Source: an uncultured Nostocoides sp. (GTDB taxonomy: Bacteria; Actinomycetota; Actinomycetes; Actinomycetales; Dermatophilaceae). From it: a stretch of DNA of 33,826 nucleotides. The translations under genes and the position numbers were made by a program. Where the stretch lies: positions 1 to 33,826 of the forward strand of contig CALCXF010000008.1 of assembly GCA_937907685.1 (NCBI GenBank). The letters are read 5' to 3'. The notes beneath the pieces are model-generated. The model saw only the letters and a list, made by a program, of their open reading frames with translations. It was not told the origin of the DNA and ran no database searches. Within the stretch, counting starts at the first letter, position 1. Each line of letters opens with the position of its first letter. Of the stretch, positions 1-33,826 are shown in pieces.

Positions 1-45
1 GGCGAGACGCGAACGATGCGGGTGTACGTTCGAGCGATGGGTGAC

Positions 46-231
46 ATGCCGGACGAGAACCGGGTGGAACGGCGGTCGGAGCTGCTTCCGGAGGAACAGG
101 TCGCCGGGAGCGAGGACCCGCAGGCGCAGGCCCGGGCCATCCTCGAGGAGTCGGACGAGCGGACCAACCAGCCGGAACGCACGAGGCGCGAGTCCACCCA
201 GACCCCGGACCCGCGCCCCCCGCGGACCTGA
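46..231 (+). CDS. Small conserved acidic hypothetical protein
   Basis: This encodes 61 residues of unknown function. The protein is strongly hydrophilic, with many Glu, Arg and Asp and no membrane segment or signal peptide. The core, running from ERRSELLPEEQ through DPQAQARAILEESDERT, resembles short conserved actinobacterial proteins that end in a Pro/Arg/Thr-rich disordered tail, which I recognise by pattern only. I chose the ATG at 46 because the conserved part begins there; an in-frame ATG at 16 would add ten residues of no obvious similarity. No strong ribosome binding site is visible. The gene ends about 65 bases from the 3' end of the convergent VOC gene. No function can be assigned. 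Confidence 0.6.
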   Translation: MPDENRVERRSELLPEEQVAGSEDPQAQARAILEESDERTNQPERTRRESTQTPDPRPPRT

Positions 232-296
232 CGCTCCGGCGTTGCCGCGGTCCTGCCGCTGCGCTGGGACGAGCGCTCGTGGGGATGCCGGCCGGC

Positions 297-710
297 TCAG
301 GACTGCGGCGCCGGCGCGGCTGCGGCTCGTTCGGCCGCGCTGCGCAGGATGCAGAACTCGTTGCCCTCCGGGTCGGCGAGGACCACCCAGCCGGTGCCCG
401 GGCCGTACTTCCCCCGGAGGTCAGCCACCTCCACGGCACCGTGGGCGATGAGCCGAGCGAGCTCGTCGTCCCTGCGTCCCTCGACGGGCTCGAGATCGAG
501 GTGGATGCGGTTCTTCCCCGACTTGTCCTCGGGCACCTCGATGAAGAGCAGCCGGTGGGACCCGTCCCGGCTGATGATCATGCACTCGTCGTGGCCGGGC
601 AGGTTGGGGTCGCCGTCGATGTCGACATAGCCGAGAACGCCCTTCCACCACTCCGAGAGCGCGTAGGCGTTCCTGCAGTCGACCGTCGTGTGCGAGACCC
701 GTGCCGTCAT
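297..710 (-). CDS. VOC / glyoxalase-like domain protein
   Basis: This 137-residue protein has the single-unit vicinal oxygen chelate layout. It opens with a beta strand and an early His (MTARVSHTTVDCRN), has a WWKGVLGY helix near residue 22, a central strand with IHLDLE around residue 69, and ends with the hallmark WVVLADPEGNEFCIL near residues 108-122. This is the glyoxalase_6-like subgroup common in actinobacteria. Members are metal-binding or antibiotic-binding proteins, and the substrate cannot be read from the sequence. The Ala/Pro-rich tail after residue 123 is probably disordered. The ATG start fits the family. Twelve bases upstream a weak CAGAGT sits where a leaderless -10 would be. 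It is monocistronic. Confidence 0.8.
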   Translation of the reverse strand: MTARVSHTTVDCRNAYALSEWWKGVLGYVDIDGDPNLPGHDECMIISRDGSHRLLFIEVPEDKSGKNRIHLDLEPVEGRRDDELARLIAHGAVEVADLRGKYGPGTGWVVLADPEGNEFCILRSAAERAAAAPAPQS

Positions 711-764
711 GACGCCACTCTGGCACCAGCCACGGTCCCTGCAGGAACTCGGGCTCGGGGGAAG

Positions 765-983
765 TCAGACGTGGATGGCCGACGGGACGCCGTCCGAGAA
801 GACCTCGGGCGGGTCGGGCAGCGACCGCCACAGACCGGCTGCGCGGCGGGCGGCGGTCCATGCCACCGCACAGGCGTCGAGGACGTCGTCGGCGGCATAC
901 CTGCGGTTGTCTGCGAGGGCGACGGCCTCCGCGACGACCTGGTCGGCGGTGAGCGGGCGCCGGCGGGCGGGCGGCATCCTCAC
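765..983 (-). pseudogene. Probable C-terminal remnant of a DUF429 (RNase H-like) protein
   Basis: The 72-residue ORF starts with GTG inside a GTGA overlap with the stop codon of the upstream MFS gene. Residues 30-50 (YAADDVLDACAVAWTAARR) followed by LPDPPEVFSDG and an AIxV ending look like the C-terminal end of DUF429 proteins, which are predicted RNase H-like nucleases of about 240 residues. The N-terminal catalytic part is absent: the same frame upstream lies inside the MFS gene. I therefore call it a truncated remnant, though the coupled start could still let a short protein be made. The family call rests on pattern memory and is moderate at best; the ORF could also be an unrelated small protein. 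Confidence 0.4.
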
Positions 984-2803
984 TCCGATGGTCGGGTCGT
1001 GGGTCGGCGTGGTCGTACGACCTCGCCCGGGGTCCGTGGGGTCCGCAGGTCGCGCAGGTCCCCCTGGTCGAGTCCCGCCAGTCGGGGGAGGTCCGCGGAC
1101 TCGGTGCGCTGCAGCCGGGTCGTCATCGTGGCGAGGACCAGCCGCTGGACCTCCGGCACGGCCATCGTGGCTCGCAGGGCATCGGCCGGCACCTCCAGCA
1201 GGACACTGTCGACGTCGGCCATGACGTCCGCCGTCCGAGGGCTGCCGGTCAGGGCGGCGATCTCACCGAAGTAGTCACCCGCCGCCATCGTCGACAGCCC
1301 CCGGTACCCGTCGTCGACCGGGATGCCGGCCGTCGTCGACCCGTCGAGGATGAAGTAGGCCGATGAGGCGGGGTCACCGTGCTCGACGATGCGGGTTCCT
1401 GCAAGGACTTCACGAACCACCGCGTTCGAGACGAACGAGGTGCGCTGCTGAGGCGTCAGTCGGCCGAACGGGGTGAGCCGGCCGACGAGACGGTCGAAGT
1501 CGAGCATGGTGGCCGGTCTGGCGACCGCGGCCTCCGGAAGCGCCTCGGCGGCACGCAGTCGCTCCTCCGTGGCTCGCCAGGTGGACCGGCTGAGGCCGGG
1601 AGCGAAGACGGTGACGAGGGCCGCCACGAAGAGCAGGGACGAGGCCACGAGGATGAGCAGCCGGATGTTGACGACATCGGCCAGGCCGGCTGTCGCCATC
1701 CCTGCCACGAAGATCACGTCGCGCATGACGTAGAAGGCCGAGAAGACCCGTCCACGCATGTCGCGAGGGGTGTTCCGCTGCAGGATGACGGAGCGGGCGA
1801 TGGCCGAGGGTGCGTTGAAGAACCCCGACACGGTGACGAGGAGGATGGCGAACCAGATCTCGGTCGCGAGTCCGTAGAGGACCCCCGCGACGCCCATGCC
1901 CACCATGGCGACGCCGAGCCACACCGGCTCGGGCAGGAGCTTGGAGAAGCGAGCCATGAAGAAAGAGCCGACGACGAAGCCGACGGACGTCAGCGCCTCC
2001 TGCAGCCCGTACTGGAACTCGGTCGCGCCGAGCTCCCGCAAGGAGAAGGGCAGCAGCAGGACGTTCCACAGCCCGAACGAGAAGAACATGAACGAGCCGA
2101 CGATGAAGAGGGAGCGGATCGTCGGCGTGCCGATCAGCGTCCGCAGGCCCGAGCGGAGGTTCTCCACGATGACGTGCACGCTGGCCTCGTCGTCAGGAGT
2201 GGGCATCCGATAGCGGCCCATGAGCGAGATGCACGCGGCGCAGAACAGGAAGGACCCGGCATCGAGGACGAAGGCCCACACCAGGCCCACGCTGCCGGCG
2301 AGCAGCCCGGCCCCGGCGAACCCGATCGCGGTGGAACCGAAGCTCGCGATCGACAGGAACGAGTTCGCCGCAGCAAGCTCCTCGTCGCTGGCGATCTCGG
2401 GGATGAGACTGTCGTGCGCCGGGTCGAAGAACTGCTTCACCCCGGCGTTGAGGAGCAGGAGGAGGAACAAGGCCGGCAACGCGATCGAGTCGATTCCGAT
2501 GACGACGGCGATGAGGGCTACGACGACCGCCTGGACGAGGCAGGTCCCCATCATGATGCGCTGGCGGTCGTGGCGGTCGACGTAGACGCCGGCCAGGAGC
2601 CCCACGGCAAGGCTGGGCAGTGCCGTCACCATGAGCGTCAGCCCGACCGCCAGCGCCGACTCCGTCGCGCGCCACACGAAGATGCCGGCCGCGAGGTCGG
2701 TGAGTGCCGACCCCGCCGTCGACACGAGCTGGGCGAGCCAGAGGAGCGTGAAGTCACGACGCCGGAACACCGAGAACATGGAAGGAGTGGGCGCGGCGGT
2801 CAC
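980..2803 (-). CDS. MFS transporter fused to a C-terminal cyclic-nucleotide-binding domain
   Basis: This 607-residue protein has two parts. Residues 1 to about 405 form a major facilitator of the MFS_3 (EntS-like exporter) type with about 12 hydrophobic segments and the loop signature GVYVDRHDRQRIM between the second and third helices. Residues about 435-560 form a CRP-type cNMP-binding domain whose phosphate-binding cassette near residues 510-526 is intact (FGEIAALTGSPRTADV, including the key Arg). The domain should sit in the cytoplasm and may gate or sense transport; the cargo is unknown. The GTG start has GAGGAG six bases upstream; an ATG eight codons later is a weaker alternative. The family of MFS proteins with cNMP domains exists in actinobacteria but its ligand is, to my knowledge, unproven. 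The stop overlaps the DUF429-like remnant. Confidence 0.85.
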   Translation of the reverse strand: MTAAPTPSMFSVFRRRDFTLLWLAQLVSTAGSALTDLAAGIFVWRATESALAVGLTLMVTALPSLAVGLLAGVYVDRHDRQRIMMGTCLVQAVVVALIAVVIGIDSIALPALFLLLLLNAGVKQFFDPAHDSLIPEIASDEELAAANSFLSIASFGSTAIGFAGAGLLAGSVGLVWAFVLDAGSFLFCAACISLMGRYRMPTPDDEASVHVIVENLRSGLRTLIGTPTIRSLFIVGSFMFFSFGLWNVLLLPFSLRELGATEFQYGLQEALTSVGFVVGSFFMARFSKLLPEPVWLGVAMVGMGVAGVLYGLATEIWFAILLVTVSGFFNAPSAIARSVILQRNTPRDMRGRVFSAFYVMRDVIFVAGMATAGLADVVNIRLLILVASSLLFVAALVTVFAPGLSRSTWRATEERLRAAEALPEAAVARPATMLDFDRLVGRLTPFGRLTPQQRTSFVSNAVVREVLAGTRIVEHGDPASSAYFILDGSTTAGIPVDDGYRGLSTMAAGDYFGEIAALTGSPRTADVMADVDSVLLEVPADALRATMAVPEVQRLVLATMTTRLQRTESADLPRLAGLDQGDLRDLRTPRTPGEVVRPRRPTTRPSE

Positions 2804-2831
2804 TCCAATCTCCTCACGCTGGCTGACTGGA

Positions 2832-2837
2832 GCCTAG
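2832..2837 (-). promoter_or_regulatory. Candidate -10 element for the MFS-cNMP gene
   Basis: On the minus strand TAGGCT fits the actinobacterial TANNNT consensus. It would start transcription about 22 bases before the GTG, leaving room for the GAGGAG ribosome binding site. No convincing -35 is visible. Confidence 0.4.
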
Positions 2838-2896
2838 TGGCTCGCTCACGACCGCGTCCCGCCTCTCGCGGAACCGGGCGGCTGGGTGGTCTCGCA

Positions 2897-3778
2897 TCAC
2901 GTGACGGGGATGAGGCGAACTGCATCACCGGGTCTCAGCTGCGCGGCCCGATCCGCGGCGGATGCCGTGAGCACCGCGACGACGGGGTAGCCGCCTGTCA
3001 CCGGGTGGTCGGCGAGGAAGACCACGGGCTCGCCTCCTGGCGGGACCTGCACGGCACCCCGGACCAGGCCCTCGCTGGGCAGCTCGACATCAGCCCACGG
3101 CACGGCACGTTGGACGCGGGCTCCACCGAGGCGAAGGCCGACCCGGTCGCTGTCTCCGGTGACCGTCCACACCGCCCCGACCAGCCCGCCCAGCCCACCG
3201 CCCCACCCGCCGACCCATGCCGCCCGAGGGCCGGGCAGCACCTCGAGCAGGGAGCTGGCCTCGTTGCCAGGCGCCGGCAGTGCCACGTGGTCGACGGTCG
3301 GGAAGCCGCCTCCGGGGGTCCCCACGGGCAGGACGTCACCGCTGCGCAGCGGCGCCGGTCCGACGGCCGACAGGGTGTCCGTCGACCGCGAGCCGAGCAC
3401 CGGGTCGACGTCGATCCCGCCGCGGACCGTGAGGTAGGAGCGCAGACCGGTGGCCGGCATCCCGAGCGCGAGGATGGAGCCTGGCGGGACGTCGAGGAGG
3501 GTCGCGTGCGCGACCGGGCGCCCGTCGAGGCTCGCCGGTGCCGGAGCCCCGGTGACCACCACGGTGGCCCGGCCCAGCGCGCGAACCGCAAGTCCGCCGA
3601 GCAGGACCTCGAGCGCGGCGCGACCCTCCCCATGGCCCGCGATCCGTGCTCCGAGCCGGTACGCGCCGCGGTCGGCCGCTCCCGACCGCCCCACACCCAC
3701 AGCCGCGTGCCCCGGCCGGCCCTCATCCTCGACGAGGACCAGTGCACCGCTCGACACGACCTCGAGTGCCGGGCTCAC
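2897..3778 (-). CDS. pxpC: 5-oxoprolinase subunit PxpC (biotin-dependent carboxyltransferase-like)
   Basis: This 293-residue protein belongs to the KipA/AHS2 family. With PxpA and PxpB it forms the prokaryotic ATP-dependent 5-oxoprolinase that opens pyroglutamate to glutamate in the cytoplasm. Family features include the N-terminal LVEDEGRPGHAAVGVGRSGAADR (residues about 14-36), SYLTVRGGIDVDPVLGSRSTD in the middle and the near-terminal FLADHPVTGGYPVVAVL. The ORF is open far upstream, but the GTG at 3778 is the right start because it overlaps the pxpB stop in GTGA and gives the family length. It is the last gene of pxpA-pxpB-pxpC. Older annotations call it allophanate hydrolase subunit 2; the pxpA neighbour argues for oxoprolinase. 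Confidence 0.9.
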   Translation of the reverse strand: MSPALEVVSSGALVLVEDEGRPGHAAVGVGRSGAADRGAYRLGARIAGHGEGRAALEVLLGGLAVRALGRATVVVTGAPAPASLDGRPVAHATLLDVPPGSILALGMPATGLRSYLTVRGGIDVDPVLGSRSTDTLSAVGPAPLRSGDVLPVGTPGGGFPTVDHVALPAPGNEASSLLEVLPGPRAAWVGGWGGGLGGLVGAVWTVTGDSDRVGLRLGGARVQRAVPWADVELPSEGLVRGAVQVPPGGEPVVFLADHPVTGGYPVVAVLTASAADRAAQLRPGDAVRLIPVT

Positions 3779-4449
3779 GAGTCGCTCCCGACGTCGACGA
3801 ACCGGACGGCCGTGCCGGGTGTGAGCAGTGCGGGCGGCTGCCGCTCGACGTCCCAGAGCACGGCGTCGCTCGTGCCGATGAGCTGCCAGCCTCCGGGCGA
3901 GGGACGTGGGTAGACCGCCGAGAAGTCTCCCGCCAGGGCGACGGAGCCGCCCGGTACGGACACCCGGGGGGTGTCCCGACGAGGCACGCGAAGCCGCGGG
4001 TCGCCACCGACGAGGTAGGCGAAGCCCGGTGCGAAGCCGCCGAACGCGACCCGCCACGGCATCTGGGTGTGCGCTGCAACCACGTCGGCCACCGTCAGGC
4101 CGGTGAGCGCGGCGACGTCGCCGAGGTCCGGTCCGTCGTAGCGCACGGGAATCTCGACCACGGCGGCGCCGGTCCTGCCCGGGTCGCGGGAGCGGTCGGC
4201 CGCCGCGGCCACCTCGCGCACCGATCGGCTCAGCGCGGCGAGGTCCGCACGAGGTCCGGCGATGACGAGGAGGGTCCGTGCCCCCGGAACGAGGTCCGTC
4301 GCCGCGCTCCACGGCCCGGTTCCCTCAGCGGCCACCGAGCGGAGGGCGGCATCGAGGGCGAGCACGTCGTCGAGGTCCGCCACCTCGACGAGAACGGCCT
4401 CCTCACCGGCGGGCAGGACGTCGACGGGGATGCCGGTCGAGGAGTCCAC
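3775..4449 (-). CDS. pxpB: 5-oxoprolinase subunit PxpB (KipI-like)
   Basis: This 224-residue KipI/AHS1-family protein is the partner of PxpC in 5-oxoproline hydrolysis. The diagnostic cyclophilin-like C-terminal half is present: IPVRYDGPDLGDVA (residues about 109-122), then FGGFAPGFAYLVGGDPRL and VPGGSVALAGDFSAVYPRPSPGGW. The GTG start has AGGAG about ten bases upstream and lies 12 bases after the pxpA stop, so the genes form one transcript. Its stop shares bases with the pxpC start. The N-terminal domain (residues 1-85) is more divergent, as is usual in the family. A regulatory KipI role (Sda/KinA inhibition) is unlikely outside Bacillus. Confidence 0.9.
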   Translation of the reverse strand: MDSSTGIPVDVLPAGEEAVLVEVADLDDVLALDAALRSVAAEGTGPWSAATDLVPGARTLLVIAGPRADLAALSRSVREVAAAADRSRDPGRTGAAVVEIPVRYDGPDLGDVAALTGLTVADVVAAHTQMPWRVAFGGFAPGFAYLVGGDPRLRVPRRDTPRVSVPGGSVALAGDFSAVYPRPSPGGWQLIGTSDAVLWDVERQPPALLTPGTAVRFVDVGSDS

Positions 4450-4461
4450 GAGCGACGTCTC

Positions 4462-5271
4462 CTAGGTGCGGGTCGTGCCGGTCGGTTCGGTCGGTTCGGT
4501 CGGTTCTGTCGTGACGAAGGGTGCCACCGTGATGCCGGCCGCCTCCAGCCGGGTGCGCACCGCGCCCGCCAGCTCGACCGCGCCAGGAGTGTCCCCATGG
4601 GTGCACACGGACCGCGCCGGCAGGGCCACGAGCGACCCGTCGACCGCGACGACGGTGCCCTCGGTGGCGATGCGCAGGACCCGGCTCGCGACGGCATCGG
4701 CGTCGGTGACGAGCGCACCGGCGAGCGACCGTGGCACGAGCCGTCCGTCGGGGAGGTAGCCCCGGTCGGCGAAGGCCTCTCCCACCACCGTCAGGTCGGC
4801 CTGCTCGGCGACGGCGTGGAGGACCGAGCCCGGCTGGCACAGGAGCGGCAGCGCCGGATCGTACTCGAGGACCGCCTCGACGACCGCTCGGGCCTGACCC
4901 TCGTCGACCGCGGCAGTCGTGTACAGGGCGCCGTGGGGCTTGACGTAGGCCACCCGCGTTCCGGCCACGCGGCACATCGCCTCGAGGGCGCCGAGCTGGT
5001 AGAGGACGTCGGCGGTGAGGTCTGCGGCCTCCATGTCGATCCGGCGGCGCCCGAAACCGGCGAGGTCCCGGTAGCCCACCTGCGCCCCCACGACGACGCC
5101 CCGTTCGGCGGCCCGCGCCACGGTCCGGCGGATCGTCGTCGGGTCACCGGCGTGGAAGCCGCAGGCGACGTTGGCGCTGGTGACGACCTCGAGCATCGCC
5201 TCGTCGTCGCCGAGGACCCAGGTGCCGAAGGACTCCCCGACGTCGGCGTTGAGGTCCATCCGCACGGTCAT
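4462..5271 (-). CDS. pxpA: 5-oxoprolinase subunit PxpA (LamB/YcsF family)
   Basis: This 269-residue protein is the LamB/YcsF subunit of 5-oxoprolinase. Family landmarks are clear: MDLNADVGESFGTW at the start, SANVACGFHAGDP around residues 32-44, VGAQVGYRDLAGFGRR, VKPHGALY near residue 110, ADRGYLPDGRLVPR and the terminal CTHGDTPGA. The ATG at 5271 has no Shine-Dalgarno, but a TAGCGT -10 lies exactly six bases upstream, so a leaderless transcript is likely; the ATG four codons in is the alternative. The C-terminus carries an unusual Thr-Glu-Pro tail encoded by short tandem repeats. It is the first gene of the pxpABC operon, which scavenges pyroglutamate. Confidence 0.92.
   Translation of the reverse strand: MTVRMDLNADVGESFGTWVLGDDEAMLEVVTSANVACGFHAGDPTTIRRTVARAAERGVVVGAQVGYRDLAGFGRRRIDMEAADLTADVLYQLGALEAMCRVAGTRVAYVKPHGALYTTAAVDEGQARAVVEAVLEYDPALPLLCQPGSVLHAVAEQADLTVVGEAFADRGYLPDGRLVPRSLAGALVTDADAVASRVLRIATEGTVVAVDGSLVALPARSVCTHGDTPGAVELAGAVRTRLEAAGITVAPFVTTEPTEPTEPTGTTRT
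4483..4510 (-). repeat. Short tandem repeat in the 3' end of pxpA
   Basis: About three copies of a nine-base unit (CGGTTCGGT on the plus strand) encode TEP-TEP-TEP in the PxpA tail. The last copy has one substitution (TTCTGTC). Such repeats can change length by slippage; in multiples of nine the frame is kept. Confidence 0.7.
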
Positions 5272-5277
5272 GCCCGA

Positions 5278-5283
5278 ACGCTA
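5278..5283 (-). promoter_or_regulatory. Candidate leaderless -10 element of pxpABC
   Basis: TAGCGT on the minus strand lies exactly six bases before the pxpA ATG, the spacing expected when transcription starts at the start codon. No -35 consensus is visible. Confidence 0.5.
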
Positions 5284-5304
5284 GCCCGCCCCCTGCCACG
5301 CACA

Positions 5305-5343
5305 CGCACGACCGCCGCCCGGAACCCGGACGGCGGTCGTGTG
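5305..5343 (-). terminator. Hairpin terminator downstream of cspA
   Basis: A 16-base-pair GC-rich stem with one mismatch (5307-5322 against 5326-5341, extendable by two weaker pairs) closes on a three-base AAC loop, about 30 bases after the cspA stop. There is no T-run, which is usual in high-GC actinobacteria. It also insulates pxpA, whose promoter lies just beyond. Confidence 0.75.
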
Positions 5344-5371
5344 AGGTGCCCGTGAGGGCGGAGGCGGAACG

Positions 5372-5578
5372 TCAGCCGATGACGGTGATGTTCGCTGCCT
5401 GCGGGCCCTTCGCGCCCTGCTGGGTCTCGTACTCGACCTTGGCGTTCTCGTCGAGCGAACGGTAGCCGTTCGAGTTGATCGCCGAGTAGTGGGCGAAGAC
5501 GTCGGCCGAGCCGTCGTCGGGGGCGATGAAGCCGAAGCCCTTGTCGGCGTTGAACCACTTCACGGTGCCAGTAGCCAT
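5372..5578 (-). CDS. cspA: Cold-shock protein (CspA family)
   Basis: This 68-residue single-domain cold-shock protein is a single-stranded nucleic acid binder and RNA chaperone of the cytoplasm. The start [18 protein letters not shown] holds RNP1 (KGFGFI, residues 13-18) and RNP2 is present as DVFAHY near residues 26-31, with Ala where VFVHY is common. The length is that of the usual actinobacterial CspA. The ATG at 5578 begins exactly at the conserved N-terminus; a weak AGTAGG precedes it. The gene is monocistronic, followed by a strong hairpin and preceded by an unusually long structured leader, as is typical for cold-shock genes. Confidence 0.95.
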
Positions 5579-5587
5579 GGGAAGCCT

Positions 5588-5663
5588 ACTTTCTGAGGAG
5601 GGGCCACCCGCCTGTCGGGAGGCTCCGCGTTGGTGATGCCTGTGATACCTCTGCTCAGAAAGT
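5588..5663 (-). promoter_or_regulatory. Structured 5' leader of cspA with perfect inverted repeat
   Basis: A perfect 10-base inverted repeat, ACTTTCTGAG at 5588-5597 and CTCAGAAAGT at 5654-5663, lies in the predicted leader. The copy nearer the gene abuts the weak AGTAGG ribosome binding site, so pairing could affect translation. The distal copy also lies in a direct repeat, TGCTCAG-AAAG-TGCTCAG (5652-5669). A temperature-dependent switch as in E. coli cspA is an inference. Confidence 0.5.
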
Positions 5664-5724
5664 GCTCAGTCCCGGCGGGACGTTCTGCAGCTACCTCACA
5701 ACGGAAAGCTCAACAACTCCGGCC

Positions 5725-5730
5725 AGCCTA
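5725..5730 (-). promoter_or_regulatory. Candidate -10 element of cspA
   Basis: TAGGCT on the minus strand would place the transcript start near 5718 and give a leader of about 140 bases, a length typical of cold-shock mRNAs. No good -35 is seen. Confidence 0.4.
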
Positions 5731-5766
5731 GCGGGCCCCGACCGCAATCGCCCCATCGGGCGCGCC

Positions 5767-5772
5767 TAGTCT
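5767..5772 (+). promoter_or_regulatory. Candidate leaderless -10 element of the DUF4442 gene
   Basis: TAGTCT lies exactly six bases before the ATG at 5779. With no Shine-Dalgarno present, this fits a leaderless transcript. Confidence 0.5.
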
Positions 5773-5778
5773 TCTCGG

Positions 5779-6324
5779 ATGACCAGCCAGCCCGCCGCGG
5801 GACCGGCACCCCGACGGCACCAGCGCGTGGGCCGCATCAAGGCCGCCTTCGACTCCGCGACCGGTCTGCGGCGCGGCATGAACCTCTGGCCACCGTTCCT
5901 GCTGACCGGTATCCACATCGAGGAGGTCGCCGACGACTTCCGGCACGTGCGGGTGAGGCTGCGCCGCTCACCCCTGACGACGAACTACGTCGGCACCCAG
6001 TTCGGGGGGTCGCTCTTCGCCATGACGGACCCCTTCTGGATGGTCATGGTGATGCGCAACCTGGGGCCGTCCTACGTCGTCTGGGACAAGGCCGCCGAGA
6101 TCGAGTTCGTCGCCCCGGGGCGCACCGCCGTCACCGCGGACTTCTCGCTGGACCCGGGAGTCGTCGCCGAGGTGCGCGCGGCGGCGGACGCTGGCGAGAG
6201 GGTGCTCCGGTGGTTCGAGACGGAGGTCGTCGGCACGGACGGTGTCGTCGTCGCCCGGGTTCGCAAGCAGCTGTACGTCAGGCGTGCTCCGAGCGACGCC
6301 CCCCGTCCGACGGCGGACGGCTGA
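5779..6324 (+). CDS. DUF4442 hotdog-fold (PaaI/YiiD-like thioesterase) protein
   Basis: This 181-residue protein has the DUF4442 hotdog pattern. A helix begins at residue 20 (IKAAFDSATGLRRGMNLWPPFL), strands follow with VRLRRSPLTTNYVGTQFGGSLFAMTDPFWMVM at about 70-100, then WDKAAEIEFVAPGRTAV. Hotdog proteins of this group are thought to act on acyl-CoA or acyl carrier thioesters, but this family's substrate is undefined. Translation probably begins without a leader, from the TAGTCT element. The 3' end overlaps the end of the convergent membrane-protein gene by 47 bases, which may create antisense interference. It is divergent from cspA. Confidence 0.8.
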   Translation: MTSQPAAGPAPRRHQRVGRIKAAFDSATGLRRGMNLWPPFLLTGIHIEEVADDFRHVRVRLRRSPLTTNYVGTQFGGSLFAMTDPFWMVMVMRNLGPSYVVWDKAAEIEFVAPGRTAVTADFSLDPGVVAEVRAAADAGERVLRWFETEVVGTDGVVVARVRKQLYVRRAPSDAPRPTADG

Positions 6325-7183
6325 GCCCGGGGTCGCGGCCCATCGGCGCGCGACGCGCCTCGAGGAGCAGCGCGGCTCCGACCACCGTGATGGCCGCGAG
6401 TCCCACGAGGTAGCCGACGCCCGGGACGCTCGACCAGTCGAGCTCGTCCCCGTGCCTCACGAGCGCCACCGTCTGCAGCCCGCCGAACAGCACCCCGGTG
6501 ACCCCGACCGGCGTCAGGGACCGCGCGTCGTCGACGAGCCAGGCGTGCCCGGCCGCCACACCGAGCCCGACGTTCCACGCCCCGACGGCCCGTGCGGTGA
6601 GGGGGGTCAGCGGCCAGGGCCACGCGGCATCCGCCCAGCCCGGGGCAACGAGGAGCGCGATCCCCAGGGCGACGAGACCCACCGCGAGGACTGCCAGCGT
6701 TGCCCGCACCCACGTGGGCAGGCCACGTGGCGGCGGCACCGCCGTTCCGGCACGGGACTGCAGCCACCAGGCGAGCGCCATGAGGACCGGCACGACGGCA
6801 TACACCGCGATCCAGCCCCAGGTGACCGCTCGGGTCACCGCGGTCAGCTCCGGCGCGAGGTGGAACAGGTCCAGGTGGACCATCGTGACGACGAAGGTCA
6901 GGGCGGTGAAGACGAACACCGCGGGAACGGAGACGCGGGCGACGGTCCAGCGCCGGGCACGCGCCCCGCTCAGCTCCAGGCCCATGGCCGACCAGTACGA
7001 CGCGCCGAGGAAGACCGCCGTCATGGGTGAGCCGATCGTCCACGCGAACCTCGTGTCCGTGTCCAGCGGGAACAGGAACAGCTGCACACCGGCGAGGAAC
7101 ACGAGCACGGCGGCGAGCCCGAGGAGCCAGCGCATCGCCGGCACGACGGGGTCGCCGTACTCCTCGTCGGACGGGGACGTCAT
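6278..7183 (-). CDS. Polytopic membrane protein with internal duplication
   Basis: This 301-residue protein has about eight hydrophobic segments and a charged C-terminal tail. The two halves look alike: [19 protein letters not shown] followed by [11 protein letters not shown] in the first half, and [16 protein letters not shown] followed by [13 protein letters not shown] in the second, each after an LAVGLVALG-like helix. This suggests an ancient duplication of a four-helix unit. The ORF is open far upstream, but the ATG at 7183 overlaps the stop of the flavoprotein gene as ATGA, so translation is coupled and the two products likely work together. I do not recognise a function; a membrane electron-transfer or sensing partner for the flavoprotein is conjecture. 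Confidence 0.75.
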
Positions 7184-8940
7184 CGCGGTGTCCGCTCCGC
7201 CAGGTGCTGGTGGACGGCGGCCACCACGGCCGCCCCGTCGCCCACTGCGGTCGCCACCCGCTTGATCGAGCCGCGCCGGGTGTCGCCGATGGCGAAGACC
7301 CCCATCCGGCTGGTCTCCAGCGGATGCCGCAGGTGGTGTCCGTCGTCGGCGTCGCCGATGGCGTCGTGTCCGACCTTGACGAACCCCGCGTCGTCGCGCG
7401 CCACGACATCTTCCAGCCACTCTGTGTGCGGCGAGGACCCGATGAGGACGAAGAGGCCGTGGCACGGGCTCCACTGCTCGGTCCCGCTGATGCCGTCGGT
7501 GATCTCGATCTCCGTGAGGCGGGCGTCGACGGCCCGCCCCCGGGTGACCGTCGCGTTGTGGACGATGTCGACGTTCCTCGTCGCCCGGATCTGCTCGATG
7601 AGGTACTCCGACATGCTCGCCGCGACGTCGGCCCCACGGACGAGGAGGGTGACGTGCCGGGCGTACTTGGCGAGGTGCAGCGCAGCCTGACCGGCCGAGT
7701 TCCCACCGCCGACCACGTGCACCGGCCGCCCGGTCATGGACCGCGCCTCCGTCACCGCAGCCCCGTAGAAGACCCCCCGACCGCTGAGCTCCTCGAGCTC
7801 GGGGATACCCAGCCGCCGGTAGTCCACACCCGTTGCCACGATCGTCGTGCGGGCGCGCGCCCAGGTCCCGTCCGAGAGCTGTACGCGCTGCTCGTCGGCG
7901 TCGGCCTCCAGCCCGGTGGCCCATCGGAAGAAGTGGAAGACGGCGCCGAACATCCAGGCCTGCTGGAAGGACCGGAAGGCCAGGTGGTTGCCGCTGATGC
8001 CCCGCGCGAACCCCGGGTAGTTGCGGATGAGCGAGCTCGTGCCCGCCTGGCCCCCGATCGCCTCGCGCTCGACGACCAGGGTCGACAACCCCTCCGAGGC
8101 GGCATAGACGGCCGCTGCCAGGCCGGCGGGACCGGCGCCGATGATCACCGTGTCCCAGACGGTGTCGGGGTCGAGCTGCGTGGTGAGGCCGAAGGCCTCC
8201 ACGAGGTCGGTGTCGCTCGGGTTCGCGAGCGCCCGAGGCGGTGAGGTGAACCTCAGGTCGAGAACGGGGAGCTCCGGGTCCTCGAGTCCCAGGCCACGCA
8301 GCAGGCGGCGGCTGCTGTCCTCGTCGGCCTCGTAGAACCCGACGGGGATGTGGTTGCGGGCGAAGGCGTCCCGCAACATGTGGGTGCGCTCGTCGTCGTG
8401 GCCGAAGATCCGGACCGCCTCGAAGCCGCTGGTTCCCTGCGCCCAGTGCCAGTCATGGAGCAGGTCGCTGACGCCCCCGTGGAACTCCTCGTCCCGCGGC
8501 CGCTCAGGCCGCACGAGCAGGTTCTCGAGGTGTCCCTCGGCGATGGCGCGGAAGACCGGACCCCGGCTCTCGAAGTTCCCCCACTCCACGGCGACCACGC
8601 GCTTGGCCGACGGGTGGATCGAGCGCGCCCGGCGCAGGTAGTGCAGGCCCTCGCGGTCCCGAGGGCCGTAGAACGACAGGATGAGGGCGACGTCACGCTT
8701 CCAGCGCCGTAGGCCGTCGAGCACCGCGTGCGCATGCGCATAGCTGTGGCAGGTGATGACCTCGTAGTCGGTGGCATAGCGGCGACGCATCTCGGCGTCG
8801 AGGACGGACAGCGAGTCGTCGTCCGCGGTGGCCAGCACGATGACCGGCATCGGGCGGTACTCCGGCCCAGCCGGGGAGCCCGCCCCTCCCCCGCCTGCCG
8901 CCGTGTCGTCGGTGCTCGGATCGGGCTGGAGTCCGGACAT
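7180..8940 (-). CDS. Receiver-like/thioredoxin-reductase-like fused FAD oxidoreductase
   Basis: This is a 586-residue fusion, annotated in databases as fused response regulator/thioredoxin-disulfide reductase. Residues about 30-160 are receiver-like, about 172-250 glutaredoxin-like without cysteines, and about 262-586 a pyridine nucleotide-disulfide oxidoreductase unit with GAGPAG (268-273), [16 protein letters not shown] and a second nucleotide fold at [12 protein letters not shown]. The receiver appears degenerate: the strand normally ending in the phospho-acceptor Asp reads LILSFYG, and the conserved Lys-Pro is Arg-Pro. The CxxC redox centre of thioredoxin reductase is missing (FYGAAVTEA in its region), so it is a ferredoxin/flavin-type oxidoreductase rather than a disulfide reductase. 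I chose the ATG at 8940; ATGs at 8952 and 8964 are possible. Its stop overlaps the membrane gene start. Confidence 0.85.
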
Positions 8941-9216
8941 GCGACCCACCATCGCAGAGGTCACCCGCCACTGTCACCGCCCTTGACCAGGACCAGGTGG
9001 TGACCGTCCCGACCGCCGGGGCCGCACACCCTGGACGCCCATTGAGGAGTCGGATGCCGGGGACGTCTCCGGGGCCGTCCCCGGGGCCGCCGCCGACCAT
9101 CCGCTCGCACGGGGCAGGTACGTCTCCCGACGACGTCGTCGCGAAGGTGGCGATGGTGGCAGGCATCCGCCGTGCACCGCGCGCCGGCATCCTCGTCGAG
9201 GTGGAACCGGAGCCCG
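8941..9216. other. Intergenic region without a convincing gene
   Basis: This stretch separates the flavoprotein start from the SRPBCC stop. It contains GC-rich GGGGCCG-type runs near 9059-9095 and small ORFs on both strands, including a Pro/Gly-rich 77-codon one at 8997-9230 that looks noncoding. The promoter of the flavoprotein gene must lie here, but I see no clear -10/-35 pair. Confidence 0.5.
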
Positions 9217-9633
9217 TCACCCCGGAGTGACCAGCCGGCCGAGCGAGTAGCGCGCCACGGGTGCATAGCCCAGGACCACCGGCCACAGGGCGTGCGTGAC
9301 CAGCCAGGCCGTGCTGACGTGCCCGGTGCTCTGCTCGGCGGTGTCGACGCCGTGGTCGAAGGAGAGCCGCAGGGGGCCGGACCGGACGCTCCAGGACCAG
9401 GTTCGGGCGATGTCGTCCACGGCGTCGATGCGGAAGAGGGCGACGACGCCGCCTACGCCGGTCACCCGGCCGGTGGTGCCCGGCGTGACGACGGCCTCCG
9501 GGTAGTCGACCTCGCGGATGTGCGGAGCCCAGTGCGGCCACCACACCGGCTCCGTGTAGCGCTGCCACACCTCGTCGACGGTCAGCGACCCGCTCGCCGA
9601 GAGGCGGAGGCTGCCGGACAGGACGGAGCTCAT
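9217..9633 (-). CDS. SRPBCC (START/polyketide cyclase-like) protein
   Basis: This 138-residue protein has the SRPBCC helix-grip pattern: an opening strand, then VDEVWQRYTEPVWWPHWAPHIREVDYPEAVVTPGTTGRVTG around residues 18-58, alternating strands with ARTWSWSVRSGPLRLSFDHGV, and a C-terminal helix beginning near LVTHALWP. Such proteins bind hydrophobic ligands or catalyse simple cyclisation or dehydration; the ligand is unknown. The ORF is open further upstream, but the added residues are low-complexity Arg/Pro, so I chose the ATG at 9633. It is divergent from the Rieske oxygenase gene next door. A role in carotenoid binding would be guesswork. Confidence 0.75.
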   Translation of the reverse strand: MSSVLSGSLRLSASGSLTVDEVWQRYTEPVWWPHWAPHIREVDYPEAVVTPGTTGRVTGVGGVVALFRIDAVDDIARTWSWSVRSGPLRLSFDHGVDTAEQSTGHVSTAWLVTHALWPVVLGYAPVARYSLGRLVTPG

Positions 9634-9778
9634 GGACCAAGTGTGGCGTCCACGGCGGCCGGTCCTGCGTTCACGGTCCCTGCCGGCCGGTGGTGACCGC
9701 GACGTGGACCGGAGTCCCGGGTTCGACAACGGGCTGGTCCGGCCACCGGCGTGCTGGTCCTCGCCGGGCGGCTGGGAC

Positions 9779-9784
9779 TAGCGT
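9779..9784 (+). promoter_or_regulatory. Candidate leaderless -10 element of the Rieske oxygenase
   Basis: TAGCGT lies exactly six bases before the GTG at 9791, and no Shine-Dalgarno is present. It is the same hexamer and spacing as at pxpA. Confidence 0.5.
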
Positions 9785-9790
9785 GATCGC

Positions 9791-10807
9791 GTGAGCCTGC
9801 TCCGAGTCGACCGTTCCTGGCGGGAGGAGGTGCGCGGTCGCGTGCCCGTGCGCTACCTGCCGCAGACCACTCCCGACCACCTTCGCGGCACCTGGCGGGA
9901 GGCCAGGCCGGCGCGTATCGAGGCTGCCCTCGCGGACGCCCTCCAGCGCCCGACCCACGGGTGGCTCGTCGTCGCGGCGTCCTCCGAGCTCGGGTCCGAC
10001 CGCACGCTGCTGCGGACCGTGGCCGGGCGCGAGGTGGTGCTGTGGAGGGACTCCGACGGTTCCCTGCTCGCCGGGCGAGGCGCGTGCCCCCACCTCGGTG
10101 CCCGGCTGGCCGACTGCATGGTCGTGGAGGGGACGGTGCTCTGCCGGTGGCACGGGATGCAGCTCGGCCGCGACACTGCCACCCCGTGGGCGACGTACGC
10201 CGCCTTCGACGACGGTGTGCTGCTCTGGGTGCGTGTCGGTGAGGTGGAGCAGGGGGTGGAGCCGACCGACCGCCCTGTGCTCGCAGCCCGCCCACGGATC
10301 GAGGAGTCGCTCGCATCGGTCATCTCCCTGGCGGCCGACTGCGAGCCCCGGGACATCGTCCAGAACCGGCTCGACCCATGGCACGGGGCCTGGCTGCACC
10401 CCTACGCCTTCAGCGACCTCGCCGTCGACGACGACGCCTCGAGCAACGACCGCCTCGTCCTCGACGTCGCCTACCGGCTGGGCCGCACCTTCGCGGTGCC
10501 CGTGCGCGCCGAGTTCACCTGCCCGGACTCGCACACCATCGTCATGACGATCACCGGCGGGGAAGGTGCCGGCAGCGTCGTGGAGACGCATGCGACACCC
10601 CTGACCGCGCCGGGCACGCACCCCGCGCGCACCGTGATGACCGAGGCGGTGGTCGCCACGTCCGACCGGATGGGGTTCCGGGTGGCCAAGGGCATGGCCC
10701 CGCTGGTCCGGATCGGGATGCGAGCGTCCGCCACACAGCTCTGGGCCGATGACATCGTCTACGCCGCGAGGCTCTACGAGCTGCGCCGTTCCGCCGCCGA
10801 GCGATAG
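9791..10807 (+). CDS. Rieske non-heme iron oxygenase, DUF5914-type, at the carotenoid locus
   Basis: This 338-residue protein has a Rieske 2Fe-2S domain at about residues 57-150 with Cys99-x-His101 and Cys118-x2-His121 (CPHLGA and CRWHGM). Downstream, N192-x2-D195-x2-H198-x4-H203 (NRLDPWHGAWLHP) matches the mononuclear iron motif of Rieske oxygenases, so this should be a real oxygenase and not just an electron carrier. I believe the C-terminal domain is DUF5914, which occurs near carotenoid genes. It converges on crtU and the coding ends overlap by 34 bases. A role in hydroxylating or oxidising an aromatic carotenoid end group is inferred from position and chemistry. GTG start, probably leaderless. 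Confidence 0.85.
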   Translation: MSLLRVDRSWREEVRGRVPVRYLPQTTPDHLRGTWREARPARIEAALADALQRPTHGWLVVAASSELGSDRTLLRTVAGREVVLWRDSDGSLLAGRGACPHLGARLADCMVVEGTVLCRWHGMQLGRDTATPWATYAAFDDGVLLWVRVGEVEQGVEPTDRPVLAARPRIEESLASVISLAADCEPRDIVQNRLDPWHGAWLHPYAFSDLAVDDDASSNDRLVLDVAYRLGRTFAVPVRAEFTCPDSHTIVMTITGGEGAGSVVETHATPLTAPGTHPARTVMTEAVVATSDRMGFRVAKGMAPLVRIGMRASATQLWADDIVYAARLYELRRSAAER

Positions 10808-12402
10808 GCGCGGATGCCGCGGCGGGCGAGTCGCGGCACCGGTCCGAAGCGCGAGCCCATCGGCACCGACCAGACGCCATGGCCCGGGTGCCCCCAGCTC
10901 GTGAGCAGCTGGTCGGCCGCCATCCACCCCGTCGTCGCGGCGCGCTCCATGAGCGCCACCGGTAGGTCGCACCGAACCGTGTCGCCGGCGAGGACCACGC
11001 CGGGGTCCGGAGTAGGCACACCGGGCCGCGACCGCCACGGCTCCAGCCCCACGAGGACGCAGTCACGTTCGAGGAGCCACTCCTCGTGGACGACCTCGAG
11101 GTCCGAGGTCTCCGGGTAGACGCGGTGGAGCTCGGTCAGCATGGTCTTGCGGAGCAGGCCCTCCTCGGTGCCGTCGGGCAGCGCGTACGCGTGCAGCTCG
11201 ACGACCGAGCCGTCATGCTCGTCAGTCCAGCGGGTGGCGTGGTCCTCGAACTTCTCGAGCACCGAGACGTTGTCCAGGGGTCCGTAGCCGCTCGTGCCGA
11301 GGAAGGGGGCGCGGTGGGCGGCGACCCTGCCGGACAGCCAGAGCCGCCACACCGCGAAGGCAGGCGCCGACCGGACGCCGGCCACCCGTGAGCGCCACGC
11401 CTCGCCTGCCGGATCCGCTCCGCCGAGGGTGCTCGAGGCTGACACGACCGTTCGCAGGCCGATCGGGTCGAGGGCGAGGACGACGCCGTCCGCCGGGAGG
11501 GCGGCGGGTTCGGCATCTCCGCCGGCGGCGGCGCGGTGCGTGACGACGAGGCGGTCCGGGCTCCGCTCCACGCAGGCCACCTCGCGCCCGGTCAGCACGG
11601 TGACCCCCAGCCGCGACAGGTGGTCGCCCAGGGGGCGCCACAGCGTCGAGTCGTAGTCGTCGCGCGGCACGTCGAAGAGGAGACCCTCCGCCGAGCCGAC
11701 GAAGTACATGTGGAACATCGCGACGAGCTCGGCTCCCGAGAACTCCCGCGGGTCCGCGAAGAAGCTGCGCGCGAAGACCTCGAGCGCGAGGTGGCGGGCC
11801 TGCTCGGGGAAGCGGAGCCGGTCCAGCACCTCGGCGGCGCTCACCCCGTCCAGGAGGGAGTACGTGGAAGGGAAGTCGACGTCGAGGAGCCCGAGGGCCG
11901 CATCGACGTCGACCGCGGCGAGACCTGCGAGGTCGAAGCTGGGGCTCCGCGCCACGAAGGCCGCGAGGTTCCACGGGGGAGTGCGCGGGATCCGCGCGAA
12001 GGAGTCCGCACCCCCGCCGTCGCGGACCAGGGGGTAGTCGTCGAGCGGGCGCAGCCGGGCGAGGGTCGGGTCGGTGCGGCGCAACACGGCGCGCAGGTTG
12101 TAGTACTGCCGGAAGAACGCATGGAAGCCGCGGCTCATCTGCGCCTCGCCACCGTCCTGGAGTCGCACGGGCCAGGACCGCACCCTGCCGCCGAGCCGGT
12201 CGGCGCGCTCGACCACCGTGACGCCGACCCCGCGCTCGGCGAGGCCCAGCGCCGCGGTGAGCCCCGCGATCCCACCGCCGACGACGACGACGTGCCGGTC
12301 CGCCCCGGCATCGGCCACCTGCGCCGGCGCGGGGGGCGGATGGAAGACGGCCCGGCTGTCCAGGCCGGGGCGCCATCGCGGCCGACGTCGGCGAGCGATC
12401 AT
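10774..12402 (-). CDS. crtU: CrtU-like beta-carotene desaturase/methyltransferase (isorenieratene synthase type)
   Basis: This is a 542-residue FAD-dependent amine-oxidase/phytoene-desaturase superfamily protein. The Rossmann motif VVVVGGGIAGLTAALGL spans residues 38-54, and RGFHAFFRQYYNLR (91-104) followed by a YPLxR segment is the CrtU/CruE signature. The ending has AGDTVRCDLPVALMERAATTGW. CrtU enzymes convert beta-ionone rings into aromatic phi rings by desaturation and methyl migration, giving isorenieratene from beta-carotene. A basic Arg-rich leader of about 12 residues precedes the fold. The ATG at 12402 overlaps the methyltransferase stop as ATGA; longer starts run into that gene. It is the last gene of the crt operon and its stop lies within the convergent Rieske gene. 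Confidence 0.8.
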   Translation of the reverse strand: MIARRRRPRWRPGLDSRAVFHPPPAPAQVADAGADRHVVVVGGGIAGLTAALGLAERGVGVTVVERADRLGGRVRSWPVRLQDGGEAQMSRGFHAFFRQYYNLRAVLRRTDPTLARLRPLDDYPLVRDGGGADSFARIPRTPPWNLAAFVARSPSFDLAGLAAVDVDAALGLLDVDFPSTYSLLDGVSAAEVLDRLRFPEQARHLALEVFARSFFADPREFSGAELVAMFHMYFVGSAEGLLFDVPRDDYDSTLWRPLGDHLSRLGVTVLTGREVACVERSPDRLVVTHRAAAGGDAEPAALPADGVVLALDPIGLRTVVSASSTLGGADPAGEAWRSRVAGVRSAPAFAVWRLWLSGRVAAHRAPFLGTSGYGPLDNVSVLEKFEDHATRWTDEHDGSVVELHAYALPDGTEEGLLRKTMLTELHRVYPETSDLEVVHEEWLLERDCVLVGLEPWRSRPGVPTPDPGVVLAGDTVRCDLPVALMERAATTGWMAADQLLTSWGHPGHGVWSVPMGSRFGPVPRLARRGIRAYRSAAERRSS

Positions 12403-13160
12403 GACGGCCGTGACCCGACGACGGTGTGCACGAGGTCGCGCTGCCACCCGGCATACGACTTGTGGTGGAGGTCGACGACGCCGGCCCCGAGAAGGCGCTC
12501 GCAGATGCGTCCGACGGAGTCGAAGTCGCGCACGCTCGTGTAGAGGTAGCGGTGGAGCGGCACGTCGGAGCGCTTGATCGCCGCGAGCGGGATGATGACC
12601 CCGTGGCAGATCGCCGCCCAGGTCACCCGGGCCCGCGTGTTGCCGGCCACCGAGTAGTCGTGGATGGCGACCGCCCCTCCGGGGCGCAGGACCCGAGCGA
12701 CCTCCCGGACGAGGCGCTCGGGGTCAGGGACGTTGCGCAGGAGGTATGCCGCGAGCACACCGTCGACCGAGGCGTCCGGGAGGGACTCCAGGTGCTCCAC
12801 GGCATCCGCCACGAGGAGCTCGACGCCCGCGGGCCACGGCTTCGCCCTGGCCTGGACGACCATGCCTCGGGAGGCGTCGACGCCGCGAACGGTGAGGAGG
12901 CCGAGGGTGCCGACGTGACCGGCCCACGCGTCGAGCAGAGCCCGGGTCGAGGCCCCGGACCCGCAGCCGAGGTCGAGGACACTGACCGGCCGGTCGCCGG
13001 CCTCCGGCCGGGGCAGCCGCTCGACGAGGAGCTCCGCCGCCGTGCGCAGCTGTGCGTGATAGCCGGGGGAGAGCGCGACCATGGCGTCGTAGGTGGGTGC
13101 TGCTCGGTCGAAGGCGTCCGAGAGCACCCAGTCCCCGGTGCGCTGCTGCTCCATGGTCAT
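12399..13160 (-). CDS. UbiE/COQ5-like SAM-dependent methyltransferase of the crt operon
   Basis: This is a 253-residue class I methyltransferase. SAM motif I VLDLGCGSGASTRALLDA is at about residues 61-78, the acidic end of the second strand is VRGVDASRGMV, and the motif NVPDPERLVREVARVLRPGGAV is near residue 150. The start MTMEQQRTGDWVLSDAFDRAAPTYD is typical of UbiE-type enzymes. The ATG at 13160 has GAGGAG upstream and overlaps the crtYd stop as ATGA. Its place between the lycopene cyclase and crtU mirrors the crtT position in Streptomyces crtYTU clusters, as I recall. It probably methylates an oxygen on the carotenoid or a quinone-like ring, but the acceptor is unknown. Confidence 0.85.
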   Translation of the reverse strand: MTMEQQRTGDWVLSDAFDRAAPTYDAMVALSPGYHAQLRTAAELLVERLPRPEAGDRPVSVLDLGCGSGASTRALLDAWAGHVGTLGLLTVRGVDASRGMVVQARAKPWPAGVELLVADAVEHLESLPDASVDGVLAAYLLRNVPDPERLVREVARVLRPGGAVAIHDYSVAGNTRARVTWAAICHGVIIPLAAIKRSDVPLHRYLYTSVRDFDSVGRICERLLGAGVVDLHHKSYAGWQRDLVHTVVGSRPS

Positions 13161-13477
13161 GTTCGCTCCTCGGTGGTGCGGTCGCCGCGGCGGAGCCACA
13201 GCATGACTGTCAGTGTGATCATGCTGAAGCCGAAGAGGTAGTCCTCGACCGGGATGTCCCACGGGACGCGCAGGCCGATGATCTGGTCCTCGTCGTAGAT
13301 GACGATCGGCGCCGACAGCTTGGTGAGCCAGCCGTCGACGAGGACGTGGAAGCCGTAGACGATCCCCATGGCGATCCAGTACTGCGCCTGGGAGAAGACG
13401 CCTGTCCGCAGCCAGAAGCGTTCCGCTGCAACCGTCCCGAGCACAGAGAGGACGGCGATGGCCGTGTACTCAGGCAT
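13157..13477 (-). CDS. crtYd: Lycopene cyclase domain protein, CrtYd-like subunit
   Basis: This 106-residue membrane protein has three hydrophobic helices. It carries the lycopene cyclase domain hallmark PVEDYLFGF (about residues 75-83), where the acidic pair is essential in this family, plus the preceding segment ending in LRVPWD. In Brevibacterium-type systems two such small proteins act as a heterodimer that cyclises lycopene ends. The start ATG overlaps the crtYc stop in ATGCCTGA (8 bases) with no ribosome binding site, so it must be translated by coupling; equal production of the two subunits fits this. Beta-cyclase (CrtYc/Yd) is favoured over the C50 type (CrtYe/Yf) because no lycopene elongase gene is present. 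Confidence 0.85.
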   Translation of the reverse strand: MPEYTAIAVLSVLGTVAAERFWLRTGVFSQAQYWIAMGIVYGFHVLVDGWLTKLSAPIVIYDEDQIIGLRVPWDIPVEDYLFGFSMITLTVMLWLRRGDRTTEERT

Positions 13478-13823
13478 CGCGGAGGGATCGCCGACGGACC
13501 CACCCGAGCACGGTCCCCACGGCCTCGTAGGTGAGAAGGCCGCAGATCGGGATGACGACGAAGAAGACGAGCTCCTCGAGCGGCACCATCAACGGCAGGA
13601 GGATGCCGGTCGTGTACGCCTGGCTGTACGACCAGTGGTCCCGGATGATCCCCACGACGTCCCAGACCACGAAGATCGCCACCACCGGAATGAGTGCCGC
13701 CAGCAGCCGAACCGGCCTGCGGTACACCCGTGCCCGCAGGACGAACTCCAGCGGCAGGGTGATGGCAAGGCATCCCGCCATGAGGAGGAGGTACTGGTAG
13801 CGGTCGTCCACGAGCCGACTCAC
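13470..13823 (-). CDS. crtYc: Lycopene cyclase domain protein, CrtYc-like subunit
   Basis: This 117-residue membrane protein has three helices and the motif VPLEELVFFVVIP (about residues 80-92), the acidic Glu-Glu signature of the heterodimeric lycopene cyclases. The start YQYLLLMAGCLAITLPLEF is typical of the CrtYc/CrtYe half. The reading frame is open upstream, but the GTG at 13823 shares GTGA with the crtB-idi stop and gives the family length. The ending RRSLRDA overlaps the next gene by eight bases. It should act at the membrane with the CrtYd-like protein to form beta-ionone rings on lycopene. Confidence 0.85.
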   Translation of the reverse strand: MSRLVDDRYQYLLLMAGCLAITLPLEFVLRARVYRRPVRLLAALIPVVAIFVVWDVVGIIRDHWSYSQAYTTGILLPLMVPLEELVFFVVIPICGLLTYEAVGTVLGWVRRRSLRDA

Positions 13824-15349
13824 GCCGCCTGGGCGTCGGGGCCCAGGGCCGCGGCCGGGGGCAGGTCGGCCCGGGCTCCCGCCGGCCAGCCCCTGGGGTC
13901 CGGACCGAGGGCCACGAGCAGGGGGACCTGCGCCGCACACCAGGGCGAGACCCTGCGCGTGCCGCCGAGGACGCTGGCGCTGAAGTCGGTCCACGGCACC
14001 CACGCGGCACCGTCGACCTCGGCCGGGTCGGGGTTCAGGGTCGAGTCGTCGGTCCAGCCGACGAACACCGGGCACCGCTCGTACTCCACGAGGCCGTTCA
14101 TCGCGGCCCGGTAGCCGAACTCCGGGAGGACGAGGCGCAGGTCGCGGACGTCGACGCCCAGCTCGCTCCGCGCCCGTCGACGCACGGCCTGAGCGAGGTC
14201 CTCCCCCGGGATGGGGTGCCCACAGACGGTGTTCGTCACCACCCCGGGAAAGCTGGGCTTGGTCGTGGCCCGGGTCGTGACGAGGAGGCGTCCCTCCGGG
14301 TCCAGGACGTAGCAGGAGAACGCCAGGTGCAAGGGGGTGTCGTCGTGGTGGATCTCCGACTTGCGGGCCTCACCCACGGGGGCTCCCGCCTCGTCGAGGA
14401 GGACCACCGGGTCGTCGGACACCCAGGCACCGTTCGACGGCTGGCGAGCGGCCCGGTCCGCTCGGACGAGACGCATGGGCTCCCGTGACGCGACCATCCG
14501 CACAGCGAGTGCGGCCTTGAGCGGGGTGGGGACGCGTGCCCGGGAGCCGAACACGTCGTAGTCCGCTGCCTCGATCCGCTCGAGGATGCGGGCGTAGAGG
14601 ACGCGCGCGGTCGCGACGCACCGGCGTGACGCGCCCGGAAGGGCGGGGATGCCGTCGTCCGCCTCGCGGTAGAGCCTCCGGTTGCGCTCGATCTCGAAGG
14701 CCATGAGGGCGCGCCACTCAGGGGTCACCCTTCGCTGCTGCGGGTCGGCGCCGAACCGCCGGATGTCCTCCTGCGGCACGTACACCCGGCCCCGGTCGAG
14801 GTCCTCACCCACGTCCCGGAGGAAGTTCGTCAGCTGGAAGGCGAGTCCGAGCGACCGCGCCGGCGCGACGGCATCCGTGCCGGGTCGCAGGACGGGAAGC
14901 ATCATCTCGCCGATGACGGCAGCGCTGCCGTCCATGTAGCCGAGCAGGTCTCCCCAGCTCTCGTAGGTCCGCCTCGTGAGGTCGGTGCGCATGGCGCCGA
15001 AGAACCGGGAGAAGCACTCCTCCTCGATGCCGCACTCGCGCACGGTGGTGACGACGGCGGCCATGATCGGGTCCGCCGCCCCGCCGGCCGCGAGAGCGTC
15101 CCAGAAGGACTGCTCGAAGGCGTCGAGGGCGGCGGCCGTGTCACCGCCGGGATCCGGCCCGGCGAGGTCGACGATGTCGTCGGCGAGTCGGGCGAGCGTG
15201 TAGACGGCGTGCACGTGTCGACGTGACGTGGGCGGGAGCAGCCGCGCGCCCCAGTAGTACGTCGTGCCGTGCTGGCGGGTGATCGCGGCGCACCGGGCGT
15301 AGCCCAGGGCGAGCACCTCCGGGGAGGCGACCGGGGCGGGTGGGCTCAC
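13820..15349 (-). CDS. crtB: Fused phytoene synthase (CrtB) - isopentenyl-diphosphate isomerase (IDI-1)
   Basis: One 509-residue ORF encodes two enzymes. Residues 1 to about 295 are phytoene synthase, joining two GGPP; both aspartate motifs are present, DDIVD (57-61) and DVGEDLDRGRVYVPQEDIRRFG from 179. After a linker (about 296-312) comes a type I IDI (Nudix fold), which interconverts IPP and DMAPP. By alignment from memory to E. coli IDI, K330, H334, H341, C376, H378, E422 and E424 match Lys21, His25, His32, Cys67, His69, Glu114 and Glu116, so it should be active. The last about 25 residues are Ala/Pro-rich. The GTG start overlaps the crtI stop (GTGA). There is no stop or frame break between domains, so this is a genuine fusion unless an internal start is also used. 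Confidence 0.93.
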   Translation of the reverse strand: MSPPAPVASPEVLALGYARCAAITRQHGTTYYWGARLLPPTSRRHVHAVYTLARLADDIVDLAGPDPGGDTAAALDAFEQSFWDALAAGGAADPIMAAVVTTVRECGIEEECFSRFFGAMRTDLTRRTYESWGDLLGYMDGSAAVIGEMMLPVLRPGTDAVAPARSLGLAFQLTNFLRDVGEDLDRGRVYVPQEDIRRFGADPQQRRVTPEWRALMAFEIERNRRLYREADDGIPALPGASRRCVATARVLYARILERIEAADYDVFGSRARVPTPLKAALAVRMVASREPMRLVRADRAARQPSNGAWVSDDPVVLLDEAGAPVGEARKSEIHHDDTPLHLAFSCYVLDPEGRLLVTTRATTKPSFPGVVTNTVCGHPIPGEDLAQAVRRRARSELGVDVRDLRLVLPEFGYRAAMNGLVEYERCPVFVGWTDDSTLNPDPAEVDGAAWVPWTDFSASVLGGTRRVSPWCAAQVPLLVALGPDPRGWPAGARADLPPAAALGPDAQAA

Positions 15350-16845
15350 CGGACCACCGTACGCGGCACCGGCCGCGCGTCGCGGGCGTACTCCTGGACC
15401 CGCTGGGCGGCGAGCTTCCCGCTCACGAGGACCATCGGGATGCCGACACCCGGCTGGGTGCCCGAGCCGGCGAACACCAGCCCGGGCACCCGGCGGTCCA
15501 CGTTCGACGGCCGGAAGGGCCCTGACTGGAGGAAGGTGTGCGCGAGGGCGAAGGGCGTGCCGAGGTGCAGGCCCTGGGCCTGCCAGTCCTCGGGGGTCAC
15601 GAGCAGCTCCTCCCGGACGTCCGTCGGGTAGCCGCTCGCCTCGAGGAAGGTGTGCAGCCGCTCCCGCATGGGACCCGACTCGCGCCGCCAGTCGATGCCG
15701 GCGCCCGTGTGGGGAACCGGTTCGAGGACGTAGAGCGCGGTGGAGCCGGCCGGGGCGGCGGTGGGGTCGGACACGCTGGGGACGGTGACGAGCCGGGACG
15801 GGTCGGGCATGAGCTCACCGCGGTCGATGATCGCGTCGAAGGAGCCGTCCCAGTCGTCGCCGAAGTGGATGTTGTGGTGGCGGATGTGGGGCGCCGGCGT
15901 CCCCGATGCCCCCACGTGCCACACCACCGCCGACGGTGAGAAGGCGCCGTTGCGCGCGACCCGCGGGGCGGGGACGCCGGGCAGCATCCGGTCGTAGGCG
16001 ACGGGGAGGTCGACCGTGCACACGACCGCGTCGGCGTGCAGCTGGTCACCGTCGGCGAGGGCGACACCGGCGACGGCCCCGTCGGAGCGCCGGAGGATCT
16101 CGCGGACCTCGACACCGAGATGGATCGGCACACCGGCGTCCGTGAGCGCCTGGGCCATCGCCCGGGGGACCGCGTGCATCCCGCCCTCGGGGTAGAACAC
16201 GCCCCGCACGGTGTCCATGTAGGTGATGACCGCCAGGACGGCGCGGGCCCTGGCCGGAGCGATGCCGGCATACAGGGCCTGGAAGCTGAAGATCCGGGTC
16301 AGCCTGTCGTCGGTGAAGAAGCGGTCCACGGCCGGGCCGAGTGCACCGAGACCACCGAGCCGGAGCAGCCGAAGAGCGGTGGCCGGCGAGCGCAGGAGGT
16401 CGAGCGGGGAGGAGTAGTTGGCATCGACGAAGGTGTCGAACTCCGTCTCGTAGAGGTCCTCGAGCCAGCGGAGGAAGCGGTCGAACCCGGCTGCGTCTGC
16501 GTCGCCGACCGTGGTGCGGATCTCCTCGCGCAGGTCGGCCATGTCGGCGCGGATGTGGAGCTCGCTGCCGTCGGAGTACACCGCGCGGTATGCCGGGTCG
16601 AGCCGCTGCATCCTGATCAGCTGGTCGGGGTTCCCGCCCACCGCGCGGATCGGCTCGTGGAGCAGCTCGGGCATCGTCATGACGACCGGGCCGGGATCGA
16701 GGCGGAAGTCCCCGAGGCGGAGCAGCCCTGCCCTGCCACCGACCACGGACTCGCGCTCGAGGACCGTGACGTCGTGCCCGGCGCCGGCGAGGTGGCACCC
16801 GGCGGCCAGGCCGGAGAGCCCGGCGCCCACGACGACCACCCTCAT
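15346..16845 (-). CDS. crtI: Phytoene desaturase CrtI
   Basis: This 499-residue FAD-dependent enzyme introduces double bases into phytoene to make lycopene. The dinucleotide motif VVVVGAGLSGLAAGCHL is at residues 3-19, followed by LERESVVGGRAG; FRLDPGPVVMTMP around residue 52 and YPEGGMHAVPRAMA near 216 are typical; the C-terminal signature is FAGSGTQPGVGIPMVLVSGKLAA (about 461-483). The length matches the bacterial CrtI group, which normally performs four desaturations, but the step number cannot be read from sequence. The ATG overlaps the crtE stop as ATGA and the stop overlaps crtB-idi as GTGA. It is the second gene of the operon, and acts at the membrane. Confidence 0.95.
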   Translation of the reverse strand: MRVVVVGAGLSGLAAGCHLAGAGHDVTVLERESVVGGRAGLLRLGDFRLDPGPVVMTMPELLHEPIRAVGGNPDQLIRMQRLDPAYRAVYSDGSELHIRADMADLREEIRTTVGDADAAGFDRFLRWLEDLYETEFDTFVDANYSSPLDLLRSPATALRLLRLGGLGALGPAVDRFFTDDRLTRIFSFQALYAGIAPARARAVLAVITYMDTVRGVFYPEGGMHAVPRAMAQALTDAGVPIHLGVEVREILRRSDGAVAGVALADGDQLHADAVVCTVDLPVAYDRMLPGVPAPRVARNGAFSPSAVVWHVGASGTPAPHIRHHNIHFGDDWDGSFDAIIDRGELMPDPSRLVTVPSVSDPTAAPAGSTALYVLEPVPHTGAGIDWRRESGPMRERLHTFLEASGYPTDVREELLVTPEDWQAQGLHLGTPFALAHTFLQSGPFRPSNVDRRVPGLVFAGSGTQPGVGIPMVLVSGKLAAQRVQEYARDARPVPRTVVR

Positions 16846-17969
16846 GCAGACCGCCAGGCGATGGCGTCGGCGAGGTCGCGCAGGGCCGCGTCGGCACGGG
16901 GCTCGACCGCGAGCTCGTCGAGGGCGCGGTGCGCGCGGGCCACCAGGTCGGTGACGGTGTACTCCGCACGCTCCCGCACTCCGGCGTCGGCCATGGCCTG
17001 CTGGAGGGCCCGGACGCCGTCGTCGTCCAGGGTGCCGCCATCACACGCGGACAGGAGCGGTCGTGCTCGCTGGGGGAGCAGCTCGGCGGCCCAGGCGAGC
17101 AGTGCTGTGGGCTTGCCGGAGCGCAGGTCGTCGCCGGCGGGCTTGCCGGTGCGCGCCGGGTCACCCCACACGCCGAGGACGTCGTCACGCACGGCGAAGG
17201 CGTCGCCGACGAGGTCACCCCAGGCGACGAGCCCGCGGACGAGGTCGCTGTCCGCGCCCGCCACGAGTGCGCCCAGCTGGAGCGGCCGGGTGATCGTGTA
17301 GCGACCGCTCTTGAACCGGGCGATCCTGTGGGAGGTCGGCAGGTCGCGGCGGCGGCCCGCAGTGTGGGTGACGTCGAGCAGCTGGCCCTCGACGAGCTCG
17401 ACGGCCATGAGGCGCCAGGCAGCCCGGACCGGCGGGGGTGCTGGTGCGACGAGCAGCGTGGCCTCGCTGAGGGCGAGGTCGGAGACGAGGGTGGCGACGC
17501 TGTCCCCGAAGAGGGAGGGGTCCCCGAGCCCCGCTGCCCTGCGGTGCCGCTCGCTGGACACGACGTGGAGAGTGGGCCTGCCCCGACGGGAGTCCGAGCG
17601 GTCCATGACGTCGTCCTGGATGAGGGCGAAGAGGTGCAGGAGCTCGAGGGCCGCGGCGATGCGCACGAGATGCGGGTGCGTCTCGCGCCCTCCACCCGCG
17701 AGAGCCCAGCCCCAGTGGGCCAGGACGGGCCGCAGGCGCTTCCCGTGGTTCCGCGTGCGCTCGGCGAGCTCGCGGACGAGGTCGACGCCGAGGGGCCCGG
17801 GCTCCGGGTCGCTGCCGGACGGGAATCCGTCGACGGCGGCCCGAACGAGGGCGTCCGTCAGCTCGACGAAGGTCGTCTCCAGCAGCACGTCGGCCTGGGC
17901 GAGCGTGTCCTCCGGTGACGTCACCCGACGTCGGGCGTTGAGCGGCGGCGAGGTCACCTCGGTACTCAT
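16842..17969 (-). CDS. crtE: Geranylgeranyl diphosphate synthase CrtE (polyprenyl synthetase family)
   Basis: This 375-residue trans-isoprenyl diphosphate synthase makes GGPP for carotenoids. The first aspartate-rich motif is IQDDVMDRSDSRRG with DDVMD at residues 119-123; the second is RDDVLGVWGD near residue 262 followed by GKPAGDDLRSGKPTALL. The basic KRLRPVL site precedes them. I chose the ATG at 17969 because the N-terminal family similarity starts soon after it; a GTG two codons upstream and ATGs at 18104 and 18071 are open alternatives whose extra residues look noncoding. It is the first gene of the seven-gene crt operon and is divergent from a FAD oxidoreductase gene 146 bases away. 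Confidence 0.92.
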   Translation of the reverse strand: MSTEVTSPPLNARRRVTSPEDTLAQADVLLETTFVELTDALVRAAVDGFPSGSDPEPGPLGVDLVRELAERTRNHGKRLRPVLAHWGWALAGGGRETHPHLVRIAAALELLHLFALIQDDVMDRSDSRRGRPTLHVVSSERHRRAAGLGDPSLFGDSVATLVSDLALSEATLLVAPAPPPVRAAWRLMAVELVEGQLLDVTHTAGRRRDLPTSHRIARFKSGRYTITRPLQLGALVAGADSDLVRGLVAWGDLVGDAFAVRDDVLGVWGDPARTGKPAGDDLRSGKPTALLAWAAELLPQRARPLLSACDGGTLDDDGVRALQQAMADAGVRERAEYTVTDLVARAHRALDELAVEPRADAALRDLADAIAWRSA

Positions 17970-18037
17970 CGACACAACCGCCTTGCCCCGTTCGTTCGTG
18001 GGCCTCGATTCAACCAGAGGCCCGGTCGGTGGGTACG

Positions 18038-18068
18038 AGCGTAGGACCTGCGGATCAGGCACGGGCAA
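18038..18068 (-). promoter_or_regulatory. Weak candidate promoter for the crt operon
   Basis: On the minus strand TTGCCC (18068-18063) and TACGCT (18043-18038) are 19 bases apart, about 70 bases before the crtE start. The -35 is poor. The whole 17970-18115 interval is shared with the divergent gene and could hold an operator; I see no clear large palindrome or recognisable regulator site. Confidence 0.25.
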
Positions 18069-18103
18069 CATTCGACAAAGTCTCGTCGAGCGAGCGGCGC
18101 GCA

Positions 18104-18109
18104 TAGGGT
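18104..18109 (+). promoter_or_regulatory. Candidate leaderless -10 element of the divergent FAD oxidoreductase
   Basis: TAGGGT lies exactly six bases before the GTG at 18116. No Shine-Dalgarno is visible, so the transcript is probably leaderless. Confidence 0.5.
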
Positions 18110-18115
18110 CGCGGC

Positions 18116-19426
18116 GTGGACTGTGACGTCGTCGTCGTGGGTGCGGGCCTCGCCGGACTGCGCTGCGCCGGACGCCTCGCGGAGGGCGGTCGGTCGGTCG
18201 TGCTGGTCGAGGCGGAGGACGTCGTCGGTGGCCGCCAGCGCACCGACGAGGTCGACGGCTTCCTGCTCGACCGCGGCTTCCAGGTGCTCAATCCCGCCTA
18301 TCCGGCGGTTCGCCGCTGGGTCGATGTCCCGGCGCTCGACCTGCGCAGCTTCGGGGCGGGGGTGCTCGTCCGCCGCACAAGCGGGCTCGTGGAGGTGGCG
18401 CACCCCCTGCGCCACCCGTCCGGGGCGTGGGCGACGCTCCGTAGCGGCCTCATCACGCCGAGGGCCGTGCTCGCCCTGGGTCGGTGGGTAGGGCCGGCGG
18501 TCGCTGCGCCCCGCCGTGTCGTCCACGGTCCCGACCGCCCGCGTCGGGACGGACTCGACCGGGTCGGACTGCGGGGGCCGTTGCGCACCGAGGTGCTGGA
18601 GCCGTTCCTCGCCGGCGTCCTCGCCGAGGAGGGTGGCGAGACCTCCGACGCCTTCACCCGACTCCTGGTCCGGATGTTCGCCCTGGGCGTTCCGGGGGTG
18701 CCCGCGCGCGGCATCGGGGCACTCCCGGAGCACCTCGCGGAGCGTGCCCGCCGGTCGGGCGTCGAGTTCCGTCTCGGCGAGCCGGTCGTGGGAGTGGGTG
18801 GCAGGCCGTCCGGCCGAACGAAACCCGGCACCGCGACCAAGGGTTCGGTCGAGCTGGCAGGCGGCGCGCGGGTGAGCGGCCGCGCGGTGGTCGTCGCCGT
18901 CGGGCCGGAGGCAGTGAGCAGCCTCGTGGACCAGCCCACCCCGCGCACCAAGGGACTGCAGACGTGGTGGTTCGCGGCCGATGAGCCTCCGACGCGGTCG
19001 ACCATGCTCGCCGTCGACGGTCGACGCAGCGGCCCCCTGCTCAACACCGTCGTCCTGACGAACACGGCGCCAGGCCTCGCTCCGCGGGGGCGACACCTCG
19101 TGCAGGTGACGTGCCTCCTCCCGGGCGTCCACGACGATGGTGGCCCGAGGAGTGCGGGGGGCGTGGCGGCGCGCGAGGCGGAGGTGCGGCGCCAGGCCGG
19201 CGAGGTGTTCGACGTGGACACCTGCCGGTGGGAGCTCGTCCGGCGCCACGACATCCGGCACGCCCTCCCGGAGCAGCTCGCGCCGCTGCGCACGACGTCA
19301 CCGGCTCGGGTCGACGACGGTGTCTACGTCTGCGGCGACCACAGGGACACCGCCTCGATCCAGGGTGCGCTCGTCTCCGGCAACAGGGTGGCCGAGGCCG
19401 TCCTCGCCGACCTCGCGGCCACCTGA
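18116..19426 (+). CDS. FAD-dependent oxidoreductase (amine oxidase/CrtI-like superfamily) divergent from crtE
   Basis: This 436-residue flavoprotein has the Rossmann motif VVVVGAGLAGLRCAGRLAEGG from residue 5 and LVEAEDVVGGRQRTDEVDGFLLDRGF, typical of phytoene-desaturase-like and protoporphyrinogen-oxidase-like proteins. The end reads YVCGDHRDTASIQGALVSGNRVAEAVL, a standard FAD-closing motif. The middle is too divergent to name a substrate. Its position head-to-head with crtE, sharing one promoter interval, suggests a role in carotenoid desaturation, isomerisation or ketolation, but that is context only. The GTG start fits the N-terminal strand directly. Its 3' end converges on the lipoprotein gene with an 18-base gap. 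Confidence 0.8.
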   Translation: MDCDVVVVGAGLAGLRCAGRLAEGGRSVVLVEAEDVVGGRQRTDEVDGFLLDRGFQVLNPAYPAVRRWVDVPALDLRSFGAGVLVRRTSGLVEVAHPLRHPSGAWATLRSGLITPRAVLALGRWVGPAVAAPRRVVHGPDRPRRDGLDRVGLRGPLRTEVLEPFLAGVLAEEGGETSDAFTRLLVRMFALGVPGVPARGIGALPEHLAERARRSGVEFRLGEPVVGVGGRPSGRTKPGTATKGSVELAGGARVSGRAVVVAVGPEAVSSLVDQPTPRTKGLQTWWFAADEPPTRSTMLAVDGRRSGPLLNTVVLTNTAPGLAPRGRHLVQVTCLLPGVHDDGGPRSAGGVAAREAEVRRQAGEVFDVDTCRWELVRRHDIRHALPEQLAPLRTTSPARVDDGVYVCGDHRDTASIQGALVSGNRVAEAVLADLAAT

Positions 19427-19444
19427 CGCTCCTCCGGGCCGCGG

Positions 19445-20557
19445 TCAACCGAGCTCGGCGGCGGCGCTCCTCAGCTGGGAGTCGGAGGCGTCCATCGGCG
19501 CAGAGGTGGTGACCTCGCCCGCCGCGTCGACGAAGGCGATGACGCCGGACGTCATGCCGTCGTCGACGTCTCCGACGTTCGCTGCCGCGTCGAGGAACCA
19601 CACGGCGGGAAGGGGGATGGCGGCGTACCCCACGGTCGCAGGAAGGGCCTCCCCTGCCTGACGCTCGAGGTCCTCCAGTGGGCGCGGGTTCCCCTTGTCG
19701 GCGCTGAGCTCCACGACCAGACCGATGACCGCCGGTCGTGACGGCGACGCCGCGCTGAGCGGGACCAGCCGGTCGAGCGCCGGCAGCACCTGGTCGAGGC
19801 TTCCCACAGCGACGACGACGGGCTCTCCCCGGTAGTCCGTCCACGCGAGCCGTCCCCCGCCGAGTGCGTCGACGCTGAAGTCGGGGACGTGGGTGTTGTC
19901 CAGCGCCTCACCCGGCCCCTCGACCGGGTGCTCGACCATGTCACCGGGAGTCGACCCGCACGTCGCGTCCACCCAGGCGGCGAGGTCCGGAACCGGTGGC
20001 GGGAGGGAGCGCGCGGGGCCGTCTGCCCCGATGGCCCGGAGCCCGGACACGAGCTCGAGGCCGTTGTCCACGGCGCTCCTGGTGGCGTCCCCGACGGGGA
20101 GGACGCTCACGAGGACGTCACCCGTGAAGAGGGTCAGCTCCCCGCTGATGCTGGCGGCAGGGACGCCCAGCTGCGGTTCGAGCCGCTGACACGTGATGCC
20201 GGTGACGTCGGCCCGCCATGCATGGGTGCTGACGCTCAGGGGGTCCGCGCAACCGCCGTCCTCGAACATCCCGACTTCACACCGACCGTAGGACGCCCAG
20301 AACTGGAAGTCCGGCCCGTTCTCGGTGACCCTGTCGACGTTGGTGAGGGCGAGACCGTTCGCCTCAGGTCCGAGGTAGTAGCCGGCGCGGCCCTCCTCCT
20401 GCAGCTCCTCGGCCACCGACGCCACGGCGTCGTTCCCGACGTAGTCGCCGGCGGAGGTGCCACCGCTGGCACATGCTCCGAGGAGGCCCGGAACGACGAC
20501 GACCCCGAGGCCGAGGAGCAGACCCCGGACCCTCGTGGTGGCTGTGCGCGACGCCAT
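19445..20557 (-). CDS. Putative lipoprotein with a cysteine-free redoxin-like domain
   Basis: This 370-residue protein begins with a basic n-region, a hydrophobic stretch and the lipobox LLGAC, so Cys29 should be lipidated after signal peptidase II cleavage and the protein anchored outside the membrane. The C-terminal half (from about residue 218) opens with VPDFSVDALGGGRLAWTDYRGEPVVVAVGS, much like TlpA/redoxin domains, but the CxxC active site is absent, suggesting a structural or binding role. Other cysteines in the first half may form disulfides. The ATG at 20557 has AGGG upstream; the open frame beyond it is not a signal sequence. Monocistronic; no function assignable. Confidence 0.75.
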   Translation of the reverse strand: MASRTATTRVRGLLLGLGVVVVPGLLGACASGGTSAGDYVGNDAVASVAEELQEEGRAGYYLGPEANGLALTNVDRVTENGPDFQFWASYGRCEVGMFEDGGCADPLSVSTHAWRADVTGITCQRLEPQLGVPAASISGELTLFTGDVLVSVLPVGDATRSAVDNGLELVSGLRAIGADGPARSLPPPVPDLAAWVDATCGSTPGDMVEHPVEGPGEALDNTHVPDFSVDALGGGRLAWTDYRGEPVVVAVGSLDQVLPALDRLVPLSAASPSRPAVIGLVVELSADKGNPRPLEDLERQAGEALPATVGYAAIPLPAVWFLDAAANVGDVDDGMTSGVIAFVDAAGEVTTSAPMDASDSQLRSAAAELG

Positions 20558-20708
20558 GGTGGCCCTCGATCCTCGAGGCCCCAGTCTGCGCGCCCCCCCG
20601 ACACCGCGGCAAGGCTCGGTCGAGCGCCCGAGGTCGCCGGAACGTTGGACAGGCCCCCACGACCCTCGATGGGCTGCACGCAAGGCCCTGCCCGGCATCC
20701 GCGGTCGT

Positions 20709-20714
20709 TAACGT
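20709..20714 (+). promoter_or_regulatory. Candidate -10 element for the PNPOx-family gene
   Basis: TAACGT fits TANNNT and would give a leader of about 33 bases, which contains the AAGGAG ribosome binding site at 20744-20749. Confidence 0.4.
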
Positions 20715-20753
20715 CGATGGCCCGAACGGCACGAGCTGATGCGAAGGAGCACC

Positions 20754-21239
20754 ATGTCTCACCACGAGAACGGCGCCGAACACGTCCACGACCTCATCAA
20801 GGACCAGCGGACAGCGATCCTCACCACCGTGCACGACGAGAGCGGAAAGCTCACGGCCCGGCCCATGGCGTGCCAGCAGGCCGACCCCGACGGAACCCTG
20901 TGGTTCCTCGCCTTCGTGGACTCGGAGAAGACGGGGGAGATCCGCCGTCGGCCCGACGTCAACGTCGCGTTCACCGAGGAGGGCAAGTGGGTCTCGATCT
21001 CCGGGAGCGCCGAGGTCCTGCGCGACCCGGCGAAGGCACGGGAGCTGTGGAACGACTTCGCCGAGGCCTGGTTCCAGTGCGAGCCCGAGGACCCCAGGGT
21101 GGCGGTCATCCGGGTCGACGGGGAGAGCGCGGAGTACTGGGACAGCCCGGGCAAGGTCGGCCAGCTCGTCGGCGTGCTCAAGGCGAAGGTCACCGGCGCC
21201 CGTCCCGACGACGGAGAGAACGAGACGGTGCGGCTCTGA
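20754..21239 (+). CDS. Pyridoxamine 5'-phosphate oxidase-family flavoprotein (general stress protein 26-like)
   Basis: This 161-residue protein has the split-barrel FMN-binding fold of the stress protein 26 group. An N-terminal HVHDLIKDQRTAILTTV is followed by LTARPMACQQADPDGTLWFLAFVDSEKTGEI, VNVAFTEEGKWVSISGSAEVLRD, and a C-terminal VIRVDGESAEYWDSPG (about residues 119-134). Members bind FMN or F420-like cofactors and are linked to oxidative or general stress; a true PNPOx activity is unlikely. The ATG at 20754 has a strong AAGGAG four bases upstream, so the in-frame codons from 20739 are not used. No operon partner. Confidence 0.88.
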   Translation: MSHHENGAEHVHDLIKDQRTAILTTVHDESGKLTARPMACQQADPDGTLWFLAFVDSEKTGEIRRRPDVNVAFTEEGKWVSISGSAEVLRDPAKARELWNDFAEAWFQCEPEDPRVAVIRVDGESAEYWDSPGKVGQLVGVLKAKVTGARPDDGENETVRL

Positions 21240-21378
21240 GGCCCCCGGGTTGCGGGATGGCAGCTGGCGTCGCTTCGTCGGTCGACCCGTGCGGCATCCC
21301 GAGCCGTCCCGACCCGGAGTCGGGCGACTCCGCCCAAGGTGTCCGTCCGCTCCGACTCCCGGTGTCGGCGCTCCGGCG

Positions 21379-21384
21379 TAGCGT
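21379..21384 (+). promoter_or_regulatory. Candidate -10 element for the PhnB-like gene
   Basis: TAGCGT is followed after exactly six bases by an ATG at 21391 that is out of frame with the main start at 21446. The transcript probably starts near 21391 and has a 55-base leader containing GAGGAG. An overlapping leaderless upstream ORF is possible. Confidence 0.4.
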
Positions 21385-21445
21385 CCGGGGATGACGGGCG
21401 ACCACCGCGCCCGCCACGGCACACGACCGGTTCGAGGAGACGACG

Positions 21446-21883
21446 ATGGCATCACGGCTCAACCCCTACCTCACCTTCCCGGGCACCGCGCGGGACGCGA
21501 TGACCTTCTACCACCAGGTCCTCGGGGGTGACCTCACCATGAACACCTTCGGGGAGTACGGCCAGGAGGGCGAGGGCTCGGACGGCATCATGCACGCCCA
21601 GCTCGAGACCCCGGACGGGTTCGTCCTCATGGCCTCCGACACGGCGCCCGGCCAGGGCGAGGGATTCACGCCCGGCAGCAACATGTCGGTCAGCCTGAGC
21701 GGCGACGACGAGTCGCTGCGTCGCTACTGGGAGGGCCTCTGCGAGGGTGCGACGGTGACGATGCAGCTCGAGAAGCAGATGTGGGGCGACGAGTTCGGCA
21801 TGCTGACCGACCGGTTCGGCATACCGTGGATGGTCAACATCGGGTCCATGTCGGCGGAGCCGCAGGGCTCAGCCGGCGCCTGA
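21446..21883 (+). CDS. PhnB-like VOC protein
   Basis: This 145-residue protein is of the PhnB/3-demethylubiquinone-methyltransferase-like VOC group. Markers are NPYLTFPGTARDAMTFYHQVLGGDL (residues 6-30), MHAQLETPDGFVLMASD in the middle and MWGDEFGMLTDRFGIPWMVNI near the end. The fold usually forms dimers with a metal or small-ligand pocket; the ligand is unknown. GAGGAG lies six to eleven bases before the ATG. The 3' end overlaps the end of the convergent WS/DGAT gene by 15 bases. Confidence 0.88.
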   Translation: MASRLNPYLTFPGTARDAMTFYHQVLGGDLTMNTFGEYGQEGEGSDGIMHAQLETPDGFVLMASDTAPGQGEGFTPGSNMSVSLSGDDESLRRYWEGLCEGATVTMQLEKQMWGDEFGMLTDRFGIPWMVNIGSMSAEPQGSAGA

Positions 21884-23269
21884 GACCGCCCCCTCCAGCT
21901 CGTCCAGCGCCTCGCCGGTGTGCACGGCGAGGCGCTGGAGGTGCGGTAAGGCGTCCCGGTCGCCGATGAAGCCGACGTCGAGCCTTCCCGCATACGAGTG
22001 GGCGGTGATGTTGAGGGCCATGGAGTGCCCCGGGATGGACACGGGGTAGGTCGCCTCGAGCCGTGCACCGCGCAGGTAGAGGTGCTCCCTGGGGCCGGGG
22101 ACGTTGGAGATGCAGACGTTGAGGGTCTGGGGAACCGGGATGGGGATGCCGGTCATCGCGCGAACCACCTGGAGGCCGGCCGGGGCGAGCAGCAGCGCAC
22201 TGTAGGCGATCACCGAGTCGGCGCTCATCCCGCTCATCCGAGCCTTCGCCGCCCTGGACGAGGCGCGGATCGCGGCCAGGCGCGCCAGGGGGTCCTCGAC
22301 CTCCGTCGCGAGCGACACCAGGGTGGCGCCCACGGCGTTGCCGCCACCGTTGCTGTCCTTGGGCCGTACGTTGACGGGGACGAAGGCGATGAGCGGTCGC
22401 TCGGGAAGCGCCTCCAGGTCGGAGAGGAACCGCCGCAGCCCGCCGGCGCAGATGGCCATGAGGACGTCGTTGAGCGTGGCGCCCTGCGCACGGGCGATGC
22501 CTCGGAGCCGCTCGAGGTCGTACTCCTGGGTCGCGAACCGTCGCGCCCGGCCGACGCGCTGGTTGAGGATGGACGGCGGTGCCTGGTAGGAGGTGACGGC
22601 CTTCGTGGAGGTCCGACCTCGACCGAGCTGGGTGTCGACGACGGTCCGGGCCACCGACGGCATCGCCCCGAGGGACTCGGCCATCCCGCGCACGACGGAG
22701 GTGACGTCACCGACCGGATCGGCGTCCCGCGGCGGTCGTGGTGGCTTGGTCAGGCCGAAGAAGAAGGGGTGCCCCCGGTCGCCGGGGTCCGGGGAGAGGC
22801 CGCGCTGGAGGATGCGCATCCCGGTGTAGCCGTCGACGAGGGAATGGTGGATCTTCGCGTAGATCGCGAACCGGCCGCCCCGGAGTCCTTCGATGACGTG
22901 CATCTCCCACGGCGGCCGGCGGAAGTCCAGAGGGTTGGAGTGCAGCCGGGAGACGAGGATGCCGAGCTCACGCTCGCCCCCGGGGCTCGGAAGGGCCGAG
23001 TGCCGGACGTGGTAGTCGATGTCGAACGCCTCGTCCTCGACCCAGCGGTGTACGGGCTGGCGCATCAGCCTCCGGGTCTGCAGACGGAGGTTCCAGGGCG
23101 CCTCGATCGGCCCTGCGCGCAGGTCTGCGAGCAGGTCGCGGAGGTAGGTCCTCTCCTCGCCGGCCGGGAGCGTCAGGTGCAGCAAGGACGCCACGTGCAT
23201 GAGCGTCTCCGGCGTCTCTCCCATGAGGAAGATCGCGTCGAGAGGCGAGGCCCAGCGGGAGTGGGCCAC
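21869..23269 (-). CDS. Wax ester synthase/diacylglycerol acyltransferase (WS/DGAT family)
   Basis: This 466-residue WS/DGAT O-acyltransferase joins acyl-CoA to long-chain alcohols or diacylglycerol to make wax esters or triacylglycerol at the membrane/lipid droplet. The catalytic motif HHSLVDG is at residues 141-147. Other family landmarks include SPLDAIFLMGE at the start, NPLDFRRPPWEMHVIEGL, FVPVNVRP, and NVCISNVPGPREHLYLRGARL (about 400-420). I chose the GTG at 23269, which gives the usual N-terminus and lies five bases after the lipase stop; the open frame further upstream lies inside the lipase gene. The two are one transcript, a common actinobacterial storage-lipid pairing. Confidence 0.92.
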   Translation of the reverse strand: MAHSRWASPLDAIFLMGETPETLMHVASLLHLTLPAGEERTYLRDLLADLRAGPIEAPWNLRLQTRRLMRQPVHRWVEDEAFDIDYHVRHSALPSPGGERELGILVSRLHSNPLDFRRPPWEMHVIEGLRGGRFAIYAKIHHSLVDGYTGMRILQRGLSPDPGDRGHPFFFGLTKPPRPPRDADPVGDVTSVVRGMAESLGAMPSVARTVVDTQLGRGRTSTKAVTSYQAPPSILNQRVGRARRFATQEYDLERLRGIARAQGATLNDVLMAICAGGLRRFLSDLEALPERPLIAFVPVNVRPKDSNGGGNAVGATLVSLATEVEDPLARLAAIRASSRAAKARMSGMSADSVIAYSALLLAPAGLQVVRAMTGIPIPVPQTLNVCISNVPGPREHLYLRGARLEATYPVSIPGHSMALNITAHSYAGRLDVGFIGDRDALPHLQRLAVHTGEALDELEGAVSGAG

Positions 23270-23274
23270 GCTGC

Positions 23275-24171
23275 TCAGCCCGCCTTGCCGCGCGCCCGGC
23301 GCCCGTGCTCGTGCGGTTCGTCGGGGTCGACCCCGGTGCCCAGGTCGGACGATGCGACCGGTGGAACGGGTGCCACGGGGTCCACGGGAGCGGCGGCGTC
23401 GTCGGGAGGGGCGGCCGCGGGTCCGGCATACGGTTCCCACGCCCCCTCCGGCTGGGCGAGCCGGTCGGCGATGATGCGCAACGTCTCGTACTCGTGGCCG
23501 TAGCCGAGGTGAGTGGCGCGGACCTCGATGTTCTCGGTGTGCGGGGCGGGCACGGACGTGCAGCACTCCCACGCGACGATGCCGTCGGCCCGGGAGTAGA
23601 TGCAGGTCGTCGGCACGGCGAGGGGTGACGCCCGGGTCATGCGCGCCTCTTCGGTGAAGAGCGCCTGGTGGTGGTCGCCACGGTTCATGAGGGTGTACAT
23701 CCGCCAGGCACGAGAGGCCGAGGGGTTGCCCCGGAAGGGGCTACCCAGCGTGATGACCGAGCGGGTGTACTCGGGCAGGGCGCGGGCCATCTCGCGGGCG
23801 TAGATCCCGCCGGCGCTCCAGCCGACGAGGCTCACCGTGCGGCCGTAGCGGTCGTGGATCTCGAGCAGGACCTCCTCGAGGGTGTCGGTGAGGCCGGGCC
23901 GCACGCCCAGGTTGCGGCCCTGACGCCAGTCGTGGGCGCGGTAGCCGAGCCGCCGCAGGTGGGAGCGCAGGAAGACGGTGGACTCCGGTCCTGCGAGGAA
24001 GCCGGGCAGGACGATGACGGGGTGGCCGTCACCCTGTGGCCAGCGCTGGAGGTCACGGGTGCGGACGGCCGTGGACGCGAGCTCGAGCGCCATCCGCCAC
24101 TCCCGACGCACCATCCGGCGCGTCGGTGCGAGGGCACCGTCGGCATCCGGCAGGTCGACGTGGTCCGCCAT
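23275..24171 (-). CDS. Alpha/beta hydrolase, lipase/esterase-like
   Basis: This 298-residue alpha/beta hydrolase has the oxyanion-hole segment VIVLPGFLAG (about 52-61) and the nucleophile elbow GWSAGG with Ser119. Asp and His candidates follow in SRADGIV and GYGHEYETLRI. The pattern resembles EstA/triacylglycerol lipase-like proteins. The last about 50 residues are Pro/Ala/Asp-rich and likely disordered. There is no signal peptide, so it is probably cytoplasmic. AGGAGA precedes the ATG at a good distance. Co-transcribed with the WS/DGAT gene, it could mobilise storage esters or act on related acyl substrates. A perfect 15-base palindrome upstream may control it. Confidence 0.82.
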   Translation of the reverse strand: MADHVDLPDADGALAPTRRMVRREWRMALELASTAVRTRDLQRWPQGDGHPVIVLPGFLAGPESTVFLRSHLRRLGYRAHDWRQGRNLGVRPGLTDTLEEVLLEIHDRYGRTVSLVGWSAGGIYAREMARALPEYTRSVITLGSPFRGNPSASRAWRMYTLMNRGDHHQALFTEEARMTRASPLAVPTTCIYSRADGIVAWECCTSVPAPHTENIEVRATHLGYGHEYETLRIIADRLAQPEGAWEPYAGPAAAPPDDAAAPVDPVAPVPPVASSDLGTGVDPDEPHEHGRRARGKAG

Positions 24172-24233
24172 GGCGCTCTCCTGGTCCGGCGCCGCCGAGC
24201 CGTCACCGGATCGCGACGCTGCGAGTCGGGTAC

Positions 24234-24248
24234 CTGAGAGTGTCTCAG
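24234..24248. promoter_or_regulatory. Candidate operator palindrome between lipase and antitoxin-like gene
   Basis: CTGAGA-GTG-TCTCAG is a perfect inverted repeat with six-base arms in the divergent intergenic region. Size and placement fit a dimeric repressor site (for example TetR-type), but no regulator gene lies nearby. Confidence 0.4.
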
Positions 24249-24362
24249 ATGGGACCGCCCTCGCGGCCTCGACCTGCCGTGATGGGGAACCATGGTGGGG
24301 TCGTCACCGGTTGAGAGGTGTGGGTCGGACCGTCTGGGGCCGAACGACGAAGGGAAGCGCCC

Positions 24363-24815
24363 ATGAACGCCACGGACCAGCTGCGGGCCGCCTTGCGGGA
24401 TCTCGAGGCGAAGGCCCGCGAGCGCGAGCTCGACAAGAAGATCGAGAGCTTCGCCGAGCAGGCCGACCAGTTCCTCCGCACCGCCGCGGCCCGCGCGGGG
24501 GACTTCGCCGCCGAGAACCGCGAGCGCATCGATGCCAAGCTCGCCCAGGCCGGCGCGTCCGTCGACAGCCGCACCGAGGGCAAGTACCACTCCTATGTGG
24601 ACAAGCTCCGCGCGGGCGTGCTGAGCGGGGTCGACTGGGTCGCCGACCAACGGGAGCCGGCAGCGTCTCCCGGGCCTCGGGCGGACAGCTCGGGATCCCC
24701 CGAGACGAGCGCGTCGGCCGCCTCGAGCGGGCCTGGGACCTCGAGCGGGCCGGGCACCTCGAGCGCATCGACCTCGGATGCCGCTGCCCAGCCGGAGGAC
24801 CGCTCAGAGCGCTGA
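24363..24815 (+). CDS. Rv0909/MT0933-like antitoxin-type small protein with repetitive tail
   Basis: The 150-residue protein has a helical, charged N-terminal half: LRAALRDLEAKARERELDKKIESF, then FLRTAAARAGDFAAENRERID, and the segment TEGKYHSYVDKLRAGVLSG around residues 72-90. This resembles the Rv0909/MT0933 family, annotated as putative antitoxins. No toxin gene is adjacent on either side, so an antitoxin function is doubtful; stress-related helical proteins share this look. Residues about 100-150 are Ser/Gly/Pro/Ala-rich and include 18-base repeats. The ATG at 24363 is preceded by a weak GGGAAG; the longer frame from 24318 is not needed. Confidence 0.6.
   Translation: MNATDQLRAALRDLEAKARERELDKKIESFAEQADQFLRTAAARAGDFAAENRERIDAKLAQAGASVDSRTEGKYHSYVDKLRAGVLSGVDWVADQREPAASPGPRADSSGSPETSASAASSGPGTSSGPGTSSASTSDAAAQPEDRSER
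24721..24768 (+). repeat. 18-base tandem repeat encoding SSGPGT
   Basis: Two near-identical 18-base units (24721-24738 and 24739-24756) begin CCTCGAGCGGGCC and are followed by a partial third. They encode the disordered SSGPGT tail of the antitoxin-like protein and keep frame. Confidence 0.7.
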
Positions 24816-24926
24816 CCCGCCGTCCCGGTCGAGCCGAGACCTGGTGCGGGCGGCCAGTGCCCTCACCTCGCCGGGAGCCGGCGAGGCTCGTGGCCTCCAC
24901 CGTCGCCCCGGGCGAGGGCAGCGGCA

Positions 24927-24932
24927 TACGGT
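24927..24932 (+). promoter_or_regulatory. Candidate leaderless -10 element of fumC
   Basis: TACGGT lies exactly six bases before the GTG at 24939, which supports that start over the ATG at 24951. Confidence 0.45.
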
Positions 24933-24938
24933 GGGGGA

Positions 24939-26333
24939 GTGGTGAGCCGCATGGAGAAGGACACGATGGGCGCCGTCGAGGTGCCCGACGACCGCTACTG
25001 GGGTGCGCAGACGCAGCGCAGTCTCGAGCACTTCGACATCGGCCGTGACACGTTCGTGTGGGGGCGGGCCGTCGTGCGGGGGCTGGGTCTGCTCAAGAAG
25101 TCGGCCGCTCTGGCGAACGCCGACCTCGGCCTGCTCGACGCTGAGGTCGCCCGGGCGGTCGTCCAGGCCGCTGACGAGGTCGCGCGCGGCGAGCTCGACG
25201 ACCACTTCCCCCTCGTCGTCTTCCAGACCGGCTCGGGCACGCAGAGCAACATGAACGCCAACGAGGTCATCGCCAACCGCGCGATCGAGCTGATGGGCGG
25301 GGAGCTCGGCAGCAAGTCGCCGGTGCACCCGAACGACGACGTCAACCGCAGCCAGTCGAGCAATGACACCTTCCCCACGGCCGTGCACGTCGCGGTGGTC
25401 CTCGAGCTGGTCGAGCGGCTGCACCCGGCGGTCGACGGGCTGGTCGCCGCACTGGAGGACAAGGCGAGCGAGCTCGGCGACGTCGTCAAGGTCGGCCGGA
25501 CCCACCTCCAGGACGCCACGCCGGTGACCCTCGGCCAGGAGATCGGGGCCTGGGCGGCCCAGATCCGGGACGCGCAGGCCGACATCCGGTATGCCGGGGA
25601 CCGGGCCCGTGCGTTGGCGATCGGTGGGACCGCAGTCGGAACAGGGCTCAATGCGCCGGCGGCGTTCGGTCCCCTGGTCGCGCAGCACCTGTCGGTGCAG
25701 ACGGGGGAGAAGTTCCACCAGGCGGAGAACCTGTTCGTGCAGCTCGCCTCGCACGACGCCCTCGTGGCGGTGAGCTCGTCGTTGCGGACCCTGGGCGGTG
25801 CGCTCATGAAGATGGCGAACGACGTGCGGTGGCTGGCGTCGGGGCCCCGGACAGGGATCGGCGAGCTGCGGATCCCCGAGAACGAGCCGGGCTCCTCCAT
25901 CATGCCGGGCAAGGTCAACCCCACCCAGTCCGAGGCGATGACCATGGTCGTGACGAGGGTGTTCGGCAACGACGCCACGGTGGGCTTCGCCGGGTCGCAG
26001 GGAAACTTCCAGCTCAACGTCTTCACGCCGGTGATGGCTCACGCGGTGCTCGAGTCGATCCGGTTGCTCTCCGATGCCTGTCGGTCGTTCACGGCGCACT
26101 GCGTCTCCGGTCTGGAGGCCGACCGGCAGAAGATCGCCGAACACCTCGACGCCGACCTCATGCTCGTCACGGCGTTGGCGCCGCACGTGGGCTACGACAC
26201 CGCCGCCGCCATCGCCAAGCAGGCCCACAAGGACGGCTCCACGTTGCGCGACGCAGCGCTGGCGTCCGGCGCTGTCACGGAGGCCGACTACGACAGGTGG
26301 ATCGACCCCGCCGCGATGACTCGCCCCGACTGA
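24939..26333 (+). CDS. fumC: Class II fumarate hydratase FumC
   Basis: This 464-residue iron-independent fumarase interconverts fumarate and malate in the TCA cycle, as a cytoplasmic homotetramer. The superfamily signature [11 protein letters not shown] is at residues 318-328 with the preceding catalytic loop; other fumarase landmarks are [16 protein letters not shown] near 104-119, [14 protein letters not shown] and [17 protein letters not shown]. Length is normal. The start may be the GTG at 24939 (leaderless) or the ATG at 24951. No operon partners; a hairpin follows. Confidence 0.95.
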
Positions 26334-26334
26334 C

Positions 26335-26371
26335 CGGACCGTCCTCCGACGCGGCTGCCTGGGGCGGTCCG
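26335..26371 (+). terminator. Hairpin between convergent fumC and glycosyltransferase
   Basis: CGGACCG (26335-26341) pairs perfectly with CGGTCCG (26365-26371), and the stem extends by four inner pairs including two G-U. The loop is about 15 bases. It immediately follows the fumC stop and can serve both strands. No T-run. Confidence 0.5.
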
Positions 26372-26409
26372 AGGAAGGCTCCGGCGCGGACGACCGAGGT
26401 GCCGCTCCG

Positions 26410-27219
26410 TCAGGTGGAGCCAGGGTCGGTGACGTCTGCAGGTGTCGCGAGTGCGGCAGACGCGTGGGAGGCCATGTGGTGGGCGCGGGCCTGTGCCGTC
26501 ATCCCCATGAAGTGCAGCGCCTGTGGGCGTCGCACGGTGGGACGGTTGGCGTAGGACTCCGGGGACGAGTTGTAGCAGTTCTCGGTCGTCCGGTCGTCGA
26601 CGTGCGGCTGGTTCCAGCCCGGTGGGAGCCAGCTCGTCCCGGCGAGGAACGGTGAGCCCGGGCCAGGACGGGCCCAGTGGTAGGCGTCGTCGCCGCGACA
26701 CCAGCCGAGGACCGCGAGCACCGCCCCCTGGTCGGCCCACGGGCCCGGCTGCTGGCCTGCGGCCTCGACGGCGTCGAGGAAGTCGAACGCCTGCCGGCAC
26801 GAGCGCAACAGCCACACGCCCGTGTTCGGGTTGACGCGGTGCTCGTCCGGGACGTGCTCGAGGGCGAGGGCCTGGAAGTGGTCGGGGTGGAGGTGGTCTG
26901 CCACGTCCTCGTCAGTGCGCATCACGAGGACGTCGGCGTCAAGCCACAGCACGAGGGGGAACTCGCGCAGCGCCCGGCGAAGGAGGGACACCTTCGCCCA
27001 CTTCGCCCGTTGGGCCGCCTCGTCGGTGGCCACACCGTCCAGCTCCAGCTCGACGGCCCGCACGGCGTAGCCCCAGCGCTCGGCGAAGCGGCGAAACGTG
27101 GGGAGTGAGCAGTCATGCAGCACACCACGCATGTTCGGCCCCGCTGCCGTCAGCACGACGCCACGCCCTGTGGCGTCACCCCTGGGAGGTGTCACCTCGG
27201 GCGCATCCTGGACCGGCAT
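26410..27219 (-). CDS. GMA12/MNN10-type (GT34-like) glycosyltransferase
   Basis: This 269-residue protein resembles galactosyl/mannosyl transferases of the GMA12/MNN10 family. The metal/sugar-nucleotide DxD motif occurs as FPLVLWLDADVLVMR near residue 95, preceded by the AKWAKVSLLRRAL helix; NPNTGVWLLRSC, WADQGAVLAVL and the closing HFMGMT are typical of the fold. There is no signal or membrane helix, so it acts in the cytoplasm or peripherally. Donor and acceptor are unknown. The ATG at 27219 or the adjoining GTG at 27222 could start it; a G-rich stretch lies just upstream. It stands alone and converges on fumC. Confidence 0.75.
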   Translation of the reverse strand: MPVQDAPEVTPPRGDATGRGVVLTAAGPNMRGVLHDCSLPTFRRFAERWGYAVRAVELELDGVATDEAAQRAKWAKVSLLRRALREFPLVLWLDADVLVMRTDEDVADHLHPDHFQALALEHVPDEHRVNPNTGVWLLRSCRQAFDFLDAVEAAGQQPGPWADQGAVLAVLGWCRGDDAYHWARPGPGSPFLAGTSWLPPGWNQPHVDDRTTENCYNSSPESYANRPTVRRPQALHFMGMTAQARAHHMASHASAALATPADVTDPGST

Positions 27220-27322
27220 CACCCACCCCCATCCGAGACGTCCTCGTGTGACAGGTTGTCAGATCCGCGACCTGGCGAGCGTGGCCCGGAGCTCCCCTTC
27301 CCGCTGAGCGGCGCCACCGCCG

Positions 27323-27346
27323 ACCACCCATGTGGCCTCGGGTGGT
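27323..27346 (-). terminator. Candidate terminator hairpin after the helicase gene
   Basis: ACCACCC (27323-27329) and GGGTGGT (27340-27346) form a perfect 7-base stem with a 10-base loop, twelve bases past the helicase stop. It has no T-run. Confidence 0.4.
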
Positions 27347-27357
27347 GCGGCCCCCGC

Positions 27358-30300
27358 TCAGATGCTGAGGAGCTCACGCAGGTCGTCCGCGCTCAGGGCG
27401 GAGGACATGGCCGCCCCCTCGTCGACGACTCGGGCGAAGAGGTCGCGCTTGCGCTCCTGGAGCGCGACGACCTTCTCCTCGATCGTGTCGCGCGAGACCA
27501 TCCGGTAGACGTTGACCGAGCGGGTCTGGCCGATGCGGTGCGTGCGGTCGATGGCCTGGGCCTCCGCCGCCGGGTTCCACCAGGGGTCGAGCACGAAGAC
27601 GTAGTCCGCCTCGGTGAGCGTCAACCCGAACCCGCCCGCCTTGAGGGAGATGAGGAACACCGGTGCGTCACCCTCCCGGAAGGCCGCGATCCGCTCAGCG
27701 CGGTTGCGCGTCGCCCCGTCGAGGTATTCGTAGGCGATGCCCTCGGTCTCGAGCCGAGCTCGCACGATCCGCAGGAACCCGGTGAACTGGGAGAAGACCA
27801 GCGCCCGGTGGCCCTCCTGGGACAGCTCGCCGAGCTGCTCCACGAGAGCGTCCACCTTCGCCGACGGCGCCAGCCCGGCATACGCCTCGTCGACCAAGGA
27901 GGGGTCGAGGGACAGCTGCCGCAGGACCGTCAGCCCGCGAAGGATGGCGATCCGGTTTCCCTGCACGTCGTCGATGAGGCCGAGCAACCGCTGGCGCTCC
28001 CGCTGGAGGTGCCGGTCGTACACCGCGCGGTGCCGGGGATGGAGCTCGACCGAGAGCACCTGCTCCTGCTTCGGCGGCAGCTCCCCGGCGACCGCTTCCT
28101 TGGTGCGCCGCAGCATCAACGGGCGGATGCGTCGCCGGAGGGCCGCCAGCCGCTCCGCGTCACCCAGGCTCTCGATCGGCCTGGCCCAGCTCTCCTTGAA
28201 CAGCGCCGGTCTCGGGTGCAGCCCGGGCGCGACGATCGACAGGAGCGACCACAGGTCCATGAGCGAGTTCTCGAGGGGCGTGCCGGTGATGGCGAACTTG
28301 GCCCGGGCCGTGAGACGCCGCACCGCCTGGTAGGTCTTGGCCTGGTGGTTCTTGACGAACTGCGCCTCGTCGAGCACCACAGCGGCCCATGGCCGTGACC
28401 GGAAGACCGCCTCGTCGATCCGCACGACGGCATACGACGCGATGACGACCTGCGCCCCGGCGATCGCGTCGTCCAGCCCCACCCGGGCCTTCGCGCGGGT
28501 GCGGTCGAGGACCACGGTGCGCAGGGCCGGCGCGAACCGGGCCGCCTCGCTCTCCCACGTCGCCAGCACGGATGTGGGGGCGACGACGAGCACCGGGTCC
28601 ACGAGCTCGCCTCGCTCGGAGGCACGCAGGACCATGGCGAGCATCTGCAGGGTCTTGCCCAGCCCCATGTCGTCGGCCAGCACCCCGCCGAGGCCACAGT
28701 CCCAGAGCAGGGACAGCCACCGGAACCCCTCCACCTGGTACGGCCGCAACCTCGCCTCCAGGCCCACCGGCAGGCCGGCGGGCTCGACGGCATCCAGGCG
28801 AAGGAGCGAGTCCACCGCCTGCGACCACCTCGCGCTCTGCTGCTCCACCACGCCGAGCGCGGACAGCTCCTCCCACAGCCCCGCATGCACCACCGAGATC
28901 CGCAACGGGTCGCTGGGCTTGTCCTGCAGGGAGCGCGCCTCCTCCACGAGCGCGCGCAGGGCCTCGAGCTCGGGCCGCTCCAGCGAGAACCACGTGCCGC
29001 TGTCGAGGATGAGGTGCTCGTGCCCCCGCGCGATCGCCTCGATGAGCGGCGCCAACGGCACGTCCTCTCCGGCGACCGTCACCGAGATGCCGAGGTCGAA
29101 CCAGTCGGTTGTCGCCCCGTCAGCCGGGTCGGACGTCGAGACCTGGATGAGCGGCGCGTCGACCGCCTCGCTGTAGTCGGCCGGATCCCCGACGACCGTG
29201 AGCTCCAGCCCCTGGTGCTCCTCGAACACCGGGAGCAGGCCGGTGAGGGCCACCGTCGTGAACCCGTGCAGCCGTGTCTCGGGCACGAGCCGCCGCGCCC
29301 GGGCCACGACCTGCCACAGTGGTTCGAAGGCCGCGACCTCCTCGACAGCGAGCAACCCGTCGACGAGTGCCCGCTCTGCGGCTCGGTCACGCATCGGGTC
29401 CGGGTCCTCCACGGACATCGGCACGAACACCCCGCCGCCCACGGCGCCGTACCGGAAGCCCCACTCCAGGTGCGCCCGGTGCCCCGGCTCGAAGGTGACG
29501 GTCAGGGCCAGCCGGGGCGGCACGGCATCCGGCAGGGGGAGGTCCGCGGAGCGGCTGCGCACCCGCGCCTTCCGGCGCAGTCCCGGTAGGTGGGTCACCG
29601 TGAACCGGGCCCAGTCGGCCTCGGGCACCTCGACGACGCCGAGGTCGAGCAGTCGCTGACGTGTGCCGTCGAGCGGTTCGGCGAGGGCCCCGAGCACGAG
29701 CGTGTCGACGTCGCGCAGCCAGAACCCCGTCGCCGGCTGCCCCACGAGGTGGGTCGTGCCGACCGAGCCGGTCGGCAGGTCGAGGCGCGGGTGGAGCTCG
29801 GCACCGTCGTCGGTGCGGACGACCTCGACGACGAGCTCAGCCGGGTCGGGTGCGAACGCCACCGCGCCCCCTTCACCGAGGTCGGTCAGGAGCCGCACCC
29901 CCGCCCGGTCGGCCGCCCGGAGCAGGGCCACCCAGTGGGGGCCGAGGTGGTCGAGGAGGATCGCGTCCGGCATCCGCCCGTAGCCGAACGCGCGCACGGA
30001 CCGGCGGTGGGCGTCGGCCAGGGCGGTGAGTGCGTCGCGGTGGTCGTCGGCGAACGAGACCCGGCCGAACCCGTAGTACCCGCCGGCGAACGTCTCCCAG
30101 GAGACTCCGGTGCGGATCCAGCCGCCACGAGCGCCGGGGACGACGGGCCGCACCCTGAGCTGCTCGCGTGCCGGGTCGTCGCCGCGGGCACGACCCGGAC
30201 CCAGTGCCGCGCTCTCGATGAGCAGGCCGACCGGTGTGGTGTCGGGCCGGGCGTCCCCCTCGTCGAGGAGCCCGCCGAGCGCACGCTCCCACGTCGGCCG

Positions 30301-30663
30301 GGGGGCCGCGGGGCGGCCGGCCAGGGTGTCGAGGACGGGCTGGTGCTCGCGGACCGCCGCGACCACCGCGACCGCGTGCTTGCAGTCTCCCGCCACGGGG
30401 CACGTGCAGTCGCTCTGCCAACGCTGCAGCGGGCGCCGACCGGCGGACGGCGTCGACACCGGGTGCAGCGACACGTGGGTCAGGTAGGTCTGCCCGGTGC
30501 TCCCGGCCACCCACCCGGTGGCATGGGTGCCGTCGGCGGAGAGCTCGTAGTCCGAGACCCGCCCCTGCCGGGCGTAGGCGAGCCCGCGAGCCACGGTCAC
30601 CGTGCCGCAGACATCGTCGAGCTCGCGGTTGCTGAGGTCCGCGAGGCGCTCGACGGTCACCAC
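27358..30663 (-). CDS. SWIM zinc-finger SNF2/RapA-type DEAD/DEAH helicase
   Basis: This protein of about 1101 residues is a SWI2/SNF2-family ATPase. A SWIM zinc-binding motif is near the N-terminus (C86, C88, C94, H96; CTCPVAGDCKHA). A long middle region precedes the ATPase: Walker A DDMGLGKT near 665, DEAQ box near 765, ITGTPLENSLMDLWSLL, and the C-terminal helicase lobe with VFSQFTGFL, SLKAGGFGLTLTEAD, and DPWWNPAAEAQAIDRTHRIGQ. Such proteins remodel nucleoprotein complexes or act on RNA polymerase or DNA damage; the exact role is unknown. The frame is open to 30843, but homologues start near the RLADLSNREL segment, so I chose the GTG at 30663 (the adjacent GTG at 30660 is equally possible). 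Confidence 0.88.
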   Translation of the reverse strand: MVTVERLADLSNRELDDVCGTVTVARGLAYARQGRVSDYELSADGTHATGWVAGSTGQTYLTHVSLHPVSTPSAGRRPLQRWQSDCTCPVAGDCKHAVAVVAAVREHQPVLDTLAGRPAAPRPTWERALGGLLDEGDARPDTTPVGLLIESAALGPGRARGDDPAREQLRVRPVVPGARGGWIRTGVSWETFAGGYYGFGRVSFADDHRDALTALADAHRRSVRAFGYGRMPDAILLDHLGPHWVALLRAADRAGVRLLTDLGEGGAVAFAPDPAELVVEVVRTDDGAELHPRLDLPTGSVGTTHLVGQPATGFWLRDVDTLVLGALAEPLDGTRQRLLDLGVVEVPEADWARFTVTHLPGLRRKARVRSRSADLPLPDAVPPRLALTVTFEPGHRAHLEWGFRYGAVGGGVFVPMSVEDPDPMRDRAAERALVDGLLAVEEVAAFEPLWQVVARARRLVPETRLHGFTTVALTGLLPVFEEHQGLELTVVGDPADYSEAVDAPLIQVSTSDPADGATTDWFDLGISVTVAGEDVPLAPLIEAIARGHEHLILDSGTWFSLERPELEALRALVEEARSLQDKPSDPLRISVVHAGLWEELSALGVVEQQSARWSQAVDSLLRLDAVEPAGLPVGLEARLRPYQVEGFRWLSLLWDCGLGGVLADDMGLGKTLQMLAMVLRASERGELVDPVLVVAPTSVLATWESEAARFAPALRTVVLDRTRAKARVGLDDAIAGAQVVIASYAVVRIDEAVFRSRPWAAVVLDEAQFVKNHQAKTYQAVRRLTARAKFAITGTPLENSLMDLWSLLSIVAPGLHPRPALFKESWARPIESLGDAERLAALRRRIRPLMLRRTKEAVAGELPPKQEQVLSVELHPRHRAVYDRHLQRERQRLLGLIDDVQGNRIAILRGLTVLRQLSLDPSLVDEAYAGLAPSAKVDALVEQLGELSQEGHRALVFSQFTGFLRIVRARLETEGIAYEYLDGATRNRAERIAAFREGDAPVFLISLKAGGFGLTLTEADYVFVLDPWWNPAAEAQAIDRTHRIGQTRSVNVYRMVSRDTIEEKVVALQERKRDLFARVVDEGAAMSSALSADDLRELLSI

Positions 30664-30964
30664 GCGTCCCAACGTCGCGACCTCCGCAGTGACCTCTCGG
30701 GCACCAACACCCGACTCCTGAACCACCAACCGTATGCCGTGCCACCGACATTCCACGGACGCCGTCCACATGCCGCTCGAGCCGAGGCCCCGGCACAGAG
30801 CCCGAGACCGGCTCGTGCCGCGCGTCGCGTCGCGCCGGAGCACCTGGTCCCGGGGATAGGGAGCGGGGTCACTGGCGCGGGGTGCCTGAGCAGAATGTCA
30901 AGGCGGGCCACCGCTCCACCCCGTGGAGGCCGCCGTCAGAGACAGAGCCGGCGCGCGGGAGCCA
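30664..30964. other. Intergenic region upstream of the helicase gene
   Basis: No convincing gene lies here. On the minus strand TACGGT at 30734-30729 is a possible -10 for the helicase, giving a leader of about 60 bases. A small hairpin, CTCCAC-CCC-GTGGAG (30914-30928), sits about 37 bases past the stop of the aminotransferase and could weakly terminate it. Confidence 0.35.
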
Positions 30965-32333
30965 TCAGGCGGTGAACCGGTCGGCGACCTCGAGCGCGCG
31001 GTCGAGCATGTCGAGGCCTTCGGCCATCTCGTCCGCGGTCGTCGTGCACGGAGGCACCACGTGCGTGCGGTTGAAGTGGACGAAGGGCCACAGTCCTTGT
31101 TCCTTGCAAGCCCCCGCGAACTCGTTCATCGGGCCGGCGGCCTCGCCGCTCGCGTTGAAGGGTACGAGCGGCTCGCGCGTCCCGCGGTCGCGGACCAGCT
31201 CGAGTGCCCAGAAGAACCCGAGGCCCCGCACCTCCCCGACGCTGGGGTGCCGCTCCGCGAGCTCGGCCAGCCTCGGGGCGACAACCGTGTCGGAGACCTT
31301 TCGGACGTTCTCGAGGATGCCCTCCTCCTCGAAGATCCGGATCGACGCGACGGCTGAGGCGCAGGCGAGCGGATGTCCCGAGTAGGTGAGCCCACCGGGG
31401 AAGACACGTCGCTCGAAGGTCTCGGCGATCGCGGCCGAGATGACGACGCCGCCGATCGGGACGTAACCAGAGTTGACGCCCTTGGCGAAGCAGATGAGGT
31501 CCGGGGTGACGTCCCAGCGGTCGACGGCGAACCACTCACCGCACCGGCCGAAGCCGGCCATGACCTCGTCGGCGATCCAGACGATGCCGTGCTCGTCACA
31601 GATCTCCCGGACCCCTGCGAGGTAGCCGTCCGGGGGCACGAGGATGCCGTTGGTGCCGACGACCGTCTCGAGGATCAGCGCCGCGATCGTCGACGGGCCC
31701 TCGAAGGCGATGACGTCGCGCAGGTGCTGGAGGGCTCGCTCGCACTCCTCCGCCTCGGTCCTCGCGTGGAAGGCCGAGCGGTAGGGGTAGGGCCCCCAGA
31801 AGTGGACGATGCCCGGCATCCCCGGCTCGTTGGGCCACCGCCGGGGGTCACCGGTCGCCGTGATGGAACCCGCGGTGGCGCCGTGGTAGCTGCGGTAGGT
31901 CGCGAGCACCTTCTGGCGGCCGGTGTGCAGGCGCGCCATCCGCATGGTCGTTGGCTTCGGCTCCACCGTTGGTGAAGAAGACCTTGTCCAGGTCACCCGG
32001 GGCCCGCTCGGCGATCAGTCGGGCTGCCTCCGAGCGGGACTCGTCGGCGAAGCTGGGCGCGATCGTGCACTGGCGGGCCGCGGCCTCCTGGATCGCCGCC
32101 ACGAGCTTGGGGTGCTGGTAGCCGATGTTGACGTTGACGAGCTGGCTGGAGAAGTCGAGGTAACGCGTGCCCTCGAAGTCCCAGAAGTGGCTCCCCGACG
32201 CCCCGGCGATGGGCAAGGGGGTGATGAGCGCCTGCGCCGACCAGGAGTGGAACACGTGTGCTCGGTCGTCCTGAGCCACCCGGGCGCCACGCTCGGCGTC
32301 GACGCGGATCTCGGTCTCGGGGAAGCTGCTCAT
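30965..32333 (-). pseudogene. Class III aminotransferase broken by a frameshift
   Basis: This is a PLP-dependent class III aminotransferase (omega-amino acid/putrescine-pyruvate type) in two frames. The first part starts at the ATG at 32333, runs MSSFPETEIRVDAERG through DKVFFTNGGAEAND, then loses frame. The second continues from about 31945 with MRMARLHTGRQKVLATYRSYHGATAG and includes WIADEVMAGFGR, the PLP lysine in CFAKGVNSGY and GGLTYSGHPLACASA. Between the AAC codon and the ATG there are four bases where the family usually has nine (Glu-Asn-Ala), so five bases are missing. It lies 40 bases after the aldehyde dehydrogenase gene. It is a recent pseudogene or a sequencing error; both halves otherwise look intact and well conserved. 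Confidence 0.85.
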
Positions 32334-32373
32334 CAGCCGGTTGCCTCTCGGGTCGTCCGGGTACCCGGCCCGT

Positions 32374-33826
32374 TCAGCCGGGCAGGGTGAAGATCGTGCG
32401 ATGCCACGGCTTGTGGGCCACCGCGGTCGTGTCGTGCATGACGTGCTTGACGTTCGTGTACTCGTCGAAGGAGTACGCCGACATGTCCTTGCCGAAGCCG
32501 CTGTGGCGGTACCCGCCGTGAGGCATCTCGCTGATGATCGGGATGTGGTCGTTGACCCACACGCACCCGGCGGCGATCTCGCGGGTTGCCCGCCCGGCGC
32601 GGTAGGTGTCGCGGGTCCACGCCGAGGCGGCGAGGCCGAACGCCGTGTCGTTGGCCAAGCGGATGGCCTCGTCGTCGTCGTCGAACGCCACGACGGCCAG
32701 CACCGGCCCGAACACCTCGTCCCGCCACAGCTCGGAGTCCAGGGGGACGTCGGACACGACGGTCGGCTCGTAGTAGCAGCCGCGGGACAGCTCTCCGCCC
32801 GGGGCGCGACCGCCGGTGACGACCTTGGCGTAGTCACGCGCCCGGTCCACCATGCCGGACACCTTGGCCTGGTGCCCCTGCGACGACAGAGGCCCCAGGT
32901 CGGTGTCCTCATCGCTGGTCGGTCCCATCCGCACCGATGCCATGAGCGCGGCCACGCCATCGACGAAGTCGTCGTGGAGCGAGCGGTGCACGATCGCGCG
33001 CGTGGCGGCGGTGCAGTCCTGACCGGTGTTGATGAGGGATGCGGCGACCGCACCGTGGACCGCGGCCTCGAGATCGGCGTCGTCGAAGACGACGAAGGGG
33101 GCCTTGCCACCGAGCTCGAGGTGCACCCGCTTGCCGGTCTCGGCGGCCACGGCCATGACCCGTCTGCCCACCCCGGTCGAGCCGGTGAAGGACACCATCG
33201 AGACGTCGGGGTGACCGACGAGGTGCTGGCCCGCGACCGGGCCGGTGCCCGTCACGACGTTGACGACCCCCGCGGGCGCTCCCGCCTCGGTGAACGCCTC
33301 CGCGAAGAGGATCGAGGTCAGCGGGGTGATCTCCGCGGGCTTGAGGACGATGGTGTTCCCTGCGGCGATGGCGGGGAGCACCTTCCAGGCCGCCATCTGG
33401 AGCGGGTAGTTCCACGGGGCGATCGAGCCGACGACGCCGATCGGCTCCCGTCGGATGGAGGACGTGTGGTCGCCGGAGTACTCGGCCGAGGCCATCCCGT
33501 CGAGGCGCCGGGCCGCAGTCCCGAAGAACGCCGTGTTGTCGACCGTGCCGGGCACGTCGAACTCGCGGGCGAGGCGGATGGGCTTCCCCGCCTGCCGTGA
33601 CTCCAGCCTGGCCAGGTCGTCGGCGCGCCCGTCGAGGAGCCGGGCCGCGTCGAGGAGGACCGTCGACCGCTCGGCCGGTGTCGCCCGGGACCACTCGCGG
33701 AAGGCCGTGGCCGCCGCCCCCACGGCAGCGTCGACGTCGTCGGGTCCGGCGAGTGTGACGGTCTCGACCACCTCGTTGGTGCTCGGGTCGAGGACGTCGA
33801 AGGTCTCCCCGGAAGCGGCGTGCCGC
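32374..33826 (-). CDS. Aldehyde dehydrogenase, gamma-aminobutyraldehyde dehydrogenase-like (5'-partial)
   Basis: The visible 483 residues lack only the N-terminus, which runs off the right edge (the first visible codons give RHAASGETFDVLDPSTNEVVE). NAD(P)-dependent ALDH landmarks are all present: SIAPWNYPLQMAAWK, FTGSTGVGRRV, the general-base segment LELGGKAPF, the catalytic Cys in NTGQDCTAATR, and EVFGPVLAV. The pattern resembles gamma-aminobutyraldehyde dehydrogenases that oxidise 4-aminobutanal to GABA in putrescine breakdown. The adjacent class III aminotransferase supplies the preceding step, supporting a polyamine role, though other omega-amino aldehydes cannot be excluded. The order is dehydrogenase first, then aminotransferase, 40 bases apart. 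Confidence 0.9.
   Translation of the reverse strand, partial: RHAASGETFDVLDPSTNEVVETVTLAGPDDVDAAVGAAATAFREWSRATPAERSTVLLDAARLLDGRADDLARLESRQAGKPIRLAREFDVPGTVDNTAFFGTAARRLDGMASAEYSGDHTSSIRREPIGVVGSIAPWNYPLQMAAWKVLPAIAAGNTIVLKPAEITPLTSILFAEAFTEAGAPAGVVNVVTGTGPVAGQHLVGHPDVSMVSFTGSTGVGRRVMAVAAETGKRVHLELGGKAPFVVFDDADLEAAVHGAVAASLINTGQDCTAATRAIVHRSLHDDFVDGVAALMASVRMGPTSDEDTDLGPLSSQGHQAKVSGMVDRARDYAKVVTGGRAPGGELSRGCYYEPTVVSDVPLDSELWRDEVFGPVLAVVAFDDDDEAIRLANDTAFGLAASAWTRDTYRAGRATREIAAGCVWVNDHIPIISEMPHGGYRHSGFGKDMSAYSFDEYTNVKHVMHDTTAVAHKPWHRTIFTLPG

Follow-up and report, generated by a model that had tools for sequence, protein, structure and literature searches.

A conserved leader of actinomycete cold-shock protein genes and its predicted exchange between two folds

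Layout of the csp gene and its leader

The window, that is, the whole stretch of 33,826 nucleotides analysed here from an uncultured Nostocoides sp., carries on its minus strand a cold-shock protein gene (csp) with a long leader, the elements of which are collected in Table 1. A divergent DUF4442 gene on the plus strand (5779-6324) begins some 60 nt away from where csp transcription is predicted to start, and the promoters of the two genes share a short intergenic region. The first-pass annotation had read TAGGCT as a -10-like element followed by a leader of about 140 bases, and the layout agrees with this reading: AGUUGUUGA begins 6 nt after TAGGCT, and a start at 5718 gives a leader of 140 nt. 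An automated promoter scan found no promoter at csp.

Table 1. Coordinates of the csp gene and of the observed or predicted elements of its leader
Feature	Position	Strand	Basis or remark
Cold-shock protein gene csp (CSD)	5372..5578	-	68 aa; PF00313, 2.6e-31
-10 element TAGGCT	5725..5730	-	Sequence, and TANNNT/5' motif in relatives; predicted transcription start about 5718-5717
5'-terminal motif GUUGUUGA, putative anti-sequestor strand	5710..5717	-	Exact in 23 of 26 A1 leaders; GUUGYAGUG-type in other families
Hairpin P0, GUCCC-GCC-GGGAC	5669..5681	-	Terminator-like in some relatives, not in the window
P1 5' arm ACUUUCUGAG, anti-SD arm	5654..5663	-	Repeat, folding and partner tests
P1 extension	GAGG 5651-5648, CCUC 5601-5598	-	The two stretches can pair
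Target UCACCAAC of the 5' motif	5629..5636	-	CACCGCGAC-type in other families; nascent-fold computations
Hairpin P3, GCC.CCCG-ACAGG-CGGG.GGC	5603..5623	-	Strongest covariation of all leader helices
P1 3' arm CUCAGAAAGU	5588..5597	-	Overlaps the Shine-Dalgarno
Shine-Dalgarno AGAAAGUAGG	5585..5594	-	6 nt before the AUG; 16S tail of relatives

The plus-strand sequences ACTTTCTGAG (5588-5597) and CTCAGAAAGT (5654-5663), with 56 nt between them, form the inverted repeat described previously, which is exact over 10 bp and still matches at 88% when lengthened to 16 (5588-5603/5648-5663). Since csp reads the minus strand (CDS 5578-5372), the 5588 copy is indeed the gene-proximal one and lies at the Shine-Dalgarno (SD). 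The SD had been called weak, but 9 of the 10 bases of AGAAAGUAGG (5594-5585) match the complement of the 16S tail CCTCCTTTCT. The 16S tail GGATCACCTCCTTTCT was seen in all three of the related genomes that we chose, but the draft genome to which the window belongs did not yield it. The gene-proximal arm is the SD sequence itself.

Dinucleotide shuffling of the 140-nt leader produced a perfect 10-bp inverted repeat with a spacing of 20-100 in 28 of 5000 cases, and the whole window holds 18 such pairs, partly overlapping, where 40 shuffles gave 13.5 on average. The repeat by itself is therefore only mildly unusual. What counts is its conservation rather than its bare presence. The frequency of such repeats across the window would suit a DNA-level operator or a chance repeat without any role in the RNA; we consider this very improbable, as the arms change in concert among relatives (see below) and keep a fixed position over the SD. 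The direct repeat noted in the same annotation is present (5646-5662/5692-5708), but its two 17-nt copies are only 71% alike and the competing pairing proposed for it found no support, the better candidate for a competitor being the mRNA 5' end, which could pair with 5636-5629. The folding energy of the whole leader, taken as a single sequence, was no better than that of its shuffles (z 0.48).

Conservation of the leader among relatives

We gathered csp orthologues by protein similarity, which biased the set to close homologues of the window's protein. The collection kept 80 named loci out of 590 candidates. Loci also came from 51 of 58 relatives (E 1e-20), from 101 of 297 genomes of the order (1e-28) and from 29 of 186 genomes of the window's family (1e-30). 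The csp start was located in 236 of 237 loci, giving 224 distinct leaders. Alignment A1 consists of 26 leaders (24 distinct), of which 25 are from the window's family and one, L004, is from a relative; alignment A3 holds 32 wider leaders, and a first broad alignment (A2) was left out of the results. For tests across families, a set of 75 leaders was cut to 43 divergent representatives less than 0.75 similar. In a same-genus genome (G001:C152:84097-84240), the csp orthologue matched only from residue 21 and contained an in-frame TGA, possibly a pseudogene or an assembly error. In some family members (L004, L088 and L145), the AUG lies within a possible small hairpin, GCCAU-NNN-AUGGC.

When a TANNNT -10 element was required to be followed within 22 nt by a motif agreeing with GUUGYWGWK at 7 or more of its 9 positions, both were found in 136 of the 224 distinct leaders, compared with a mean of 2.6 and a maximum of 6 in 20 rounds of dinucleotide shuffling, and the gap between them was 6-11 nt in 132 of the 136. 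From its place directly after the -10 element, we infer that the mRNA begins with the motif. The conserved -10 element together with the motif argues against a transcription start downstream of 5654. A working set of 145 motif leaders comprised the 136 found by rule and leaders with motif positions placed by hand (14 positions, nine of them in added leaders and two in leaders nearly identical to others).

About 62 nt ahead of the AUG lies a conserved site to which the motif is complementary. In the window, GUUGUUGA and UCACCAAC pair at 7 of 8 positions, and elsewhere than in the window's family the pair reads GUUGYAGUG/CACCGYGAY. Where the site was located from the sequence alone (49 leaders), 38 pair at 8 of 9 positions, and 85% of the motif and target positions were paired, compared with 14-47% in slid registers. 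Counts of base pairs in the wider set gave no covariation of this 5' helix (2768 of 5000 permutations). With both clades pooled, the motif's own partner beat foreign ones in 36 of 43 cases (0 of 5000 permutations); by energy within clades, it did so in 6 of 14 in the window's family (1659 of 5000) and in 18 of 29 elsewhere (193 of 5000). As these within-clade permutations are weak, much of the pooled signal is a difference between the clades. We also applied a null model in which columns evolved independently on the tree, counting those of 400 simulations that reached the observed pairing, covariation and both-side changes; within the window's family the counts for the 5' helix were 94, 124 and 126. 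Individual motif duplex energies were near chance relative to shuffles (mean z -0.39). Taken as a whole, these sequence comparisons suggest only moderate covariation of the 5'-end helix.

A second csp paralogue in the same genome, L002 (G000:C19:3458-3652), has TAGCGT upstream followed by GGTTGCAGCAACAGC, and the 5' motif may therefore be common to csp paralogues. Ten Streptomyces csp leaders (L067-L070, L075, L076, L079, L080, L082 and L083) are of a different kind, with GUUGCAGUUUGGUUUCCCUUGCAGUAC at the 5' end and, in five of the ten, a terminator-like hairpin by rule. In several Streptomyces csp leaders, a GCCCAAGGAGGGC-like stretch adjoins the AUG and could hide the SD.

Helix P1, formed by the two arms of the inverted repeat, and hairpin P3 were both recovered unprompted by RNAalifold from the 26 A1 leaders, P1 with 7 bp. 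For the 29 pairs of the named structure, 84.0% of the cells in A1 pair, compared with 80.7 +/- 0.7 in shuffles (0 of 500) and 36-52% when the structure is slid to other registers; covariation was 0.213 against 0.158 +/- 0.011 (0 of 500), and pairs changed on both sides numbered 11 against 8.3 (48 of 500). P1 by itself had 79.5% of the cells paired over its 10 pairs in A1. Concerted changes of the arms in the mRNA occur in L086, where CUUUCUG/CAGAAAG has become CUUUCCG/CGGAAAG, and in L119, where UCUGAG/CUCAGA has become CCUGAG/CUCAGG. Under the tree-based null within the window's family, the counts of simulations reaching the three observed values were 4, 0 and 0 of 400 for P3, 46, 2 and 107 for P0, and 40, 22 and 62 for P1, so that P1 is marginal within that family.

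Across families, RNAalifold on A3 found only P3. The register of P1 shifts between families, and we therefore used an alignment-free partner test. In 35 of the 43 divergent representatives the 5' arm preferred its own SD region over the median foreign SD (p 2e-5), and the own-SD total of the 43 was reached by 0 of 5000 permutations; the preference held in 8 of 14 in the window's family (200 of 5000) and in 23 of 29 in other families (0 of 5000). Against shuffled arms, P1 reached p of 0.05 or lower in 27% of the 145 motif leaders and in 9% of 88 leaders without a detected motif. These comparisons indicate that the arms of P1 are not a product of chance and that covariation of the SD helix is good across families and marginal in the window's own. 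The covariation among relatives that the first-pass annotation had proposed to look for was thus found as concerted change, with the reservation that it is only marginal in the family under the tree-based null.

An alternative reading is a transcription attenuator, in which a terminator-like P0 would compete with the P1 5' arm and the leader would control read-through instead of, or besides, translation. Terminator-like hairpins do occur in 36 of the 145 motif leaders, compared with 5% of shuffles, and in 26 of these 36 the hairpin ends 78-97 nt before the AUG, near the P1 5' arm. We nevertheless regard attenuation as improbable, since the window leader has no GC hairpin with a U tract by either rule, 109 of the 145 motif leaders have no such hairpin, and three of the 36 have it at P3 instead. 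Leaders with such hairpins include L066, L182 (by eye), L190, L205 and L106, which are possible attenuators.

Covariance models were also searched against whole genomes with no gene information. Model R1, built from A1, was run over 396 genomes of the order and gave 19 matches at E of 0.01 or lower. In the window's family, five of its six matches were at csp genes, all five being training sequences; the next five matches, from another family (E 3.4e-5 to 1.4e-3), were at csp genes as well, and the other nine (E from 1.4e-3, one in the window's family) had no csp-like motif nearby. The window, which belongs to the training set of R1, scored 144.3 bits. Model R2, based on A3, was run over 297 genomes, and each of its best 47 matches, at E 2.8e-6 or lower, ends at the start codon of a csp gene, as confirmed for 34 in retrieved loci and for 13 by coordinates against the protein search; 19 of the 47 are training sequences by locus, and some genomes may repeat others. 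The first non-csp match of R2 appeared at E 2e-5, beyond which csp and non-csp matches were mixed. R2 had no match in the window's own genome and did not reach E 1 on the window leader, which sets the window's family apart as a separate subtype. When R2 was run across 246 genomes of the phylum, 25 genomes gave matches, at 27 places. A check for sequence motifs put four of these places at csp genes; the remaining 23 had no csp motif nearby and were taken as chance matches.

Predicted exchange between two folds

To represent the nascent RNA, we folded leaders up to 30 nt before the AUG, ahead of the SD arm. The mean probability of pairing between motif and target was 0.55 in the 26 leaders of the family, of which 69% were above 0.5, and 0.54 in the 49 other leaders, of which 57% were. 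It fell to 0.04-0.05 with the rest of the leader shuffled, to 0.19-0.20 with the inner domain alone shuffled and to 0.26-0.29 with the target alone shuffled, and it was 0.10 at the same geometry in 88 leaders without a detected motif. In the full-length RNA, the motif and target paired at 0.03 (family) and 0.10 (others), and the SD region paired with the 5' arm region at 0.52 and 0.37, respectively. From nascent to full length, 27 of the 43 representatives dropped by more than 0.2 and one rose. The window leader gave 0.39 at the chosen cut, and some family members (L088, L119 and L153) were near 0. When the window transcript was grown, the lengths tried gave probabilities of 0.54-0.87 as far as 15 nt before the AUG; at 10 nt before the AUG, the probability was 0.03 and P1 had formed. 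In 64 leaders from the class, 62 of them from outside the order, the motif was found in 22, with means of 0.365 nascent, 0.112 shuffled and 0.062 full-length; 13 of the 22 exceeded their own shuffles, and seven of the nine that failed carry GTTGCAGTT. With the 5' helix forced in the window RNA, AGAAAG was unpaired at 0.5-0.6, and with P1 forced it was unpaired at 0.0.

We lean towards the view that the csp leader is a two-state co-transcriptional translation switch that works like that of Escherichia coli cspA. P1, P3 and the conserved 5' end are supported by sequence comparison, the two states are computed, and use as a cold sensor is our inference. As the RNA emerges, the 5'-terminal GUUGUUGA would pair with UCACCAAC 74-88 nt downstream, closing a domain that encloses the anti-SD arm and leaving the SD arm free (ON). 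Once the SD arm is made, ACUUUCUGAG would pair with CUCAGAAAGU to form P1 and hide the SD (OFF). In the cold, refolding from ON to OFF would be too slow and new csp mRNA would remain translatable, whereas in the warm the mRNA would refold and be shut; the Csp protein may modulate the switch.

In another reading, P1 and P3 would form a static structure that sequesters the SD and keeps basal translation low. A protein, either Csp or a helicase, would open it as a form of autoregulation, and the RNA would encode no temperature switch. These two helices carry most of the comparative support, and P1 is computed to be favoured in the window RNA by about 11 kcal/mol at both 10 and 37 C. E. coli CspA, moreover, promotes translation of its own closed mRNA, according to excerpts of PMC9947658. 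Such a structure leaves unexplained both the conserved 5' motif with its complementary target and the computed loss of their pairing upon synthesis of the SD, and we hold it to be rather unlikely.

P1 (OFF) was the more stable computed fold at all temperatures tried (5-42 C). The mean unpaired probability of the SD in the window RNA stayed at 0.21 between 5 and 45 C and reached 0.22 at 55 C, and this flat exposure makes a melting thermometer unlikely. A zipper thermometer of the ROSE or fourU type, in which P1 would melt with temperature and open the SD, fits the pairing of P1 with the SD, and the computed exposure of the AUG, though not of the SD, grows as the temperature rises, from 0.37 at 5 C to 0.58 at 37 C. 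It would, however, turn on in heat, which is the wrong direction for a cold-shock gene, and with the flat SD exposure this makes it highly implausible. The first-pass annotation had likened the leader to a cold-shock mRNA thermosensor; the likeness extends to the long structured leader, the pairing of the arms, the sequestration of the SD and the predicted switch-like working, but not to melting. As equilibrium exposure of the SD is independent of temperature, cold sensing, if real, would be kinetic. Cold raises the refolding barrier for any stable fold, and for the switch from ON to OFF findpath gave a barrier of 21 kcal/mol at 10 C, compared with 12 at 37 C; these values are heuristic, and that at 42 C is out of line.

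Relation to known cold-shock leaders

The enterobacterial cspA thermoregulator (RF01766) likewise precedes a gene of the CspA type, and the E. coli leader is also long, with about 157 nt from the start of the cold box to the AUG (L400). Excerpts of PMC9947658 and PMC6386945 describe an open fold of the E. coli mRNA, made in the cold with the SD exposed, and a closed fold at 37 C. In our computations on this one sequence, run with no shuffles, the 5' end paired near -54 in the nascent RNA (0.84-0.91), and the pairing was lost once the start codon was made. Its computed SD exposure was 0.20 at 10 C and 0.19 at 37 C; as E. coli cspA is a known thermosensor, flat equilibrium exposure is no argument by itself against a sensor.

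By sequence the window is outside RF01766, to which it matched at 17.7 bits (E 0.02), compared with a gathering cut-off of 78 bits, about 60% of the matched stretch being coding. No Rfam family reached its gathering threshold on the window, RF01766 gave one match in 12 other leaders (11.7 bits, E 9.5), and neither R1 nor R2 matched E. coli cspA. Some Micrococcales leaders (L008, L018 and L161) and E. coli cspA (L400) share the order UCUGUA..AGC, an ACGCC/ACACC run, a small hairpin and the SD, the hairpin being GCCGAAAGGC in E. coli and CCCGAAGGUCGGG-like in Micrococcales; this may reflect convergence or distant homology.

Among actinobacteria, Corynebacterium glutamicum cg0215 is likewise a csp gene (cspA) with a long leader, in which excerpts of two RNA-seq papers (PMC3890552 and PMC4046766) note a cspA motif by Rfam match, one of them terming it an RNA thermometer. 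That label rests on RF01766. Two other Corynebacterium csp loci gave no match to R1 or R2. According to excerpts of PMC10454040, which make no mention of the leader, cold induces cspA of Mycobacterium smegmatis only about 2-fold. Among the matches listed in a search of the open-access literature, we found no description of the present actinobacterial csp leader element, which we define here by the -10 element, the 5' motif, the target at about -62, P3 and P1 over the SD, all of them present in the window.

Translational riboswitches and attenuators have two mutually exclusive helices, anti-sequestor and sequestor, one of which hides the SD. The csp leader is computed to resemble them in having two exclusive helices and to differ in that the anti-sequestor would be the predicted 5' end of the mRNA itself; no ligand pocket was noticed.

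To our knowledge, E. coli is the main organism in which the switching of cold-shock mRNAs has been worked out at the RNA level. We put forward tentatively, and with slightly less than even confidence, that the csp mRNAs of actinomycetes carry an undescribed RNA family whose anti-sequestor consists of the opening 8-9 nt of the transcript, a kinetic, co-transcriptional cold switch equivalent to that of E. coli cspA with another sequence and other helices, reached by convergence or inherited from a very old common design. If so, a covariance model could annotate many csp leaders, and the leader would offer a compact system (about 140 nt with two competing helices) in which to test whether kinetic folding can serve as a thermosensor. 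A leader of different build in high-GC Gram-positive bacteria, should it undergo the same exchange from nascent to mature fold, would also reveal what an RNA needs in order to sense cold.
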